A stretch of 64,000 nucleotides of DNA from Clostridia bacterium (GTDB taxonomy: Bacteria > Bacillota > Clostridia > TANB77 > CAG-465): the NCBI GenBank assembly GCA_017626395.1, contig JAGAIU010000078.1, forward strand, positions 62,001 through 126,000, given 5' to 3'. Positions 1 to 64,000 of the stretch are shown piece by piece. Position 1 is the stretch's first letter. Each line of letters begins with the position of its first letter. The notes under the pieces were generated by a model. It was not told the origin of the DNA. It saw only the letters and a list, made by a program, of their open reading frames with translations, and did not search any database. The translations under genes and the position numbers were made by a program.

Positions 1-209
1 AAACAGGTAACATCGTTGGTGTTAAAATTGTTGGTGAAGATGAAGATGTAATGATGATTACAGATACTGGAGTAATAATTAGAATTAATGTAAAAGATAT
101 TAGTATCTTAGGAAGAAATACTCAAGGTGTTACATTAATGAGAACATCAGATGGTGGAAAAGTAATTAACATTGCTAAAGTGCCAAAAGATGAACCAGAA
201 GAGGAATAA
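1..209 (+). CDS. gyrA: DNA gyrase subunit A, C-terminal end (partial)
   Basis: Only the last 68 codons lie in the window; the reading frame is entered at base 3 and ends at TAA 207-209. The peptide has the strand-turn pattern of the GyrA C-terminal beta-pinwheel, with VMMITDTGVIIR and the blade motif GRNTQGVTLMR, followed by a short acidic tail. In the family this domain wraps DNA and lets gyrase introduce negative supercoils. ParC shares the fold, but the well-preserved GRxTQGV motif favours GyrA. A strong terminator follows directly, so this is the end of its transcription unit. Confidence 0.85.
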   Translation, partial: TGNIVGVKIVGEDEDVMMITDTGVIIRINVKDISILGRNTQGVTLMRTSDGGKVINIAKVPKDEPEEE

Positions 210-222
210 TTAGATAAATATC

Positions 223-258
223 AAAAGACATAGTATCATATTTATACTATGTCTTTTT
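223..258 (+). terminator. Rho-independent terminator after gyrA
   Basis: Arms at 223-236 and 244-257 pair over 14 bases (AAAAGACATAGTAT with its complement), and the second arm runs into a T tract. Confidence 0.85.
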
Positions 259-401
259 TCTTGCTATTTTTAAGTTTTATGGTAAAATATATACGTAATG
301 TAATTATGAGTTTATTTGTTAAATAGCAATAAAAATTTACATAATGTATATAAAAATAATTATAATTATGTTATAATATATTTTTAAGAGGAGGAATTTA
401 T

Positions 402-1562
402 ATGTTTGAATTAAATTCAAAGAATGTAAAAAAGATTCTACTAATAATAACATATACTGTTCTACTATGTTTTGCATTATTGAACTTAGATGTGGTATTT
501 AAGGTTCTTGGCTATATATTAAATTTATTAAAACCATTTATATATGGCTTTTGTTTAGCATTTGTTTTAAATATACCTTTAAGTAAATTTGAAAGTATGT
601 TTAAAAACAAAAAGAAGGATAAAAAGAGTAAAGTTGCTAAACAAGTTCCTGAAAAGAAAAATACTAAATTAAGAGTTGCAGGAATAGCATTCTCTATACT
701 AATTTTTATTGGAATAATATTTCTAACATTATTCTTGGTTATACCAGAATTTGTAAACACAATTAGTATATTTAAAGAAAATATTCCAGAAGCTTTTGCT
801 AACGTTCAAGAATGGTTAAAAACAATGATGAGTAATTATCCTGAAATTACAGAAAAGATAACATCATATAAACCAGATTGGGTTGCACTTGAAGAAAATC
901 TTACTTCAATAATAAAAACTGCTGCTACAGGAATAATTGGAATTTCTATAGATTTTGTAGTTGGATTATTTTCTGGTGTAGTTAACTTTGTTATGGCATT
1001 TGTTTTTGCTATATACATGTTAGTACAAAAAGAAGGGTTAATACATCAATTTAAAAGAGTATTAAGAGCTTATATACCAGCAGATAAAATTGAAAAGGTA
1101 TTACATGTTGGTTCAATTACAAATGATACATTTAAGAAGTTCTTTGGTGGACAATTTATTGAAGCAATATTATTAGGTATTCTATGTTTTATAGGAATGA
1201 AAATATTCTCAATGCCATATGCATTAACAATATCTGTTCTTGTTGGTGTTACAGCATTAATTCCTGTATTTGGTGCTTTCTTTGGTACGGCTATTGGTGC
1301 TATATTAATACTTGCTGTAAATCCAATGCAAGCAGTATGGTTTGTTGTATATATAATAGTGTTACAACAAATCGATGGAAACTTAATATATCCAAGAATA
1401 GTAGGAAATTCTGTGGGATTACCCGGAATATGGGTTATGCTAGCAGTATTAATTGGTGGAAACAGCTTAGGAGTAATTGGAATGTTAGTAGGTGTTCCAA
1501 TAGCATCTGTTGTGTACAAGTTAATTAAAGAGTATGTAGACAGACAAAAAATTGAAAATTAA
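402..1562 (+). CDS. AI-2E family transporter (TqsA/YtvI-like permease)
   Basis: A 386-residue membrane protein with several hydrophobic segments: two near the N terminus (about 12-60), one near 95-115 after a lysine-rich loop, and a dense group from about 175 to the end. The C-terminal half has the family pattern, including GGQFIEAILLGI and the late GLPGIWVMLAVLIGG stretch. Length fits the AI-2E/UPF0118 family, whose members export small signals or drugs, or act as Na+/H+ antiporters. The substrate cannot be read from the sequence. A good AGAGGAGG ribosome site sits before ATG 402. It is a single-gene unit between two terminators. Confidence 0.85.
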   Translation: MFELNSKNVKKILLIITYTVLLCFALLNLDVVFKVLGYILNLLKPFIYGFCLAFVLNIPLSKFESMFKNKKKDKKSKVAKQVPEKKNTKLRVAGIAFSILIFIGIIFLTLFLVIPEFVNTISIFKENIPEAFANVQEWLKTMMSNYPEITEKITSYKPDWVALEENLTSIIKTAATGIIGISIDFVVGLFSGVVNFVMAFVFAIYMLVQKEGLIHQFKRVLRAYIPADKIEKVLHVGSITNDTFKKFFGGQFIEAILLGILCFIGMKIFSMPYALTISVLVGVTALIPVFGAFFGTAIGAILILAVNPMQAVWFVVYIIVLQQIDGNLIYPRIVGNSVGLPGIWVMLAVLIGGNSLGVIGMLVGVPIASVVYKLIKEYVDRQKIEN

Positions 1563-1590
1563 AGGCAAGTTTACTTGCCTTTCTTTATTT
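1563..1590 (+). terminator. Terminator after the AI-2E permease
   Basis: AGGCAAGT and ACTTGCCT form a compact stem immediately after the stop codon, followed by TTTC and a T-rich stretch. Confidence 0.75.
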
Positions 1591-1612
1591 TCTTTAAAAA
1601 GTGTGGTATAAT
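1584..1612 (+). promoter_or_regulatory. Promoter of the RNase P RNA gene
   Basis: An extended -10 (TGTGGTATAAT, core TATAAT 1607-1612) with a weak -35 (TTTATT 1584-1589) 17 bases upstream. The predicted start falls within a few bases of the mature RNA 5' end at about 1621. Confidence 0.65.
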
Positions 1613-1620
1613 AATAATTG

Positions 1621-1950
1621 CTTTAGTATCTCAGATGATCGCTGGTATTTTATACGAGAGGAAAGTCCGGACACTATAGAGCAGGGTGCTAGATAACGTC
1701 TAGTGGGAGTAATCCTAAGGAAAGTGCAACAGAAAATAACCGCTGTTTACAGTAAGGGTGAAAACGTGAGGTAAGAGCTCACGGGCAGCTATGGAGACAT
1801 AGATGCAGTGTAAACCCCACCTAGTGCAACACCAGACAAAAAGTATAAGGTTGCTCGCCTTCTTTTGAGTTGGTGGCTTGAAATATATAGCGATATATAT
1901 TCTAGATAAATGATCATCTAATACAGAATCCGGCTTATGAGATGCTAAAG
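1621..1950 (+). ncRNA. rnpB: RNase P RNA (bacterial type A-like)
   Basis: This is the catalytic RNA of RNase P, which trims tRNA 5' leaders. Conserved cores are clear: GAGGAAAGTCCGGAC near 1656, CAGGGTGCTAGATAACG near 1683, AGTGCAACAGAAA near 1722, and the 3' element near 1925. The two ends pair as P1: CTTTAGTATCTC (from 1621) with GAGATGCTAAAG (1939-1950), with one G-T pair. The GGTGAAAACGTGAGGTAAGAG segment (about 1757) resembles the ancestral type A architecture rather than the Bacillus type B fold. Confidence 0.93.
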
Positions 1951-1956
1951 TAAAAA

Positions 1957-1988
1957 GGAAGTTCGTCAAAATACGAGCTTCTTTTTTT
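1957..1988 (+). terminator. Terminator after rnpB
   Basis: GAAGTTCGT pairs with ACGAGCTTC (one G-T pair) around a short loop, followed by seven or more T. Confidence 0.85.
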
Positions 1989-1996
1989 ATGTTTTC

Positions 1997-2025
1997 TTGA
2001 CACTGCTAAATAATAGTGGTATTAT
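1997..2025 (+). promoter_or_regulatory. Promoter of the ClpX-like gene
   Basis: TTGACA (1997-2002), a 17-base spacer and TATTAT (2020-2025), with TGG just before the -10. Confidence 0.75.
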
Positions 2026-2079
2026 ATATTTGTCTAAAAAAGTAAAGACCAAATTTTAATTAAAAGGAGGAAAAAAGTT

Positions 2080-3379
2080 ATGAATAGTAAGGGTAACATT
2101 TTCAAATGTGGATTATGTGGAAAATCTATCACTCGGGAACTCTAAAGTTTTAATATTAAAAAATGCTCTAATATGTGATGAATGTCAAAGTGAAATTGAA
2201 GGTATTTATATTTCTAAAATTATAGAGATGAGCGAAACGATTAACAGTTTCATGTATGGTGATGAAAGCTATGAATTTATACCAGAACAATTAACAAATG
2301 AATCAGATTATATTCCCAAAAAAGTTGGAAATTACCAAGAAAGTTCTAAAAAATTACCAGTATCTAAAAAATCGCAAAAAGTAGATATGAGAAGTATATA
2401 TAATAAAATTACTAAAAAAATAATTGGACAAGACGACGCTGTAAAGACAATCCTATCTACTATAATTAGAAATAGTATTTCAGATAGTTGCTATACTAAA
2501 AGTAATATATTTTTAATAGGTGGAACTGGAAATGGAAAATCTGAAACTGTTAAACAAATTGCAAATGAGTTAGGCTTACCATATGTTTTAGAAGATTCTT
2601 CAAAATTTACTCAAGAAGGATATGTTGGAGAAAGTGTAGAAAATGCAATTAACAAATTAATAATTGAAGCCGGCGAAGATATAACAAGAGCTGAACGTGG
2701 AATTATTATATTTGATGAGATAGACAAAAAAACAAGTAATGGTGAACAAAGTGGTGTATCTACAACTAGTGTACAAGATAGTCTGTTAAAGATGCTAGAG
2801 GGTACAACATTTCATACTAAAGCAGGAAAAATTAATACTGAAAGAATTACTTTTATACTGATTGGTGCTTGTGAAGAAACATATAATAAGAGGGATAAGA
2901 GATTAAAGAATAAAGGAAAAATTGGATTTACGACTTTAGAAAAAAATGATAAATCAGAAGCTACAAATCCAAGATTTATTCCAGAGGATCTTATTGAGTC
3001 TGGCTTTAAAAGCGAGCTTATAGGTAGAATAGACACTATACAAGAATTTAAACCAATGGATGTAGAAATGGCCACTCAAATAATTAATAATTCTGAAATT
3101 TCTATATTTAATTTATACATTAAAGAATTAGAAAAATTAGGTGTTAAAATTGTTATGAACCGAGATGAAGTAGTTAATGCAATAGCTAAACGAGCTGTTG
3201 AATTAAAAACTGGTGCTAGAGCTATAAGGCAAATTGTAGTTGAAATGTTTAAAAATCTCTATACAGAAGTTTTGTTAAGTAATAAGAGTATTAAACAGAT
3301 TTACCACTACAATATTTCAAAAGATACTGTTTATGATAACAATAAATATGAATTATGTAAAAAAGAAGAAAAACAGTAA
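2080..3379 (+). CDS. ClpX-like AAA+ unfoldase with an apparent +1 frameshift in its zinc finger
   Basis: AAAAGGAGG precedes ATG 2080, whose frame encodes CGLCGKS and then stops at TAA 2143. The next frame continues from about 2144 with LICDEC and the whole AAA+ module. If one base is skipped, the finger becomes C-x2-C-x18-C-x2-C, exactly the ClpX spacing. The body has Walker A GGTGNGKSE, the GYVGESVENAI segment, Walker B IIIFDEIDKK and a C-terminal small AAA+ domain with GARAIRQI (sensor 2). ClpX recognises and unfolds substrates for ClpP, and the finger binds adaptors. No clpP lies nearby, and divergence from housekeeping ClpX (GNGKSE instead of GSGKT) suggests a paralogue. The break could be a one-base insertion, a sequencing error or programmed frameshifting at CTC-TAA. 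The only in-frame alternative start, GTG 2108, has no ribosome site. Confidence 0.75.
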
Positions 3380-3394
3380 TTGTAAACAAAATAT

Positions 3395-3430
3395 AAATAA
3401 ATGTCAATATTATTGACATTTATTTTTTTT
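3395..3430 (+). terminator. Terminator after the ClpX-like gene
   Basis: AATAAATGTCAAT pairs with ATTGACATTTATT around a tiny loop, followed by eight or more T. The downstream arm contains the -35 of the next promoter. Confidence 0.85.
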
Positions 3431-3441
3431 TATACTAAAAT
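3413..3441 (+). promoter_or_regulatory. Promoter for the F420-ligase-like operon, overlapping a terminator
   Basis: TTGACA (3413-3418) lies inside the terminator arm; 17 bases later is TAAAAT (3436-3441). Confidence 0.6.
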
Positions 3442-3480
3442 TATAATAGCATAAATTCAACAAAGTGAGGGGGTCTTTTT

Positions 3481-4176
3481 ATGGAATTTAAAGCATTAGA
3501 AGGTAAAAACGTAGAAATACAAGTAGGAGACAATAAGTATAAAAGACATGCTATTCAAACACACTATATTCAATTAGGTGAAAGCTATGTCGATGTAATT
3601 AAAAAATATGCTCTTCCTATTTATGAGGAAGGTGATATAGTATCCATAAGCGAAAAGATAATAAGTATCTGTCAAAGACATGTAATATATAAAAAAGATG
3701 TAAAAGTTTCAAAACTTGCAAAATTTTTATCTAAATTTGCGATGAGAAGTGATGCCGGTGTTGGAGTAGATAATCCATACAAAATGCAAGTTGCAATTGA
3801 TTTAAATGGTAGACTAAAAGTTTTATGGGCAGCAATCGCAGGTGGAGTATGTAAACTATTTGGAAAAAGAGGTGTTTTCTATGAAATCGTAGGTCAAGAA
3901 ATAAGTGGGCTTGATGGATTTTATGGAGATGTATTCTCAGATTACGCAGAATTTGGTATAAGAATACCAGATAATCCGACAGGAGTATGTAATGAAATAT
4001 ACGAAGCTACTGGAGTTAAATGTATGATTGTTGATGCTAACGATTACAATGTAGAAATTCTAGGTAAAGCAGATAGTATTGAATATGATGATGCTGAATT
4101 AAAAGGTATGATAAAAGATAATCCAGCTGGTCAAACTAAGACTTTAACACCAATGGTTTTAGTAAGAAAAGCTTAA
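3481..4176 (+). CDS. Coenzyme F420-0:L-glutamate ligase-like protein (COG1478 family)
   Basis: A 231-residue soluble protein behind a GTGAGGGGG ribosome site. It resembles the CofE/F420 ligase fold: YEEGDIVSISEKIISI near residue 50, a conserved central segment with DNPYKMQVAIDLNGR, and DNPTGVCNEIYEATG near the C terminus. In methanogens and actinobacteria CofE adds glutamate to F420-0 using GTP. Nothing in the window suggests F420 synthesis, and Firmicutes carry such homologues without F420, so the substrate here is unknown. It leads an apparent operon with three downstream genes ending in a coupling ATPase. Confidence 0.65.
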   Translation: MEFKALEGKNVEIQVGDNKYKRHAIQTHYIQLGESYVDVIKKYALPIYEEGDIVSISEKIISICQRHVIYKKDVKVSKLAKFLSKFAMRSDAGVGVDNPYKMQVAIDLNGRLKVLWAAIAGGVCKLFGKRGVFYEIVGQEISGLDGFYGDVFSDYAEFGIRIPDNPTGVCNEIYEATGVKCMIVDANDYNVEILGKADSIEYDDAELKGMIKDNPAGQTKTLTPMVLVRKA

Positions 4177-4200
4177 AATATTAAGAGGAGAGGTTGTAAT

Positions 4201-4743
4201 ATGGAGAGTTTATTACAGATGAACAAGTTTGAAGTCCTTGACATGCCTGGAATGAATACATTAGCTTTTTTAGTAGAAAAGGACTATGATGCATATGCAC
4301 AAGGATATGCATTACTATCATTAGAAATGCTAAGAAGTGTTGAAGTTAAAGAAAATGGACAAATAAAAAAAGTTTTCAACGTTTTAGTACAAAATAATGA
4401 CGAAGTAGATGATATTGTATTGTTAACACTTACAGATAAAAAAGCTTTTTTAACAATGGGAGTACTAGATAGTAATGGCTTTAGAACAGAAGAGTCTAAT
4501 ATACCATTAAACTATGGTTCAATATACAATATTGATGGAGTAGAATATAAGGAGGTAAATTATACACCAGATATGAGAAGAAATTTTGCTATTATTGATT
4601 CTCAAACAGGTGAAGAAGTAAAACCTTCATTATATAGAGATCCTGAAACTGGTGAGGTTAAAGGAAGATGTAAAATTATGCCACATAGACCTTATATAGT
4701 TTTAGAAGTAAGATTAGAAAAGGAAATATTAGAGGAGGAATAA
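4201..4743 (+). CDS. Uncharacterised protein of the coupling-ATPase operon
   Basis: 180 residues with no signal peptide and no membrane segment. I do not recognise a family. The sequence is acidic, predicted mainly beta with an early helix (DYDAYAQGYALLSLEML), and ends in a Glu-rich tail. AAGAGGAGAGG gives a clear ribosome site for ATG 4201. It sits 24 bases after the F420-ligase-like gene and 3 bases before the next gene, so co-transcription and a shared role with the VirD4-like ATPase are likely but unproven. Confidence 0.7.
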   Translation: MESLLQMNKFEVLDMPGMNTLAFLVEKDYDAYAQGYALLSLEMLRSVEVKENGQIKKVFNVLVQNNDEVDDIVLLTLTDKKAFLTMGVLDSNGFRTEESNIPLNYGSIYNIDGVEYKEVNYTPDMRRNFAIIDSQTGEEVKPSLYRDPETGEVKGRCKIMPHRPYIVLEVRLEKEILEEE

Positions 4744-4746
4744 ACG

Positions 4747-4971
4747 ATGAATGATACAGAAAAATCAGAACTTGGATATCAAGTTACAAAAGGTCTACAC
4801 CAAAAAGATGCAGAAGTTATAGAAGAAGGTAAAAAGTCTATGTATGTTCATATTGAACGTGAAAAATTTAAAAATGCGGAGAAAAAAAGAGCAGAAAAAA
4901 GTAAGACAAAAACAGATAAAGAAGTAGAAAAAGAAGAAAAACTAGCTGGCGAAGACGATTTAATTATATAA
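4747..4971 (+). CDS. Small highly charged protein
   Basis: 74 residues, about half of them charged (Lys/Glu), forming a probable single long helix. No family recognised. The start ATG 4747 follows the AGAGGAGGAATAA at the end of the previous gene, a typical coupled arrangement, and the next gene starts 19 bases downstream. It could be an accessory or adaptor for the neighbouring ATPase; this is inferred from position only. Confidence 0.6.
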   Translation: MNDTEKSELGYQVTKGLHQKDAEVIEEGKKSMYVHIEREKFKNAEKKRAEKSKTKTDKEVEKEEKLAGEDDLII

Positions 4972-4990
4972 TAGTTAGTGAGGTTGGAAA

Positions 4991-7135
4991 ATGAGAAAAT
5001 TTTTCGAAGAATTCAAAAAAAATGCACCAGTTCTTATAGTGCTTGCATTAATAGCATCCGTTGTATTTGGAGGAGCTTTAACGAAATCCATAACCGATGC
5101 AAAAGAAGCTGGTTCTGATTCGTTACTATTTGATGTAATACAGACATTTTTAGGAAATATAACTAATATGGGATTTTTTGCTGGAATGTTTAGTGATTTT
5201 ATATTATTCTTGCAAATAACATTTTGGATTTTTGTTGCAGTATTTGGCATATACATTTTTACTAAAATACAATCAAATAGTAAAAGTGAATATGAAGGAA
5301 AAGAAAATGGTTCTAGTTCATGGAGTAATGGATCAGAAGATTATATGCATGCTTCAAATGGTAAAGAAATTTTAAATAGAAAAGAAGGCTTTATATTAAG
5401 TAAAAGACACTATTTAGGAACTGACTTGAAAAAAGTTGGTATAAATAAAAATATATTAGTTGTCGGTGGATCTGGTGCTGGTAAAACTGCATGTTATATT
5501 AAACCAAACATTATGCAATGTCTTGGTTCATATGTAATAACAGACCCCAAAGGTGAATTATATAAAGAAACTTCTAAGTTTTTAGAGCAAGAAGGATATG
5601 AAATTAAGGCATTTAACTTAGTTAATCCTAAATATAGTGATTTCTATAATCCAATTGCTAATATATGTTCAGATCAAGATGTTGATACTTTAGCACATAT
5701 TCTTGTTACTGGTGCTAATAAAGAAGGTGGCGGAGATGATCCTTTCTGGGATAACACTGCTAAAATGTTAATTAGTGCTACAATATACTATGTACTATCT
5801 GTATTACCACTTGAAGAGCAAAATATAGGAAGTTGTTTGAATATAATTCGTCAAGGTGGTGCGGATTCATCTATATTTGAAAAATTATTTATCGATGATT
5901 TAAAACCAGAACACCCTGGTAGAATACAATACGAATCATTTAAAACTGCAGCAGATAAAACTATGCAAAGTATAGTAATATCTTCTATTTCTAAAATGCG
6001 TGTATTTGATATGCCTGCTATTCAAAGAATTACTTCTTCAAATAGTATAGATTTTAGAAATGTTGCTAAAAAGAAAACTGCTATATACGTTATAACATCT
6101 GCAGCTGAAAGCACATATGATTTTGTATCAACAATGTTCTTTAGCCAAATGTTCTCAATACTATATAAACAAGCAGACGATTATGGTTCAAGATTACCAA
6201 ATCAAGTATATTTCTTACTTGATGAGTTTGCAAACGTGGGACAAATACCAGACTTCCAAAAGAAATTAAGTACAACAAGAAGTTTAGGTATAAGTATTTC
6301 TATAATTGTACAATCTCTTGACCAATTAGAGTCTTTATATAAAGATTCATATGAGAATATTTTAGGTAACTGTGATACTCAGTTATTACTTGGTACAAAC
6401 TCTCAAAAAACTGCCGAGTATTTCTCAAAGAGTTTAGGTCAAACTACTATAAAAATAGAGCAAAAATCTATTAGTAAAGATAAATCTGAACAACAAAAAC
6501 AAGGTGTATCTATTAGTACACAAAGACAAGCAAGAGATCTTATGACTGTTGATGAAATCAGAAGATTAGATAATAATAAAGAAATCATAATGGTTAGAGG
6601 ATTAAAACCAATTCTTGCAGAAAAGGCATGGTACTTTGAATGTCATCCAAAACGTAATATAATAGAACCATTAAAAATTGGAAGTATTACAGATATGCCA
6701 GTACCAAAACCGGTTCCATACAGATATTTTGATGTTCAACAATATTTAGCTAACAGAAAAAGAAGAGCTCAAGAGATATTAAAAGCTAGATCTAAAGATG
6801 TAGATATAGATTCTTCATCACTAAATGCTAGTACTTCAAAAGCTCAACCTACTGCTGGCAAAGAACCAGATATTCAAATAGATATGGGCAAAAGTGCAAA
6901 ACCTTATGATCCATATAAAGTGGATAGAGGTCCAGAAATAGATAATAGCCCTTTAGCAGAAGGTATGGAAAGTGTTTCATATAATGATTTATATGAAAAT
7001 AATGATAATTCTCCAATAGCTCATGTTTCTAAAAAATCAGATAAAAACGACGAATTTGATTTACAAAGTGAATTAGAATCTAAATTCGATAAGCTATTTG
7101 GAAAACCTGGAAAAAAGAATAATGACGACTTTTAA
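4991..7135 (+). CDS. VirD4/TraG-type coupling ATPase (T4CP), CD1115-like
   Basis: 714 residues. Membrane segments lie near 13-30 and 70-90, followed by a cytoplasmic ATPase domain with Walker A GGSGAGKT (159-166), the VITDPKGELYKETS segment typical of VirD4, and a Walker B-like region YFLLDEFANVGQIPDF, then a Ser/Lys-rich disordered tail after about 580. Such proteins deliver relaxase-DNA complexes or effector proteins to type IV secretion channels. No relaxase, VirB4, VirB6 or origin of transfer is visible here, so the gene is an orphan in a chromosomal setting. It is the last gene of the four-gene operon and is followed by a terminator. Confidence 0.9.
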   Translation: MRKFFEEFKKNAPVLIVLALIASVVFGGALTKSITDAKEAGSDSLLFDVIQTFLGNITNMGFFAGMFSDFILFLQITFWIFVAVFGIYIFTKIQSNSKSEYEGKENGSSSWSNGSEDYMHASNGKEILNRKEGFILSKRHYLGTDLKKVGINKNILVVGGSGAGKTACYIKPNIMQCLGSYVITDPKGELYKETSKFLEQEGYEIKAFNLVNPKYSDFYNPIANICSDQDVDTLAHILVTGANKEGGGDDPFWDNTAKMLISATIYYVLSVLPLEEQNIGSCLNIIRQGGADSSIFEKLFIDDLKPEHPGRIQYESFKTAADKTMQSIVISSISKMRVFDMPAIQRITSSNSIDFRNVAKKKTAIYVITSAAESTYDFVSTMFFSQMFSILYKQADDYGSRLPNQVYFLLDEFANVGQIPDFQKKLSTTRSLGISISIIVQSLDQLESLYKDSYENILGNCDTQLLLGTNSQKTAEYFSKSLGQTTIKIEQKSISKDKSEQQKQGVSISTQRQARDLMTVDEIRRLDNNKEIIMVRGLKPILAEKAWYFECHPKRNIIEPLKIGSITDMPVPKPVPYRYFDVQQYLANRKRRAQEILKARSKDVDIDSSSLNASTSKAQPTAGKEPDIQIDMGKSAKPYDPYKVDRGPEIDNSPLAEGMESVSYNDLYENNDNSPIAHVSKKSDKNDEFDLQSELESKFDKLFGKPGKKNNDDF

Positions 7136-7141
7136 AATATT

Positions 7142-7173
7142 AAAGACTTAAGAATTTTCTTAAGTCTTTTTTG
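7142..7173 (+). terminator. Terminator after the coupling-ATPase operon
   Basis: AAAGACTTAAGAA (7142-7154) pairs fully with 7157-7169, followed by a T run. Confidence 0.85.
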
Positions 7174-7185
7174 TATGTTAATTTA

Positions 7186-7214
7186 TTGTAATTTAAGTAT
7201 ATATATAGTATAAT
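7186..7214 (+). promoter_or_regulatory. Promoter of the 7237 gene
   Basis: TTGTAA (7186-7191), 17-base spacer, TATAAT (7209-7214). Confidence 0.7.
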
Positions 7215-7236
7215 CTATGTATAAGTGGAGGAATAT

Positions 7237-7935
7237 ATGGATAAAGTTAAAGGAATTACAATAATTATTACAGCTATTGCATCTGTAATTGTTACAATTA
7301 TTGTTGCTAATAAATTACTTGATACAACTGGTGAAGTTAATCAAGGAAATTTTAGAATTAGTGATATAGTAGTAATGTCTACAGCGGAACTTGTAGAAGT
7401 ACAGGATAATGAAACTGTAGATATGAAAAAATTATCAGATTTTGTTTATGATATATCTCAAACAAATGAAGTTTCAATATTAATAGATTCAAATATTGAA
7501 GCCACACAAATGTACATAGATAACTTAACAGTTAGCAATCCTGTTCTTAAAGGAAATATGAACATTTGCCAAAGAGATTATAAAAAATATGATATAACTG
7601 CTGAACTTAAACGTATTGACTTAGAGCTTGAAAAAGAAAACGATAAATATAGAATTAATCTGTGTATAGATAATGATGATGTTATTACAGATAAAAGTGT
7701 AAGTGATGATATAGAAGAAATAGTATATGATGCATCTATTTTTAGATATTTAAATGTTGATGTTTCTACATTGAAATTTAATGTTTCTTTTGATTTAAAT
7801 ATTGTAGATGTAACAGGAAAAACTGTTAGAACTACAATAATGTTGAATATGCCAACAGATGAAACTTTAACAGAAGGAATGTCAATATTGAAACAAGATG
7901 TATCAAAATACATTTTTACTATTATAGAAAATTAA
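7237..7935 (+). CDS. Membrane-anchored uncharacterised protein
   Basis: 232 residues from ATG 7237. The earlier in-frame GTG at 7225 is part of the GTGGAGG ribosome site and is not used. An N-terminal hydrophobic helix (about residues 6-24) acts as a signal anchor, and the remainder is a mixed, acidic extracytoplasmic domain without cysteine clusters or known motifs. No family recognised. It has its own promoter and lies upstream of the SRP RNA gene. Confidence 0.7.
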   Translation: MDKVKGITIIITAIASVIVTIIVANKLLDTTGEVNQGNFRISDIVVMSTAELVEVQDNETVDMKKLSDFVYDISQTNEVSILIDSNIEATQMYIDNLTVSNPVLKGNMNICQRDYKKYDITAELKRIDLELEKENDKYRINLCIDNDDVITDKSVSDDIEEIVYDASIFRYLNVDVSTLKFNVSFDLNIVDVTGKTVRTTIMLNMPTDETLTEGMSILKQDVSKYIFTIIEN

Positions 7936-7953
7936 AAAAATAAAAAATAGCTA

Positions 7954-7982
7954 TTGAAAATGAGTAGAATATATTGTATAAT
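7954..7982 (+). promoter_or_regulatory. Promoter of the SRP RNA gene
   Basis: TTGAAA (7954-7959), 17-base spacer, TATAAT (7977-7982); predicted start near 7989 matches the RNA 5' end. Confidence 0.8.
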
Positions 7983-7989
7983 AGTCCTA

Positions 7990-8067
7990 TGCCAAGCGAT
8001 AGAGTACTGTGAACCTTGTCAGATCCGGAAGGAAGCAGCAATAAGCAATATACTCTATGTGCTTGGT
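7990..8067 (+). ncRNA. ffs: Small bacterial SRP RNA (4.5S-like)
   Basis: The domain IV core that binds Ffh is clear: GTCAGATCCGGAAGGAAGCAGC near 8018-8039 contains the AGGAAGCAGC asymmetric loop and the GGAA tetraloop. The ends close as GCCAAGC with GCTTGG, and the molecule is about 78 nt, so it lacks the Alu domain of the long Bacillus SRP RNA. A T run after 8065 provides termination. It lies immediately upstream of dnaX, a common Firmicutes order. Confidence 0.93.
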
Positions 8068-8092
8068 TTTTTTATGTGTGTGAGGTGGAAAA

Positions 8093-9631
8093 GTGGGATA
8101 TATAGCATTATATAGAAAATATAGACCAAATACATTTAGTAGTATAATTGGTCAAGAAAATGTAACTAAAATACTAAAAAATCAAATTAAGAATGAAAAG
8201 ATATCTCATGCTTATCTTTTTAGTGGAACTAGAGGAACAGGTAAGACAAGTGCTGCAAAAGTTTTTGCAAGAGCGATTAACTGTTTAAATCCTAAAGATG
8301 GTGAACCATGTAATGAATGTGATGTATGTAAAGGTATACTAAATGGAAATATAACAGATGTCATAGAAATGGATGCCGCATCAAACAACAGTGTAGAAAA
8401 CATACGTCAAATTAGACAAGAAGTTGTATATGCTACAGTAGATGTTAAATATAGAGTATACATCATAGATGAGGTTCACATGTTGACAACTAGTGCATTT
8501 AATGCATTACTAAAAACTTTAGAAGAGCCACCTGCAAATGTTGTATTTATACTTGCTACAACAGAGCAACACAAAATACCGGTAACTATTTTATCCAGAT
8601 GTTTAAAATTTGAATTTAATAGATTATCTGAGGTAGATTTATATAAAAGAATAAAATTTGTACTTGAAAGTGAAAATGTAGAGTACGAAGATGAAGCATG
8701 CAAATATATAGCAACTCTTGCTGATGGTGCAGCTCGTGATGCTTTAAGTATACTGGATAGATGTATATCTGAAACAGATGGTATTTTAAAATATGAAGAT
8801 GTACAAAATATAGTAGGAGCGATAGATAAAAAGATAATTAATCAAGTGGCGGATAGTATGTTAGACTATGACTATTTAAAAGCACTTGAGGCTATAGATC
8901 AAGTAATTAAAAAAGGAAAAGATTTAAGACAATTTACTTTTGAACTTACAAATGAATTTTTAAACAGACTTGTAGATTCACAAGATAAAAATACAGATAG
9001 ATATGCTAAGATTATAGATAGACTTTCTAGCTTAGATAATGATTTAAAATCTACGACTAGAAAGGAAATTGTACTAAAAGCATGTATAGTTCAGCTATGT
9101 AATTTGAAAGAAGCAACTTCAACAGCTTCATCAGGGGCTGCTTTAGATGAAGCATATGTAAAGAAAATACAAGCTTTAGAAAATAGAATAAATGAATTAC
9201 AAGAATTTGTTAAAAATAATAAAGTAAGTGGTGAGTCAGCAAAACCTGCAGATGTACCAAACATTAATGTAACTAGAACAACTTCAACTGGAAGTAAGCC
9301 TGATGTAGATGTAGAAAAACTTACAGAATTTCCTAATACAGAAGAACTTAAAAAAGCTATTGTAGAAAAAGGAAAAATTAAAGTTTTCTCTGCACTTGCT
9401 GGTGCTAAAATTTATATAGATGATGTTGTAAGAATAATAACTAAAAATGCTTTTGCATATAACATTTTAAAAACAGATGAAAGTGTTGATGCTATTGCAA
9501 TGACTTTATATGAGAAATATAAAGTAAATAAAAATATGGTTTTAGAATTAAGAGGAGCAAATGATGAATCTATTTCTAAAATCGAGAAAGTATTAAAAGA
9601 TAATAATATTGAATATACTAATTTAGATTAG
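8093..9631 (+). CDS. dnaX: DNA polymerase III subunits gamma/tau
   Basis: 512 residues, starting at GTG 8093 behind GAGGTGG. This is the clamp-loader motor of the replisome. Visible features are ALYRKYRP at the N terminus, Walker A GTRGTGKTS, a zinc site with CNECDVCKG, Walker B VYIIDEVHML, sensor LSRC, and a C-terminal tau-like region after about 360 with a coiled segment and Ser/Thr-rich linker. Length is normal for Firmicutes. It heads the dnaX-ybaB-recR set, although ybaB also has its own promoter. The delta-prime partner is encoded at 63055. Confidence 0.95.
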   Translation: MGYIALYRKYRPNTFSSIIGQENVTKILKNQIKNEKISHAYLFSGTRGTGKTSAAKVFARAINCLNPKDGEPCNECDVCKGILNGNITDVIEMDAASNNSVENIRQIRQEVVYATVDVKYRVYIIDEVHMLTTSAFNALLKTLEEPPANVVFILATTEQHKIPVTILSRCLKFEFNRLSEVDLYKRIKFVLESENVEYEDEACKYIATLADGAARDALSILDRCISETDGILKYEDVQNIVGAIDKKIINQVADSMLDYDYLKALEAIDQVIKKGKDLRQFTFELTNEFLNRLVDSQDKNTDRYAKIIDRLSSLDNDLKSTTRKEIVLKACIVQLCNLKEATSTASSGAALDEAYVKKIQALENRINELQEFVKNNKVSGESAKPADVPNINVTRTTSTGSKPDVDVEKLTEFPNTEELKKAIVEKGKIKVFSALAGAKIYIDDVVRIITKNAFAYNILKTDESVDAIAMTLYEKYKVNKNMVLELRGANDESISKIEKVLKDNNIEYTNLD

Positions 9632-9633
9632 AC

Positions 9634-9662
9634 TTGAAATTGAAAATAAACTATATTATAAT
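9634..9662 (+). promoter_or_regulatory. Promoter of ybaB-recR
   Basis: TTGAAA (9634-9639), 17-base spacer, TATAAT (9657-9662), placed just after the dnaX stop codon. Confidence 0.75.
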
Positions 9663-9688
9663 AGTTTTTGTGAAAGGATGGATATATA

Positions 9689-10024
9689 ATGGGAAACAAA
9701 TACGGTGGATTTCCAGGCGGTGGCATGGGAAATATGCAAAACTTATTAAGACAAGCACAAAAAATGCAAGCAGATATGCAAAAGAAACAAGAAGCTGTTG
9801 CAGCTAAAGAGATTGAAACTTCAGCTGGTGGCGGTGCTGTAGTAGTTAAAGCTACAGGAGATAAAGTAATAAAAGAAATAATAATAAAGAAAGATGTAGT
9901 AGATCCAGATGACGTTGAAATGCTACAAGACTTAGTATTAACAGCAGTTAATGAAGCTCTAAAAAAAGCAGATTCAATGATGGAACAAGAATTAGGCGGG
10001 TTCAATATCCCTGGACTTTTCTAG
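9689..10024 (+). CDS. ybaB: YbaB/EbfC nucleoid-associated protein
   Basis: 111 residues: a Gly/Met-rich start, then [13 protein letters not shown] helix, a short beta hairpin (VVVKATGDK) and a C-terminal helix ending in a Gly-Phe-rich tail. This matches the small dimeric tweezer-shaped YbaB family that binds DNA and compacts the nucleoid. GAAAGGATGG lies before ATG 9689. Its position between dnaX and recR is conserved in many bacteria and supports the call. The stop is 9 bases from the recR start, suggesting translational coupling. Confidence 0.92.
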
Positions 10025-10033
10025 GTGATAGAT

Positions 10034-10627
10034 ATGTATTCAGATACAGTTACTAAATTAATTAATCAATTCGAAAGATTACCAGGAATTGGACACAAAA
10101 CTGCGGTAAGACTAGCTTTTTACATTTTAGAATCTCCACCTCAAGTGGCAGAGGAAATGTCTAAAGTTTTAGTTGAAGCAAAACAAAATGTAAAATTCTG
10201 TTCTACATGTTTTAATTTAACTGAAAAAGATCCTTGTGAAATTTGTTCAGATAAAAAAAGAGATGAATCAGTAATTTGTGTAGTTGAAAATGTAAAAGAT
10301 GTAATTGCTATGGAAAAAACTCATGAATATAGAGGAACTTATCATGTATTACATGGTTCTATATCTCCAATGAATAATATAACTGCTGGGGATATTAAAA
10401 TTAAAGAACTTTTACAAAGACTTGCAGATGATAAAATAAAAGAAGTTATACTAGCGACTAATCCTACAGTTGAAGGAGAAGCAACTGCTATGTATATTTC
10501 AAGATTAATAAAACCTTTAGGAATAAGTGTTACTCGTATAGCACATGGAATTCCTGTTGGAGGAGACTTAGAATATACAGATGAGATAACACTTATAAAA
10601 GCACTAGAGGGTAGAAGAGAAATGTAA
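10034..10627 (+). CDS. recR: Recombination protein RecR
   Basis: 197 residues from ATG 10034; the upstream in-frame GTG 10025 forms part of the AGGTGAT ribosome site. RecR acts with RecO and RecF to load RecA at single-strand gaps. The helix-hairpin-helix [14 protein letters not shown], the four-cysteine zinc site ([16 protein letters not shown]) and a Toprim domain ([20 protein letters not shown]) are all present, so the protein is complete. Confidence 0.94.
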
Positions 10628-10628
10628 T

Positions 10629-10665
10629 AAAATAGGTGATATTAAAATACCACCTATTTTTATAT
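10629..10665 (+). terminator. Terminator after recR
   Basis: AAATAGGTG pairs with CACCTATTT around an A+T-rich loop, followed by T-rich sequence. Confidence 0.75.
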
Positions 10666-10670
10666 TAAAA

Positions 10671-10685
10671 AACTACATTGTAGTT
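10671..10685. repeat. 15-base palindrome upstream of murI
   Basis: AACTACA-T-TGTAGTT, perfect 7-base arms around one base, 49 bases before the murI start. Candidate protein-binding site; function unknown. Confidence 0.4.
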
Positions 10686-10733
10686 AGAAATATTATTTGT
10701 ATTTCATAAAAATATATACAAAGGAGATAAAAA

Positions 10734-11546
10734 ATGAAGATAGGTTTTTTTGATTCTGGTTTAGGTGGATTAACTGTTTTAAAAGAAGCAATAGAAAATG
10801 AAGGATTAAATGAAGAAATATATTATTTAGGTGATACAAAAAACACTCCGTATGGGACAAAAGAAGAATCTTTTGTAAAAGAAGTAATTGAAGATAATAT
10901 AAAGTATTTAGTAGATATAGGATGTAATCCAATAGTTATTGCTTGTAATACAGCTACATGTTTATCTGTAAATGAATTAAGAGAGAAATATAAAGATATA
11001 GTTATTATTGGTACAGAGCCTGCTGTTAAAGTAGCTGCTGATGCACATATGAATAAAAGAATACTTGTACTTGCAACTAGTATAACAGTAAGGCAAGAAA
11101 AATTATTAAATTTAGTAGAAAATCTACACATTAAAAATGAAGTAGATTTAGTAGCAGCAGATAAGTTAGTAAGATTTGCTGAAAGTATAGATTGTAATGA
11201 AAGAGGACAAGAAGTAGAAGAATATATAAAAGATATTTTAAAAGAATATGATTTAAAAGAATATAGTCATATTGTTTTAGGTTGTACACATTTTCCACTT
11301 TTTGTACAAAATTTTAAAAATGTTATAAATGAAATTTGTCCTGAGGCAAATATCGATATTGTTGATGGAGCAAAAGGAATATCAAAAAATTTAATGAATT
11401 ATATCAATATTTTGAAAAAAGAAGATGAAGTTGTTAATAAAAACGTAATAAAAGTAATCACTACTAAAGAGAGTGAAGCCTTTGAAATTAGAGCAAAACA
11501 GATACTAAATGAACACAATTTAAAATTTGAATATAAATTACAATAA
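10734..11546 (+). CDS. murI: Glutamate racemase
   Basis: 270 residues. MurI converts L- to D-glutamate for peptidoglycan, without a cofactor. Catalytic cysteines are present as ACNTAT (Cys71) and GCTHFPL (Cys185), and the N-terminal FDSGLGGLTV motif supplies the conserved Asp and Ser. AAAGGAGAT precedes ATG 10734. Length and motifs indicate a complete, active enzyme. It is a single gene between the recR terminator and the response-regulator operon. Confidence 0.95.
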   Translation: MKIGFFDSGLGGLTVLKEAIENEGLNEEIYYLGDTKNTPYGTKEESFVKEVIEDNIKYLVDIGCNPIVIACNTATCLSVNELREKYKDIVIIGTEPAVKVAADAHMNKRILVLATSITVRQEKLLNLVENLHIKNEVDLVAADKLVRFAESIDCNERGQEVEEYIKDILKEYDLKEYSHIVLGCTHFPLFVQNFKNVINEICPEANIDIVDGAKGISKNLMNYINILKKEDEVVNKNVIKVITTKESEAFEIRAKQILNEHNLKFEYKLQ

Positions 11547-11638
11547 AATTACAAAAAAATTTCACTAAATTGTAGCGAAAAAAAAAATTACGTGATATAA
11601 TTAGAACAGCTTGAGTAAAGTTAATGAGGTGTATATAT

Positions 11639-12340
11639 ATGAATGATAAAAAAATTTTAATAGTAGACGATGACAAAGCAATAGTAGATATCTTAAAATT
11701 CAATCTTGAAAAAGAAGGATTTACTACTACTGTAGCTTACGATGGTGAAGAAGCTATTAAACTAGCATTATCTGTTAATCCAGATTTGATATTATTAGAT
11801 TTAATGCTACCAAAAATTGATGGATTTAATGTTTGTAAAAAATTAAGAAAAAGTTTAGTTTGTCCAATAATTATGCTAACTGCTAAAGAAGAAGTTGTAG
11901 ATAAAATTATAGGTCTAGAACTAGGTGCAGATGACTATATGACAAAACCATTTAGCATTAGAGAAGTTATTGCTAGAGTAAAAGCAAACTTAAGAAAACA
12001 CGTTTTACCAGATAGTGAAGAAGATAAAAATTCATCTAAAAATAAAATTAAAATTAAGGATATGATTATTGATCCTGAAAGATATATAGCAATAGTTAGC
12101 GGAAAAACAATTGATCTTACAATCAAAGAATTCGAACTTTTAAAATTATTATCAACAAATCCAAATCAAGTATTTACAAGAGAACAAATACTAAGAGGTG
12201 TTTGGGGATATGATTTCTATGGTGACGCAAGAACAGTTGACGTTACTGTTAGAAGATTAAGAGAAAAAATAGAGAAAAACTCTGCTGAACCACAATATGT
12301 TCAAACTAAGAGAGGAATGGGATATTACGTTTCAGTTTAA
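11639..12340 (+). CDS. OmpR/PhoB-family response regulator
   Basis: 233 residues from ATG 11639; the upstream ATG 11624 overlaps the GAGGTG ribosome site. The receiver domain (about 4-115) has the acidic pocket DDD near 11-13, phospho-acceptor Asp54 (LILLDLMLP) and the conserved Lys of TKPF. A winged-helix DNA-binding domain follows (about 135-230) with RTVDVTVRRLREKIE. It closely resembles PhoB/PhoP/WalR regulators, and the target regulon cannot be read from the sequence. The partner kinase gene starts 20 bases downstream. Confidence 0.93.
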   Translation: MNDKKILIVDDDKAIVDILKFNLEKEGFTTTVAYDGEEAIKLALSVNPDLILLDLMLPKIDGFNVCKKLRKSLVCPIIMLTAKEEVVDKIIGLELGADDYMTKPFSIREVIARVKANLRKHVLPDSEEDKNSSKNKIKIKDMIIDPERYIAIVSGKTIDLTIKEFELLKLLSTNPNQVFTREQILRGVWGYDFYGDARTVDVTVRRLREKIEKNSAEPQYVQTKRGMGYYVSV

Positions 12341-12360
12341 TAATAGAAAGTGGGAAATAA

Positions 12361-13743
12361 ATGAAAGTTTCTATGAAAAAAATTGTTAGAGCTATGAGTA
12401 TAATTATGGTAGTTATAGTATATATAACTACCATAATTTTATCTAGTTCAGTTATTGATACAGATAATATATTTTCAAAAAATAATATAATAATACTAGT
12501 GGTACTAATTTTAATTTCATACATAGTATCTGTAATTATTTCAAATAAGTTTACTGCTCCTTTAAAAAGAATAGAAAAAGGAATGAAGCTTGTAAGTGAA
12601 GGAAAATTACCAGATATTACTAGAATGAAAGAACATGAAGACTTTGAAGAATATCATGAATTAATAGAAGCATATGCATCTATGTTAAAAGTTGTAAAGA
12701 AAAATACATTTGATTTAAACAGTCAACAAAGTAAAACAGAAATAATACTAGAGCATATGGCGGATGGTATGATTGCATTTTCTACTAGTAAACAAGTAGT
12801 TCATATGAATAAAGCTGCAATGAGAATGTTAAATCTAACGGAGAGTGAAGATACATACGATAAAATTTGCGAAAAACTTAATCTTAACGTAGCTTTTGAT
12901 AAAGTAATGTATTTACCGAATTACCAAAGTATTGAAATAAAAGCTGAAATGGGCGAAATTGCTTTAAGTATAGTATTTGCACCATTTTTCAGTGATGAAT
13001 TAAATCCAATGGGAATAATAATGATAGTAAGAAATATTACTGATAGTGTAAAAACAGATAATGTAAGAAAAGAGTTTATAGCAAATGTATCTCATGAACT
13101 AAAAACACCACTTACATCTATTAGAGGATATTCAGAGACTATTATGAATGGAGATCTTACTTATCAAGAAATAATGAGATTTTCTAAAGTAATAAATCAA
13201 GAAGCAAATAGAATGAGTAAATTAGTATCAGACTTATTACAGATTTCCAGAATGGATTATAATAAGCAAGTTTGGAATAAAGCTACTTTAAATACAGTAG
13301 ATGTAATAAATAAAGTTTGTGAAAAAGTTAAATATGAAGCCGAACAAAAATCGCATAAAATTGAAGTTATAGCTGCAGGAAAAGTACCATCTATTTATGT
13401 GGACAAGAGTTCGATTGAGCAAATTTTAATTAATATACTAACAAATAGTATAAAATATACACCAGATGGTGGCTTAATTAGAATCTATGCTGGTCCTGTA
13501 GAAAATAGAGTATATATTAAAGTTATAGATAATGGTATTGGAATTCCACAAAAAGATTTAGAAAGAATATTTGAAAGATTTTATAGAGTAGATAAAGCTA
13601 GATCGAGAAAAATGGGTGGTACAGGCCTTGGACTATCTATTGTTAAAGAAATGGTAGATGGAAATAACGGTACTATTAATATCGAAAGTAAATTAAATGA
13701 GGGAACAGAGGTAACAATGACATTCCCTACTACAAAAGAATAG
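12361..13743 (+). CDS. PhoR/WalK-like sensor histidine kinase
   Basis: 460 residues. Two N-terminal membrane helices (about 8-30 and 40-62) enclose only a very short external loop, followed by HAMP (about 62-115), a PAS-like domain (about 130-230), the dimerisation domain with phospho-acceptor His245 (SHELKTPLTS), and an ATPase domain with N box (ILTNSIKYTP), DNGIGI and GTGLGLSIVKE. It autophosphorylates and passes phosphate to the regulator encoded just upstream. The near absence of an extracellular domain suggests that it senses signals in the membrane or cytoplasm. Confidence 0.92.
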   Translation: MKVSMKKIVRAMSIIMVVIVYITTIILSSSVIDTDNIFSKNNIIILVVLILISYIVSVIISNKFTAPLKRIEKGMKLVSEGKLPDITRMKEHEDFEEYHELIEAYASMLKVVKKNTFDLNSQQSKTEIILEHMADGMIAFSTSKQVVHMNKAAMRMLNLTESEDTYDKICEKLNLNVAFDKVMYLPNYQSIEIKAEMGEIALSIVFAPFFSDELNPMGIIMIVRNITDSVKTDNVRKEFIANVSHELKTPLTSIRGYSETIMNGDLTYQEIMRFSKVINQEANRMSKLVSDLLQISRMDYNKQVWNKATLNTVDVINKVCEKVKYEAEQKSHKIEVIAAGKVPSIYVDKSSIEQILINILTNSIKYTPDGGLIRIYAGPVENRVYIKVIDNGIGIPQKDLERIFERFYRVDKARSRKMGGTGLGLSIVKEMVDGNNGTINIESKLNEGTEVTMTFPTTKE

Positions 13744-13751
13744 GAGATAAA

Positions 13752-14525
13752 ATGAGATATTTTGAAACACATGCACATTATAATGATGAAAAATTTAAAG
13801 ATAATGTGGATGAAGTAATAAAAGAATGCAGAGATGCAGGAGTAGAACATATAATAAATATCGGATATAATGTAGATAGTTCAATTAAAGCAATTGAACT
13901 ATCTAATTTATATAATAAGATGTATGCTGTTATAGGTATCCATCCAAGTGATGTAGGGCTTTGTGCAGTAGACCAAATAGAAGAAATATATAATAAATAT
14001 GAAAACAGTAAAATTGTAGCAATTGGAGAAATTGGCTTAGATTATTATTGGGTAAAAGATAACAAAGAAGCTCAAATTGAATTATTTAAAGAGCAAATAG
14101 CACTTGCAAATAAGTTGAAATTACCAATTGTTGTTCATACAAGAGATGCATCTTTAGATACATATAATGTATTAAAAGAGAATCCTGCTAAATATGGTAC
14201 ATTACTACATTGTTTTTCACCAACTGAAGACTTAGTAAGACTTGCACTTGAAAATGATACATATAAAGTTGCTTTTGGTGGAAATATAACATACAACAGA
14301 GCAGCATCATTTAAAAAATATATGGATATGCTACCAGTTGAAAAAATAGTTATAGAAACAGATTCACCATATTTACCACCAGTTCCATTAAGAGGAACAG
14401 TGAATACATCTAAAAACTTACCAATAATTTTGGAGAAATTAGCTGAGTATAAAAATATGGATGTTGAAGAACTATCAGAAATTGTATACCGAAATTCGCT
14501 TGAATTTTTCAATATAAAAGAGTAA
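13752..14525 (+). CDS. tatD: TatD-family metal-dependent hydrolase
   Basis: 257 residues in a TIM-barrel amidohydrolase pattern: ETHAHYND metal ligands at the start, IGEIGLDYYW, PIVVHTRDAS, LHCFSP and ETDSPYLPP near the end. Family members are 3'-5' DNA/RNA exonucleases or D-amino-acyl deacylase-like enzymes. It starts 8 bases after the kinase gene behind AGGAGAT, so it is probably co-transcribed with the two-component pair. In many Firmicutes tatD lies next to metG, but here it is far from it. Confidence 0.92.
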   Translation: MRYFETHAHYNDEKFKDNVDEVIKECRDAGVEHIINIGYNVDSSIKAIELSNLYNKMYAVIGIHPSDVGLCAVDQIEEIYNKYENSKIVAIGEIGLDYYWVKDNKEAQIELFKEQIALANKLKLPIVVHTRDASLDTYNVLKENPAKYGTLLHCFSPTEDLVRLALENDTYKVAFGGNITYNRAASFKKYMDMLPVEKIVIETDSPYLPPVPLRGTVNTSKNLPIILEKLAEYKNMDVEELSEIVYRNSLEFFNIKE

Positions 14526-14547
14526 GAACCAAGTCTTACTCTTTTTT
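14516..14547 (+). terminator. Terminator overlapping the tatD stop codon
   Basis: AGAGTAAGA pairs with TCTTACTCT and a T tract follows. Confidence 0.85.
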
Positions 14548-15024
14548 CTATATATTTTGGAAATAAAGCCAAAATATTACTATACTAAGATACGAATATA
14601 AAGTAACATGAATACCGTTTAAATAGACTATTTTGAACGAATTAGAAGATAATAAATAAGCAAGTATTACATCTAGTATTGTAGAAATTACCATGCACCA
14701 GAAACTAAAAATAAAATTTGCATACCTTAACGTTAAGATAGAGGATAGTAGAGTTAAAGCTAGAATAATTAAATACATCATAAGTATAATATAGATATTT
14801 TTAGAATTTTCAAAGGCAAAGCAAAATCTATATACACCAATTCCTAAAATTATATATATAATAGGATAAATATAAATAAAAAGATTGTAATTTTTAGTAA
14901 CATGACTTACAGATCTTTTAAATTTTTTTATATCAAGACAAGTAATAGTATGTATAAATAATGCTATTATTGTAATAATTAAAATTAAAGATATAATTTT
15001 CTTATGATAGTAAAAAAGTTGCAT
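14548..15024 (-). CDS. Small polytopic membrane protein, possibly TspO/MBR-like
   Basis: 158 residues with about five hydrophobic helices, a length and topology like the TspO/MBR (tryptophan-rich sensory) family. The segment YPIIYIILGIGVYRF resembles the VWxxLYxLMGxxLY helix of TspO, but the tryptophans and the PxW motifs are largely absent, so this is tentative. GGTGAT sits before the ATG. It follows hpt on the same strand by about 40 bases, with a hairpin between them. Confidence 0.45.
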   Translation of the reverse strand: MQLFYYHKKIISLILIITIIALFIHTITCLDIKKFKRSVSHVTKNYNLFIYIYPIIYIILGIGVYRFCFAFENSKNIYIILMMYLIILALTLLSSILTLRYANFIFSFWCMVISTILDVILAYLLSSNSFKIVYLNGIHVTLYSYLSIVIFWLYFQNI

Positions 15025-15051
15025 TATATCACCATAAATATTATGTACAAA

Positions 15052-15080
15052 AAAAAGAGCAATATTCCTATTGCTCTATA
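15052..15080 (-). terminator. Terminator of hpt (minus strand)
   Basis: Arms AGAGCAATA and TATTGCTCT overlap the hpt stop codon; on the minus strand a T run (plus-strand A tract near 15050-15056) follows. Confidence 0.75.
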
Positions 15081-15583
15081 TAACCTATATAAGGTAAGTT
15101 ACGATATTTTTCATCGTAATCAAGTCCGTATCCTATTACAAACTTATCTGGTATGTCGAATCCTACATAGTCTGGATTAAGTTCGAATTCTCTACGTTCT
15201 TTTTTATCAAGTAGTGTACAAATCTTTAAAGATTTTGGATGCTTATTTATTAAAATATAGTCCTTCAAGTAAGTTAAAGTTCTACCTGTATCTACAATAT
15301 CTTCAACTATTATAACGTTTTTGTTTTCAACATTTTCACTTAAATCTAGTTTGAAAGATATTTTTCCTGTGCTTTGTGTTCCGCTGTAACTTGAAACTTT
15401 AATAAAATCCATTATAACTGGAGAAGACATCTGTTTTGCAAGTTCTGTAGCAAAAAATACAGAACCTTTAAGAATTGCTATAAGAACAACTTCTTCACCA
15501 TTAGAATCTTTTTGGATTTCATCTGCAAGTTCTTTTACACGTGATTTAATATTTTCTTCACCTATAAGAGTATTAATTCTCAT
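15068..15583 (-). CDS. hpt: Hypoxanthine phosphoribosyltransferase
   Basis: 171 residues from the ATG at 15583; AAAGGAGGG before it identifies this start rather than the upstream in-frame ATG. The enzyme salvages hypoxanthine and guanine to IMP and GMP using PRPP. The PRPP loop VEDIVDTGRT (Asp and Glu at about 94-95) and the flexible-loop and base-binding regions (KVSSYSGTQ, GYGLDYDEKYRNLPYIG) are typical of bacterial HPRT. It has its own promoter, back to back with the promoter of the transglutaminase-like gene. Confidence 0.95.
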   Translation of the reverse strand: MRINTLIGEENIKSRVKELADEIQKDSNGEEVVLIAILKGSVFFATELAKQMSSPVIMDFIKVSSYSGTQSTGKISFKLDLSENVENKNVIIVEDIVDTGRTLTYLKDYILINKHPKSLKICTLLDKKERREFELNPDYVGFDIPDKFVIGYGLDYDEKYRNLPYIGYIEQ

Positions 15584-15608
15584 AATAAACCCTCCTTTAA
15601 TACAGTAG

Positions 15609-15637
15609 ATTATAACACACACTAAAATACTATTCAA
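15609..15637 (-). promoter_or_regulatory. hpt promoter
   Basis: On the minus strand: TTGAAT (15637-15632), 17-base spacer, TATAAT (15614-15609). Confidence 0.75.
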
Positions 15638-15663
15638 TTATTTTTCTACAAAATTTTAAAAAG

Positions 15664-15692
15664 TTGACATAAATTATAAAAAGTGGTATAAT
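15664..15692 (+). promoter_or_regulatory. Promoter of the transglutaminase-like gene
   Basis: TTGACA (15664-15669), 17-base spacer, TATAAT (15687-15692) with extended TGG. A near-consensus sigma-A promoter, divergent from the hpt promoter. Confidence 0.85.
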
Positions 15693-15752
15693 TTTAGTAG
15701 ATGTTTAAATAAGCAACATGAAATTAATTAATGGATTGAAAGGAGCGGTTGA

Positions 15753-16634
15753 ATGAAAAATTCAAAATTATTTCAAGCACTACTAATAATTATAATTGGT
15801 GTGGCTTTTATTTATGTGTTTTTTATACACAATAGAGCTAACACACAACCAGTAAGTGCTTATGTGGATGAGACGATGTACGAAGTATATACCGGAAAAG
15901 ATGTATATGAGTATTATCGAACAACATTGAGCGACACAGAAAAAATTGTATATGACGAAATTAAAGAGTCATATTTGCAATTTAAAACAGAGCTTTCTAC
16001 TCAGGTGAGTAAACTATCCCGAGCGGAACTCAAAAGAGCTTTTACGGCAGTTGTGCTAGATCATCCGGAAATATTTTGGATAGATTCATATGCAGCAACT
16101 ATAAATATTTTAGAGAATGTTAATACTAACAAATTAATATTGCTAAAATATCATTATAGCGAAGCAGAAGCCATAAAAGTAAAAGAAAAAATAGAACCAG
16201 AGTATAATCGTATTATACAAGAAGCAAATAAGTATAGTACAGATTATGAAAAAATTAAATTTGTTCATGATGAACTAATTCGAATAGGAGAATATGCATA
16301 CAAAGGATATTCTGCTGACGAAGAAGGAAAATACCAATCAATGGTATCAATATTTGAAACTGGAGATACTGTTTGTGCTGGATTTGCACAAGGTTTCAAA
16401 TTTATTATGGACAATTTAGGTATTAAAGCAATATCCGTAGAAAATATAAATGAAGAAGAACCGATGAAATCACATGTATGGAACATGGTGAAAGTAGACG
16501 ATGCATGGCTAAATATGGATATAACATGGGATTATGATTTAACAGAAGAAGAAGTTTCATACAAATACTTCTTAATAGATAACGATACTTTTTATCTAAA
16601 TCATAAAATTCAAAATAATATACCAAATAAATAG
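15753..16634 (+). CDS. Membrane-anchored transglutaminase-like protein
   Basis: 293 residues: an N-terminal hydrophobic anchor (about 7-25), a helical linker region (about 50-165), and a transglutaminase-like domain with Cys208 (DTVCAGFAQGF), His241 (SHVWNMVKV) and Asp256 (NMDITWD) in the right order for a Cys-His-Asp triad. Bacterial proteins of this type act on the cell envelope as peptidases or cross-linking enzymes; which one applies here is not clear. AAAGGAGCGG gives a good start at ATG 15753. It is a single-gene unit with its own strong promoter and terminator. Confidence 0.82.
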   Translation: MKNSKLFQALLIIIIGVAFIYVFFIHNRANTQPVSAYVDETMYEVYTGKDVYEYYRTTLSDTEKIVYDEIKESYLQFKTELSTQVSKLSRAELKRAFTAVVLDHPEIFWIDSYAATINILENVNTNKLILLKYHYSEAEAIKVKEKIEPEYNRIIQEANKYSTDYEKIKFVHDELIRIGEYAYKGYSADEEGKYQSMVSIFETGDTVCAGFAQGFKFIMDNLGIKAISVENINEEEPMKSHVWNMVKVDDAWLNMDITWDYDLTEEEVSYKYFLIDNDTFYLNHKIQNNIPNK

Positions 16635-16665
16635 AGTGAAAAAATATTCACTCTATTTATTTTTA
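16629..16665 (+). terminator. Terminator after the transglutaminase-like gene
   Basis: AAATAGAGTGAA pairs with TTCACTCTATTT and T-rich sequence follows. Confidence 0.75.
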
Positions 16666-16693
16666 CTTTTAACGAAATAAAAGGTTACATAAG

Positions 16694-16722
16694 TTTACTT
16701 TTGCTCTGTTTTATGGTATAAT
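16694..16722 (+). promoter_or_regulatory. Promoter of the 97-residue gene
   Basis: TTTACT (16694-16699), 17-base spacer, TATAAT (16717-16722) preceded by TGG. Confidence 0.7.
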
Positions 16723-16753
16723 ATTATTGTGCTTAAAATGGGAGGCAAGCAAA

Positions 16754-17047
16754 ATGGAAGATACAAAAATAAATGAACTATTAAACGAAGAAAGATATGA
16801 AGATGCAATTGATTTAATGACAGATAAATATGTTGACTTATTTGATAAAATGCTAAAAAAGAAAAATATAGAAGAACCTAAAACTAAAGATTTTTATTGT
16901 TATACAACTAAAATTATAGAAGAATATCCTCATTTAACTAATCATATGGAGATGTTAAGAAGAGGAATAGTAAATAAAGATTTAAGTTTTTTAAATGAGA
17001 TAGAATTATTAAAAAATACATACAAATATTTTAGTGTAAATTATTAA
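16754..17047 (+). CDS. Small uncharacterised helical protein
   Basis: 97 residues from ATG 16754, chosen because GGGAGG lies about 8 bases upstream; the longer frame beginning at TTG 16727 would start ahead of this site. Predicted all-helical, Lys/Glu-rich, no membrane segment and no known motif. A promoter and terminator flank it, so it is a monocistronic real gene of unknown role. Confidence 0.7.
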   Translation: MEDTKINELLNEERYEDAIDLMTDKYVDLFDKMLKKKNIEEPKTKDFYCYTTKIIEEYPHLTNHMEMLRRGIVNKDLSFLNEIELLKNTYKYFSVNY

Positions 17048-17074
17048 ACTATAGCTTTGCTATAGTTTTTTTTT
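17046..17074 (+). terminator. Terminator after the 97-residue gene
   Basis: AAACTATAGC pairs with GCTATAGTTT around TTT, followed by a long T run. Confidence 0.85.
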
Positions 17075-17149
17075 CGAAATAAATACTTTTTTGTAAAAAT
17101 AGAGATAAATTTTTATCTTTATGATATAATCACATTGGAGGTCGATTTA

Positions 17150-19780
17150 ATGAAATACTATGATGAAGAAGTAGATGCTGTCATTAGTCATTTGCAAAGT
17201 AGTGAAAACGGACTTTCAGCACAAGAAGCTAAGGCACGTCTTAATAGATATGGATATAATAGATTAAAAGAGACAAACAAGAAAAGTAAATTATCTAAAT
17301 TCTTAGATCAATTTAAAGATATGATGATTATTATATTAATTATCGCAGCTATATTCTCTGGAATTAGTGCATATTTAAATAATGAATCATATACTGAAAC
17401 AATAGTAATAGTTGCAGTTATATTAATTAATGCAATTATGGGATTTGCTCAAGAAATGAAAGCAGAAGCTGCTGTAGCAAGTTTAAAGAAGATGACAACT
17501 CCTAATGCAAAAGTAATTAGAGATGGTAAAGTTACAGTGTGTTCTTCCGAGGAAATTGTACCAGGAGATATAATAACTTTAGAAGCAGGAGATAGAGTAC
17601 CTGCAGATGCTAGAGTTATCTGGGAGGTATCTTCAAGTATAGACGAATCTATGCTTACAGGAGAAAGCGAACCAATACAAAAAGATGTAGGCATTGTAAA
17701 AAGCGATGCTCAAATTAACGAAAGAGTAAATATGATTTATTCTGGTTGTAACGTAGTTTACGGAAAAGTAAATGCTGTAGTAGTTGAAACTGGAATGAAT
17801 ACAGAACTTGGAAAAATTGCTTCATCTGTTCAAAGAGATAAAGAAGTATTATCTCCACTACAAATTAAAATTAATAAAATTAGTAAAGCTTTATCAATGA
17901 TTATAGCTGTAATTATTGGTATTGTACTTGTATATAGCATATGGGTAGGAAATCAATTATTAGAAACAATAATGCTATGCATTTCACTAGCTGTTGCTGC
18001 TATACCAGAAGGGTTACCTGCAGTTATTACTATAACACTTTCTATAGGTACTACTACTATGGCAAAGAAGAATACTATAGTAAGAAAAATGTCAGCAGTA
18101 GAGACTTTAGGTTCTCTTGATGTAATTTGTTCAGATAAAACTGGTACAATTACACAAAATAAAATGACTGTTAAAGAAGTTGTATTTAATAGTAAAAGCT
18201 ATAGTATGTTAAAAGAGCCAATTGAAAATAGTGAACTTTTAATTAATACAATGGTACTATGTAACGATAGTAAAATTGATCCGGAAAATCCTGAAGAATT
18301 AATAGGAGATCCTACAGAGACTGCATTATTTAAGTATGCTATGGATTTAGGATATAATCCACAAAATATGGTTAATGAAAATAAAAGAGTTGCCGAAGTT
18401 CCTTTTGATTCGGATAGAAAGATGATGACAACAGTTAACCAAATTGGAGATAAAATTGTTGTTTGTACAAAAGGTAGTCTTGATTCAATAATTGAAAAAT
18501 GTACATCATATTATGAGAATGGACAAATAAAAGAAATGACAGCTGCACAAAAAAATAAAATCTTAAAACTTGAAAAAGACATGGCAGCTAAATCATTAAG
18601 AAATTTAGCTTTCTCATATAAAATAATTTCATCTGTTCCAGATACACAAGATGAGATAAAAAATCTTGAAAATGATTTAACATTTATTGGTCTTGTTGGT
18701 ATGATGGATCCACCAAGAGAAACAGTTAAAGAATCTATTAAAACTTGTAAAGAAGCTGGAATTAAGCCAATCATGATTACAGGAGATAGTTTAAGTACAG
18801 CTGTTGCAATAGCTAAAGAAATAGGAATATTTGAAGAAGATTCTGAAGCTATTGAAGGAAAAGAATTAGATAAATTTAGTGATGAGCAATTAATTAAAGA
18901 AGTTAAAAAATATAGTGTTTATGCTAGAGTACAACCTGAACATAAAGTTAGAATCGTAAAAGCATGGCAAGCAAATGAAAAAGTTGTTGCTATGACAGGT
19001 GATGGTGTTAATGATGCTCCTGCAATAAAACTTGCACACGTTGGTATTGGTATGGGTAAAACTGGTACTGAAGTAACTAAGAGTGTTGCAGATGTTATAC
19101 TAGTAGATGATAGTTTTAGCACAATAGTTGATGCAGTTGGTGAAGGTAGAAGAATTTATGATAATATTAGAAATGATATTATATATTCTCTATCTAGTAA
19201 CTTCTCAGAATTAATAGTTGTTATTTTAGGATTACTATGTAATGTTGAAATTTTCTTACCATTACACATTTTATACATAGACTTAGCTACAGACACTATT
19301 CCTTCAATTTGTTTAGCATTTGAAAAAGCTGCTAAAGGAATTATGAAGAGAAAACCAAAACCAGTTAACAGACCATTCTTTACACCATTTGTTATTGGTT
19401 CCCTTGCAACATCTTCAATATTTGAAGCACTATCTGTTCTTTTAACATACTTTATTTCAAAACCTTATGTTGGAGCAGATGTTGCGCAAACAATGGCATT
19501 CTTATGTATGGTTGTTCAAGAAATGGTATATGCAATTAATTGTAGAAATATGAAAGAGCTTACAATTAAACAAGGATTCTTCTCAAATAAAGCTATGAAT
19601 ATTGGTATGATAGTACTTACACTTATGCAAATATTAGTATTTACAACACCAATTGGATCAATATTTAAAATTGCTCCACTTTCAATGGCACAAGTAGGAA
19701 TAATTATCTTAATAAATATATTTGCTTTCATATTTGTAGATTTATCTAAGTTAGTATTAAGAAAATTCTTAAAAGATTAA
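17150..19780 (+). CDS. P-type cation-transporting ATPase, calcium type
   Basis: 876 residues from ATG 17150; the TTG at 17135 lies ahead of the GGAGG site and is not used. Domains in order: N-terminal cation-ATPase domain, TM1-2, actuator domain with LTGES, TM3-4 with the PEGLP ion-binding turn, phosphorylation site Asp329 in DKTGTIT, nucleotide-binding domain, the hinge TGDGVNDAPA, and six C-terminal helices. The type II (SERCA/PMCA-like) architecture and the PEGLP helix favour Ca2+ export, though Mn2+ cannot be excluded. It is monocistronic. Confidence 0.93.
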   Translation: MKYYDEEVDAVISHLQSSENGLSAQEAKARLNRYGYNRLKETNKKSKLSKFLDQFKDMMIIILIIAAIFSGISAYLNNESYTETIVIVAVILINAIMGFAQEMKAEAAVASLKKMTTPNAKVIRDGKVTVCSSEEIVPGDIITLEAGDRVPADARVIWEVSSSIDESMLTGESEPIQKDVGIVKSDAQINERVNMIYSGCNVVYGKVNAVVVETGMNTELGKIASSVQRDKEVLSPLQIKINKISKALSMIIAVIIGIVLVYSIWVGNQLLETIMLCISLAVAAIPEGLPAVITITLSIGTTTMAKKNTIVRKMSAVETLGSLDVICSDKTGTITQNKMTVKEVVFNSKSYSMLKEPIENSELLINTMVLCNDSKIDPENPEELIGDPTETALFKYAMDLGYNPQNMVNENKRVAEVPFDSDRKMMTTVNQIGDKIVVCTKGSLDSIIEKCTSYYENGQIKEMTAAQKNKILKLEKDMAAKSLRNLAFSYKIISSVPDTQDEIKNLENDLTFIGLVGMMDPPRETVKESIKTCKEAGIKPIMITGDSLSTAVAIAKEIGIFEEDSEAIEGKELDKFSDEQLIKEVKKYSVYARVQPEHKVRIVKAWQANEKVVAMTGDGVNDAPAIKLAHVGIGMGKTGTEVTKSVADVILVDDSFSTIVDAVGEGRRIYDNIRNDIIYSLSSNFSELIVVILGLLCNVEIFLPLHILYIDLATDTIPSICLAFEKAAKGIMKRKPKPVNRPFFTPFVIGSLATSSIFEALSVLLTYFISKPYVGADVAQTMAFLCMVVQEMVYAINCRNMKELTIKQGFFSNKAMNIGMIVLTLMQILVFTTPIGSIFKIAPLSMAQVGIIILINIFAFIFVDLSKLVLRKFLKD

Positions 19781-19783
19781 AAT

Positions 19784-19817
19784 ATAGGCTACCTTTAGAG
19801 GTAGTCTTTATTTTTTT
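19784..19817 (+). terminator. Terminator after the P-type ATPase
   Basis: AGGCTACCT pairs with AGGTAGTCT (one G-T pair), then a T run. Confidence 0.8.
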
Positions 19818-19868
19818 GACTATTAGGTGTATAATACAAAAAGTTAAAAGTGAAGGAGAAATATTAAA

Positions 19869-21065
19869 ATGGAAAATAAAATAGTACCAATAACATTACT
19901 TACTGGATATTTAGGTTCTGGTAAGACAACATTAATTAATCATATATTAACAAATCAACAAGGATATAAAGTAGCCGTTATAGTAAATGACATCGGAGAA
20001 GTAAATATAGATGCCGAATTAATAGCAAAAGGTGGAGTAGTAAATCAAACAGATGATAGCTTAGTACCTCTTACTAATGGATGTATTTGTTGTACTTTAA
20101 AAGTAGATTTAATGCAACAAATTGTAGATTTAATAAAAACTAAGCAATTTGATTACATTCTAATAGAAGCTAGTGGTATTTGTGAACCTATACCAATTGC
20201 TCAATCAATTACAGTTTTATCTGATTCAACATTACAATATGGACTTCCAAGAATTTGTAGACTAGATAATGTAGTAACAGTAGTTGATGCTTTAAGACTT
20301 GCAAGTGAATTTGATTGCGGTGAAAATTTAGTAAAAGAAGATATTGAAGATGAAGATATAGAAAATCTATTAATTCAACAAATAGAATTTTGTAATACTA
20401 TAGTTTTAAATAAAATAGATGAAGTATCTAAAATAGAACTTGAGAAAGCTAAAGCTATAATAAAAAAATTGCAACCTAATGCAAATATTATTGAAACGAA
20501 TTTTGCTAAAGTTGAACCAGAAAAAATATTAAACACTAATCTTTTTGATTTTAGAAAAGCTTCTGTTAGTGCAGGATGGATAGAAGAACTTGAAAATAAT
20601 GACGGAGACGAAGATGACCATGATCATGAACACGATCACAATCATGTATGTGACGAACATTGCCATCATCATCACCATCATGAAGGCGAAACAGAAGAAT
20701 ATGGTATAAGCTCATTTGTATACTATAGAAGAAAACCATTTAGGGTTAAGAAATTTGAAGCATTCTTAGATGAATTTCCTAATACAGTAATAAGAGCTAA
20801 AGGATTAATTTGGCTTGCTGATGATGATTATATGTCATATTGCTTTGAGCAAGCTGGAAAACAAAGAACAATATCTGAATCTGGTCAATGGATTGCAGCG
20901 GCTCCTAAATCAGAAATTGAGAGAATATTAGCGTATAGCCCAGCAGTTAGAAAAGTCTGGGATGAAGCTTGTGGAGATAGAATGAATAAAATAGTATTTA
21001 TTGGAAAAGATATGGATAAGGAAGATATAATCAAAAGATTAGATGATTGCTTATCTGAAATATAA
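19869..21065 (+). CDS. CobW/COG0523-family GTPase, probable zinc metallochaperone
   Basis: 398 residues. Walker A GYLGSGKT (13-20), the family metal-binding motif GCICC (Cys72, 74, 75), the switch glutamate IEASGICEP, NKIDE as the guanine motif, then a strikingly His-rich insert (about 245-270) just before the CobW C-terminal domain. COG0523 proteins hydrolyse GTP to deliver Zn2+, Co2+ or Ni2+ to client enzymes. The His-rich stretch and no nearby cobalamin genes favour zinc. No Zur-like operator was recognised upstream. GAAGGAG precedes ATG 19869. Confidence 0.9.
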   Translation: MENKIVPITLLTGYLGSGKTTLINHILTNQQGYKVAVIVNDIGEVNIDAELIAKGGVVNQTDDSLVPLTNGCICCTLKVDLMQQIVDLIKTKQFDYILIEASGICEPIPIAQSITVLSDSTLQYGLPRICRLDNVVTVVDALRLASEFDCGENLVKEDIEDEDIENLLIQQIEFCNTIVLNKIDEVSKIELEKAKAIIKKLQPNANIIETNFAKVEPEKILNTNLFDFRKASVSAGWIEELENNDGDEDDHDHEHDHNHVCDEHCHHHHHHEGETEEYGISSFVYYRRKPFRVKKFEAFLDEFPNTVIRAKGLIWLADDDYMSYCFEQAGKQRTISESGQWIAAAPKSEIERILAYSPAVRKVWDEACGDRMNKIVFIGKDMDKEDIIKRLDDCLSEI

Positions 21066-21070
21066 TAATT

Positions 21071-21105
21071 AAGACAGGGATAGTATTTATTCCTGCCTTT
21101 TTCTA
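21071..21105 (+). terminator. Terminator after the COG0523 gene
   Basis: AGACAGGGATA pairs (with two mismatches or wobbles) with TATTCCTGCCT, followed by TTTTTC. Confidence 0.75.
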
Positions 21106-21163
21106 TTGAACAAAGTTTTGTTATATAATATAATTTTATATAATAGGTATTTTAGGTGATATT

Positions 21164-22924
21164 ATGGAAGTTAAAGGTTCATTTGATGAGATAGAAATCT
21201 TCATAGATGATTACAAAAAACAAATAGAAAATTTTTGTGAAAAACTTGGAATTGATAGAGAAGATGCACTTGAATTTTTAAAAACAAAAACTCAAGAAAT
21301 TCAAAGAAAAATGGAAAAAATCGACAGTAATGTAGGTAAAAAAAGTGAATATACTAAATTTGATGAAATTGATGAAGATGAAAAATATATTTTTGAAGCT
21401 TTAGTAGGAGAAAAAGACCTAGATTATGATAATGTAGATTTTAGTGAAATAGAAGAAGCACAAAAAGAATTTAATAAATTATATTTAGAAAATGAATATG
21501 CTAAAAGTATAGTAAATGAAAAATCGTCAGAAGAAATACCAGAAAATATATCGTCTAAAGTTAAAGAATTTTTTGAAAATCAGCAAAGTACATTAGATGA
21601 ATTATCTAAAATGGATCCAGATACAGCTGTTAAAAAATTCTTAAATAGAAAATATCCTGAAATAGCAGAAATAATAGGAGATAAATTAGATTTACCAGAT
21701 TTATATAAAAGAATAGACATATTACCAGATAATATTTCAGAAGATATAAGAAATATGTTTGGAGATGAATATCAGGGGTTTGTTGAAGAAGTACAAAAAA
21801 GAGGAAAAGAAGAACAAGAAAAACTAGATAACAAGATAAGGGAATATGATAAAACATATAATCAAAACGTATATGATGTATATAAAAAATTAACAGATGA
21901 AGAAAAAGAAGAGTTTTTAAAACATTCGGATGGAGAGATTTCTTCTAAAATATTATTAGAGCTAAATAGAGATGTAGAAAAAGCAAGAGAAAACATTAAG
22001 TTTTCACCTATATACAATGCATATGTTAATTATTGTGGAAAGAAAGAATATGCTTTTAAGGGTGAAAATAAGATAATTTCAAACAAAATTGAAGAAGCTA
22101 TTGATGATAAAATAGATGTAGAATTGGACAAAATAGCTGAAATTAGAGGACATGTGATGCCATATTTAGGCAAGAAAAAAGATTTAGATGCAGCTAATAT
22201 TAATATTATGTACTATAAAAATTTAAAAGAATATTTAGCTCCTTGTTTAAAATCAGGTGATGTTAAAAAGAGTTTCAACAATATGTCTGAACAAAATATT
22301 ATTGCTTTAAGAGAAAAAGCATTAAGTGCAAATATAGATATTAGAAAAGTATTATCAGATATTTCAGTGAGCCTTGAATCAGCATATAAAGAAGAAGCTG
22401 ATATATGTGGTGATATGATATTAGAAATGTCGAATTATGAAACAGATGATACATTTGCACATTTTTTAGAGAATGCTTATGATGATCAGATGAGGGAAGA
22501 ACTAGTTAGTATAGCTAAATATAGAATAGATGATCAAAGAGAAAATGATAAAAAGACTATTAGATATGCTTATGAAAATGAAGTTAAATATTCAAGAAAA
22601 GATTTAGATGAAGTTTTAGCTTTTTGTAATTTTAAATATAATTCTATTGAATACCATTTAAAAGATAATGCTTCATTATTTAATGTTAAAGTAAAGCAAT
22701 CAGATGAAATAGGGTTAAGGAAATTTTTAAGCAGTGCAGATAAAATTGCTGAAAAAGAACTAGAAGCTAACAGAAACATATTAAAAGCTAAAGATGAGAG
22801 AATACAAAGTCAAACAAAACAATATTTAAAACTAGAACCTAAAAAGGATTATATATTGTCATATAGAGAAAATATGCTTAATAAAAAGAATATTGAAAAT
22901 GAAGGCTTAGTATATGGAGGATAA
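21164..22924 (+). CDS. Large uncharacterised coiled-coil protein
   Basis: 586 residues, extremely rich in Lys, Glu and Asp, predicted to be almost entirely helical with several coiled-coil stretches (about 10-65, 205-240, 530-570). No signal peptide, membrane helix, nucleotide-binding motif or catalytic pattern is visible, and I do not recognise a family. AGGTGATATT lies before ATG 21164. The stop is 3 bases from the next small gene, so the two form an operon. A structural or scaffold role is a guess. Confidence 0.7.
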   Translation: MEVKGSFDEIEIFIDDYKKQIENFCEKLGIDREDALEFLKTKTQEIQRKMEKIDSNVGKKSEYTKFDEIDEDEKYIFEALVGEKDLDYDNVDFSEIEEAQKEFNKLYLENEYAKSIVNEKSSEEIPENISSKVKEFFENQQSTLDELSKMDPDTAVKKFLNRKYPEIAEIIGDKLDLPDLYKRIDILPDNISEDIRNMFGDEYQGFVEEVQKRGKEEQEKLDNKIREYDKTYNQNVYDVYKKLTDEEKEEFLKHSDGEISSKILLELNRDVEKARENIKFSPIYNAYVNYCGKKEYAFKGENKIISNKIEEAIDDKIDVELDKIAEIRGHVMPYLGKKKDLDAANINIMYYKNLKEYLAPCLKSGDVKKSFNNMSEQNIIALREKALSANIDIRKVLSDISVSLESAYKEEADICGDMILEMSNYETDDTFAHFLENAYDDQMREELVSIAKYRIDDQRENDKKTIRYAYENEVKYSRKDLDEVLAFCNFKYNSIEYHLKDNASLFNVKVKQSDEIGLRKFLSSADKIAEKELEANRNILKAKDERIQSQTKQYLKLEPKKDYILSYRENMLNKKNIENEGLVYGG

Positions 22925-22927
22925 AAA

Positions 22928-23173
22928 ATGAAAAATATTGATTTAGCAGAGTTGCAAAGAGTATTAAAAGTAAAAAGCGATTATGATAAAGGCTTAATAA
23001 GTACAGATATGATTAATCCTAAAGATTATGAAATTATAAATATATTATATAATGCGGAAATAGACAAAAAAAATGTTGAAATAGAAAAACTAAAAACTGA
23101 AATTAACGAAATATATAGAATGATGAAAGAAATGATAGATGAAGCTGAAAAAAATGGAAAAGTAGAGCAGTAG
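22928..23173 (+). CDS. Small coiled-coil protein
   Basis: 81 residues, with a C-terminal heptad-like helix (about 40-80). It starts 3 bases after the 586-residue coiled-coil gene, behind ATATGGAGGAT, and is followed by a terminator, so it is probably its partner. No known family. Confidence 0.65.
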   Translation: MKNIDLAELQRVLKVKSDYDKGLISTDMINPKDYEIINILYNAEIDKKNVEIEKLKTEINEIYRMMKEMIDEAEKNGKVEQ

Positions 23174-23186
23174 CTCTACTTTTTTA
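23159..23186. terminator. Bidirectional terminator between convergent genes
   Basis: AAAGTAGAGC pairs with GCTCTACTTT; T runs follow on both strands. It serves the coiled-coil operon and the minus-strand ferritin-like gene. Confidence 0.8.
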
Positions 23187-24431
23187 ATCTTCACAAGGCA
23201 TTCTCCCTAAAGTTACATTATCACTATTTCTTATTTGTAAATCTGGAATTGGATTTTGGCATTTTTCATATCTGTAATCCATACCTAGTTTATTTATTGT
23301 CTTGTTAATTACATTGTGGCTCGGTACACAATCAATATCATTATTTACAATTGACTGATAACAGAAAAAGTCACTATCTAAAGGCATTAGATTAACAGGA
23401 CAATAATCTTCTTTTAAAGTTGTACAAGTAACCGTATTTTTTAATACATCACGTACATATTCAACGTTTGGTCCAAGTTCAAGAAGCTTAGGAAATGTTC
23501 CGTCTGGTATTATACTTGACCAGTGTTTGCATTCATATTCTTCAAGAAGTTTAGCTGCTTTTTGAAGACATGCTACTTCTTGGTAAAAACATTCTTTCCA
23601 TACACATTTAACATATGGATTACATTCATCTTGTAAACAAGAATAATATAAGTAACAAGATGTATATAAATGTAATACTAAATTCTCTAAGAACGTCATA
23701 GATGAGTTTAAAAGACTTCCGTAATGTGTAACATGATCTTCTTCTACCATTCCAATCTCTTGGTATAATCTTCTACCCATATCTGATGGATAAAGGTTGC
23801 AAACGTTCATATAAAAATTCATAGTTTGCTGTTCAGCTGCAGTTATTATATTACAGTTAAGCTTTGTCATAGTGCATGCATCACTATCTATAAATCTTCT
23901 AACAGTGTCTGATGGATGTCTATGATGAGAAATTGTAGGTCTTGCTGGCATAATTTCTACATATTTTCCAACAAGATATTCTGCACTTTTACCATATTCT
24001 AATTTCATTAGGTTAGAATATCTATATAAATGATCAAAGTCTTCTAAAAGAGCAAAATCTAAAGCTTGCTTTACATATGCATCTGGCTCACATTGTGCAA
24101 GACGTGCTGTTAAATCTACAGCAAGCATTTCATAAATAAGAGTCATCTCAAGTATATTTTCATTTATAGGTTTTAGACATTGAATTTTCTTTTGTTGTTG
24201 CTGTTCGATTCTTCTAATTTTAGCAATTTCTCTTCTTAAATTATTATCTGTACAATTCCTTTGAAATTGATGTAAAAAGAAAACTTGTTCAGTTTCACAG
24301 CCGTTCATTAGTATAACTCTAGCTTTTGTATAAGGACTTGTATTTGCTTTATCATAAGCAGTAGGATAAATATTCTTCCAGTCATAGTAATTTTGTCCAG
24401 AGACTGGAGTATCAAAATCAAATGGGTTCAT
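23184..24431 (-). CDS. Cysteine-rich ferritin-like protein
   Basis: 415 residues from the ATG at 24431 (AAGGAGG upstream). The central part has the ferritin-like di-iron pattern: Glu101, D131-x2-H134, Glu190 and E220-x2-H223 (MVEEDHVTHY), spaced as on a four-helix bundle. An unusual additional C-terminal third carries many cysteines (for example CSCLQDEC, CVWKECFYQEVAC, CTTLKEDYC) that could bind more metal or form disulfides. Function is unknown; oxygen or iron handling, or a spore-associated role, are possible. No signal peptide is present. It is monocistronic. Confidence 0.6.
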   Translation of the reverse strand: MNPFDFDTPVSGQNYYDWKNIYPTAYDKANTSPYTKARVILMNGCETEQVFFLHQFQRNCTDNNLRREIAKIRRIEQQQQKKIQCLKPINENILEMTLIYEMLAVDLTARLAQCEPDAYVKQALDFALLEDFDHLYRYSNLMKLEYGKSAEYLVGKYVEIMPARPTISHHRHPSDTVRRFIDSDACTMTKLNCNIITAAEQQTMNFYMNVCNLYPSDMGRRLYQEIGMVEEDHVTHYGSLLNSSMTFLENLVLHLYTSCYLYYSCLQDECNPYVKCVWKECFYQEVACLQKAAKLLEEYECKHWSSIIPDGTFPKLLELGPNVEYVRDVLKNTVTCTTLKEDYCPVNLMPLDSDFFCYQSIVNNDIDCVPSHNVINKTINKLGMDYRYEKCQNPIPDLQIRNSDNVTLGRMPCED

Positions 24432-24520
24432 TATATACCTCCTTATAGGTATATATATGACAATAAAATAATAAAAATTCACAAAATTTAAAGTAAAAAA
24501 TAAAAATTAAAAGGATAAAA

Positions 24521-24557
24521 TAAAAAATCCTCTTATATCGAATATAAAAGGATTCTT
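24521..24557 (-). terminator. Terminator of the cyclophilin gene
   Basis: Read on the minus strand, AGAATCCTTTTATAT pairs with ATATAAGAGGATT and a T run follows. Confidence 0.8.
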
Positions 24558-24594
24558 TAAGATTATTAGATAATATTCTAATTAATAATTTATA

Positions 24595-25116
24595 TTATTT
24601 ATAATGTATTGGCTCAGGGAATTTAACTCCGTGAGTATCTACAGTAACTTTTTTCATAACTTGGTCATCAAGTGGTCTATCACTAGCATCAGTTGCAGTA
24701 GTAGCTATTGCATCTACAACATCCATTCCTTCAATTACTTTACCAAAAGCTGCATATTGTCCATCAAGATGTGGTGAATCTTGGTGCATTATAAAGAATT
24801 GAGAACCTGCTGAATTTGGTAGCATTGATCTAGCCATAGATAATACTCCTCTTTCATGTCTTAAATCGTTTTTGAATCCGTTTCTTGCAAATTCACCTTT
24901 AATTGAGTATCCAGGACCACCTACACCTATACCTTGAGGATCTCCACCTTGAATCATAAATCCTTCAATTACTCTGTGGAATATAATTCCATCATAGAAT
25001 CCGTGATTTATTAAAGATATAAAGTTATTAACTGTATTAGGTGCTATTGCAGGATATAGTTCTGCTTTAATGATACCACCATTTTCCATTTCTATTGTTA
25101 CTATTGGATTTGCCAT
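24595..25116 (-). CDS. Peptidyl-prolyl cis-trans isomerase, cyclophilin type
   Basis: 173 residues beginning MANPIVTIEMENGG behind AAAGGAGAT. The cyclophilin core is complete: FHRVIEGFMIQGGD with the catalytic Arg, GPGYSIKGEF, GVLSMARS, SAGSQFFIMH, and DGQYAAFGKVIEGMDVV. There is no signal peptide, so it is cytoplasmic. It speeds proline isomerisation during folding. It has a TGC-extended TATAAT about 50 bases upstream on the minus strand. Confidence 0.95.
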   Translation of the reverse strand: MANPIVTIEMENGGIIKAELYPAIAPNTVNNFISLINHGFYDGIIFHRVIEGFMIQGGDPQGIGVGGPGYSIKGEFARNGFKNDLRHERGVLSMARSMLPNSAGSQFFIMHQDSPHLDGQYAAFGKVIEGMDVVDAIATTATDASDRPLDDQVMKKVTVDTHGVKFPEPIHYK

Positions 25117-25159
25117 AATTAATCTCCTTTCAATATGTTATATATTATAGCATAGAATT

Positions 25160-25687
25160 TTATTTTTTTAAATCATATTTTACTATTTGAGCACAATGTG
25201 GTTTATATACTCCTGTTAGAGTTGTAATAATCATTCCGTGAGTAACTACTATAACTTTTGAATAATGGTCATATTTTTTTAATACTTTTTGAACTCTAGT
25301 TAATATTTCATCTCTTTCTTCCCAATTATCCGAAGATGAAATATGTTTACCATCATTGCTATCAAAGAGTTCTCTCCATTTTACAACTTCTGCATAGTCA
25401 TCATATGAGTATGTTTTATCTGGTATCCATTCCATTAAGTCTAGTTCTACTTTAAAGTCTATATTAAGTTCTTTAGATAGAATAGATGCAGTGTGCATAG
25501 TTCTTGTATAAGGTGATGTAATAATTAAATCAACATCAGAAATAATAGGATCTTTAGATGTAGCAATAACTTGTTCAATTCCTTTTTCAGTTAAAGGTGC
25601 TAAATCATTACCAAATCCTTTATATTTTCTTTTATCTATTTCTGTATAATCTGGTTCACCGTGTCGGATTAATAAAAACTGTGCCAT
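25160..25687 (-). CDS. Histidine phosphatase family protein (PGAM-like)
   Basis: 175 residues from the ATG at 25687 (CAAGGAG upstream); the in-frame ATG 30 bases further upstream has no ribosome site. The catalytic RHGE motif is at the N terminus, with TSPYTRTMHTA as the second Arg box and VVTHGMIITTL carrying the second catalytic His. Family members act on small phosphorylated metabolites or proteins. The substrate is unknown. Monocistronic with its own promoter. Confidence 0.9.
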   Translation of the reverse strand: MAQFLLIRHGEPDYTEIDKRKYKGFGNDLAPLTEKGIEQVIATSKDPIISDVDLIITSPYTRTMHTASILSKELNIDFKVELDLMEWIPDKTYSYDDYAEVVKWRELFDSNDGKHISSSDNWEERDEILTRVQKVLKKYDHYSKVIVVTHGMIITTLTGVYKPHCAQIVKYDLKK

Positions 25688-25707
25688 ATAATCAACTCCT
25701 TGAGAGT

Positions 25708-25736
25708 AATATATCATAATATAACTAATCTTTCAA
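25708..25736 (-). promoter_or_regulatory. Promoter of the histidine phosphatase gene
   Basis: Minus strand: TTGAAA (25736-25731), 17-base spacer, TATATT (25713-25708). Confidence 0.7.
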
Positions 25737-25825
25737 GAAAATAATGTTATATATAATTTTTGACTTCTTGTATAATTATTTTTTATATACTATAATATTT
25801 TTATATAGAGGAGTACAAAAGATAT

Positions 25826-26851
25826 ATGATAAGATTTGATTGTGATTATTTAGAAGGAGCTCATCCTAAAATTTTAAAGAGAATAGTTGAAAGTAATTTT
25901 GAACAAACACCAGGATATAGCAATGATGAATATACTAAATATGCAGTAGCTAAAATTAAAAGAATGTGTAAAAATGAAGATATAGATGTACATATACTAG
26001 TTGGAGGAACACAAACTAATTTAACTGTAATATCTAGTATATTAAGACCATATCAAGCAGTACTTTGTGTGGAAACTGGACATATAAATGTCCATGAAAC
26101 TGGTGCAATTGAATCTTGTGGACACAAAATCCTAACGGTAAAAAGTGAAGATGGAAAAATAACTGCAGAACAAATAGAAATGATAGCTAAAAATCATAAT
26201 GATAGTGATATGTCTATGCATATGGTAATGCCTAAACTTGTATTTATATCTTTACCAACTGAATGTGGAACTAACTACACTAAAAAAGAGTTAGAAGATA
26301 TATACAAAACTTGTAGAGAAAATAATATGTATCTGTATATTGATGGAGCACGTCTTGGCTATGGACTTGTAGCAAAAGATACAGATTTAAAAATAGAAGA
26401 TATCCCAAATCTTTGCGATGTCTTTTATATAGGTGGTACAAAACAAGGTGCTTTATTTGGTGAAGCTGTTGTAATAGTAAATGATGAGCTAAAAAAAGAC
26501 TTTAGGTATAATATAAAACAAAAAGGAGCGATGCTAGCTAAAGGTAGACTTCTTGGAATACAATTTGATACTTTAATGAATAATGAGTTATATTTCACGT
26601 TATCTAGACATGCAGTAAATCTTGCAATGAAAATAAAAGAGGCTTTGCTAGAAAAAGGATATAAGTTGTTATATGATTCATATACTAATCAACAATTTGT
26701 GATTGTTCCTAATAATAAATTAAAAGAATTAAATAAAGAATTCACATTTTTTAAAGTTAAAGATATAGATAAAAATAATATTGCAATAAGAATTTGTACA
26801 TCGTGGGCTACAACTGAGGAAAATGTGGATAAATTAATTACTAAATTATAA
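25826..26851 (+). CDS. Low-specificity threonine aldolase-like PLP enzyme
   Basis: 341 residues of the beta-eliminating lyase/threonine aldolase type (fold I). Conserved features include GGTQTNL for cofactor phosphate binding, ETGHINVHETGAIE, the Asp-rich YIDGARLGYGL and the PLP lysine in GGTKQGALFG. The usual reaction is cleavage of threonine to glycine and acetaldehyde, with broad specificity. It has AGAGGAG upstream. It is a single gene, divergent from the histidine phosphatase gene. Confidence 0.9.
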   Translation: MIRFDCDYLEGAHPKILKRIVESNFEQTPGYSNDEYTKYAVAKIKRMCKNEDIDVHILVGGTQTNLTVISSILRPYQAVLCVETGHINVHETGAIESCGHKILTVKSEDGKITAEQIEMIAKNHNDSDMSMHMVMPKLVFISLPTECGTNYTKKELEDIYKTCRENNMYLYIDGARLGYGLVAKDTDLKIEDIPNLCDVFYIGGTKQGALFGEAVVIVNDELKKDFRYNIKQKGAMLAKGRLLGIQFDTLMNNELYFTLSRHAVNLAMKIKEALLEKGYKLLYDSYTNQQFVIVPNNKLKELNKEFTFFKVKDIDKNNIAIRICTSWATTEENVDKLITKL

Positions 26852-26854
26852 AAT

Positions 26855-26883
26855 TTTACATTTATTACAATATGTGGTATAAT
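26855..26883 (+). promoter_or_regulatory. Promoter of the methyltransferase leader
   Basis: TTTACA (26855-26860), 17-base spacer, TATAAT (26878-26883) with TGTGG extension. Predicted start near 26890. Confidence 0.8.
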
Positions 26884-26889
26884 ATAAGT

Positions 26890-27094
26890 GTAGCATTTCA
26901 ATTCGACCATTCGCGTGATGCTACCGAAGAAACAGATAATTACAAATAGTAATTTGAATAATAGAGAATGTTGAAAATCTTTCTTTATGAATGGCAAAAT
27001 TTAAACCATGGCTAAATTATGGTTGGTTTTGCTGTGCATGAAGGGAGGTTTTTTTGTTATATACAACCAAATAAAATATAAAGGAGAATATAAT
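26890..27094 (+). promoter_or_regulatory. Long structured 5' leader of the methyltransferase gene, class unknown
   Basis: About 205 bases lie between the promoter and the ATG. A stem GTAGCAT (26890-26896)/ATGCTAC (26918-26924) starts right at the predicted +1, a small ATTAC/GTAAT stem follows near 26939-26955, and a third stem pairs GCAAAA...AAACCAT with ATGGTT...GTTTTGC (about 26994-27034). A GGGAGG plus T run lies near 27043-27057. I do not recognise a known riboswitch. Attenuation or a leader peptide are possible. Confidence 0.5.
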
Positions 27095-27853
27095 ATGAAA
27101 GAATTAGATTTTTATGAAGAAATAGGAAATTGGGATTTCAGTCAAATTAAATACGAAACTGAAAAACTAACAGATTGGGATTTTTATGAAAGAATAAAAA
27201 AGTACACAGATAAAAATTCTGTATGTTTAGATTTAGGAACAGGTGCAGGAGAAAAGCTTTTGGCAAAATATCCAAATGTAAGATTAGTTATAGGAACAGA
27301 CTATTCAGATGCAATGTTAAGAGGTGCTAAAATAAATTTAGAAAAAAGTGGAAGGAAAGATGTAAGATTTGCTAAAATGGACAACTTACAAATAACTCTA
27401 CCAGATGAGCTACTAGATTTAATTTCTGCAAGACATACAGTGATAGATGCAAAGCAATTATACAAATCTTTAAGAAAAGGTGGAATTGTTGTTATTCAAG
27501 GAGTGGAAAAATTAGACTGTCAAGAACTAAAAGAAATGTTTAAAAGAGGACAAGCATACAAAGACAAAGTTGCTATATCACAACTAGATTATGAACAATT
27601 AGTAAATGCTGGATTCGAAATAGTAGAAAAAAAAGAAGTGCTAGAAAACGAATACTTTGAAACAAAAGAGGATTTATTAGCATTACTTTTAAAAACACCA
27701 ATACTTGATGACTTTTCTGAAATAGAAGAAAACAACTATGGTAAAAAGTCAATAGAAATGAATATTTTAGACGAGTACATAAAAAAGAATACTACAGAAA
27801 AAGGAATTCTTTTAAAGAGAGTACTATATGGAATAGTTGCTGTAAAAAGATAG
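27095..27853 (+). CDS. Class I SAM-dependent methyltransferase
   Basis: 252 residues from ATG 27095 behind AAAGGAGAAT. A longer in-frame start at 27008 would add 29 residues read through the leader and is unlikely. SAM-binding motif I is VCLDLGTGAGEKL, followed by the acidic VIGTDYSDAML and the motif IV-like LDLISARHTV. Family members methylate small molecules or RNA; the target is unknown. The regulated-looking leader suggests inducible expression, for example by a drug or metabolite, which is only an inference. Confidence 0.85.
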   Translation: MKELDFYEEIGNWDFSQIKYETEKLTDWDFYERIKKYTDKNSVCLDLGTGAGEKLLAKYPNVRLVIGTDYSDAMLRGAKINLEKSGRKDVRFAKMDNLQITLPDELLDLISARHTVIDAKQLYKSLRKGGIVVIQGVEKLDCQELKEMFKRGQAYKDKVAISQLDYEQLVNAGFEIVEKKEVLENEYFETKEDLLALLLKTPILDDFSEIEENNYGKKSIEMNILDEYIKKNTTEKGILLKRVLYGIVAVKR

Positions 27854-27859
27854 AAGTAG

Positions 27860-27889
27860 AAGATGAGTTTAATACTCATCTTTTTTATT
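27860..27889 (+). terminator. Terminator after the methyltransferase
   Basis: AAGATGAGT pairs with ACTCATCTT, followed by TTTTT. Confidence 0.8.
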
Positions 27890-27975
27890 TTCTCTTTTAT
27901 TCTTGTATTAGGTGTGATATAATAATCAAGCTTTAAAAATTTTACACCTTTGAATAATTATAAGGAGGGGTTGTT

Positions 27976-28665
27976 ATGAAAAGAATAAATGGTATTGGAG
28001 TACTATTAGTTATAGTTCTTATTATTTTACTAATAGGCTTTAGTGTATTCTCTACTATGCCCAAAGATACAAATGATACAACTGTGGCAAATAGTAGTAA
28101 TTATGAGACTCAAAACGATGTAATAGAGCAATTAAACAATGTGGAAAAAGTAGAGATTCGAGAAAAGATAATTACTATGAACAAGGAATATCTAATTTAT
28201 GTAGATAATGAAGAAATTGCTACTGTATCTGGAAAGTATGTAAATGTTACAGGAGATGTTTTTACATTAAAAGATAAGTATGGAAACACTTTAGCTTCAG
28301 AAAAACAAATTAAAAGATGGGGGATTAGACTAAATAGGCTGGCAGAAGTCAGAAATGAAAAGGGAGAGGCAGTAAGTTATATAGGAGAAGATGTTATTAA
28401 AGATCTATTTTCTATAAGCAAATATAAGTTCCATTTTTATGACAAAAAGAAAAATGAATATGCATATACAAAAGAAAAAGTTCTATCGTTACTATATGAG
28501 TTTGAAGTATATAATATTAAAGATATTCAGATTTATAAGGTTGAAAAGAATTTTAATATTTTAACGGATTCGTATGTAATTACAAAAAAGGAAGACTCTG
28601 ATGTGGCTATGTATGAAGTTGTATTTTTAACATGTATAGTCGATGCTATAATGGATGCTGAATAG
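27976..28665 (+). CDS. Membrane-anchored LURP-one-like (tubby-fold) protein
   Basis: 229 residues with one N-terminal hydrophobic helix (about 7-27), then a repeated-strand domain: phrases such as VFTLKDKYGNTLASEKQ, FHFYDKKKNEYAYTKEK and IYKVEKNFNILTDSYVI resemble the LURP-one-related beta barrel, which is related to the tubby fold. The assignment rests on pattern only. AAGGAGGGG gives ATG 27976. Function unknown; it is monocistronic and is the last native gene before the higher-G+C island. Confidence 0.55.
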   Translation: MKRINGIGVLLVIVLIILLIGFSVFSTMPKDTNDTTVANSSNYETQNDVIEQLNNVEKVEIREKIITMNKEYLIYVDNEEIATVSGKYVNVTGDVFTLKDKYGNTLASEKQIKRWGIRLNRLAEVRNEKGEAVSYIGEDVIKDLFSISKYKFHFYDKKKNEYAYTKEKVLSLLYEFEVYNIKDIQIYKVEKNFNILTDSYVITKKEDSDVAMYEVVFLTCIVDAIMDAE

Positions 28666-28699
28666 AAACAAGAGCAAAAATTTTGCTCTTGTTTTTTTA
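28666..28699 (+). terminator. Terminator before the island
   Basis: AAACAAGAGCAAAA (28667-28680) pairs perfectly with 28681-28694, followed by T residues. Confidence 0.88.
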
Positions 28700-28748
28700 T
28701 ATAAAAAAATAAAAAAACTTGAAATATGCTAAAAATAAGAAAAAGTAG

Positions 28749-28776
28749 TAATAATTAGATAATTATCTAATTATTA
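28749..28776. repeat. 28-base perfect palindrome upstream of the biosynthetic operon
   Basis: Bases 28749-28776 equal their own reverse complement; each half is TAATAATTAGATAA. The site lies about 65 bases upstream of the operon promoter -35. It is directly followed by a second inverted repeat (28777-28798, GGCG plus T tract pairing with A tract plus TGCC). Confidence 0.75.
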
Positions 28777-28839
28777 GGCGTTTTTTTGAAAAAATGCCAC
28801 TTTTTTGACCAAAAACGCAAGTGATTTGCAATATTATGG

Positions 28840-28868
28840 TTGACTTTAAGGCCTTTCGATATTATAAT
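28840..28868 (+). promoter_or_regulatory. Promoter of the biosynthetic operon
   Basis: TTGACT (28840-28845), 17-base spacer, TATAAT (28863-28868). Predicted start near 28876, leaving a leader of about 120 bases. Confidence 0.8.
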
Positions 28869-28920
28869 ATTGGGGATTGTTAATTTCAAATCTGCTTTTG
28901 ATGATTTTAGCAGATGTATA

Positions 28921-28941
28921 TGCAAATGTAATTACATTGCA
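28921..28941. repeat. Inverted repeat in the operon leader
   Basis: TGCAAATGTAA pairs with TTACATTGCA apart from one extra A. It lies between the predicted start and the first gene, so it could be an RNA hairpin or an operator. A second pairing, TCTGC with GCAGA, lies just upstream. Confidence 0.5.
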
Positions 28942-28996
28942 GAAACTAATAGTCAAAACAATATTTAGTGATGAACTTTAAAAGAAGGAGGTTACT

Positions 28997-30358
28997 ATGA
29001 GAAGAATTTCTAAGACCGAGTATGTCGCTTTAAGGAAAAAGGGACAAAGCTACATGGAATTGCCTGTTCATGATGAGAATCTTCAGAGTGAGTACGACAG
29101 TACATGGGAAAATCTTAGTGTCTTTTTACATCAATCTCCAGAGGACATCCGAGATTGGCAACTTAATCGTTTAAGCTATCTTGTTGACTATGCTTTCGAC
29201 AACATTCCGCTTTATCATAAGAAATACTCTGAAGTGGGGTATAAGAAAGGAAGCATAAAAACTTGGGCTGACTTTTATAGGCTGCCTTATCTTCGTAAAG
29301 AAGAATTAATCGAGGGATTCCCTGGCGAAATCGTAAAAGACATTGATGATTTCATGCTTTCAACCCGTAGCTCTGGTTCGAGTGGTAAGTTTGTAACTAT
29401 TGCAGTTTCTCAGGAAGCTATCTACAAAGATACATTACAAACCATTCGACAATTCTATATGCAATCTGGCGGAAAGTACTGTGCAGATGACACAATTCTT
29501 TTTATCTATACTTGTCCTTGGTGGGTAAGTCAGATTAAAGGGAAGTTTGTACAAGACTTTTTACCTACCACTACCAAAGTGGAAGACGCCATTGAGCGTA
29601 TAAAGGCAACAAGACCACGTTACATTTCAACCTATCCTACCTATCTTGAAAAGATTGCATCGACTGGTGTTAAGCTTTCGGATTACGGAGTTGAACTTGT
29701 AATTGTGCATTCTGAACAGTCAGACAAAAAGCAGCGCAAAATGCTTGCAAAGGCACTTAATGTAGAAGTTCTTGATGAGTACAGCAGTGAAGAGCTAACA
29801 AGAATTGCTCTTGAGTGTCCAAATCATCATTATCATCTGGAAGAAGATGCTTGCTTTATTGAAATCATAGATAAAGACGGCAATAAACTTCCTGATGGAC
29901 AGCTAGGAATCGTGGTAGGCACAAACCTACTAAACACAGCAACACCAATCATTCGTTATATTCAAGGAGATTTGGCAAAAATCACTACCGAAGAAAATTG
30001 CGAGTGTGGTAACAACGGAAGAATAATCGAAGGGGTTAAAGGACGTAACATGGATTGTGTTATTACTGATACTGGTGAACGTATCCCGGCATCTTGCTTT
30101 ATGGATATCGCATATAACTGGTTTTTAGTATATGACATTCCTGTTCACGGACTTAAGTACCAATTTGTACAACCAGAAGTTGGAAAACTTGACCTTTATA
30201 TCATTGAGGGAGAGTATTCCTTACAACTTGATGCTATCAAAGAAACCATCTATACTTTAATTCCGCGTACAACACAACTTAATGTGTATAAAGTGGATAA
30301 GTTACCTTACGATCAAGGAACAAAGTATAGACCTGTTATTAGTTTAGTTGGGAGGTAA
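28997..30358 (+). CDS. PaaK/CapK-like AMP-forming ligase
   Basis: 453 residues, first gene of the island operon, with AAGGAGG before ATG 28997. It belongs to the adenylate-forming (COG1541) type: P-loop STRSSGSSGKF near residue 125, DEYSSEE as the substrate/adenine segment, YIQGD as the ATP-ribose motif, a CECG pair near 335 seen in phenylacetate-CoA ligases, and a C-terminal AMP-binding subdomain ending in YDQGTKYRPV, although the usual catalytic Lys region is divergent. It should activate a carboxylic acid as an acyl-AMP. No CoA-product evidence and no carrier protein are present, so the acceptor may be an amine or amino acid made by the neighbours. Confidence 0.82.
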   Translation: MRRISKTEYVALRKKGQSYMELPVHDENLQSEYDSTWENLSVFLHQSPEDIRDWQLNRLSYLVDYAFDNIPLYHKKYSEVGYKKGSIKTWADFYRLPYLRKEELIEGFPGEIVKDIDDFMLSTRSSGSSGKFVTIAVSQEAIYKDTLQTIRQFYMQSGGKYCADDTILFIYTCPWWVSQIKGKFVQDFLPTTTKVEDAIERIKATRPRYISTYPTYLEKIASTGVKLSDYGVELVIVHSEQSDKKQRKMLAKALNVEVLDEYSSEELTRIALECPNHHYHLEEDACFIEIIDKDGNKLPDGQLGIVVGTNLLNTATPIIRYIQGDLAKITTEENCECGNNGRIIEGVKGRNMDCVITDTGERIPASCFMDIAYNWFLVYDIPVHGLKYQFVQPEVGKLDLYIIEGEYSLQLDAIKETIYTLIPRTTQLNVYKVDKLPYDQGTKYRPVISLVGR

Positions 30359-30363
30359 ACTAT

Positions 30364-31599
30364 ATGAGTGAAAGTGGTAGATTTTTAGCAGAAGCTAAAC
30401 ATGCAATTAGAGAGAAGGCTTTCAATCATGCAGCATTTTTAGTTGAGGCTAAAATCAAGGCATTGAGAGCTAATACTCCTAATTTGCCCTTTGAAAAGAC
30501 TAAGCTCGCTGAAGTGGAGATTAACAAATTCTTCTATGAAGGCGAGACTGTTGACAGAGTCATGATCGTTTTGAGATCTAACGGTTGTCAGCATTACAAG
30601 ACTAACGGTGGATGTTCTATGTGTGCGCACTTGAATGGTGCACCGCTTACTGAAAAGATTACCCATCACAATTATGTGACTCAGTGGAATTCCGTTCTCG
30701 ATGGAAGTTTTATTGAGTGTGCAAGTGGTGAGTTCAATCTTAATGATTATCCTGTGGTATGTGTATACAACCTTGGAAGTCTGTTGAACCCAGAAGAGAT
30801 TCAAAAAGAGACTGTCGAATATATCTTTAGAACTCTTAATGAGTACAAAGGTGTTAAGAAAGTTATTATTGAGTCTCGTGCTGAGTATGTAACAGATGAA
30901 ATTCTTGAGGTTATCAAGAGTGCCTATGATGGTATCGTAGAGGTTGGCATCGGTGTCGAATCTACTAATCGCACTGTTCGCGAACTTTGCCATCATAAAG
31001 CTATTGATGATACAAGCATTATCACAAGAGCAGTTGAAACCTTGCATAAGTACGGTATGAAAGCTTTGGCGTATGTCAATTTCAAACCCGTATTTCTTAC
31101 CGAGAAAGAGGCTATCGACGATGCTATTCAAACTTCTGTTGACTGCTTCAAGCAGTTTGGATTTGATGCAGTATCTGTTGAGCCTACATCTTTGCAGGAA
31201 AATTCGCTTGCAAACCATCTGTATGACCTTGGTCTTTACAGAGTACCTTGGCTTTGGAGCTTGAGAGATATCATTCATGGTATCTACGATGAGTTGGGTG
31301 AAGATAAACTCGACATCCGTCTTGGTGGATACTTTGATGAAGAAGTATTAAGCGGTAGTCAGGGTGCAGGCTTTGAAGGTCGCAACGAAATTTTTCCTCA
31401 TATGACTTCAAGTAATTGCGGTCATTGCACTAATGAATTTGTGGAAGCTATTAAACAGTTCAATATGAGCTATGATGTAAGAGACTTAGATAAGGTAGAA
31501 CCTTGTCCTTATTGCTATAAATTGTGGGAAGAAACAAAAAGCATTAAGGATTCTCGTAGCATCATCGAACGCATTGAAGACATTCTTGGAAGGGAGTGA
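30364..31599 (+). CDS. Radical SAM enzyme, COG1244/RaSEA-like
   Basis: 411 residues, starting 5 bases after the ligase gene. The Fe-S cluster cysteines are Cys75, Cys84 and Cys87 (C-x8-C-x2-C in GCQHYKTNGGCSMC), a wide-spaced motif like COG1244 proteins and archaeosine radical SAM enzymes rather than the canonical C-x3-C-x2-C. A SAM-barrel follows with VCVYNLGSLLNP, VIIESRAEYV and EVGIGVEST. The C terminus has two more Cys pairs (NCGHC and PCPYC) that could hold a second cluster or zinc. The reaction is unknown. tRNA modification in related enzymes uses lysine as a partner, which would fit an amino-acid-centred pathway. Confidence 0.8.
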   Translation: MSESGRFLAEAKHAIREKAFNHAAFLVEAKIKALRANTPNLPFEKTKLAEVEINKFFYEGETVDRVMIVLRSNGCQHYKTNGGCSMCAHLNGAPLTEKITHHNYVTQWNSVLDGSFIECASGEFNLNDYPVVCVYNLGSLLNPEEIQKETVEYIFRTLNEYKGVKKVIIESRAEYVTDEILEVIKSAYDGIVEVGIGVESTNRTVRELCHHKAIDDTSIITRAVETLHKYGMKALAYVNFKPVFLTEKEAIDDAIQTSVDCFKQFGFDAVSVEPTSLQENSLANHLYDLGLYRVPWLWSLRDIIHGIYDELGEDKLDIRLGGYFDEEVLSGSQGAGFEGRNEIFPHMTSSNCGHCTNEFVEAIKQFNMSYDVRDLDKVEPCPYCYKLWEETKSIKDSRSIIERIEDILGRE

Positions 31600-31607
31600 C
31601 TTATTCA

Positions 31608-32711
31608 ATGAAGGTTATCTGTGGAGTGTGTAAGCACGAATACGAATACCCGATTGAACAGATAAGTCATAGACATCCTGAACTTGAATTGGATTTGGTT
31701 CCCCCTAACTTTTGGGAAATCAAGGATTACTTTCCTGAATTTGAAATTAAGTTTTCTGAAGACGGAGAGTTAATCCTTCCCACTGTTGGGAAACAGTCTA
31801 ATCTTAAAGCAGGCAATACGCCGCTTATCAAGTACAGGGAAGGCGTCTACTTAAAAGACGAATCTGTCAATCCAACTGGAAGTTTTAAGGATAGAGGCAT
31901 GGAGAATATCATGAATGAAGTTCTTAGGCATGGTAAAAGTAAAATTGCTGTTGTTTCCTGCGGAAGCGGTGCAATTTCTATTATCAGATATGCCAAGGAA
32001 TATGGTATTAAATCTTTAGCTTTTATTCACAAGGACGTTGACGAGTCTAGCATAAGGCTCATCTCTGATGCAGATGAAGTTTTCTACAGTGATACTTTTA
32101 TTCACAGCTATGAAGACTTTATGAAGTATTCACTTTCACATCAAGAGGATGTGTTCTGGGGATTCTTGAATACCAATATTTCGTACATGCTTGGTCTTAG
32201 GACTATGGCTTATGAAATTGTTAGGGATTTGAGGAAAACTCCGGACGTTGTAATCATCCCTTGCGGTAGTGGAATGGATATTTTAGCACAGAATCTTGCA
32301 TTTAGAGAAATGTATCAAGCAGGAATAATATCTAAGATTCCAAAGATTGCAATAGTCGAGCTTAAAGGAGGTAATCCTATTGAGCAAGGATTTTTCAAAG
32401 GTATGAATCGTATGCTCTATGTTATCGATGAACCTGTCGAATCCAAGACTATTCTTTCAAATGATACTTGTTTCAATTACAAGAAAATCTATGATATGGT
32501 AACTCGTGGTGAAGCTTTTTTCTTATCTGTTAGCGATGCTGAAATTGATTATTTTATTCAGAAGCATCCTGACTATGAAGCAAACTACGACTATACCTCG
32601 ATTTCTGCGATGGCGGCACTGGAAAAATATCTTGCAGTTGCGAGACCAAAAGAGACAGTTGTAACTGTCCTTACATGCAAAAATAGAATAGGAGGTAATC
32701 TTGATGAGTGA
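31608..32711 (+). CDS. Threonine-synthase-like PLP enzyme (fold II)
   Basis: 367 residues from ATG 31608; GTG 31596 overlaps the previous stop and the ribosome site and is less likely. One N-terminal CGVC pair is followed by the fold-II core: SVNPTGSFKDRG with the PLP lysine, SCGSGAISIIRYAKE, and the Gly-rich IPCGSGMDILA phosphate loop. Threonine synthase, cysteine synthase and diaminopropionate synthases share this fold and do beta- or gamma-replacement. The sequence diverges from housekeeping ThrC, and no other threonine genes are near, so a replacement reaction in a special pathway is likelier. Confidence 0.8.
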   Translation: MKVICGVCKHEYEYPIEQISHRHPELELDLVPPNFWEIKDYFPEFEIKFSEDGELILPTVGKQSNLKAGNTPLIKYREGVYLKDESVNPTGSFKDRGMENIMNEVLRHGKSKIAVVSCGSGAISIIRYAKEYGIKSLAFIHKDVDESSIRLISDADEVFYSDTFIHSYEDFMKYSLSHQEDVFWGFLNTNISYMLGLRTMAYEIVRDLRKTPDVVIIPCGSGMDILAQNLAFREMYQAGIISKIPKIAIVELKGGNPIEQGFFKGMNRMLYVIDEPVESKTILSNDTCFNYKKIYDMVTRGEAFFLSVSDAEIDYFIQKHPDYEANYDYTSISAMAALEKYLAVARPKETVVTVLTCKNRIGGNLDE

Positions 32712-33957
32712 TCATAAAGAAAAACTCACAATGTCACAGTATTTTGACATTGGCCTTGAAAGACATGCGCTCTTGATGGACGCATCTAATCTGGATTGGT
32801 TCACGTTTCCTCTCTTTTCTTGTATTAGAAAGGAAATTTACAGGACCCTTGAAGATCCGGATGAAGATATGGACTGGGGTTATTCTTACCCTGGTGGCAA
32901 GAACAGACTAAGAGAACTGATTGCACAGCATGAAACCTATATCGAAGGTGAAGAAATTACACCTGAAGAAGTAATTGTAGGTGGAAATGGTACAACCGGT
33001 ACGCTTAACTTTGTCGCACAAATTCTTGCCAGAGAGAATCATTTTGCTCAGGACGTTGAAATTATCTATCCCGTACCCGCTTATGCAGGTCTTATGAAGA
33101 GCTTGACTTTTTATGGACTTGTACCTAAAGTGGTACTTATGGATAAGGACAACGATTACAAAATGCGCTTGGAAGATGTGGTTAAGGCTTATACGCCTAA
33201 AACAATCGCACTTCTTATTACTAATCCTGCAAATCCTTCCTGTAAGTTTATTGATGAAGATGAACTTCAGAAAATTGTAGATTTTTGCATCAGCAAGAAT
33301 ATCTACATTGTTTACGATGCAATCTTTGAAGAAGCACCTATGTTTAACAACAGACGTGTGCAGATTTTTAAGATGGCTCGTGACTACAAGAAGCTTATCA
33401 AAATCAAAGGCTTCAGTAAGGATATTCCTCAGCTTAGCGATTTGCGTTGTGGATGGACTATCTGCAAAGATCCTAACTTTATCAATTCCTTGTTGGAGTT
33501 GGGAGAAGCAGTAAACTATTCTAACTCTACTTTCCTGGAAGCACTGGGAATTGTTGAGATGACGCAGAGAGTTAATGTGGATAAAGGGGATAAGTCACCT
33601 GAGACTCTTGAGTATGTAAGAGAAAAAGATCAGTATCATGGACAGGTAATCACTTTGTTTAATGATGCATATAAGTATCTTCTTACTCAGACAGACGTTG
33701 TTGAGAATGTTGTATACCCTGATGCGGGTAACATTATGTATGTAACTTTGAGAAAAGATGCATGCAACAGAAAGGGTGTTATGACATCTCACGAACTCTT
33801 CGTACACATCCTTGAAAACGAGAATATCCTCGTTACTCCTGGTAATGTCTTCGGACTTCCTTTGGAGGACTTGAGTTTTAGAGTTACTATCTCTAGAGGA
33901 TATGATCAGTTTATGGATGGACTCAGACGTATTGTTGAACTGTTTAAGGAGGAATGA
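32704..33957 (+). CDS. Class I/II aminotransferase-like PLP enzyme (fold I)
   Basis: 417 residues from ATG 32704, overlapping the previous gene by 8 bases behind AGGAGG, so translation is probably coupled. Typical AspC-like landmarks: WGYSYPGGKNRLRELI near the N terminus, GGNGTTGTLN, ITNPANPSCKFI, YDAIFEE, the PLP lysine in GFSKDIPQLSDLRCGW, and FRVTISRG. It may move an amino group onto a keto acid or act as a specialised lyase. Substrate unknown. Confidence 0.85.
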   Translation: MSDHKEKLTMSQYFDIGLERHALLMDASNLDWFTFPLFSCIRKEIYRTLEDPDEDMDWGYSYPGGKNRLRELIAQHETYIEGEEITPEEVIVGGNGTTGTLNFVAQILARENHFAQDVEIIYPVPAYAGLMKSLTFYGLVPKVVLMDKDNDYKMRLEDVVKAYTPKTIALLITNPANPSCKFIDEDELQKIVDFCISKNIYIVYDAIFEEAPMFNNRRVQIFKMARDYKKLIKIKGFSKDIPQLSDLRCGWTICKDPNFINSLLELGEAVNYSNSTFLEALGIVEMTQRVNVDKGDKSPETLEYVREKDQYHGQVITLFNDAYKYLLTQTDVVENVVYPDAGNIMYVTLRKDACNRKGVMTSHELFVHILENENILVTPGNVFGLPLEDLSFRVTISRGYDQFMDGLRRIVELFKEE

Positions 33958-33961
33958 TAAG

Positions 33962-34843
33962 ATGAGAAATACATTTCTTGAACTTAACAGCCTGACAGAC
34001 GGACATTATGATTTTTGCTACATGGGCATTAATTGCTGCAGTGCAGACTACCTTTTAGGTGTTGAGAAAGGGGCAGACAAAGTAAGAGAGTTATCTTTCA
34101 GATATGCAAATGCTGATGGAACGGCTCTCCCGCTTAAAGTCTATAGCCCTGAAAGAGGATACATCTTGAAGGATGTAACTGCCTGTGACTACGGAAATGT
34201 ATCTGCATCTAGTCTTGAAGAACTTGGACGTGAACTCGAAAAAGTTAATCTTCAGACTGGATGCATTCCAGTTTTTGTGGGTGGAGATCATAGTGTCACT
34301 TATGAGCTTGTAAAAAAAGTTTCTGATGATTACGACAGCATTGTTGTAGTACAATTCGATGCTCATAGTGATTACATTGATGAGTATTCTGAATATCCTC
34401 ATGGTTCTGTTATGAAGGAAACGAGTAAACTTGAAAAGGTTGAAAGAATTATTCATTTTGGAATCAGAGGAAATCTTAATTGTCAACCAGCTATTGATCA
34501 AAGCAGAAGCGAAGGCAACATGGTAGTACCTTACTACGAGATTAAAGATAAACTTACAGAAGTTTTGAATAGTCTTGCTGGTAAAAAGGTATACATTACC
34601 TTTGATACGGATTTTATGAATCCTGCTATCGCTCCTGCGACAAACTGTCCTGAACCTGGTGGTCCTTTCTACGAGGAAACACTTGACTATCTTAAATCTA
34701 TTATTGAAGCCTCTGGCGAAATTGTAGGTTTAGATTTTGTTGAGTACAATCCGACTTGTGAAGGTGCTAGTGTTACAGGTATCACAATCGTAAATTTGAT
34801 TATGGAGTGCATGCACTTCATTAAATCAAACACTACTTCTTAA
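33962..34843 (+). CDS. Arginase/agmatinase superfamily enzyme
   Basis: 293 residues from ATG 33962 (GGAGGAATGATAAG upstream), 4 bases after the aminotransferase stop. All six Mn ligands of the ureohydrolase fold are present: His110 (GGDHS), Asp133, His135, Asp137 (DAHSD), Asp215 and Asp217 (DTDFMNP); only the usual third Asp of the last motif is Asn. It is therefore likely an active hydrolase of a guanidino- or amidino-type bond, such as arginase, agmatinase, guanidinobutyrase or formiminoglutamase. In context it probably processes a guanidino intermediate or releases a ureido/amino group. Confidence 0.88.
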   Translation: MRNTFLELNSLTDGHYDFCYMGINCCSADYLLGVEKGADKVRELSFRYANADGTALPLKVYSPERGYILKDVTACDYGNVSASSLEELGRELEKVNLQTGCIPVFVGGDHSVTYELVKKVSDDYDSIVVVQFDAHSDYIDEYSEYPHGSVMKETSKLEKVERIIHFGIRGNLNCQPAIDQSRSEGNMVVPYYEIKDKLTEVLNSLAGKKVYITFDTDFMNPAIAPATNCPEPGGPFYEETLDYLKSIIEASGEIVGLDFVEYNPTCEGASVTGITIVNLIMECMHFIKSNTTS

Positions 34844-34867
34844 CTTATAGAAACGGAGGAAAGAACT

Positions 34868-36547
34868 ATGTTAGATGTAGAACTTAGTAAAGTCGCATTA
34901 AATTACGGCTTTAGCAAGAGCGTCTTAACAGACGCTACTTTCCAGGTTAACAGTGGTGACAAAGTTGCTATTGTTGGTGATAATGGAACTGGAAAAACTT
35001 CGATTTTCAATCTTATCGCAGGTATCGAAAGACCTTCTAGCGGTACTGTTAGTAAGAGAAAAGAGGCAACTGTTGGTTTCTTAACCCAGATTGCACCGGA
35101 TGCTCCTGCTAACCAAACTGTAAGGGAGTTCTTGAGAACCGCCTACGCAGAACTTGCACAACTTCAGACAAAGATGGCTGAATTAGAAGCAGTTATGGGT
35201 AATCCCGAAACTTCTCCTGAAGCTTTGGATAAAGCTATGGCTGCTTATGGTAAGGCACAGGATATGTTCATGAACGCTGGCGGATATGAGGTGGAAGCAA
35301 ATATCGAAAAGATGGCTGCTAACCTTAAGATTACTGATTTTCTTGATCAGGAATACAATTCGCTTAGCGGTGGACAGAAAACAATTGCTTGTCTTGCGCG
35401 TATGCTTTTGCAGCACCCGGATATTCTTCTTCTTGATGAACCTACCAATCATTTGGACATTCCTACTTTGGGATGGCTTGAGGACTTCATCAAGAACTAT
35501 CGCGGATCTGTTGTATTAGTATCGCATGACAGATACTTCTTGGATAAGACTATCAGTAAGGTGTTTGCTATCTCTGATGGTAAAATCAAAACCTACTTTG
35601 GAAACTACACTCAGTACACTGAAGCTTTAGCGGCTGAACGTGAACTTCAGGAACAGGCTTACGTTACTCAGCAGAAGAAAATTGCTGGTATGGAAGATAC
35701 TATTCGTAAGAATAGAGCATGGGGTGCACAGAGCTCCGAGAAAGCTTATAGAGTTGCTAAGCAGCTCGAAAGACGTATCGAGGAGATGGACAAGGTAGAA
35801 AGACCTAAAACCCAAAGAGATATCGCACTTAGCTTCAACCAGGAATCCAGATCTGGTAACGATGTTTTGCATATTGAAGATCTTTACTTCTCTTATGGAG
35901 ATGACATTCTCCTTTGCGGAGCTAATCTTGATCTTGAGTATGGACACAAAGTTTGCCTTATCGGAAAGAATGGTTGTGGCAAATCGACCGTACTTAAAAT
36001 CGTTCTTGGTATGCTTGGTGGCTATGATGGTACTGTTGCAATCGGTAGCAATGTAAAAATTGGTTACCTTCCTCAGCATGTTGCTTTTGAGGATGAGCGC
36101 AGAACTATCTTAGAAGAGTTCCAGAGACATTTCCAAGGTTCTCTTACTCAGGCATATTCCACTCTCGCAGCATTCCACTTCTTTGGTGAGGATGTTCATA
36201 AGCGCATTTCTTCTCTTTCTGGAGGAGAAAAGGTAAGACTTAAGTTTGCAGAGCTTGTTCAAAACGATGTAAACTTCCTTATCTTGGATGAACCTACTAA
36301 CCATTTGGATGTAAGGAATCGTGAGATTCTGGAAGAAGCATTGAACGATTTTGGTGGAACCGTTTTGTTTGTTTCTCATGACCGTTACTTTATCAACAAG
36401 GTTGCCAACAGAGTGGTGGAGCTTGAAGATGGTGAGTTTACTAGTTACTTAGGTGACTATGACTACTATCAGGAACGTAAGTCCGCTCCTCCCAGTTCTG
36501 TGAAACCTGATGATTCTGGCCCCAGGAAAGTCTTGAAGAGAAATTAA
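34868..36547 (+). CDS. ABC-F ATPase, island copy; candidate ribosome-protection protein
   Basis: 559 residues with two ABC domains and no membrane segments. Walker A motifs are GDNGTGKT and GKNGCGKST; signatures LSGGQKTIACLAR and LSGGEKVRLKFAE; Walker B LLLDEPTNHLD and LILDEPTNHLD. The interdomain linker (about 240-310) is helical and charged, like the arm that reaches the ribosomal peptidyl-transferase centre in antibiotic-resistance ABC-F proteins. Its G+C and codons match the island and differ from the native ABC-F at 37939. Inference: self-resistance to the cluster product; a housekeeping EttA-like role is the alternative. Confidence 0.9.
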   Translation: MLDVELSKVALNYGFSKSVLTDATFQVNSGDKVAIVGDNGTGKTSIFNLIAGIERPSSGTVSKRKEATVGFLTQIAPDAPANQTVREFLRTAYAELAQLQTKMAELEAVMGNPETSPEALDKAMAAYGKAQDMFMNAGGYEVEANIEKMAANLKITDFLDQEYNSLSGGQKTIACLARMLLQHPDILLLDEPTNHLDIPTLGWLEDFIKNYRGSVVLVSHDRYFLDKTISKVFAISDGKIKTYFGNYTQYTEALAAERELQEQAYVTQQKKIAGMEDTIRKNRAWGAQSSEKAYRVAKQLERRIEEMDKVERPKTQRDIALSFNQESRSGNDVLHIEDLYFSYGDDILLCGANLDLEYGHKVCLIGKNGCGKSTVLKIVLGMLGGYDGTVAIGSNVKIGYLPQHVAFEDERRTILEEFQRHFQGSLTQAYSTLAAFHFFGEDVHKRISSLSGGEKVRLKFAELVQNDVNFLILDEPTNHLDVRNREILEEALNDFGGTVLFVSHDRYFINKVANRVVELEDGEFTSYLGDYDYYQERKSAPPSSVKPDDSGPRKVLKRN

Positions 36548-36607
36548 GCCAAAGGAGTAGCATAGACTACTTGTAGCTTTGTGCTACTCCTAACTTTTCC
36601 ATTTGGC
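36548..36607 (+). other. Intercistronic hairpin between ABC-F and decarboxylase genes
   Basis: GCCAAA (36548-36553) pairs with TTTGGC (36602-36607), and inside it AGGAGTAGCA pairs with TGTGCTACTCCT. No T run follows the main stem, so it looks more like an RNA-stabilising or partial-attenuation element than a terminator. The gap of about 85 bases is the largest in the operon. Confidence 0.6.
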
Positions 36608-36632
36608 TGACGAGAAAAAGGAGGTTATAGCT

Positions 36633-37844
36633 ATGAATGAAAAAGTTCAAAGATATATCCGCGAACTCTTTTCTAATGACCCGGAAGTGATGGCTAATCC
36701 TACTTGTTATATTTACGACTTGGCTGAAATTTCTGAGAGAATTAGAGAGATTCAAAGGTATAAGCTTGCTAATGTATCACTCTATTATGCAATGAAAGCA
36801 AATCCTAACTTAACTGTACTTGAGCATGTGTTAGCACATGACGAGATTGCAGGAATTGAAATTGCATCGATCGGTGAGCTTGAAAAGGTGAGAAAGGCTG
36901 GTCTTAAAGAAGACTCTAGAGTACTCTTTACCGGTCCTGGTAAAACACCTAAAGAGCTTGAAGAGGCAGTAAGAAGTAAAATTAGATTTATCAATGTTGA
37001 ATCTGTAGTTGAAGCGATTCGTATCAACGAAATTGCTAAAAGACTTAATATCGCCAAAGTAAACATTCTCCTTAGAGTTAATATCAACTATTATCTTGAT
37101 GGAGCATCTGAATACATGGCTGGTATGTCTACTAAGATGGGCATTGATCAATCGAGATTTTATGATGACTACAAGATTATTTCTGAACTTGAGCATATTA
37201 ATATTTGTGGATTCCATGTTTTTGCAGCAGATGGCGTGCTGGACTATGAGATCTTGATCAGATATGCAGACGAAGTATTCAAGTTTGTACAAGAAGCTGA
37301 AAAGGTTGTCGGTAATGTAGATGTCATCGACTTCGGTGGCGGTTTTGGAATTGATTATACCAAAGCTGGTAGACATTTCGATACCAAGACATACTTTGAA
37401 GAACTTGGAAAAACTTTGAAGAAGTACTCTTTCGAGGGTAAGGAAATTATCCTTGAGCTTGGAAAGTTCATTGTTGGCAGTGCAGGTTACTATGTCACTC
37501 AGATAGTCGATATTAAAGACTGTAAGGGTATGAAGCATATCGTAACTGCTGGTGGTGTAAATCACATGAGACTGCCTATCGCAACTGATAGAAAACATCC
37601 CGTGTATATCATTGAGATGGGTGTACCTAATCTCTATGAAGGACAAATCGAAGTCTCTAATGAGACAGTAGATATTGAAGGTCCGCTGTGTATGACAGAG
37701 GACAAGATATCATGGAATGAGCCTATCGAACACGCGAGAATCGGAGATATTGTTGTATTGACGCAATCCGGAGCCTATTGTTTTAGTGCTTCGACATTAT
37801 GGTTTTTGAGCCATGAAATGCCGCTCGAAATCGTAATAAAATAA
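36633..37844 (+). CDS. Fold-III PLP-dependent decarboxylase (Orn/DAP/Arg decarboxylase 2 family)
   Basis: 403 residues from ATG 36633 behind GAGGTTATAG; a longer in-frame start at 36603 falls inside the hairpin. The alanine-racemase-like barrel carries the PLP lysine in YYAMKANPN, VEIASIGELEKV-like substrate entry residues, GFHVFAAD, IDFGGGFGID for phosphate binding, and a C-terminal beta domain with GPLCMTEDK (Cys at the usual intersubunit active-site position) and GAYCFSAS. It most likely decarboxylates a basic or D-configured amino acid. It closes the operon; a terminator follows. Confidence 0.85.
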   Translation: MNEKVQRYIRELFSNDPEVMANPTCYIYDLAEISERIREIQRYKLANVSLYYAMKANPNLTVLEHVLAHDEIAGIEIASIGELEKVRKAGLKEDSRVLFTGPGKTPKELEEAVRSKIRFINVESVVEAIRINEIAKRLNIAKVNILLRVNINYYLDGASEYMAGMSTKMGIDQSRFYDDYKIISELEHINICGFHVFAADGVLDYEILIRYADEVFKFVQEAEKVVGNVDVIDFGGGFGIDYTKAGRHFDTKTYFEELGKTLKKYSFEGKEIILELGKFIVGSAGYYVTQIVDIKDCKGMKHIVTAGGVNHMRLPIATDRKHPVYIIEMGVPNLYEGQIEVSNETVDIEGPLCMTEDKISWNEPIEHARIGDIVVLTQSGAYCFSASTLWFLSHEMPLEIVIK

Positions 37845-37851
37845 TCATAAA

Positions 37852-37892
37852 GAGGAGTTCCGTTCATTTGAACGGACTCCTTTTTTTTACGT
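37852..37892 (+). terminator. Terminator of the biosynthetic operon
   Basis: GGAGTTCCGTTC pairs with GAACGGACTCC around ATTT, followed by eight T. Confidence 0.9.
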
Positions 37893-37938
37893 TCAAAATA
37901 TGGTATAATATACAACATCTGAAAAAGTAGGAGTAATT

Positions 37939-39828
37939 ATGAATTATAAAATAGTAAATGGTGCCGTATCTTATGGTGCAGAAACCATTTTAGAAGAAAT
38001 AAATTTTGAAATTAAAGAGAAAGAAAAAATAGCTATTGTTGGAAGAAATGGTTGTGGTAAATCTACATTACTTAAAGCAATAATAGATAATGATATGCTA
38101 GAGGCAGGAATAGGTGAGAGTAAATTTGGTATATATAAACAAGGTTCACCTCAAATTGGATATTTAGAACAAATTCAATTTGAAGACTCTAATGAAACTT
38201 TACTTGGGGAAATACTTAAAGTATATAAACCATTAATTGAGCTTGAACAAAAAATAGCTAGACTTCAAGAAGAATTGAATACTAATTCTAATGATAAAAT
38301 AATAAAAGATTATACTAGTGCATTAGAAAGATATGAAATAATGGATGGCTATACATACAAAAAAGAGTATGAAACTGCAATATATAAATTTGGTTTTACT
38401 AAAGAAGATATGAATAAAAATGTTAATGAATTTTCTGGTGGACAAAAAACAAAAATTGCATTAATAAAACTATTACTTAGTAAACCGGATATATTACTTT
38501 TAGATGAGCCTACTAACCATTTAGATATTACAACTATAGAATGGTTAGAGTCATATCTTAAAAATTATCCTAAAGCGGTTGTTATAGTATCACACGATAG
38601 AATGTTCTTAGATAAAATAGTAAATAAAGTATATGAAATAGAATACGCCGCAATGACAGAATATACAGGAAACTTTACGTCATATGAAATTCAAAAGAGA
38701 ATGAACTATGAAAAACAACTTAAAGATTATGAATATCAACAAAAAGAGATAAAACGTTTACAAGCTATTGCAGATAGGTTTAGATATAAGCCTACAAAAG
38801 CCAAAATGGCACTTTCTAAGCTTAAACAAATAGAGAGAATGATAATAGTAGAAGAACCTAATAAATACGATTTAAAGTCATTTCACACTAATTTTAGCAT
38901 TGATAGAGAAAGTGGAAAGCTTGTATTAAAAGTAAAAGACTTAAAAATAGGTTATGATAAAGAATTAGCACAAGTATCTTTTGATTTATTTAAAGGACAA
39001 AAGCTAGCTATTATTGGTGCTAATGGTATGGGAAAATCTACATTACTTAAGACATTAATTAATCAAATACCACAACTAAGTGGTGAATTTGAATATGGTT
39101 ATCATGTAGACCAAGCATATTTTGATCAACAAATGGACTTTGTAGATAAAGAAAAGACGGTACTTGAAGAATTTAGTGAATCTTTTCCTAATCTTACAAT
39201 AACTGAAACTAGAAGTTCGCTTGCTGCATTTATGTTTTACCAAGATGATATAGAAAGACAAATAAAATTATTATCTGGTGGAGAAAAAGTAAGACTTGCA
39301 CTTTGTAAAATATTAAAAAATGGACCAAACTTATTGTTATTAGATGAACCTACAAACCATATGGATATAGTAGGAAAAGAGAGTTTAGAAAATTTACTAA
39401 AAGCATATAAAGGAACAGTTCTTGTTGTGTCTCATGATAGATATTTTGTAAATAAAATAGCAGATTCATTATTAATATTTGAAAATGGAAAAGTAACATA
39501 TTTTAAAGGTACTTACCAAGAGTATTTGGATACTAAACCTCAAATAGAAGAACAAGTAGTAAATACAGAAAAGAAAGAGAAAAAAGAAAATAGTCAGTAT
39601 CTCGAAAATAAAGAAAAAAATAGAATTAAAAATAAGATAAATAAATTAGAAAATGAGATTGCTAAAAGAGAAGAAAAGATAGCTCAGCTTCAACAAGAAA
39701 TGATGAGTGATGAAGTTTGTACAAGTTATACTAAACTTGCAGAATTACAAGAAAAAGTTCAAAAACTAGAAAATGAAATAGAAGAGAGAATGACTGAGTG
39801 GGAAGAACTTAGTAATATGATAAATTAA
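37939..39828 (+). CDS. ABC-F ATPase with C-terminal coiled coil (YdiF/YfmR/Uup-like)
   Basis: 629 residues. Two ABC domains (Walker A GRNGCGKST and GANGMGKST; signatures FSGGQKTKIAL and LSGGEKVRLAL; Walker B LLLDEPTNHLD and LLLDEPTNHMD) are joined by a charged linker, then a Lys/Glu-rich coiled-coil tail (about 535-629). This matches housekeeping translation factors of the Uup/YfmR/YdiF type that relieve stalled ribosomes. Codon use is native A+T-rich, in contrast to the island ABC-F. An extended -10 TGGTATAAT lies at 37901-37909. Confidence 0.9.
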   Translation: MNYKIVNGAVSYGAETILEEINFEIKEKEKIAIVGRNGCGKSTLLKAIIDNDMLEAGIGESKFGIYKQGSPQIGYLEQIQFEDSNETLLGEILKVYKPLIELEQKIARLQEELNTNSNDKIIKDYTSALERYEIMDGYTYKKEYETAIYKFGFTKEDMNKNVNEFSGGQKTKIALIKLLLSKPDILLLDEPTNHLDITTIEWLESYLKNYPKAVVIVSHDRMFLDKIVNKVYEIEYAAMTEYTGNFTSYEIQKRMNYEKQLKDYEYQQKEIKRLQAIADRFRYKPTKAKMALSKLKQIERMIIVEEPNKYDLKSFHTNFSIDRESGKLVLKVKDLKIGYDKELAQVSFDLFKGQKLAIIGANGMGKSTLLKTLINQIPQLSGEFEYGYHVDQAYFDQQMDFVDKEKTVLEEFSESFPNLTITETRSSLAAFMFYQDDIERQIKLLSGGEKVRLALCKILKNGPNLLLLDEPTNHMDIVGKESLENLLKAYKGTVLVVSHDRYFVNKIADSLLIFENGKVTYFKGTYQEYLDTKPQIEEQVVNTEKKEKKENSQYLENKEKNRIKNKINKLENEIAKREEKIAQLQQEMMSDEVCTSYTKLAELQEKVQKLENEIEERMTEWEELSNMIN

Positions 39829-39885
39829 AAATAAAAGGAAAAACAAAAGGACAATAAAATTAAATAAAAGAAAAAAGAAAACAAA

Positions 39886-39916
39886 AAATAAGCACAACAT
39901 ACGTTGTGCTTATTAA
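39886..39916 (-). terminator. Terminator of the 175-codon minus-strand gene
   Basis: AATAAGCACAAC pairs with GTTGTGCTTATT; on the minus strand a T run follows. Confidence 0.8.
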
Positions 39917-40431
39917 CATTTTATTGACCGTTCAGTTATTCTATATAATCCTGTTGAATACTCAGGATAGTTCTCTTTAAAATGTTTGTATTCATGAGAA
40001 AATAATTCATACTCAGATAATGTTTTTGCGCTACTTCTTGCTATTTGTTTTTCAAACTCGTAACCGATTTCTTTAGCTTTTTCAATTGGAAGCATAATCA
40101 TTAAAGTAGTATCAATTACTAGTCCGTTTTTAACGACCCACGCGTGTCCACCTTTTTCAGCTCTTTTGGTACCTATTAATCCAGAAAATTTTCCATAAAC
40201 TAAATCAGAATCTTCAATGTTTTGTACTAGATATCTTGAAGTCAATCCACAATGCCCAATATTAAAACCATATTCATAAACGTCAAACATTGAAAAAACA
40301 TAGTCTTCATACATTTCATCAAGCTTTATATCTAAAACCAGATTCTTTAAGTTTTCCTTCCATGCATATTGATTTAAATCAATACCGATTCTTTTTGAGA
40401 TAATCTCTCTCAAAATTTCTGAAGGCATCAT
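39913..40431 (-). CDS. Putative Cys-His-Asp (papain/transglutaminase-like) protein
   Basis: 172 residues from the ATG at 40431 (AAAAGGAGTGG upstream). No family recognised with confidence, but Cys61 (GHCGLTSRYLV), His96 (GGHAWVV) and Asp107 (GLVIDTTL) follow the order and spacing of the papain-like/transglutaminase/arylamine-acetyltransferase superfamily. No signal peptide, so it is cytoplasmic. It is transcribed divergently from the Panacea-domain gene from adjoining promoters that share an inverted repeat, suggesting joint control. Confidence 0.55.
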   Translation of the reverse strand: MMPSEILREIISKRIGIDLNQYAWKENLKNLVLDIKLDEMYEDYVFSMFDVYEYGFNIGHCGLTSRYLVQNIEDSDLVYGKFSGLIGTKRAEKGGHAWVVKNGLVIDTTLMIMLPIEKAKEIGYEFEKQIARSSAKTLSEYELFSHEYKHFKENYPEYSTGLYRITERSIKC

Positions 40432-40466
40432 TAGCACCACTCCTTTTAAATTTAAATTATGTTAGA

Positions 40467-40495
40467 ATTATAGCATAAAACAAATGTTATGTAAA
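40467..40495 (-). promoter_or_regulatory. Promoter of the Cys-His-Asp protein gene
   Basis: Minus strand: TTTACA (40495-40490), 17-base spacer, TATAAT (40472-40467), with TGC extension. Confidence 0.8.
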
Positions 40496-40513
40496 GAAAA
40501 ACGACGCTTTACA
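40490..40513. promoter_or_regulatory. Candidate shared operator between divergent promoters
   Basis: Inverted repeat TGTAAAG-N10-CTTTACA. It covers the minus-strand -35 and abuts the plus-strand -35 (40514), so a bound dimer could control both genes. Confidence 0.55.
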
Positions 40514-40542
40514 TTGACAAAATTAACATAAAATAGTATAAT
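40514..40542 (+). promoter_or_regulatory. Promoter of the Panacea-domain gene
   Basis: TTGACA (40514-40519), 17-base spacer, TATAAT (40537-40542). Confidence 0.85.
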
Positions 40543-40631
40543 CTAAGCGTACAGAAATATATTTTACTGTATTTAATTAAAAAGCAGAATATTTAATAAC
40601 TAACTAATTATTAAAAAGGAGGGATTTTAAA

Positions 40632-41081
40632 ATGTGTGATGTTTTAGATGTCGCAAGATACTTTTTAAGTATCGATCCAAATTTAACAGAGAAACAATTA
40701 CAAAAACTCGTATACTATTCATATGTTTGGTATATTGCTAAGCATAACAGAAGAAAGAGTAGTATAAAAAGGAAGCTTTTTAAAGAAGCACCAGAAGCAT
40801 GGCTTCATGGACCTGTATTTTATACATTATACAGAGAAATGAAAAATAATGACTATAAACTACCAATGGATGATAGTTATAAGTCACATTTATCTGAATA
40901 TAAGATGAATTTCCTAAATGTAATATACAACACTTATGGGAAATATTCAGGAAAGAATCTTGAGGCAATGGCTTGTTCAGAAGAACCTTGGAGAAAAGCA
41001 AGAAAAGGTGTAGAAAGAGAAGTAACAACAACGAAACAAATAAATGATATAGATATATATGAATTCTATACAAAAGAGTAA
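40632..41081 (+). CDS. Panacea/SocA-domain (DUF4065) protein
   Basis: 149 residues. The family pattern is clear: LTEKQLQKLVYYSYVWYIA near the N terminus, EAWLHGPVFYTLYREM in the middle, and a C-terminal SEEPWRKAR. Panacea domains are best known as antitoxin modules that neutralise varied toxins and as the proteolytic adaptor SocA. AAAGGAGGG precedes ATG 40632. No classic toxin is adjacent on the same strand; the divergent Cys-His-Asp protein is the nearest candidate partner. Confidence 0.78.
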   Translation: MCDVLDVARYFLSIDPNLTEKQLQKLVYYSYVWYIAKHNRRKSSIKRKLFKEAPEAWLHGPVFYTLYREMKNNDYKLPMDDSYKSHLSEYKMNFLNVIYNTYGKYSGKNLEAMACSEEPWRKARKGVEREVTTTKQINDIDIYEFYTKE

Positions 41082-41090
41082 TTAGGAAAG

Positions 41091-41119
41091 TAGTACCTTA
41101 AAAAAGGTACTATTTTTTA
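41091..41119 (+). terminator. Terminator after the Panacea gene
   Basis: AGTACCTT pairs with AAGGTACT around an A-rich loop, followed by T residues. Confidence 0.8.
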
Positions 41120-41182
41120 TACTTTAAATACTAGACAAGATAGTGTATAATATATGTAGTAAAAAACAAGGAGGAATACACT

Positions 41183-41608
41183 ATGGAATGGAATCAAATG
41201 TTACCAGAATTTGATGTTTTTAATCTAGAAGAAACACTACATTTCTATGTAGATTTAATTGGTTTCCATGTTGAATATGATAGACCAGAAGATAGATTTG
41301 CTTTTCTTCAATTTGAAAAAGTTCAAATAATGGTTCAAGAAATAGATAAAGAAAATAATAAATGGGGAACAGGAGAATTAAAATATCCACTAGGAATAGG
41401 AATTAATTTCCAAATAGATGTTACAAATATAGATGAAATATATAATAGATTAAAAGCAGAAAAATATAAAATATTTGTAGAAATGGAAGATCATTGGTAT
41501 AGAAAAGATAATGTACTAATGGGTTGTAGAGAATTTTTAGTACAAGATCCTAATGGTTTTGTTTTAAGATTTAGTCAAGATTTAGAGAATAGACCTGTGG
41601 AAGAATAA
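41183..41608 (+). CDS. VOC (glyoxalase/bleomycin-resistance-like) protein
   Basis: 141 residues with two beta-alpha-beta-beta-beta modules of the vicinal-oxygen-chelate fold: LEETLHFYVDLIGFHVEYD in the first and REFLVQDPNGFVLRFSQDL in the second. Metal-ligand positions are partly lost, as in binding-type members such as bleomycin-resistance proteins. CAAGGAGG gives ATG 41183. Substrate unknown; monocistronic. Confidence 0.85.
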   Translation: MEWNQMLPEFDVFNLEETLHFYVDLIGFHVEYDRPEDRFAFLQFEKVQIMVQEIDKENNKWGTGELKYPLGIGINFQIDVTNIDEIYNRLKAEKYKIFVEMEDHWYRKDNVLMGCREFLVQDPNGFVLRFSQDLENRPVEE

Positions 41609-41617
41609 TAAAAAAGC

Positions 41618-41660
41618 AAAACACTTAGACTTAAAATAAAAAGTTTAGGTGTTTTTTTAT
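41618..41660 (+). terminator. Terminator after the VOC gene
   Basis: AAACACTTAGACTT pairs with AAGTTTAGGTGTTT (G-T pair included), then T residues. Confidence 0.8.
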
Positions 41661-41674
41661 ATAGGAGAACGAAT

Positions 41675-43198
41675 ATGAAAATTAATAATATATCAAGGTA
41701 TTTTGAAGAGAGAATTTTAAAAAGAGGATATAAGTATTATAAAGAAGGAAAAGTTATATCTATTAATAAAATAAAAAAAGATATAATTGCCAATGTACAA
41801 GGAAGTAATACATATAAAGTAAAAATATCTTTAGAAGATAAAGATTACATTCAAATGAAATGTAATTGTCCATATGAATATAGTTGTAAGCATGAAGCTG
41901 CCGCTTTATATAAAATAAAATTAGAAGGAATAAAATCTAGTATTTCTTCTAAAGTCCATAGTTTTAAAAATGAACAAGAATTAGAAAATACACTAAATAT
42001 TGAACTAGAAGATTTTAAAACTCAAAATTTTTGCGAGTGGGTTACAGAGGAAGAAATATATTTAATATTAAAAAAATATATAAAAGTAATACTAAATTTA
42101 CAAGATAATAATATGAAATTTATTTACTTTATTAAAATTTTAAATTGGATTAGAACTATTAAAGATAATATTTTATATATCTATAATCTTAAAGATGAAG
42201 AAGATTATTATGACTGGGAAGATGAATTGGAATTCGAAATGGAGCAAGAGCCATACCAATCAGCTTTATATCAAAATATATTTAAAGATTTTAGAGATAT
42301 TTTAGAAAATACAGAGTATTTGCAAGCCTACTGTAATGAATTAGAAAAAATAGAAACTTTTGATTATTTGTTCTCAAAAGAAATAAATATATTAGTATAT
42401 CGTGTAAAAAATAAAGATATGGCTAAAATAATAATAGGGTTATTAAAGAAATTAATAAAAAAAGATAATAACTTCGAAGACTATGAGGTTAAAATTATAG
42501 AATTAAGCTTTAAATATATAGATTCTGAAAAAACAATTGAATATTTGAAGAAAAATTTATATTTAAATCATTTACGTGATGCTTTAATTAGACTAGTAAA
42601 AAATGATATACAAGAGTATAGACAAGTATTAGAAATGATTTATCAATTAAATAAAGAATATACTCCTTATCTCTACGTAAGAGACCTTGCAGGTATATAT
42701 TTCAAAAGTGGAGATATAGAAGAGTATAAAAAAATAGCAAAAGCATTATTAATTAAAGAGTCTACTTATTCAACATATTTAGATATAAAAAAAGTATATT
42801 CTTTAGATGAGTGGGAAAAAGTTAAGTTTAGTTATATAGATTGTATGAACGAAACGCCACATACATACGTAAACATTTTATTAGATGAGAATATGAATGA
42901 TGAAGCATTTGAATATCTAAAAAAACATAACATATATGAAATAAGTAAATGTATGACTAAATTACTAGAAATAAATCGTAGAAAAGCATACACTTTATAT
43001 AAAAATGCTATGATATCTAAAATGAAAGTGGCATCTGCTTATTATGATTATGAAGAATTAAATGAATATTTGAATTATTCTAAATTATATCTAAAAGATG
43101 AAGAAATCATAGATATAATCAATTCTTTTATAAAGAGATACCCTAATAAGAAAGAAACGATTTCAAAACTTGAATTTTATAGAGATACGTATTTATAA
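41675..43198 (+). CDS. SWIM zinc-finger protein
   Basis: 507 residues. The N-terminal SWIM motif C-x-C-xn-C-x-H is visible as CNCPYEYSCKHEAA (about residues 68-81) after the usual RGYKYYKEGKV lead-in. The rest is a long helical, TPR-like repeat region (about 110-507), highly charged and A+T-rich. SWIM domains bind DNA, RNA or proteins and often accompany SNF2 helicases; none lies nearby. It starts soon after the VOC terminator and has a terminator of its own. Confidence 0.82.
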   Translation: MKINNISRYFEERILKRGYKYYKEGKVISINKIKKDIIANVQGSNTYKVKISLEDKDYIQMKCNCPYEYSCKHEAAALYKIKLEGIKSSISSKVHSFKNEQELENTLNIELEDFKTQNFCEWVTEEEIYLILKKYIKVILNLQDNNMKFIYFIKILNWIRTIKDNILYIYNLKDEEDYYDWEDELEFEMEQEPYQSALYQNIFKDFRDILENTEYLQAYCNELEKIETFDYLFSKEINILVYRVKNKDMAKIIIGLLKKLIKKDNNFEDYEVKIIELSFKYIDSEKTIEYLKKNLYLNHLRDALIRLVKNDIQEYRQVLEMIYQLNKEYTPYLYVRDLAGIYFKSGDIEEYKKIAKALLIKESTYSTYLDIKKVYSLDEWEKVKFSYIDCMNETPHTYVNILLDENMNDEAFEYLKKHNIYEISKCMTKLLEINRRKAYTLYKNAMISKMKVASAYYDYEELNEYLNYSKLYLKDEEIIDIINSFIKRYPNKKETISKLEFYRDTYL

Positions 43199-43201
43199 AA
43201 T

Positions 43202-43231
43202 AAAAAAGCACCAAACAAGGTGCTTTTTTTA
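43202..43231. terminator. Bidirectional terminator between SWIM and gerQ-like genes
   Basis: AAAAAAGCACC pairs with GGTGCTTTTTT, giving T runs on both strands. Confidence 0.88.
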
Positions 43232-43234
43232 TGT

Positions 43235-43564
43235 TTAAATTCCATATTGATAGTTATTATTAAAAATAAAAGAGTTGTTAGAAATAGTTACAAATTTAAT
43301 AGAGAAGATATCACAATACAACAAATTGTTATCTTGTACTGAACGTAATACAATATAACTTGCACCAACTTCTAGCAATACACCAATTCTATCTTGTAGA
43401 CTAGATGTACCTATTAAAAACTCTACTTTTAATAACTTACCTATGTAATTTCTTAAAAATGCTGGTGTATAGATTGAATTAGTTAAATTTTCTGGTAAGT
43501 TTGTTGGAGTAGTAGTATTGTTATTTAATTGCGTTTCTTGACGATTATCTGAATTATTATACAT
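43235..43564 (-). CDS. gerQ: GerQ-like spore coat/germination protein
   Basis: 109 residues from the ATG at 43564 (GAAAGGAG, 8-base spacer). An Asn/Gln/Thr-rich N-terminal 35 residues are followed by a compact beta domain (FLRNYIGKLLKVEF ... IGVLLEVGASYIVLRS ... LYCDIFSIKFVTI) that resembles the C-terminal domain of GerQ. GerQ is a spore coat protein cross-linked by transglutaminase and needed to place CwlJ. The assignment is supported strongly by position directly after cwlJ, the Bacillus operon order. Confidence 0.72.
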   Translation of the reverse strand: MYNNSDNRQETQLNNNTTTPTNLPENLTNSIYTPAFLRNYIGKLLKVEFLIGTSSLQDRIGVLLEVGASYIVLRSVQDNNLLYCDIFSIKFVTISNNSFIFNNNYQYGI

Positions 43565-43581
43565 ATTATATGCTCCTTTCA

Positions 43582-44028
43582 CTATGTATCTTTATATAGT
43601 TCGGTAGGTGAATAGAAACAGTGATTTATTATTCTTGTATGAAGTTCACCAGAGCCATTATATGGAAATTCTTCAGGACACTTGGGTCTAAATGGGTTCA
43701 TAAACCATAGACAGGATACTGTTTCACTTAGGAGATTTCCACTTAAAGCCCAATCTGCAATTGAATAGTGTAGTTCATCTGGATTCATATTATATAAATT
43801 CTGAGGATTATATTTTCCACCTAAAGTATCTGTAGCACAGTTAAACTGTCCTTGTTGAAATATAATATTACGTATATTACCACCTTGAGATATTCTAAAA
43901 TATTCACCGACACTTACATTAACTCTATTCATTATTACAGAAGCTACTGCTTTCATCCCGTTATCCCCTTCGCCACCTGCTTCACACATTACTATCCTTG
44001 CTAGTAACTCTCTATCTGAGAAACTCAT
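43582..44028 (-). CDS. cwlJ: Spore cortex-lytic cell wall hydrolase CwlJ
   Basis: 148 residues with no signal peptide, as expected of CwlJ, which is placed from the mother cell. The Hydrolase_2 (SleB/CwlJ) core is complete: LLARIVMCEAGGEGDNGMKAV with the catalytic Glu, VASVIMNRV, QFNCATDT and ETVSCLWFMNP. In spores it degrades muramic-lactam cortex during germination, in response to Ca-dipicolinate in Bacillus. AGGTGAT lies before the ATG, and a SigK/SigE-like promoter is just upstream. gerQ follows 17 bases after its stop. Confidence 0.9.
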   Translation of the reverse strand: MSFSDRELLARIVMCEAGGEGDNGMKAVASVIMNRVNVSVGEYFRISQGGNIRNIIFQQGQFNCATDTLGGKYNPQNLYNMNPDELHYSIADWALSGNLLSETVSCLWFMNPFRPKCPEEFPYNGSGELHTRIINHCFYSPTELYKDT

Positions 44029-44054
44029 ATTATCACCTACTTTAATTCATATAA

Positions 44055-44081
44055 TATACTATGTAAAAAAATAATAAATGT
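44055..44081 (-). promoter_or_regulatory. Candidate mother-cell (SigK/SigE-type) promoter of cwlJ-gerQ
   Basis: Minus strand: AC (44081-44080), 16-base spacer, CATAGTATA (44063-44055), an exact match to the CATAnnnTA -10 of SigK and close to SigE. The predicted start would be about 20 bases before the ATG. Confidence 0.55.
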
Positions 44082-44144
44082 TAAATTAATTTAAATATAT
44101 ATAATATAATTACATAAAAATATAACAGAAATGTAATAAAAGCA

Positions 44145-44173
44145 TTTACATTATGTAAAATAAGTGGTATAAT
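44145..44173 (+). promoter_or_regulatory. Promoter of the sortase-like gene
   Basis: TTTACA (44145-44150), 17-base spacer, TATAAT (44168-44173), with TGG extension. Confidence 0.8.
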
Positions 44174-44218
44174 ACGAGAGCACGTTTAGAGAAGATGTAG
44201 TAATAAAGGTGGTAAAAA

Positions 44219-44914
44219 ATGAAGAAGTTAAATGTGGCAATATTACTAGTAGTTACATTATTTATTTTTACTTGTTGTATATCTCCAGTGATAGTAACAG
44301 AAAGTGATATGATCACACTAACTTTGCCGGAATATAGAGTAAGCGAATATGAAATAAAGTTACAAATAGTAGAATTAGAAGAAATAAAAGCAGTATATTA
44401 CGAAGAACCTATAACTGTTAAAGCTGAGGTTTCTAGTAATGCTCAAAACAGTGTAAATAACAATGATGTAGTTGATAATGTTAGTAGAACTACAACAGTA
44501 AGCAGAAATTTAGGAAATATAGGAAGATTAGAAATACCAACAGTCGGATATTCTGCTGCACTAAATAATGGTTTAGTAGATACAGCATATGCACAAATAG
44601 TAGTTGATGCATATGATTCAGCTTGTTATATTGGATATAACGGATATACAACATATATAGGAGACCATTATTACCAAGGATTTGCTAATATGAAGAATTC
44701 TGTTCCAGGTTCAACATTTGCATATATCTATGAAACTGATGGCTCAGTTACAACGTATATATGTGTTGCTAAATATTATAACTGTGTAAAAAGTGGATAT
44801 GTATATGATGAAAATGGAATAAATATCTATTTTTCAGGTTATGATTTAGCTATGGTTACTTGTAATGATTCAACGAGTACATCTGTTACAGTAACTTATT
44901 GGAACAAAATATAA
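44219..44914 (+). CDS. Secreted, divergent sortase-like protein
   Basis: 231 residues: hydrophobic N-terminal signal or anchor (about 5-25, with a CC pair at 19-20 that could be a lipobox variant), a linker rich in Asn/Ser, and a C-terminal domain (about 100-231) with the sortase order: GRLEIPTVG, YIGDH with His150, and LAMVTC with Cys215. The His-Cys distance of 65 residues matches sortases. The catalytic Arg expected about 13 residues after Cys is not seen, so it may be a different cysteine enzyme on the same fold or an inactive one. Monocistronic. Confidence 0.55.
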   Translation: MKKLNVAILLVVTLFIFTCCISPVIVTESDMITLTLPEYRVSEYEIKLQIVELEEIKAVYYEEPITVKAEVSSNAQNSVNNNDVVDNVSRTTTVSRNLGNIGRLEIPTVGYSAALNNGLVDTAYAQIVVDAYDSACYIGYNGYTTYIGDHYYQGFANMKNSVPGSTFAYIYETDGSVTTYICVAKYYNCVKSGYVYDENGINIYFSGYDLAMVTCNDSTSTSVTVTYWNKI

Positions 44915-44944
44915 TAATAACTACAAAAAATATTGTTAAATTAA

Positions 44945-44981
44945 GAATAAGTCATTATATAAATAATGGCTTATTTTTTGT
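44945..44981 (+). terminator. Terminator after the sortase-like gene
   Basis: AATAAGTCATTAT pairs with ATAATGGCTTATT (G-T pair), followed by T residues. Confidence 0.8.
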
Positions 44982-45054
44982 ACTTTGTTGATAATTTTTA
45001 TAGTTTTATGTTATATTGAAATTAGAGAATATAAAATGTAAGTGGAGGATATAT

Positions 45055-45288
45055 ATGAGAGATATTAAGGAGCTAGTTAGTAAAATTTTATTAAATGAAA
45101 TAACTGATGATGATATGACAGAAGAAGAGAAAAAATTAGTTATGGACTTTATAGAAAAAGAAAGTAAAGAAATAGAAAAAGAAACTAAAAAAGCACAAAA
45201 GGAAAAAGAAAAATCGTTAAAAAGAATTGAAAAGCTAAATAAAGCAAATGAAAAATTAGATAAACTTATCGAAAAGGAGAGTAAGTAA
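45055..45288 (+). CDS. Small charged coiled-coil protein
   Basis: 77 residues from ATG 45055 behind GTGGAGG; the upstream in-frame ATG at 45016 has no ribosome site. Lys/Glu-rich with a heptad-like helix from about 30 to the end. Its stop overlaps the next start (TAATG), so the two genes are translationally coupled. Function unknown. Confidence 0.65.
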   Translation: MRDIKELVSKILLNEITDDDMTEEEKKLVMDFIEKESKEIEKETKKAQKEKEKSLKRIEKLNKANEKLDKLIEKESK

Positions 45289-45941
45289 TGTTTGAAGATA
45301 TTGTAAATTCTATTAAAGATGATGTGAAGAAAGATATAGACTTATATACAGGTAAAGATGTTAGACCATTTGGCAGTTATAGGCCACATGAACTAAGAAA
45401 ATTACCTTTAACTACCATTGTAAAATCATTAAAAATGAGTTGGGATCAATTAGGTAAAGAACAAGAAGAAGCTAGAGAAGCTCAAAGCATGGAATATAAT
45501 ATGGAAGCCAGTTTTGTGCAAAAAGCCAAGAATTTTTTTGATAGAAATAAAAGAAAATTTGTAGTAGGCTTTAACTTAGCTTTAGTTGGAGTAGGTGCTG
45601 GACTTAATTTAAATTATTTTGTTAATAACGGACAAATGTTACCAGAGGGACAAGACATTATTGCTCCAATTGTTGAAAAAATTCAAAGTACTATTCAACA
45701 AGAGCGAATTGATGAAATGGAACAACCAGTGGTAACTGTTGGAGAACATGAGACCACAATTACAGATAAAGCTACTGAACATGAAGAATTTAAAGCAGAA
45801 CTTCAAGAAGGTGTTGTTCAAGAAGAAGAACTTACACAAGAACAATTAGAAGAAAGAGCTGAAATTAATCAAGAACAAAATATAGAAGATGCTAAAGTAA
45901 AGCAGTCACAAGAAATTCAAACAGATGATATGGTGAAATAG
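45288..45941 (+). CDS. Membrane-anchored uncharacterised protein with acidic tail
   Basis: 217 residues: a soluble N-terminal part (about 1-85), one hydrophobic helix (about 88-107, KFVVGFNLALVGVGAGL), and a C-terminal domain that is very rich in Glu and Gln. The arrangement suggests an inside-facing N terminus with a disordered or coiled tail on the other side of the membrane. No family recognised. It shares an operon with the upstream coiled-coil gene. Confidence 0.65.
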   Translation: MFEDIVNSIKDDVKKDIDLYTGKDVRPFGSYRPHELRKLPLTTIVKSLKMSWDQLGKEQEEAREAQSMEYNMEASFVQKAKNFFDRNKRKFVVGFNLALVGVGAGLNLNYFVNNGQMLPEGQDIIAPIVEKIQSTIQQERIDEMEQPVVTVGEHETTITDKATEHEEFKAELQEGVVQEEELTQEQLEERAEINQEQNIEDAKVKQSQEIQTDDMVK

Positions 45942-45972
45942 TAAAAAGACAGAATTTAAGTTGAAGTGACAA

Positions 45973-46016
45973 AAAAGAAAGTAAACACAATGTTTCGTGT
46001 TTACTTTCTTTTTTGT
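45973..46016. terminator. Bidirectional terminator before the nucleotide-sugar dehydrogenase
   Basis: GAAAGTAAACAC pairs with GTGTTTACTTTC, with A and T tracts on either side. Confidence 0.85.
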
Positions 46017-46062
46017 ATATAATTTAAAGTATAAAAAATAAATATAGTAATAAAGAAATTTA

Positions 46063-47229
46063 TTAATCTCTATTAAACAAATCTCTAGTATATATTTTAT
46101 CCTGTATATCAGATAAAGAGTCATCCATTCTATTAACTAATACAATATCAGATGTATTTTTAAATTCGGCTAAATCTGATATAACTTTACAATCATTAAA
46201 TGTATGTTTATTTAAAATTGGCTCATATATGTATACATCAATATTATTATCTTTTAATCTTTCTATTATTCCTTGAATAGCACTAAATCTGAAATTATCT
46301 GAATCTTTTTTCATAGCAAGTCTGTATATACCGACAGATTTTGGCTGCTTTTGCAAAATCATGTTAGATATATGATTTTTTCTAGTATCATTAGATTGTA
46401 CAATAGCTCCAATTAAATTTTGAGGTACTTTAGAATAGTTGGCAAGTAGTTGTTTTGTGTCTTTTGGAAGACAGTATCCACCATATCCAAAAGAAGGATT
46501 ATTGTAAAAATTACCTATTCTTGGATCAAGTCCAACACCTTCTATTATATCTTTTGAATTTAGATTATTAATTTCTGCATATGTATCAAGTTCGTTAAAG
46601 TAAGATATTCTTAATGCTAAATATGTATTTGAGAAAAGCTTTACAGCTTCAGCCTCAGTACTATTCATATATTTAATAGAAATATCCTCTTTTAATGCAC
46701 TTTCTTTAAGTAAATTTGCAAAGATTTCAGCTTTCTCACTTTTTTCACCAACTATTATTCTAGATGGATATAAATTATCATAAAGAGCTTTTCCTTCTCT
46801 TAAAAATTCTGGAGAAAAGAAAATATTATTTATATCATATTTGTTTTTTATATAATTAATAAATCCAACTGGAATTGTAGATTTTATTACTATAGTTGTA
46901 TCTAATTTCATAGCGATAATTTTTTGAATGACGTCTTCAACAGAAGATGTATCAAATTGGTTAGTTATATCATCGTAATTAGTTGGAGTACTTATTATAA
47001 TATATTCTGCATTTTTAAAAGCATCTGTATAATCTAAAGTAGCTCTTAAATTTAGTTCTTCGTTTTTTAAATATTCTTCGATTTCATTATCTCTAATAGG
47101 TGATATTCGGTTGTTTATCATATTCACTTTTTCGGGAAGTATATCAAAAGCAACTACTTCATTTTTTTGACTTAATAAAGTAGCTATAGACAATCCTACA
47201 TATCCCATTCCAGCAATTGCTATTTTCAC
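46063..47229 (-). CDS. UDP-glucose/GDP-mannose-type nucleotide-sugar dehydrogenase
   Basis: 388 residues behind AAAGGAGGTAA. The N-terminal Rossmann fold starts MKIAIAGMGYVGLS; ISTPTNYDD, FSPEFLREGKALYD and the catalytic region FGYGGYCLPKDTKQL with its active-site Cys are all present. Such enzymes oxidise UDP-glucose to UDP-glucuronate (or UDP-ManNAc to the uronate) in four-electron steps. The sequence favours the UDP-glucose 6-dehydrogenase group. It sits next to pilus and glycan genes and could supply uronate for a surface polymer. Confidence 0.88.
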   Translation of the reverse strand: MKIAIAGMGYVGLSIATLLSQKNEVVAFDILPEKVNMINNRISPIRDNEIEEYLKNEELNLRATLDYTDAFKNAEYIIISTPTNYDDITNQFDTSSVEDVIQKIIAMKLDTTIVIKSTIPVGFINYIKNKYDINNIFFSPEFLREGKALYDNLYPSRIIVGEKSEKAEIFANLLKESALKEDISIKYMNSTEAEAVKLFSNTYLALRISYFNELDTYAEINNLNSKDIIEGVGLDPRIGNFYNNPSFGYGGYCLPKDTKQLLANYSKVPQNLIGAIVQSNDTRKNHISNMILQKQPKSVGIYRLAMKKDSDNFRFSAIQGIIERLKDNNIDVYIYEPILNKHTFNDCKVISDLAEFKNTSDIVLVNRMDDSLSDIQDKIYTRDLFNRD

Positions 47230-47470
47230 ATTTACCTCCTTTTTTTGTTATTAAAGTAATATTAATAACAGATGTAGTATGTTCAAATATGCTTATATCT
47301 CATAATTTCGTAAAAGTCAATAATTAACTAATAAATATTTTGGTATTAGAAATAATAGTATAGTTTTGATTTTTTTATAAAAAATAAGTTATTTGTTGAA
47401 ATAAGTTTTTTTATATGATAATCTAGAATTGATAATTATATCAAGTGTATATAAAGAAAAGAGGAAAAAG

Positions 47471-47665
47471 ATGCCAAATCTAGAAGATATAACTAAATAC
47501 TTAAAGCAATTAAAGTTTAAGAAAAATATATTAGGATATATAGATGAAGTAGACTTGTGGAAAAAAATAGAGGTAATTGATTCTATGTATAGAAAAGTAT
47601 ATGAAGAACAAGAAATAAAAATTAAATATTTAGAGAATAGAGAAAATGAAAAAGCAAGTAAGTAA
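47471..47665 (+). CDS. Small helical protein of the pilus operon
   Basis: 64 residues from ATG 47471 (AAGAGGAAAAAG upstream). Helical and charged, with no signal peptide. It overlaps the start of the signal-peptidase-like gene by 20 bases in another frame, which indicates tight coupling. Similar small cytoplasmic helical proteins precede secretion genes in some Clostridia, but I cannot name a function. Confidence 0.6.
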   Translation: MPNLEDITKYLKQLKFKKNILGYIDEVDLWKKIEVIDSMYRKVYEEQEIKIKYLENRENEKASK

Positions 47666-48200
47666 GGTTGAAACAACACAAGATATAATAATTGCTAGAA
47701 AAGTAAAAGCTTTTGAAAAGAGAGAAATTAAAAAACTTTTCATAAAGATTATTGAAATTTGTTTAGTTATATGGATAATTTTCTTTGTTATATATGGAAT
47801 AAAAGTTCAAAAAAATCAAGATATGTTTCCTAGTATAAGAGAGGGAGATATTCTTTTATATTTAAGAGTAGGATTAGATTTAAATAGTGGCGATATTATA
47901 ATTTTTAATAAAGAAGGAAAAAGTTATACTTCAAGAATTGTAGCAATGCCTGGAGATGTAGTAGACATTAGTGAAAATGGTGAGCTTATTATAAATGGTA
48001 ATGTACAGCAAGAAGAAATTTTCTTTGATACATATAAAATAGGAGAAGATAGAACATATCCTTATCAAGTTGAAGAAGATTCGTACTTTGTATTAGGAGA
48101 TTATAGAACAGAATCTGTAGATAGTAGAATATTTGGAACTGTATATAAAGATGAAATCGATGGAGAAGTATTTAATTTCTACAGAAAAAGAAATCTATAA
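47646..48200 (+). CDS. Signal-peptidase-I-like protein without the catalytic dyad (SipA-like pilus accessory)
   Basis: 184 residues: cytoplasmic N terminus, one membrane helix (about 33-51), and an S26 signal-peptidase fold with the boxes MFPSIREGD, SRIVAMPGD and LGDYRTESVDSR. The catalytic Ser is replaced by Asp59 and the catalytic Lys by Ser96, as seen by comparison with the intact enzyme at 62222 (ESMYPT and YIKRVIGLPGD). Streptococcal SipA from FCT pilus islands has the same kind of loss and is needed for pilus polymerisation rather than cleavage. Its place directly before a pilin and a class B sortase strongly supports that role here. Confidence 0.82.
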   Translation: MKKQVSKVETTQDIIIARKVKAFEKREIKKLFIKIIEICLVIWIIFFVIYGIKVQKNQDMFPSIREGDILLYLRVGLDLNSGDIIIFNKEGKSYTSRIVAMPGDVVDISENGELIINGNVQQEEIFFDTYKIGEDRTYPYQVEEDSYFVLGDYRTESVDSRIFGTVYKDEIDGEVFNFYRKRNL

Positions 48201-48268
48201 TTTTATAACATAGTTTAAAATATACGTTTTTGTATATTTTATATATATTTTTTAAGGGGGAGAAAAAA

Positions 48269-49585
48269 ATGAAAAACAAAAAACTAGTTACGGTATTAGT
48301 TGTATTTGCTATGATGATAACTACTGTTTTTTCAGTAATCGCAGCAAATGTGCCTGAAACAACAGTTAACACAGCTACAATTAATATCAACAAAAAATTG
48401 GAACCTAGTGCTGGTGGATTTTATCCTGAAACAGATACTTTCCAATTTAAACTTGAACCTGTAAGCTATACTTTAGCTTCTGATGGTGTTGTAGTAGCTG
48501 ATCCAGATGCAACTTATATGCCAGCAGGAACAACTATTGATGTAAAAGTTGAAGATCACGATAATGATCCTTTAACTGCAAAAATAGGTTCTGCATCAAC
48601 AGACTTAGAATTTAAATATTGGGAAAATGAATATGTTAGTTGCAGTGGTGGTGCAAATGTATATAAACGTGCAGGTGTTTATACATATAAATTAACAGAA
48701 ATAGCACCAACTGATACAACAGTATCTTATGATCCTGAAACATACTATGTAAATATTTATCTTGTTCAACAAGTTGATGAAAATAATGTGCCTGTTGAAA
48801 ATCCAGATGGATATGGATACTCTTATGATGAGTTACTTCCAACAACAATTCAATCTGTAACAGCTTGGCAAGGAACTAATATGACTGAAGAACAATTACA
48901 AAGACTACAAAGTGATTGGACAGGCGAGTTAGTAAGTACAGATTCAGCTGATGATGGTAAATTTGCTATTGGAACTAATGAAGTAACATATCCTTTTGAT
49001 AACTCATATGCTACAACTACAAGTTTAAAATTGCAAAAAAATATAAATGGTAATTATTCAGATCTTAATAAACAATTTGAATTCGAAATTACAATTGATG
49101 ATGGTCTAAATGCTGCAACACCAGCAAATTATGACATAGTATTTGATTATGAAGAATATCTTGATTATTCATGGTCTGAAGTTAGAGCTATGGAAGAAGC
49201 TGGAATTACTTCAGGAACACCAATTACTGTAAAATTAGCTCATACTCAAAATATAACAATTTCTGGTTTACCATCTGGTACAACATATACAATTGTTGAA
49301 AAACAAGCTCCAACATATGTTGGTGAATATACTATAACAGATGGTGGTACAGGTAAAACAGAAAGTGCTGAAGCAGGTGTAAATTTAACAGCAACTGGTA
49401 CTTTATCAGATAACGGATTCACAGATGGAGTTTTAACTGGAGAAGAAGTAGTATTTACAAATACAAAAGAAGTTAGTGTTCCTACTGGTATAGCATTAAG
49501 TGCGTTACCTTATGTTATAGGTGTAGCTACATTTACAATTGCATTTGTAATTATAAAAAATAAAAAGAAAGAAGAACAAATATAA
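48269..49585 (+). CDS. FctA-like major pilin with VPTG sorting signal
   Basis: 438 residues from ATG 48269 (AAGGGGGAG upstream). A signal peptide (about 1-26, ending VIAA) is followed by an FctA/isopeptide-type domain (TININKKLEP, DTFQFKLEP, and the Glu box YTYKLTEIAP), a second Cna-like domain (SLKLQKNI, FEFEITIDDG, YTIVEKQAP, VVFTNTKE), and a C-terminal cell-wall sorting signal: VSVPTG, hydrophobic helix, then KNKKKEE. The VPTG-type motif and neighbouring class B sortase match streptococcal T3/FCT-3 pili. The Lys-Glu pattern predicts intramolecular isopeptide bonds. Confidence 0.85.
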   Translation: MKNKKLVTVLVVFAMMITTVFSVIAANVPETTVNTATININKKLEPSAGGFYPETDTFQFKLEPVSYTLASDGVVVADPDATYMPAGTTIDVKVEDHDNDPLTAKIGSASTDLEFKYWENEYVSCSGGANVYKRAGVYTYKLTEIAPTDTTVSYDPETYYVNIYLVQQVDENNVPVENPDGYGYSYDELLPTTIQSVTAWQGTNMTEEQLQRLQSDWTGELVSTDSADDGKFAIGTNEVTYPFDNSYATTTSLKLQKNINGNYSDLNKQFEFEITIDDGLNAATPANYDIVFDYEEYLDYSWSEVRAMEEAGITSGTPITVKLAHTQNITISGLPSGTTYTIVEKQAPTYVGEYTITDGGTGKTESAEAGVNLTATGTLSDNGFTDGVLTGEEVVFTNTKEVSVPTGIALSALPYVIGVATFTIAFVIIKNKKKEEQI

Positions 49586-49600
49586 TTTGGAGGAATAAAA

Positions 49601-50347
49601 TTGAGTAAAGCATATAAAGTGGCAAAATTTATTGATAATATTATAAATAAGATAATTAGTCTATTTTTTATTATTGCTATAATTTTCTGCTTATATGCTT
49701 TATTTGATATATTTACTGTATATAATGGTGCATCTTCAAGTGGAAAAATTGCTATATTAAAACCTACAGTTGAAGAACCTATTGAAAATAAAATAGATAG
49801 ATTAAATAATATAAATCCGGACATTTGCGGCTGGATAACTATTGATGGTACTAATATTGATTATCCGATTTTAATAGGAGAAGATAATTCTAAATATTTA
49901 ACTAGAGATGTGTATGGTAATTATGCTGTATATGGAAGTATTTTTTTAGATTATAGAAATTCAAGAGAATGGCTAGATAAATATTCGGTTGTATTTGGTC
50001 ATAATATGAAAAATGATGTAATGTTTTCAGATATAAAAAAATTTGCTGAACAGGAATTTTTTGATACACATACAACTGGTATGATATATACAAAAAACGG
50101 AATATTTGAATTACAAATTTTTGCTTTTTTAGAAACTGATGCATTTGACTCTAATGTATATGGTATTAAGAGTAGCAATGAAAAGAGTATATTTGATAAA
50201 GTAGAATATATAAAAGAAAATGCTATCCATTATCGTGAAGTAGAATTTTTAGAAGAAGATAAAATAATAGCATTATCTACTTGTAAGAATAATGTAACTG
50301 ATGGAAGACAAATTCTATTTGTTAAAATATCAAATAAAGTTAATTAA
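49601..50347 (+). CDS. Class B sortase, probable pilus polymerase
   Basis: 248 residues from TTG 49601, the only start suitably placed after TTGGAGG. One N-terminal membrane helix (about 18-40), then a class B sortase domain with GWITIDGTNIDYPI, catalytic His134 (VFGHNM), Cys228 (LSTC) and Arg236 (DGRQILFV). It starts 15 bases after the pilin gene and should join pilin subunits through the VPTG signal, as SrtC2 does in streptococci. No second pilin or tip adhesin is seen, so the pilus would be of the one-subunit kind or use a partner elsewhere. Confidence 0.88.
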   Translation: MSKAYKVAKFIDNIINKIISLFFIIAIIFCLYALFDIFTVYNGASSSGKIAILKPTVEEPIENKIDRLNNINPDICGWITIDGTNIDYPILIGEDNSKYLTRDVYGNYAVYGSIFLDYRNSREWLDKYSVVFGHNMKNDVMFSDIKKFAEQEFFDTHTTGMIYTKNGIFELQIFAFLETDAFDSNVYGIKSSNEKSIFDKVEYIKENAIHYREVEFLEEDKIIALSTCKNNVTDGRQILFVKISNKVN

Positions 50348-50384
50348 GAAGAATTAATACAAAGTTTAATTCTTCTTTTTTTTT
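50347..50384 (+). terminator. Terminator of the pilus operon
   Basis: AAGAAGAATTAA pairs with TTAATTCTTCTT, followed by a long T run. Confidence 0.88.
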
Positions 50385-50464
50385 CTTATTTATGAGATGA
50401 AATGTTATTACTTGATAAAACAGAGCTAGTATGATAAACTATGTTTGAATAAAGAGGGAAAGAT

Positions 50465-51781
50465 ATGAGAAAAATATTAGATTTTTTTATTACAAAAAAT
50501 AGAGAAAAAAGTCAAAAAATAGTTATAGTAATAGTTTATATTTTAGCGGCTATAGTATTTAATTTGAGGATTTTTGATACTCAAAGTGTGATTAATGAAT
50601 TCGCAGATGAAAGAGTTCACATAGCTTATGTGGCATATTTAGAAGAAACGGGTAAGATTATTCCAGAATTTAAAGATATTCCTACACTTGAGCATCCATC
50701 GTTTGTTGAAGAAAATAATTATGAAGAAGGTTCGGTAAATTATTTAGGACATGCTCCATTGTATTATCATATTTTAAAGCTTTTTAATATTGTAAAAGTA
50801 GATGGTAATAACGTTACATACAGCTTATTTGCTTTGAGGTTAATTACTCAAATAATAAGCAACATTGCACTTTTTGTAGGATTTTATATTGGATATAAAA
50901 ATATTAAAAGTATTATAGGAACAATAATTTTTGCATTTGGATTAGTTACAGTTCCACTGTTTTCATATGTTTCGGGTGCTGTACAAAATGATGCTTTATC
51001 TTTTTTAGGAATGAATATATATATATTAGGTATGTTAAGATTTGTTAAAAATGAAGAAGAAAAGAAAAGAGATTATTTAACATATTTTATAATAGCACTT
51101 GGATGCTTTATATGTATGTTAAATAAATTAACTGCTGGATTATTTGTAATAATAAGCTTTTTAATTATATTTATATATACAATGATTAAGGAAAAAAGTA
51201 TAAAGCCTTTAATATGTAAAGAGTTTTTTGCTACTATTCCAGTATACCTGATTATATTAGCTTATTATCTTATAATAATAAGCAGATATGGGACTATAAA
51301 TCCTTCTTTACCTAATATTGCACCAGAATATTTCAAAACTACTGAATTATACGGTGGACAAATTTATTTAGATAAAATACCTTTTGATTATTATGCAAAA
51401 ATGTATTGGACCAATTTTGTTAGATATTGGGGCGGAGTAGATAAAAATATAGGTGGAATATATTCGGATGTTAATGAAGCAAAACTTCCTGTTATAATTT
51501 TTATTTTACCAATAATATATTTAATTTTTGAAATTATGGAGAAGAAGAAAATAAATATTGTATATTATGCTGTATACTTTGCTGTTTTGGCTGCGATAGG
51601 AATTCAATTTTATAAAGCTTGGTATGAATTCAGATTCGTAAGTGGATATACAGGTGGATATCATTCGAGATATTATGTGTGTGCTATGGTTCCATTTTTA
51701 TATCTTATAGCTATGATTTTTGAATCAGTATTTAATATATTTAAAGAGGAAGATAAACATGAAAAAACAAATAAAAAATAA
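50465..51781 (+). CDS. GT-C fold membrane glycosyltransferase-like protein (DUF2142/PMT type)
   Basis: 438 residues with about ten hydrophobic helices. The first external loop carries acidic residues (EFADERVHIAY) and, later, YLGHAPLYYHILKLF, the pattern of GT-C enzymes that take a sugar from a polyprenyl-phosphate donor. The downstream GT2 protein could make such a donor. First gene of a four-gene overlapping operon. Substrate and acceptor unknown. Confidence 0.65.
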   Translation: MRKILDFFITKNREKSQKIVIVIVYILAAIVFNLRIFDTQSVINEFADERVHIAYVAYLEETGKIIPEFKDIPTLEHPSFVEENNYEEGSVNYLGHAPLYYHILKLFNIVKVDGNNVTYSLFALRLITQIISNIALFVGFYIGYKNIKSIIGTIIFAFGLVTVPLFSYVSGAVQNDALSFLGMNIYILGMLRFVKNEEEKKRDYLTYFIIALGCFICMLNKLTAGLFVIISFLIIFIYTMIKEKSIKPLICKEFFATIPVYLIILAYYLIIISRYGTINPSLPNIAPEYFKTTELYGGQIYLDKIPFDYYAKMYWTNFVRYWGGVDKNIGGIYSDVNEAKLPVIIFILPIIYLIFEIMEKKKINIVYYAVYFAVLAAIGIQFYKAWYEFRFVSGYTGGYHSRYYVCAMVPFLYLIAMIFESVFNIFKEEDKHEKTNKK

Positions 51782-53723
51782 AAAAAATATATACTTAATA
51801 TTTTTTTTGATGGCTTTATTTTTAATAATAAGCTTCTTATTTAATCAGTTTGGATATAAAAATTATATTACAGATGAAGGTCGATATAAAAATCTATATG
51901 AATATTCAAACTCTAGTTCTGTTATATCAGAAAGCATTGACAAATTTGTAAAGGAAGCTGATACAATTTTAACTTTAGATATGTGTGAATACTATATAGA
52001 CGAAGGTGGAAGAATGCTAGATACTGCTAAAGAAGTAAAACATAGAATAGAAGTTTTATGCTTTAGTGCCAAGTATTTAGAGGCAAATAATCTAGATGTT
52101 GGTAAATCAAATCTATATAAAGAAAAAGTAAAAGAGTACTTAATGTATGTATGTACTGAATACCCTAATTGGCATCCGATTCACTTTTTAGATACTGCTG
52201 AAATGACATATGCAGTAGCATTTGGATATGATTTTTTATACGATGAACTTAATGGTGAACAAAGAATTGCAATTGAACAAGCACTTATAGATAAGGGTCT
52301 TGCTCTATCTTGCAAAGAAAACTATTCTTATGTATTTAGTATGGCAAAAACAAATTGGAATCAAGTATGTAATAGTGCAATGGGAATGGCGGCATTAGTG
52401 ATGAGAAATTCAGATATTGTAATTGATAAAAGTAGAATTACAGATACGCAAATTTTTAGTTATTTGCCAGCTAAAGAGAAAATAACATCAGGAGAACTAT
52501 GTGATGCAATTATAAGAAGAACTATAAGAAATCTTCCGGAAGGATTAATTCAAATGACTCCTGACGGAGCTTATAGTGAAGGTACAACATATTGGGAATA
52601 TGCTAATACATATACTACATATTTCTTAAATGCTTTAAAAAAATATGATAGAAGTTCATACGTTAAATTACTAGAAGAAAATACTTGGTTGAAAGAAACA
52701 ATTTTATATCCTATGTATATTACAGGAAATTCGGATAAGACATTTAGTTATTATGATGGTGAAGATGAAAAATTAGATTTATATCCATCAATATATTTAG
52801 CAAAAGAATATTATGCTTTAGATAAAAGTAATGAAAATTTATTAAAAGCAATAAGATGGTATGAAAGTAAAGAAGAAAATATAGATAATATTTATCAATT
52901 ACTTCTTTATGATAATGAATACGATATTGCTTCATATACAGATGAAGAATTAGAAGGTTTAGGAATACCTCAAGATAAAATATATACTAATACAGAACTT
53001 GCAATAATTACAGATGGCTTTGAAGAACAAGAATTATATTTGGGAATTAAAGCGGGAAATTTTCAGAAAATGACACATCAAGATTTAGACGTAGGTTCGT
53101 TTGTGTTAGATATAAATAATATAAGATGGATAGAGGACTATGGACCAGAAGACTATAATGTACCAAACTATTGGAAAGTAAATAAAGAAAGATGGATGTA
53201 TTATAAAAAAAGAGCAGAATCACATTCAACTTTAAATATAATCGAGGATAATGAAAAAGTAGAAGATCAAAATATATTAGCAAGTTGTAAATTTGAAAAA
53301 TTGGAGACAAGCTCTAATATTTCAAAAGTTACAATAGATATGTCTAATGCATATTTTAAATCTGATAATCAAGTAGTAAGAGAATTCACTATAGAAAAAG
53401 ATAAGAAAATTATAAATATAAAGGATACAGTTAATTTAGATGAAAATGTAGATGTGTATAGTTTTCTTAATATATCAAATGGTATTGAGATAAATCTTAT
53501 TGATGATAAAAATGCAGTGTTATCTAAAGATGGTCAAAAGGTTAATATTCAATTAGAATGTGATGGTGCTAAGTTAATAAAAATGCCAAAAATTTCAATT
53601 AGAAATGATGTAAATGAATATAATGAGTGTAATATAGAAGATAAAGACAATTATAAATTAGCAGTATATTGTGAAAATGTAAAATCGTGTGAAATAAATA
53701 TAAAAATAAGTTATGGAGAATAA
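51759..53723 (+). CDS. Membrane-anchored heparinase II/III-like protein
   Basis: 654 residues from ATG 51759 (AAGAGGAAGAT upstream), overlapping the preceding gene by 23 bases. One N-terminal membrane helix (about 10-30), an (alpha/alpha) toroid with NWHPIHFLDTAEM, KTNWNQVCNSAMGMAAL and TPDGAYSEGTTYWEY, and a beta-sandwich with MTHQDLDVGSFVLDI. These resemble heparinase II/III and alginate-lyase folds, which cleave uronate-containing glycans by beta-elimination. With a nucleotide-sugar dehydrogenase nearby, editing or trimming of a uronate-containing surface polymer is plausible. Confidence 0.75.
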   Translation: MKKQIKNKKNIYLIFFLMALFLIISFLFNQFGYKNYITDEGRYKNLYEYSNSSSVISESIDKFVKEADTILTLDMCEYYIDEGGRMLDTAKEVKHRIEVLCFSAKYLEANNLDVGKSNLYKEKVKEYLMYVCTEYPNWHPIHFLDTAEMTYAVAFGYDFLYDELNGEQRIAIEQALIDKGLALSCKENYSYVFSMAKTNWNQVCNSAMGMAALVMRNSDIVIDKSRITDTQIFSYLPAKEKITSGELCDAIIRRTIRNLPEGLIQMTPDGAYSEGTTYWEYANTYTTYFLNALKKYDRSSYVKLLEENTWLKETILYPMYITGNSDKTFSYYDGEDEKLDLYPSIYLAKEYYALDKSNENLLKAIRWYESKEENIDNIYQLLLYDNEYDIASYTDEELEGLGIPQDKIYTNTELAIITDGFEEQELYLGIKAGNFQKMTHQDLDVGSFVLDINNIRWIEDYGPEDYNVPNYWKVNKERWMYYKKRAESHSTLNIIEDNEKVEDQNILASCKFEKLETSSNISKVTIDMSNAYFKSDNQVVREFTIEKDKKIINIKDTVNLDENVDVYSFLNISNGIEINLIDDKNAVLSKDGQKVNIQLECDGAKLIKMPKISIRNDVNEYNECNIEDKDNYKLAVYCENVKSCEINIKISYGE

Positions 53724-54750
53724 ATTGGAAAGAAAAGTAGAATTAGATTATTTAAAAGTAATAGGAATTATAATGATTATACTAGCACATGTATGTAATA
53801 ATGTAATAGTATATAAATTTAGAAATTTTGATGTTATTTTACTAATAATGATATCTGGAATTTTAGTTAGTAATAAACAGTTTGATAGTAAAAAAGAAGT
53901 ATTGGAATATTATAAAAAAAGATTTTTTAAAATAATATTTCCGACTTGGATATTTTTACTAATATTATTTACTGGTAATTATTTTGCTAATTTTTGGAAT
54001 CTAGGTATTGAAATTAGTGTAAAAGACATCATAGATAGTTTCATATTTACAAATGATGGAATAAGGTATACTTGGATTATACGAGTATTTACTTTTACAG
54101 CATTATTTACTCCATTACTATGCAACATGAAGAAAAAAATGAATTATAAAATATATTGGAGCATAATGCTAGGTCTTTATTTGTTGTATAGTATACTATT
54201 AAAACTAAATGTGTTTAATAACATACAAGTTATTAATTTAGGATTTAACTATATTGTTCCATATGTATGTATAATTTTTTCTTTAGGGTTGTATACAAGT
54301 GATATTAAAAAGAATAAATTACTGGTTATATCGTTAATTAATATAGCTGTATATATAATTTTAGAAGTTATACTTAAAGTTAATACGATTGAAGGAATGA
54401 AATCGTTCAAATATCCTCCTAGTTTATATTATTTAACTTATGGGATTGGGATATCTTTATTGCTATATTATTTCTTTAAATATATAATTAATAATAAATT
54501 AAGGACAAGCTCAATTATAAGTTATATAAGTAAAAATAGTTTGTATTTATATTTTATACATATACCTTTTTTACAGTTAACATCTAAAATAGAAGAATAC
54601 TCAATAATTAGATTTTTTATAGTATTAGGTTGCAGCCTAGTAACATTATTTGTGATAAAAAATATAGAAAGAATTGGTGAAAAATATGAAGTTAATTATT
54701 CAAATTCCTTGTTACAACGAGGAAGAAAATCTAGCAAAAACAATAAATAA
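53713..54750 (+). CDS. Acyltransferase family 3 membrane protein
   Basis: 345 residues, overlapping the preceding gene by 11 bases. It begins with ERKVELDYLKVIGIIMIILAH, the usual Asp and His of the acyltransferase-3 (OafA/WecH) family, followed by about ten membrane helices. Such proteins add acetyl or other acyl groups to surface sugars. It probably decorates the glycan made by this operon. Confidence 0.85.
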   Translation: MENKLERKVELDYLKVIGIIMIILAHVCNNVIVYKFRNFDVILLIMISGILVSNKQFDSKKEVLEYYKKRFFKIIFPTWIFLLILFTGNYFANFWNLGIEISVKDIIDSFIFTNDGIRYTWIIRVFTFTALFTPLLCNMKKKMNYKIYWSIMLGLYLLYSILLKLNVFNNIQVINLGFNYIVPYVCIIFSLGLYTSDIKKNKLLVISLINIAVYIILEVILKVNTIEGMKSFKYPPSLYYLTYGIGISLLLYYFFKYIINNKLRTSSIISYISKNSLYLYFIHIPFLQLTSKIEEYSIIRFFIVLGCSLVTLFVIKNIERIGEKYEVNYSNSLLQRGRKSSKNNK

Positions 54751-55588
54751 TTTACCTAAGAAAATTAAGGGAATAGACGAAATCGAATATTTATTAATAA
54801 GTGATGGAAGTACAGATAAATCTGTTGAAATAGCTAAGAAAAATGGGGTTCATCATATTTTAGACTTTAAAGTAAATAGAGGACTGGCTAAAACATTTAT
54901 GTCTGGAATAAAAGAAGCTTTATCACTTGGAGCAGATATTATTGTAAATATAGATGGAGATAATCAATATTGTGGTGCTGATATAGCTAAATTAGTAAAA
55001 CCAATATTAGATAATAAAGCAGATATGGTAATAGGTGAAAGACAAATTGAAAAGTTTTCTTTCATAAAAAGAGTACTACAAAGATTAGGGAGTTTTGTAG
55101 TAAGAAAAATATCTCATACAGATGTAAAAGATGCACCAAGTGGATTTAGAGCATATACTAGAGAATGTGCAATGAAACTAAATATATATAATAATTTTAC
55201 ATATACTCTAGAAACTATAGTACAAATGGGAAGATGTAACCAAAGAATAGAAAATGTTAAAATACGTTCTAATATAACAACTAGAAAATCTAGGTTATTT
55301 AAAAATAGTTTAGAGTATATTTTAAAATCTATGATTAATGTTTTAAAAGCATTTTTTATATACATGCCAATGAAAACATTTTTTACATTAGGAACTATAT
55401 TTTTTATTATATCTGCTATAATAGGAATAATATATTTATTTACTCAAAGTATGTGTGCTATGATTTGGTGTGCAGTTATGTTTTTAATATCGGTTATTTC
55501 ATATTTATTTATGATAAATTCAAATATTTTATATGCTAATAGAGTGTTACTAGAAGATATACAATACAATAATAGAAGGAATGTATAG
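54686..55588 (+). CDS. GT2 family glycosyltransferase (DPM1/GtrB-like)
   Basis: 300 residues from ATG 54686, overlapping the acyltransferase gene by 65 bases; an in-frame GTG at 54674 is less likely. GT2 signatures: IIQIPCYNEEENL, LISDGSTDKS, NRGLAKTFMSGI, VNIDGDNQY (metal-binding DxD-like) and a C-terminal pair of membrane helices (about 225-285). The type makes polyprenyl-phosphate sugars, the donors used by GT-C transferases such as the first gene of this operon. Confidence 0.88.
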   Translation: MKLIIQIPCYNEEENLAKTINNLPKKIKGIDEIEYLLISDGSTDKSVEIAKKNGVHHILDFKVNRGLAKTFMSGIKEALSLGADIIVNIDGDNQYCGADIAKLVKPILDNKADMVIGERQIEKFSFIKRVLQRLGSFVVRKISHTDVKDAPSGFRAYTRECAMKLNIYNNFTYTLETIVQMGRCNQRIENVKIRSNITTRKSRLFKNSLEYILKSMINVLKAFFIYMPMKTFFTLGTIFFIISAIIGIIYLFTQSMCAMIWCAVMFLISVISYLFMINSNILYANRVLLEDIQYNNRRNV

Positions 55589-55622
55589 TAAGTAACAAAA
55601 AGATAAAATAATTGTAAAATAA

Positions 55623-55651
55623 TTGAGTAATTGTTTTTTTTGTTGTATAAT
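55623..55651 (+). promoter_or_regulatory. Promoter of the C5 methyltransferase gene
   Basis: TTGAGT (55623-55628), 17-base spacer, TATAAT (55646-55651). Confidence 0.7.
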
Positions 55652-55713
55652 AAATTTTACATGGATTTTGAAAAGAAACTATGTTTGCGATAATAACGAA
55701 AGGAATGATATAG

Positions 55714-56844
55714 ATGAATGTGATTGATTTGTTTGCAGGATGTGGAGGTTTAAGTTTGGGATTTGAGATGGCTGGATTTAATATTCCTTTGGCTATTGAA
55801 AAAGACGAATGGGCATCTGAAACATATAAATTTAATCATAAAAATACTAAAGTAGTAACAGAAGATATTAGAGAAATTGTTGATCCTAAAAAACTACTTG
55901 ATAAAGATATACAAATAGATGGTATTATTGGTGGTCCACCATGTCAAGGTTTTTCTTTAAGTGGTGATAGAGATCCGAAAGATCCACGAAATAGTTTATT
56001 TATGGAGTTTGTTAGGTTTGTAAAGATTTTTCAACCAAAATTTTTTGTAATGGAAAATGTTACGGGAATTTTATCAATGGAAACTAAAGAAGGAAAATTA
56101 GTAAAAAATGTAATTATAGATGAATATAAAAAAATAGGATACAATTTAGATATTAAAGTTCTTAATGCTGCTGAATATGGAGTACCTCAAAGTAGAATGA
56201 GAGTATTTTTTGTAGGAATGAGAAATGATATAAAATTTATTCCAGAAAAATTAGCACCAGATCCACTATTATTTGGTGATAATCAAATAACTATAGAACA
56301 GGCTATTATGGATTTGCCTAGAATTGAAGCTTCTGAAAGCGGAGATGGAAAAGAATATTATACACCTCCTCAAAATGACTATCAAAAGTGGGTTAGAGGT
56401 GAAAATGAGAAAATAGAAAATCACACTGCTATGCGACATACCAAAAGACTTATTGAAAGATTTGAACAGATAAAATATGGACAATCTGTTGCAGATGTTG
56501 ATGAAAATTATCAACAAAGAAAAAGAGGGGATGCTAGTAAGATAAGCGGAAAAGTATATTCTCAAAACAATATGAGACCTTATCCGAATAAACCATCACC
56601 AACAATACCAGCAAGTTTTCAAAGTAATTTTATACATCCATTTTATAATAGAAATTACACAGCTAGAGAAGGAGCAAGGTTACAATCTTTTCCTGATTCT
56701 TATTTTTTCTGTGGGAAAAGAACTACAATGTCATGGGAAAAAAACTTATCTCAATATCAACAGATTGGAAATGCTGTTCCACCTTTACTATCAAAAGCTA
56801 TCGCAGATAATTTAAATAATTATTTAAAAAAAGAACAGGAGTAA
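55714..56844 (+). CDS. DNA (cytosine-5-)-methyltransferase
   Basis: 376 residues. Motif I DLFAGCGGLSLGFEMAGF binds SAM; motif IV GGPPCQGFSLSG has the catalytic Cys; ENVTGI is motif VI; QSRMRVFFVG is motif VIII; IGNAVPP is motif X. The target-recognition region lies about 190-290. It methylates a short DNA site that cannot be predicted from the sequence. The convergent gene just downstream encodes a likely cognate endonuclease. AAAGGAATG precedes ATG 55714. Confidence 0.93.
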   Translation: MNVIDLFAGCGGLSLGFEMAGFNIPLAIEKDEWASETYKFNHKNTKVVTEDIREIVDPKKLLDKDIQIDGIIGGPPCQGFSLSGDRDPKDPRNSLFMEFVRFVKIFQPKFFVMENVTGILSMETKEGKLVKNVIIDEYKKIGYNLDIKVLNAAEYGVPQSRMRVFFVGMRNDIKFIPEKLAPDPLLFGDNQITIEQAIMDLPRIEASESGDGKEYYTPPQNDYQKWVRGENEKIENHTAMRHTKRLIERFEQIKYGQSVADVDENYQQRKRGDASKISGKVYSQNNMRPYPNKPSPTIPASFQSNFIHPFYNRNYTAREGARLQSFPDSYFFCGKRTTMSWEKNLSQYQQIGNAVPPLLSKAIADNLNNYLKKEQE

Positions 56845-56858
56845 CCTGTTCTTTTTTA
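56829..56858. terminator. Bidirectional terminator between methyltransferase and endonuclease
   Basis: AAAAGAACAGG pairs with CCTGTTCTTTT, with T tracts on both strands. Confidence 0.88.
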
Positions 56859-57650
56859 TGGATTTATTATTCTTCCAGGAGTCTTGATAACTTCTTCCAA
56901 AGATGTATTATGTACTACGTTTGATATTTCTATGTAATATTGAAGTAATACATTAGCGGATAGTGGAGATAATTCAGTATCTTTTCTAGTTCCACTTCGC
57001 AATACAAAAAGTTCATTCATAATATTATCATATCTGGCAGATAAAAGCTTTTCTTTTGAAACATCATTATATTCCATTAAAACATAAGTTTTAGAATTAG
57101 GAGAAGCATTTTTGATTTGCTTACTTGAATACTGAACTTCTCCAAACATTGTTGCATCTAAATATGTTTTTACTTCTACACAAGCAATAGGGATGATTAA
57201 TTCTAAAATTTGTGACTCATCTATTGTTATATTTATTTTTTTTCCTATGCAAAAATCAACATCTTTTGTAATAACGTCTAAATGCATATGGTTATTAATT
57301 TTTAATCCAGCAAAAATATTTTTATTGAAAATTCCAAATGTTTTATCTTTTATAAGACTTAATTCTTTGAAAAGATAGACACTTATTTCTTCAATAAAAG
57401 TAGATCGAAACTTTGATTGAGATGTTATAGAATGCTTCGTTGAAAATTCGTCAATTTCCTTTAAATATAGATCAATTAGATTAGCAGCTTCCTCAAAAAC
57501 TTTTAAGTTTTTGGAAGAGTAGTCTAATGAAATTAATTTAGATTTATATTTTCTGTAAATAGTATCATAAAAAATTTTTATGTCTTTTCCTGCGTTATTA
57601 TAATTACTATTTATTTTATTTATTAAGTTACTTTCATGAATGTAAATCAT
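56856..57650 (-). CDS. Type II restriction endonuclease candidate (Bpu10I-like)
   Basis: 264 residues behind GAAGGAGG. A PD-(D/E)xK-type core is visible: an acidic residue in LDVITKDVDFCIG and then CVEVKTYLDATMFGE, the phrase of the Bpu10I family, whose members recognise an interrupted C/T-rich site. An upstream helix with SKFRSTFIEEISVYLF adds a conserved Glu. Its convergent arrangement with the C5 methyltransferase supports a restriction-modification pair. Family assignment is from memory of motifs and should be treated as moderate. Confidence 0.68.
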   Translation of the reverse strand: MIYIHESNLINKINSNYNNAGKDIKIFYDTIYRKYKSKLISLDYSSKNLKVFEEAANLIDLYLKEIDEFSTKHSITSQSKFRSTFIEEISVYLFKELSLIKDKTFGIFNKNIFAGLKINNHMHLDVITKDVDFCIGKKINITIDESQILELIIPIACVEVKTYLDATMFGEVQYSSKQIKNASPNSKTYVLMEYNDVSKEKLLSARYDNIMNELFVLRSGTRKDTELSPLSANVLLQYYIEISNVVHNTSLEEVIKTPGRIINP

Positions 57651-57675
57651 AAATTTACCTCCTTCATATATTTAG

Positions 57676-57704
57676 ATAATAACATGTATAACATAAATAG
57701 TCAA
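57676..57704 (-). promoter_or_regulatory. Promoter of the endonuclease gene
   Basis: Minus strand: TTGACT (57704-57699), 17-base spacer, TATTAT (57681-57676). Confidence 0.8.
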
Positions 57705-57922
57705 CTTTGTTAATTGAGAAGTAATATGAAAAACTTTTGAAACGAATAAATATTCAAAAACATGAAGCTTTAAAGAAAAATAAAAAACAGGTTTAACAGC
57801 CTGCTTTAATTTGGTTGAGATGATTCTAAATATATTAATTTTTTAATAATTTTAATTTGTTTGAATGTTTTTTGAATGTACACGATTTATAAAAATATAA
57901 ATACAAAGTCAATAAATTTATA
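57705..57922. other. Non-coding stretch between divergent defence genes
   Basis: The 335-base gap between the endonuclease and the HEPN gene holds their two divergent promoters and, near 57787-57802, a short CAGG/CCTG hairpin whose minus-strand side runs into T residues. I see no coding sequence in it. Confidence 0.5.
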
Positions 57923-57951
57923 TTGATAATTAAATATATTTATGATATTAT
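57923..57951 (+). promoter_or_regulatory. Promoter of the HEPN-motif gene
   Basis: TTGATA (57923-57928), 17-base spacer, TATTAT (57946-57951). Confidence 0.65.
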
Positions 57952-57985
57952 TCCAAATAAAAATTAATATAGAAAGAAGAAAGAT

Positions 57986-58831
57986 ATGCAATATTATATT
58001 TGTGATTTTAAAAATAAAGAAATAAACATACTTGATGAAGTAGAATATAGTTTTATAGAACAGTGTAATAATACTATACAAAAATTAAATTACTATTCTT
58101 TTATAAAAGGATTACATGAAATATGGATAGAAAATACAACAGATTTTTTTAAAGATTATTCTAATACAATGAAATTTTTTAAAGAAAAATTACCTTACAT
58201 TGATACAAATACTATAAAAAAAGAAACTCTAAAATGTAATAAATTATTATTTAATTATTTAGCATCATTTAGAACTTTTGTTGATAAAATACAAAAAACT
58301 TCTGAACATATGATTTTAGGTAAAGAATATGTAAGAGATATTATGAATAAATTTTATGATGAAAATCCTGAATATGCTTTTGTTTATAAATTACGAAATT
58401 TTGCTATACATTATAGTATGGTATTCAATAGTATAAGTGTGGATTTAAATAAAATTGAAATTAAGTGTACCAAAAGTCATTTAATGGCATATAATGATTG
58501 GAATGAAAAAAACAAAAAATTTATTTTGAATTTTTCTGAAAATGTACCAATATACGAGTGTATACAACAAGTTAGTCCAATTATTGAAGCAATATATTTA
58601 GGTTTTATAAAGTATTTCTGCGAAGATGTTCAAGTAATTGATAAAGAACTATGCAAATTATTTGAAAAATATAAAGTAGAAAATCCTCGCTTTATTCAAT
58701 GTGAAGATATTACTAAAATAAAAGATGGTACTGGATTTACAATGTTAGGATTTAGCTATGAAACATATATTGAATTTTTGAAAGATGCTAAAGAAATACC
58801 CGGTATTGAAATTACACGAGGTAAAAAGTAA
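57986..58831 (+). CDS. Uncharacterised protein with a HEPN-like RNase motif
   Basis: 281 residues, predicted mostly helical. R137-N-F-A-I-H142 (in YKLRNFAIHYS) fits the R-x4-6-H motif of HEPN domains, which in many toxins and defence proteins forms a dimeric RNA-cutting site. Helices on each side (about 85-125 and 185-225) would complete the bundle, and FRTFVDKI gives a typical first-helix pattern. No partner nucleotidyltransferase lies adjacent. Its place beside a restriction-modification pair suggests a defence role; this is inference. GAAAGAAGAAAG is a weak ribosome site for ATG 57986. Confidence 0.6.
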   Translation: MQYYICDFKNKEINILDEVEYSFIEQCNNTIQKLNYYSFIKGLHEIWIENTTDFFKDYSNTMKFFKEKLPYIDTNTIKKETLKCNKLLFNYLASFRTFVDKIQKTSEHMILGKEYVRDIMNKFYDENPEYAFVYKLRNFAIHYSMVFNSISVDLNKIEIKCTKSHLMAYNDWNEKNKKFILNFSENVPIYECIQQVSPIIEAIYLGFIKYFCEDVQVIDKELCKLFEKYKVENPRFIQCEDITKIKDGTGFTMLGFSYETYIEFLKDAKEIPGIEITRGKK

Positions 58832-59391
58832 GTATTCGTGAAATATTTATTTTTATAGTAATGAAAAATTCAAATTATAGAATCAAATAAAAATGACTAT
58901 AAAAAAGAGCATAAAATGAGAAGAGAAAATTAGAGCGTAAAAAACTGCTCTTTGAATTTTAAAAACTGTACAATATGAAATATCTATGTAATACCAAATA
59001 TGTTACAAGATATAAAAAATAATATACATACTTAAAAAGTGGTAATTTTATAATTATCGCTTTTTTTATTTTTGAAGGTGATAGAAATGTGCAATATTGA
59101 AATTAAATTATAGTATGCAGGTATTAATGGTTTAATATCTGCTATTTTTTACTTAAATGGAGATTTAAAAGTAAACCACATAGTTTTATACTGTCTGTAC
59201 TATCATAAAATATTTTTCTTTAAACAGTTATAAGTATCCTTAAAAATTCAAATTATTGTTTACATGAATCATTATATAAAATTTTTGGATTTTTTACAAA
59301 TAATTCTGCTATATTGCTTTTAAAAATTGAATGTACAATGTATTCATAAATCAAAAATATCATATTGTAATGGCAGTTAAAATGCACTCAA

Positions 59392-59428
59392 GCAAATCCT
59401 TGTAAGACTTAATATTACAAGGATTTGC
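59392..59428. repeat. Perfect 14-base inverted repeat near tRNA-Pro
   Basis: GCAAATCCTTGTAA (59392-59405) and its complement (59415-59428) around a 9-base loop. No T run follows on either strand, so it is not a plain terminator. Confidence 0.6.
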
Positions 59429-59436
59429 CTATATAT

Positions 59437-59468
59437 ACAAAAAAAGAGAGATTCTTTAAATCTCTCTA
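59437..59468 (-). terminator. Terminator of the tRNA-Pro gene
   Basis: Minus strand: AGAGAGATT pairs with AATCTCTCT, then seven T. Confidence 0.85.
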
Positions 59469-59472
59469 AATA

Positions 59473-59548
59473 TGGTCGGAGTGACAGGACCCGAACCTGC
59501 GACCTCATGGTCCCAAACCACGCGCTCTACCAACTGAGCTACACCCCG
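59473..59548 (-). tRNA. tRNA-Pro (anticodon TGG)
   Basis: 76 bases including an encoded CCA end. On the minus strand the acceptor CGGGGTG pairs with CACTCCG, apart from small wobbles; the D-loop AGCTCAGTTGGTAGAGC, anticodon loop TTTGGGA (anticodon TGG) and T-loop GGTTCGGGTCC are all regular. Single tRNA with its own terminator. Confidence 0.95.
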
Positions 59549-59832
59549 AACTGTGTACGCAAATTATTATAACACTTGTTATTCTAAAAATCAATAGTTT
59601 TCTTTAAAAATTATTACATTTTTTTACATATTGTATTTTATGCATTAAAAGTGTATTTCTTGATTAAAATTTTTGAATTCGTTTTTATGTTACAATTGTT
59701 TTCCCTTAATTTCCCCGAAAATATTGACTTTATAAGCAAAAAAGTATAATATATATTGTGTAATAATCTATTTAAATGATCGGATTTAAAATAACAATAC
59801 ATTACATATAAAATTAACTGAAAGGAAGTAAA

Positions 59833-60240
59833 ATGAGCATCTATTGTGGAACAGATATAATTGAAGTATCAAGAATAAAAAATGCTATTCTTGAAAATAG
59901 TAAATTTAAAACAAATATTTTTTCTGAATCTGAAATTGAAGATATAGAAAAAAGCTCAAATGAAGATGTTAAATATCAAAGATATGCAGGAAGATTTGCG
60001 GCAAAAGAAGCTATATATAAAGCATTGTCTGAGGTATTAGTTAAAGAAAAGCTTTCGCCATCTTTTCTATCAGTTGAGATTATTAATGATTTAGATTATA
60101 GAAGAAGACCGTATGTAAAAGTTTTAGATGTAACTTTACAAGATATTTTTAATAAATACGATATTAAAATAGATTTAAGTATTTCGCATGTTAAAGAATG
60201 TGCAGTCGCAATGGCTGTTGTAAATATAGAAAAGGAGTGA
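59833..60240 (+). CDS. acpS: Holo-[acyl-carrier-protein] synthase
   Basis: 135 residues. AcpS transfers 4'-phosphopantetheine from CoA to acyl carrier protein. The signatures GTDIIEVSRI with the Mg-binding Asp, RYAGRFAAKEAIYKAL with Glu and Lys, and LSISHVKECAVAMAVV are all present. GAAAGGAAG precedes ATG 59833, and a TTGACT/TATAAT pair with a short 15-base spacer lies at 59724-59750. metG starts 5 bases after its stop, whose TGA overlaps the metG ribosome site. Confidence 0.95.
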   Translation: MSIYCGTDIIEVSRIKNAILENSKFKTNIFSESEIEDIEKSSNEDVKYQRYAGRFAAKEAIYKALSEVLVKEKLSPSFLSVEIINDLDYRRRPYVKVLDVTLQDIFNKYDIKIDLSISHVKECAVAMAVVNIEKE

Positions 60241-60245
60241 AATTA

Positions 60246-62180
60246 ATGGAAGAAAATAAGAAATACTACATAACAACCCCTATATATTATCCAAGTGGGG
60301 ATTTTCACATAGGAACATGTTATTGTACTTTAATGGCAGATGCACTAGCAAGATATAAAAGATTAAGAGGTTATGATGTATTTTTTATGACAGGCACAGA
60401 TGAGCATGGTCAAAAAATAGAAGAAAAAGCTAAAGCTAAAGGAGTAACTCCAAAAGAATACGTAGATGAAATCGTAGCTAAAGCAAAAGATTTATGGGAA
60501 GTTTTAAAAATTAGTTATGATAAATATATGAGAACTACAGATGATTATCATGTTGAATCAGTTCAAAGAATTTGTCAAAAACTATATGACCAAGGGGATA
60601 TATACAAAGGTTCATATAAAGGACTATATTGTACACCTTGTGAATCTTTCTGGACAGAAACACAACTTGTAGATGGAAAATGCCCAGACTGTGGAAGAGA
60701 AGTAAAAGAAGTTGAAGAAGAAAGTTATTTCTTCAGACTTTCTAAATATCAAGATAGATTATTAAAATATTATGAAGAACATCCAGAGTTTTTAGAACCT
60801 GAAAAAAGAAAAAATGAAATGATAAACAATTTCTTTAATAAAGGTTTAGATGACTTATGTATTTCAAGAACAACTATAGATTGGGGAATTAGAATTCCTT
60901 TTGATACTAAACATACAGTATATGTTTGGTTAGATGCATTAACAAACTATATAACAGCACTTGGATATACAACAGATAATGATGAATTAATGAAAAAATT
61001 CTGGCCAGCAGATTTACATTTAGTTGGTAAAGAAATATTCAGATTCCACTCAATTATTTGGCCAGCAATATTAATGGCATTAGATTTACCATTACCTAAA
61101 AAAGTATTTGGACATGGTTGGCTAGTAATAAATGGAAATAAAATAAGTAAATCATTTGGAAACTATAAAGATCCAAGAGTATATATTAATGCAACAAGTG
61201 TAGATGCAGTTAGATATTACTTAATGAAAGAAATTGCATTTGGAGAAGATGGAAACTTCTCAGAAAATCTATTTGTTGAAAAAACAAATGCAGATTTATC
61301 TAACGACCTTGGAAACTTAGTAAGTAGAGTAACTGCAATGGTAGAAAAATATAATAATGGTATCATAGTTAAAAATGATAATCTACCAGTTGAAGATATA
61401 GATGAAGACTTAATTTCAGTAGCTAAATCTGTTGTTGAAAATGTGGAAAAATACATGGACGATTTAAAAACAAATGAAGCTATAACTGAAATTTGGAAAT
61501 TGGTATCTAAAGCAAATAAATATATAGATTTAAGTACACCATGGGTACTTGCAAAACAAGAAAACAAAGATAGACTAAATCAAGTACTATACAATTTAGT
61601 TGAATGTATAAGAATAATAGCTATACCATTACAAATTTGTTTTGTAGATACACCAGAAAAAATATTCAATCAAATTGGAGTATCTAAAGATGAAACAACT
61701 TGGGATAGTGCAAAAGAATTTGGTGTTCTTAAAGATGGAACAAAAGTTACTAAAGGTGAATTATTATTCCCAAGAGTAGAAATGACTGAAGAACTTTTCA
61801 AAGTTGAAGAAGAAAAGGAAGAAGTTGTTGAAGAAGAAAGAAAAGGAATAATAACTATAGATGAACTAGATAAAGTTGAACTTAAAGTTGGACAAATAAA
61901 AACAGTAGAAAAAGTAGCAAAAGCAAAAAAACTATACAAATTACAAGTTGACGTTGGAGAAAAAGAACTAAGAACAATTGTATCTGGTCTTGTACCATAC
62001 TATACTGAAGAAGAATTGTCTGGAAAACAAGTTGTTGTCGTAACTAATTTAAAACCTGCAAAACTATGTGGCATAGAATCTAATGGAATGCTACTTGCAG
62101 CAGGGGACTATGATGTGGTAAAATTATTAGTGTTAGATAACAACAATGGTACACTAGAAAATGGTGCTAACATACATTAA
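60246..62180 (+). CDS. metG: Methionyl-tRNA synthetase
   Basis: 644 residues from ATG 60246 behind AAAAGGAGTG; a longer in-frame start at 60198 lies inside acpS and is rejected. Class I signatures: YYPSGDFHIGTCY (HIGH motif) and KISKSFGN (KMSKS motif). A zinc knuckle with CTPC and CPDC lies in the connective domain. The C-terminal 100 residues form a tRNA-binding (EMAP-like) domain with VELKVGQIKTVEKV, which dimerises the enzyme. Typical of Firmicutes MetS. Confidence 0.96.
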   Translation: MEENKKYYITTPIYYPSGDFHIGTCYCTLMADALARYKRLRGYDVFFMTGTDEHGQKIEEKAKAKGVTPKEYVDEIVAKAKDLWEVLKISYDKYMRTTDDYHVESVQRICQKLYDQGDIYKGSYKGLYCTPCESFWTETQLVDGKCPDCGREVKEVEEESYFFRLSKYQDRLLKYYEEHPEFLEPEKRKNEMINNFFNKGLDDLCISRTTIDWGIRIPFDTKHTVYVWLDALTNYITALGYTTDNDELMKKFWPADLHLVGKEIFRFHSIIWPAILMALDLPLPKKVFGHGWLVINGNKISKSFGNYKDPRVYINATSVDAVRYYLMKEIAFGEDGNFSENLFVEKTNADLSNDLGNLVSRVTAMVEKYNNGIIVKNDNLPVEDIDEDLISVAKSVVENVEKYMDDLKTNEAITEIWKLVSKANKYIDLSTPWVLAKQENKDRLNQVLYNLVECIRIIAIPLQICFVDTPEKIFNQIGVSKDETTWDSAKEFGVLKDGTKVTKGELLFPRVEMTEELFKVEEEKEEVVEEERKGIITIDELDKVELKVGQIKTVEKVAKAKKLYKLQVDVGEKELRTIVSGLVPYYTEEELSGKQVVVVTNLKPAKLCGIESNGMLLAAGDYDVVKLLVLDNNNGTLENGANIH

Positions 62181-62221
62181 TATTGTATGTGTAGATAAGT
62201 TATAGGAGGTAAACAAAAGAT

Positions 62222-63028
62222 ATGAATGAAGAAAACAAGGTTGAATTAGAGAAAAAGCTTCAAGAAACTGAAAATGTTGAAGAAGTTGAAAACAACGTTA
62301 ATGTTGAAGAACCTAAAGAAGATGAGCCAGAAAAAGATAGTGAAGAATACTATGATGATATAAACTATCAACAAAAGGAAGAAACTGAAAAAGTTAAAGA
62401 AAAAACTAGAAGTGTATTAAGAGAAGCTATAGATTGGGTAATTTGCTTTGTAATAGCTTATGTAATATATTTAAATATTAATTATTTCTTAATATCAGCA
62501 CCTGGTGTTAGACAAGAGTCAATGTATCCAACAGTAATGAGTGGAGAAAGAGTACTTGTAATAAGACCATGGCTTGCAGGAGATTTTGAGTATGGAGATA
62601 TAGTTACATTTGAAGCACCAATAGATAATAAACTTTACTTAGATTCAGCTGAAGCATTTCCAACAGCTCAATATGAAAATTATACAGGATTAACATTATT
62701 CTTATATAAATTTTTAGATGTAAATAAAACAACATATATAAAAAGAGTAATAGGATTACCTGGTGATCATATTGAAATAAAAGATGGTAATGTATATAGA
62801 AATGGCGAAATGTTAAACGAACCATATATAAGAGAACCTTTAACAGAAGATCAACAAGAAGAGTATTCAGATGTTGTTGTACCAGAAGATACAGTATATG
62901 TAATGGGAGATAATAGAGGCTCAAGTATGGATTCTAGAACATTTGGATGTATACCATATGATAGAGTTAATGGTAAAGTAGTTTGTAGATTATGGCCACT
63001 AAATAAATTAGGAGCTATAGATAAATAA
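62222..63028 (+). CDS. lepB: Signal peptidase I (active type)
   Basis: 268 residues with a long acidic N-terminal cytoplasmic extension (about 1-70), one membrane helix (about 75-95) and an S26 domain. The catalytic Ser is in RQESMYPTVMSGE and the Lys in YIKRVIGLPGD, with MGDNRGSSMDSR as box E; all are intact. It removes signal peptides at the outer membrane face. It serves as an internal contrast to the dyad-less homologue at 47646. TAGGAGG precedes ATG 62222. Confidence 0.95.
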   Translation: MNEENKVELEKKLQETENVEEVENNVNVEEPKEDEPEKDSEEYYDDINYQQKEETEKVKEKTRSVLREAIDWVICFVIAYVIYLNINYFLISAPGVRQESMYPTVMSGERVLVIRPWLAGDFEYGDIVTFEAPIDNKLYLDSAEAFPTAQYENYTGLTLFLYKFLDVNKTTYIKRVIGLPGDHIEIKDGNVYRNGEMLNEPYIREPLTEDQQEEYSDVVVPEDTVYVMGDNRGSSMDSRTFGCIPYDRVNGKVVCRLWPLNKLGAIDK

Positions 63029-63054
63029 TATATGAAATTAAAAGGAGAATAGAT

Positions 63055-63897
63055 ATGTTTGGAAATATTGTTGGACACGAAAAGCAAAAAGAAATTTTAA
63101 GCAAAAGTATAGAAAATGGCAATATCTCACATGCATATCTATTTTTTGGCAATAATGGAATAGGAAAATATACACTTGCACGTGAATTTGCTAAAGAAAT
63201 TTTAAAGACAGATAATTTAGATAATCATCCGGACTTTAAAGTAATATCTAAAAGAGAAGATAAAAAAGATATTATAGTTGAGCAAATTAGAGAAGAACTA
63301 ATAGATAGTGTGTATATAGTTCCTGCTGCTGGAGATAGAAAAGTATATATAATAAATGATGCACAATATTTAAATACTGCATCACAAAATACACTATTAA
63401 AAACTTTAGAAGAGCCACCAAAATATATAACAATTATTTTAGTAGCTTCTAATCTAAGTGCATTTTTAACTACAATTTTATCTAGAGTAAATCAAGTACC
63501 TTTTGAAGGAATTTCAAATTCACAATTAAAAGAGTACATGATAGAAAAATATAATATTAATTTTAAGGATAACATACTAGAATATATTGATGGGTCGATA
63601 GGTAAAGCTATTGATATAATTAATAACAAATTATTAGACAAGTTTGATGAAGTAGATAAATTCTATGAGTATATAAATGCTAAAAATACAATAGAAGCAA
63701 TGAAAATATCTAATAACATTGAATTTGATAAAAACGAATTATTAGACTATTTAGAGTTTGTTTTATACAAGAATAACAAATTTAATTGTATAAAAATAAT
63801 AGAAAATGCTAAAAACAGATTAAAATCAAATGGAAATTATGATATAATAATAGACAGCATGTTATTAAAATTAATAGATAACATTAAGGAGGTATAA
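63055..63897 (+). CDS. holB: DNA polymerase III subunit delta prime
   Basis: 280 residues. Clamp-loader AAA+ subunit: FGNIVGHEKQKEIL start, P-loop GNNGIGKYT, VYIINDAQYL, LKTLEEPPKYI and sensor LSRVNQ. It lacks the zinc knuckle of DnaX, as expected. It starts 26 bases after lepB behind AAAGGAGAAT and its stop touches the ribosome site of the next gene, ricT, the order also found in Bacillus. Confidence 0.92.
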   Translation: MFGNIVGHEKQKEILSKSIENGNISHAYLFFGNNGIGKYTLAREFAKEILKTDNLDNHPDFKVISKREDKKDIIVEQIREELIDSVYIVPAAGDRKVYIINDAQYLNTASQNTLLKTLEEPPKYITIILVASNLSAFLTTILSRVNQVPFEGISNSQLKEYMIEKYNINFKDNILEYIDGSIGKAIDIINNKLLDKFDEVDKFYEYINAKNTIEAMKISNNIEFDKNELLDYLEFVLYKNNKFNCIKIIENAKNRLKSNGNYDIIIDSMLLKLIDNIKEV

Positions 63898-64000
63898 ATG
63901 AAGAAAGTAGGAATAAGATTTAAGAAGACAGGAAAGCTTTCGTATTATATATCAGAAAATGACGACATTAAACTATCAGATAGTGTTGTAGTTGATACAG
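63898..64000 (+). CDS. ricT: PSP1/RicT (YaaT) family protein, N-terminal part (partial)
   Basis: Only the first 34 codons are in the window, from ATG 63898 behind AAGGAGG. The start KKVGIRFKKTGKLSYY and the later DDIKLSDSVVVDT match the N terminus of RicT, which in Bacillus forms a complex with RicA and RicF controlling RNase Y, competence, biofilm and sporulation. Position after holB supports the call. Confidence 0.8.
   Translation, partial: MKKVGIRFKKTGKLSYYISENDDIKLSDSVVVDT

Follow-up and report, generated by a model that had tools for sequence, protein, structure and literature searches.

What does a compact operon make that joins three PLP enzymes with a radical SAM enzyme, an AMP-forming ligase, a ureohydrolase and an ABC-F ATPase, and how is it controlled? 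Such an operon lies in the 64-kb window that we analysed (the whole stretch of 64,000 nucleotides, from a Clostridia bacterium), and an earlier note had proposed that it converts an amino acid into a small bioactive compound. The seven tightly spaced genes that the note had placed on one strand are all there (28997-37844, + strand), with ATG starts behind good Shine-Dalgarno sites and with gaps of 5 and 8 bases, an overlap of 8, and gaps of 4, 24 and 85 bases. The one promoter and the one terminator assigned to them were also found (Table 1), and the genes have the layout of a single transcription unit. In this region matches to the promoter consensus do not by themselves exceed chance (48 found, 45.7 expected), but the site before the operon is aligned and conserved at all ten loci. 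Family profiles and the nearest solved relatives agree with the family or fold that the note had given to each of the seven proteins. As the note had also stated, the operon encodes no NRPS, PKS or carrier protein; within the seven genes we found neither an exporter gene nor an uptake system, and PADLOC, a search for known anti-phage systems, gave no profile match for six of the proteins.

Table 1. Features of the operon and its surroundings (window coordinates)
Feature	Position	Strand	Remarks
Promoter TTGACT-17-TATAAT	28840..28868	+	TTGAC and -10 hexamer aligned, kept in 10/10 loci
Leader RNA	28869..28996	+	P1 closing stem, P2 and P3 hairpins; possible switch stem, hairpin near the Shine-Dalgarno site
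PaaK-like AMP-forming ligase (AdenL)	28997..30358	+	Family profiles; adenylation motifs conserved
TIGR01210/RaSEA-like, Elp3-fold radical SAM enzyme	30364..31599	+	CX8CX2C
Fold-II PLP enzyme, diverged from threonine synthase	31608..32711	+	SFKDR retained; SCGSGA in place of the GN motif
Fold-I PLP enzyme (aminotransferase or cyclase)	32704..33957	+	Best NCBIfam model GntC, below cut-off
Agmatinase-type ureohydrolase	33962..34843	+	All six metal ligands
ABC-F ATPase, putative ribosome protection	34868..36547	+	NF000355 match
Fold-III PLP decarboxylase	36633..37844	+	Closest to SbnH and BtrK
Intrinsic terminator, hairpin and T-run	37859..37876	+	
OptrA-like ABC-F (ABCF2), chromosomal neighbour	37939..39828	+	Marks insertion site; outside the cassette
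VOC (glyoxalase/bleomycin-resistance fold) gene	41183..41608	+	Left neighbour of the site in most relatives

The note had asked whether four or more of the seven genes recur together elsewhere. All seven do, in unchanged order, in nine further genomes (10 carriers in total, belonging to three genera in two families of a single order), a sharing of gene order far beyond chance. The carriers are draft metagenome assemblies of small genomes, labelled Clostridia or Clostridiaceae; one further carries the label sheep duodenum and several the label 'Lapin', presumably rabbit. Of the 287 genomes examined from the order, 13 have the radical SAM subfamily and exactly the 10 carriers have the fold-I enzyme (E <= 1e-60). 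Neither 398 genomes from the phylum nor 391 from the class yielded a further copy, so the family is rare and mostly restricted to one order. Because the fold-I enzyme and the leader RNA (see below) occur in the same 10 of 287 genomes, with no further copy in these phylum and class sets, we conclude that the operon is strictly co-inherited. The radical SAM protein had no match in phages and no relative on viral contigs, and its only plasmid matches were two distant ones from Streptomyces (28%); it contains a conserved stretch, GGYFDEEVLSGSQG, that the Streptomyces relative lacks. All seven genes are under purifying selection (dN/dS 0.07-0.23 between the same-genus copies of G019 and G012), and the catalytic motifs are kept across the carrier set. 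In L017 and L018 the last gene seemed to contain internal stops, but these precede its ATG and are not real.

The operon moved horizontally as one cassette, as follows from its GC3 contrast, the tree placement of G527, the divergence of DnaX and an empty insertion site between the VOC gene and the neighbouring ABC-F. GC content of the operon genes is 38-42%, against 28.7% for the window, and GC3 is 0.28-0.37, against 0.09-0.22 in the neighbours. In the tree of the ligase and the radical SAM enzyme, G527, a member of another family, groups with the source genome (support 86/91), G463, of another genus, falls inside the same-genus copies (support 95/98), and the two most divergent copies belong to the same genus. 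Over its conserved part, DnaX of G463 and G527 is only 46% and 53% identical to that of the source genome, whereas their operon proteins are 65-84% identical; at three other loci ureohydrolase identity is 58-66% (tblastn). The operon lies between the VOC gene and ABCF2 in most of the genus's carriers, and in same-genus genomes without it the VOC gene directly precedes ABCF2, with gaps of 17-95 bases. In the source window, unlike in most relatives, the VOC gene lies downstream of the operon.

The ligase is PaaK-like (NF045666, TIGR02155). For the radical SAM protein TIGR01210 was the only NCBIfam match (E 4.7e-57), at 193.6 bits and so below the curated cut-off of 212.15, which a distant relative in L040 does exceed (232.9). 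The CX8CX2C motif is present in 12/12, and many radical SAM structures resemble the predicted model (VIA Z up to 14.7, rmsd 3.9, 223 aligned); the model's barrel is Elp3-like, with Elp3 at the top of the Foldseek list.

The genes for these two enzymes are also adjacent in three other clusters, in which their partners are exchanged. One (L019) encodes an ABC-F, an M20 deacylase, a GNAT protein, the ligase and the radical SAM enzyme, followed by a second radical SAM enzyme, an ATP-grasp protein, a third radical SAM enzyme, a HAD protein and an arginine-deiminase-like protein. Another (L020/L038) consists of a SPASM radical SAM enzyme, the ligase, the radical SAM enzyme and a GNAT protein. The third (L039/L103) has a SPASM radical SAM enzyme, the ligase, the radical SAM enzyme, an ABC-F and a methyltransferase, and then a radical SAM enzyme, an ATP-grasp protein, a glutamate-2,3-aminomutase-like protein and an NRPS, of which condensation-adenylation (715 aa) is in one frame and the rest of adenylation, a carrier and a thioester-reductase domain (667 aa) are in another; a sequencing error may have caused this break. 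L040 combines more distant relatives of the two genes with genes of the ornithine-racemase-like, B12-radical-SAM and methyltransferase types. L019 and L039 have ABC-Fs that are 63% alike; to the ABC-F of the operon these show only 38-41% and are no closer than unlinked ABC-Fs of the genus (43-45%), which suggests that an ABC-F probably joined the ligase/radical-SAM pair at least twice. The NRPS module in one pair cluster and the ABC-F of another clade in two point to a specialised metabolite, probably a translation inhibitor.

The ABC-F of the operon scores 463.3 bits against NF000355 (cut-off 380) and has two nucleotide-binding domains and two DEPTNHLD motifs. Its linker is short, near in length to those of EttA-type and OptrA-like factors, and does not reach the length of long antibiotic-resistance linkers. 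This is compatible with resistance, because PoxtA and OptrA are short-linkered too (PMC10201436). Self-protection by an ABC-F is established in producers of ribosome-targeting drugs, for instance by Ard1 for A201A (PMC10201436), and the operon protein is best read in the same way. It may also be a factor of the housekeeping type, since, besides its short linker, it has EttA-type housekeeping factors as its closest solved relatives in sequence, and it is the weakest link in the proposal of a ribosomal target.

The fold-II enzyme, which the note had called threonine-synthase-like, does have fold II and a PALP domain, and that call is refined by the replacement of the usual GN motif, a feature of the threonine synthase family. 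It scores far under every curated cut-off; a weak match to SbnA was seen, and threonine synthase is closer. A GTG at 31596 is an alternative start of its gene. The fold-I enzyme (Aminotran_1_2) matched GntC best among NCBIfam models, with 111 bits against a cut-off of 415, and also VioD, with 59.9 against 390.9. Membership in either family was not upheld: by structure and profile the enzyme is indistinguishable from common aminotransferases. The profile comparison aligned only the middle part of GntC; E9 and S25-S26 are N-terminal residues of that enzyme (PMC10367076). Foldseek listed GntC, though without ranking it above ordinary aminotransferases; its absence from the 50 VIA matches listed carries no weight. 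The ureohydrolase belongs to the Arginase family and has its six metal ligands (GxDH, DAHxD, DxD) in the window and in nine loci; in L021 the DxDF pattern as written is absent and the other motifs are kept. The last enzyme has the Orn/DAP/Arg decarboxylase fold, with SbnH as best PDB match (E 1.2e-52), and the fold-III lysine, GGGFG and the C-terminal cysteine are present in all ten loci. SbnH, FslC, AcsE, MccE and BtrK decarboxylate conjugates, one of them in the pathway of microcin C, a translation inhibitor (PMC7857480).

The 114-133 nt that separate the promoter from the first gene can be aligned across the ten loci and fold into a three-way junction (P1 8-14/85-91, P2 26-31/46-51, P3 58-66/71-78; columns of alignment A7). 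In this junction 86.4% of cells are paired, compared to 77.8% in shuffles, with two-sided changes in 14/21 pairs. The covariation score, taken from an alignment made on sequence alone, was 0.388 against 0.246, and 0/500 shuffles reached it, a count that is not a probability, the sequences being kin; P2 and P3 without P1 likewise exceed the shuffles. The score collapses once the partner is slid by 1-3 columns, a control that is biased towards the structure because this was taken from one member (L013). Besides P1, RNAalifold prefers a pairing of its AUCUGC strand with a distal GCAGAU, and single-sequence folds often place a hairpin over the Shine-Dalgarno region. Switching between two states is only suggested, because the covariation of the alternative pairing is weak. 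A covariance model placed the leader upstream of the operon in 10/10 carriers and in none of the other 277 genomes of the order, and Rfam 15 gave only chance matches over it, none at or above a gathering score. The leader may act as a riboswitch.

Taken as a whole, the earlier interpretation is partly supported: the layout, the co-occurrence and the claim that no such set had been described (none was found in family libraries or among 5.4 million open-access papers) stand, a basic or guanidino substrate and its acylation by the ligase are no more than possible, and the fold-III enzyme is now placed closest to SbnH and BtrK. Horizontal acquisition, the leader RNA and the ligase/radical-SAM relative in a true NRPS cluster are additions. 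We favour, with some confidence, the reading that the operon is a horizontally mobile biosynthetic gene cluster whose specialised metabolite derives from an amino acid and most likely inhibits translation; its product, substrate, antibiotic role and all pathway steps are deduced from enzyme families. On this route the PLP enzymes of folds II and I, together with the ureohydrolase, would produce a non-standard amino acid, perhaps starting from a guanidino compound, as the agmatinase-type hydrolase and the arginine-deiminase-like gene of L019 suggest. The ligase would then activate a carboxylate and join the parts, presumably instead of forming a CoA ester, and the RaSEA/Elp3-like enzyme would modify the joined intermediate. 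The decarboxylase may act late, removing the carboxylate from the conjugated amino acid, by the precedent of SbnH, FslC, AcsE, MccE and BtrK. The ABC-F would protect the producer's ribosomes, and its presence in the operon, together with the precedent of Ard1, makes the ribosome the probable target. The structured leader in the 5' UTR would control the operon. Against this reading count the lack of an exporter gene, the short linker and EttA-type relatives of the ABC-F, and the nature of the carriers as draft metagenome assemblies of small genomes.

More tentatively, and with more doubt than conviction, we propose that the ligase and the RaSEA-like enzyme are the core of an undescribed family of ribosome-targeting products of gut Clostridia, with exchangeable amino-acid modules and independently recruited ABC-Fs, and that the seven-gene branch is switched by a riboswitch-like leader sensing product or precursor. 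As a biosynthetic gene cluster the operon is of a known kind; its core is undescribed, as is, probably, its regulatory RNA. If the proposal is true, antibiotic-like biosynthetic logic operates here without NRPS, PKS or RiPP signatures and may be missed by rule-based genome mining, a RaSEA-type radical SAM enzyme would have its first role outside tRNA, and the candidate regulatory RNA would, through its ligand, point directly to the product. With four cluster types, a comparative set is at hand for separating the core from exchangeable parts.

Several of the enzymes would also suit other functions. Agmatinase-type ureohydrolases, aminotransferase folds and PaaK-like CoA ligases are common in catabolism, and with the decarboxylase they could degrade a guanidino or polyamine compound for nitrogen or energy. 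Such a salvage operon, however, would have no role for an ABC-F or a RaSEA-like enzyme, the operon lacks an uptake system, the same pair is found in an NRPS cluster and the distribution is sparse and mobile; we therefore regard this explanation as unlikely. RaSEA and Elp3, the families to which the radical SAM enzyme is nearest, have tRNA as their substrate, and one relative cluster contains a KamA-family aminomutase, as might be expected if the PLP enzymes made an unusual amino acid that the ligase attached to tRNA, rRNA or a translation factor and that was matured by the radical SAM enzyme, in the manner of archaeosine or EF-P beta-lysylation, the ABC-F serving the modified ribosome. Genes of this type are, however, seldom exchanged as cassettes with variable enzyme sets, and the NRPS module, the GNAT protein with the M20 deacylase and the sparse presence point to a small molecule, which makes this modification quite improbable.

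A siderophore or metallophore pathway akin to that of staphyloferrin B, with an SbnA-like fold-II enzyme and an SbnH-like decarboxylase, would account for SbnH as the nearest PDB entry of the last enzyme and for the weak SbnA match. We consider it very improbable, given that the operon has no NIS synthetase, receptor or uptake genes and that its fold-II enzyme is nearer threonine synthase than SbnA. A reading frame of 15-26 residues (MILAxxxAxVIT) can be read in the leader of five loci and, next to a radical SAM enzyme, could be the precursor of a RiPP. Yet the other five of the ten carriers keep the RNA stems and lack the frame, which has no Shine-Dalgarno site, and no SPASM or RRE domain was called in the radical SAM enzyme; the leader-peptide or RiPP reading was rejected on the absence of the frame, and we give it hardly any credence.

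The reading of a cluster for a translation inhibitor can finally be set against known systems; the operon is assigned to none of the characterised pathways, because no candidate pathway's curated test was passed. RaSEA acts on lysine-modified preQ0 in tRNA, in the synthesis of archaeosine. The operon enzyme shares with RaSEA and Elp3 the TIGR01210 match, CX8CX2C and the Elp3-like fold, but it is bacterial, is paired with a ligase, has no ArcS or tRNA partner in the operon and, unlike Elp3, lacks an acetyltransferase domain. The fold-II enzyme has the PALP domain, the LKDESxNPTGSFKDRG stretch and the N-terminal cysteines of threonine synthase, whereas the S-S/T-G-N motif is S-C-G-S in 10/10 loci, with the PLP lysine kept. 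GntC, VioD and OrfR are cyclic-arginine synthases, and the first two were among the models listed for the fold-I enzyme, but the operon has no arginine hydroxylase. The D-cycloserine cluster has an arginase-like DcsB and a fold-II DcsD, and a similar pair, an arginase-fold hydrolase beside a fold-II PLP enzyme, stands here without heme hydroxylase, racemase or ATP-grasp enzyme and with a fold-II enzyme that is not CysK-like. The SbnH/BtrK enzymes decarboxylate amino-acid conjugates, not free amino acids. SbnH and the operon decarboxylase have in common the active lysine, the cysteine and, at the specificity helix, the xRLP stretch, whereas S308 and W309 differ and the loop lysine of C-T-P-K is a glutamate (C-M-T-E), which argues for a different acyl group or a cationic partner; in contrast to the SbnH/BtrK/FslC/MccE group, the operon has no citrate-activating or carrier partner. 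The ABC-F differs from Ard1, LmrC and TlrC in its clade by score, its short linker and its EttA-type nearest solved relatives, but, like them, it is encoded inside a biosynthetic operon and passes NF000355.

The pair formed by the operon's PaaK-like AMP-forming ligase and its RaSEA/Elp3-like radical SAM enzyme recurs outside the operon. In another genome (L039 and L103) it sits in a cluster with an NRPS module that carries a thioester reductase at its end and is interrupted by one apparent frameshift; this cluster also encodes a glutamate 2,3-aminomutase-like enzyme, an ATP-grasp enzyme, an ABC-F protein and two further radical SAM enzymes. At L019 the pair lies beside genes for ABC-F, acetylornithine-deacetylase-like M20, GNAT, ATP-grasp and arginine-deiminase-like proteins, together with two additional radical SAM proteins.

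Features of the window (bare coordinates) and of loci in other genomes and plasmids
Feature	Position	Remark
Nine-gene cluster with NRPS module	L039 and L103 (G599:C1)	includes the ligase/radical-SAM pair
Ten-gene cluster with the pair	L019:5188-15372	genome labelled Bacilli
Cluster with RaSEA-family protein and PaaK-like ligase	L040:416-12415 (G661:C34)	
Cluster with RaSEA-like radical SAM protein	L022:11851-22997	Streptomyces sp. FR1 plasmid pFRL3
Set with PaaK-like ligase (34% identical)	L023:1198-11237	Bartonella kosoyi plasmid pTLV-1
VOC gene, then stand-alone fold-I paralogue	L018:2192-3990; L017:2197-3995	
OptrA-like ABC-F	37939-39828	668 bits to OptrA model (cut-off 1450)
26-codon frame (MILADVYANVIT...) in leader	28901-28981	

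At the insertion site, the OptrA-like ABC-F gene and the VOC gene are syntenic in members of the genus without the operon, and the former is possibly an old resistance locus. In the two most divergent carriers the stand-alone paralogue is 52-54% identical to the operon's fold-I PLP enzyme. The frame within the leader, the structured RNA preceding the first gene, is similar in five loci and missing from five; because it overlaps conserved stems, it is probably fortuitous.

More distant gene sets were also seen. The RaSEA-family protein of L040 (host, a bacterium) exceeds the curated cut-off, and its companions are a B12 radical SAM enzyme, an ornithine-racemase-like enzyme, SAM synthetase, a methyltransferase, a B3/4-domain protein and tryptophanyl-tRNA synthetase. 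The pTLV-1 set, possibly a small biosynthetic cluster, includes an ATP-grasp protein, an aminotransferase, an FAD enzyme, an enolase-like protein and a MATE exporter. The pFRL3 set, with a P450, a transaldolase-like SHMT, GT9 and a NodU-type carbamoyltransferase, looks like a cluster for a nucleoside-type natural product.
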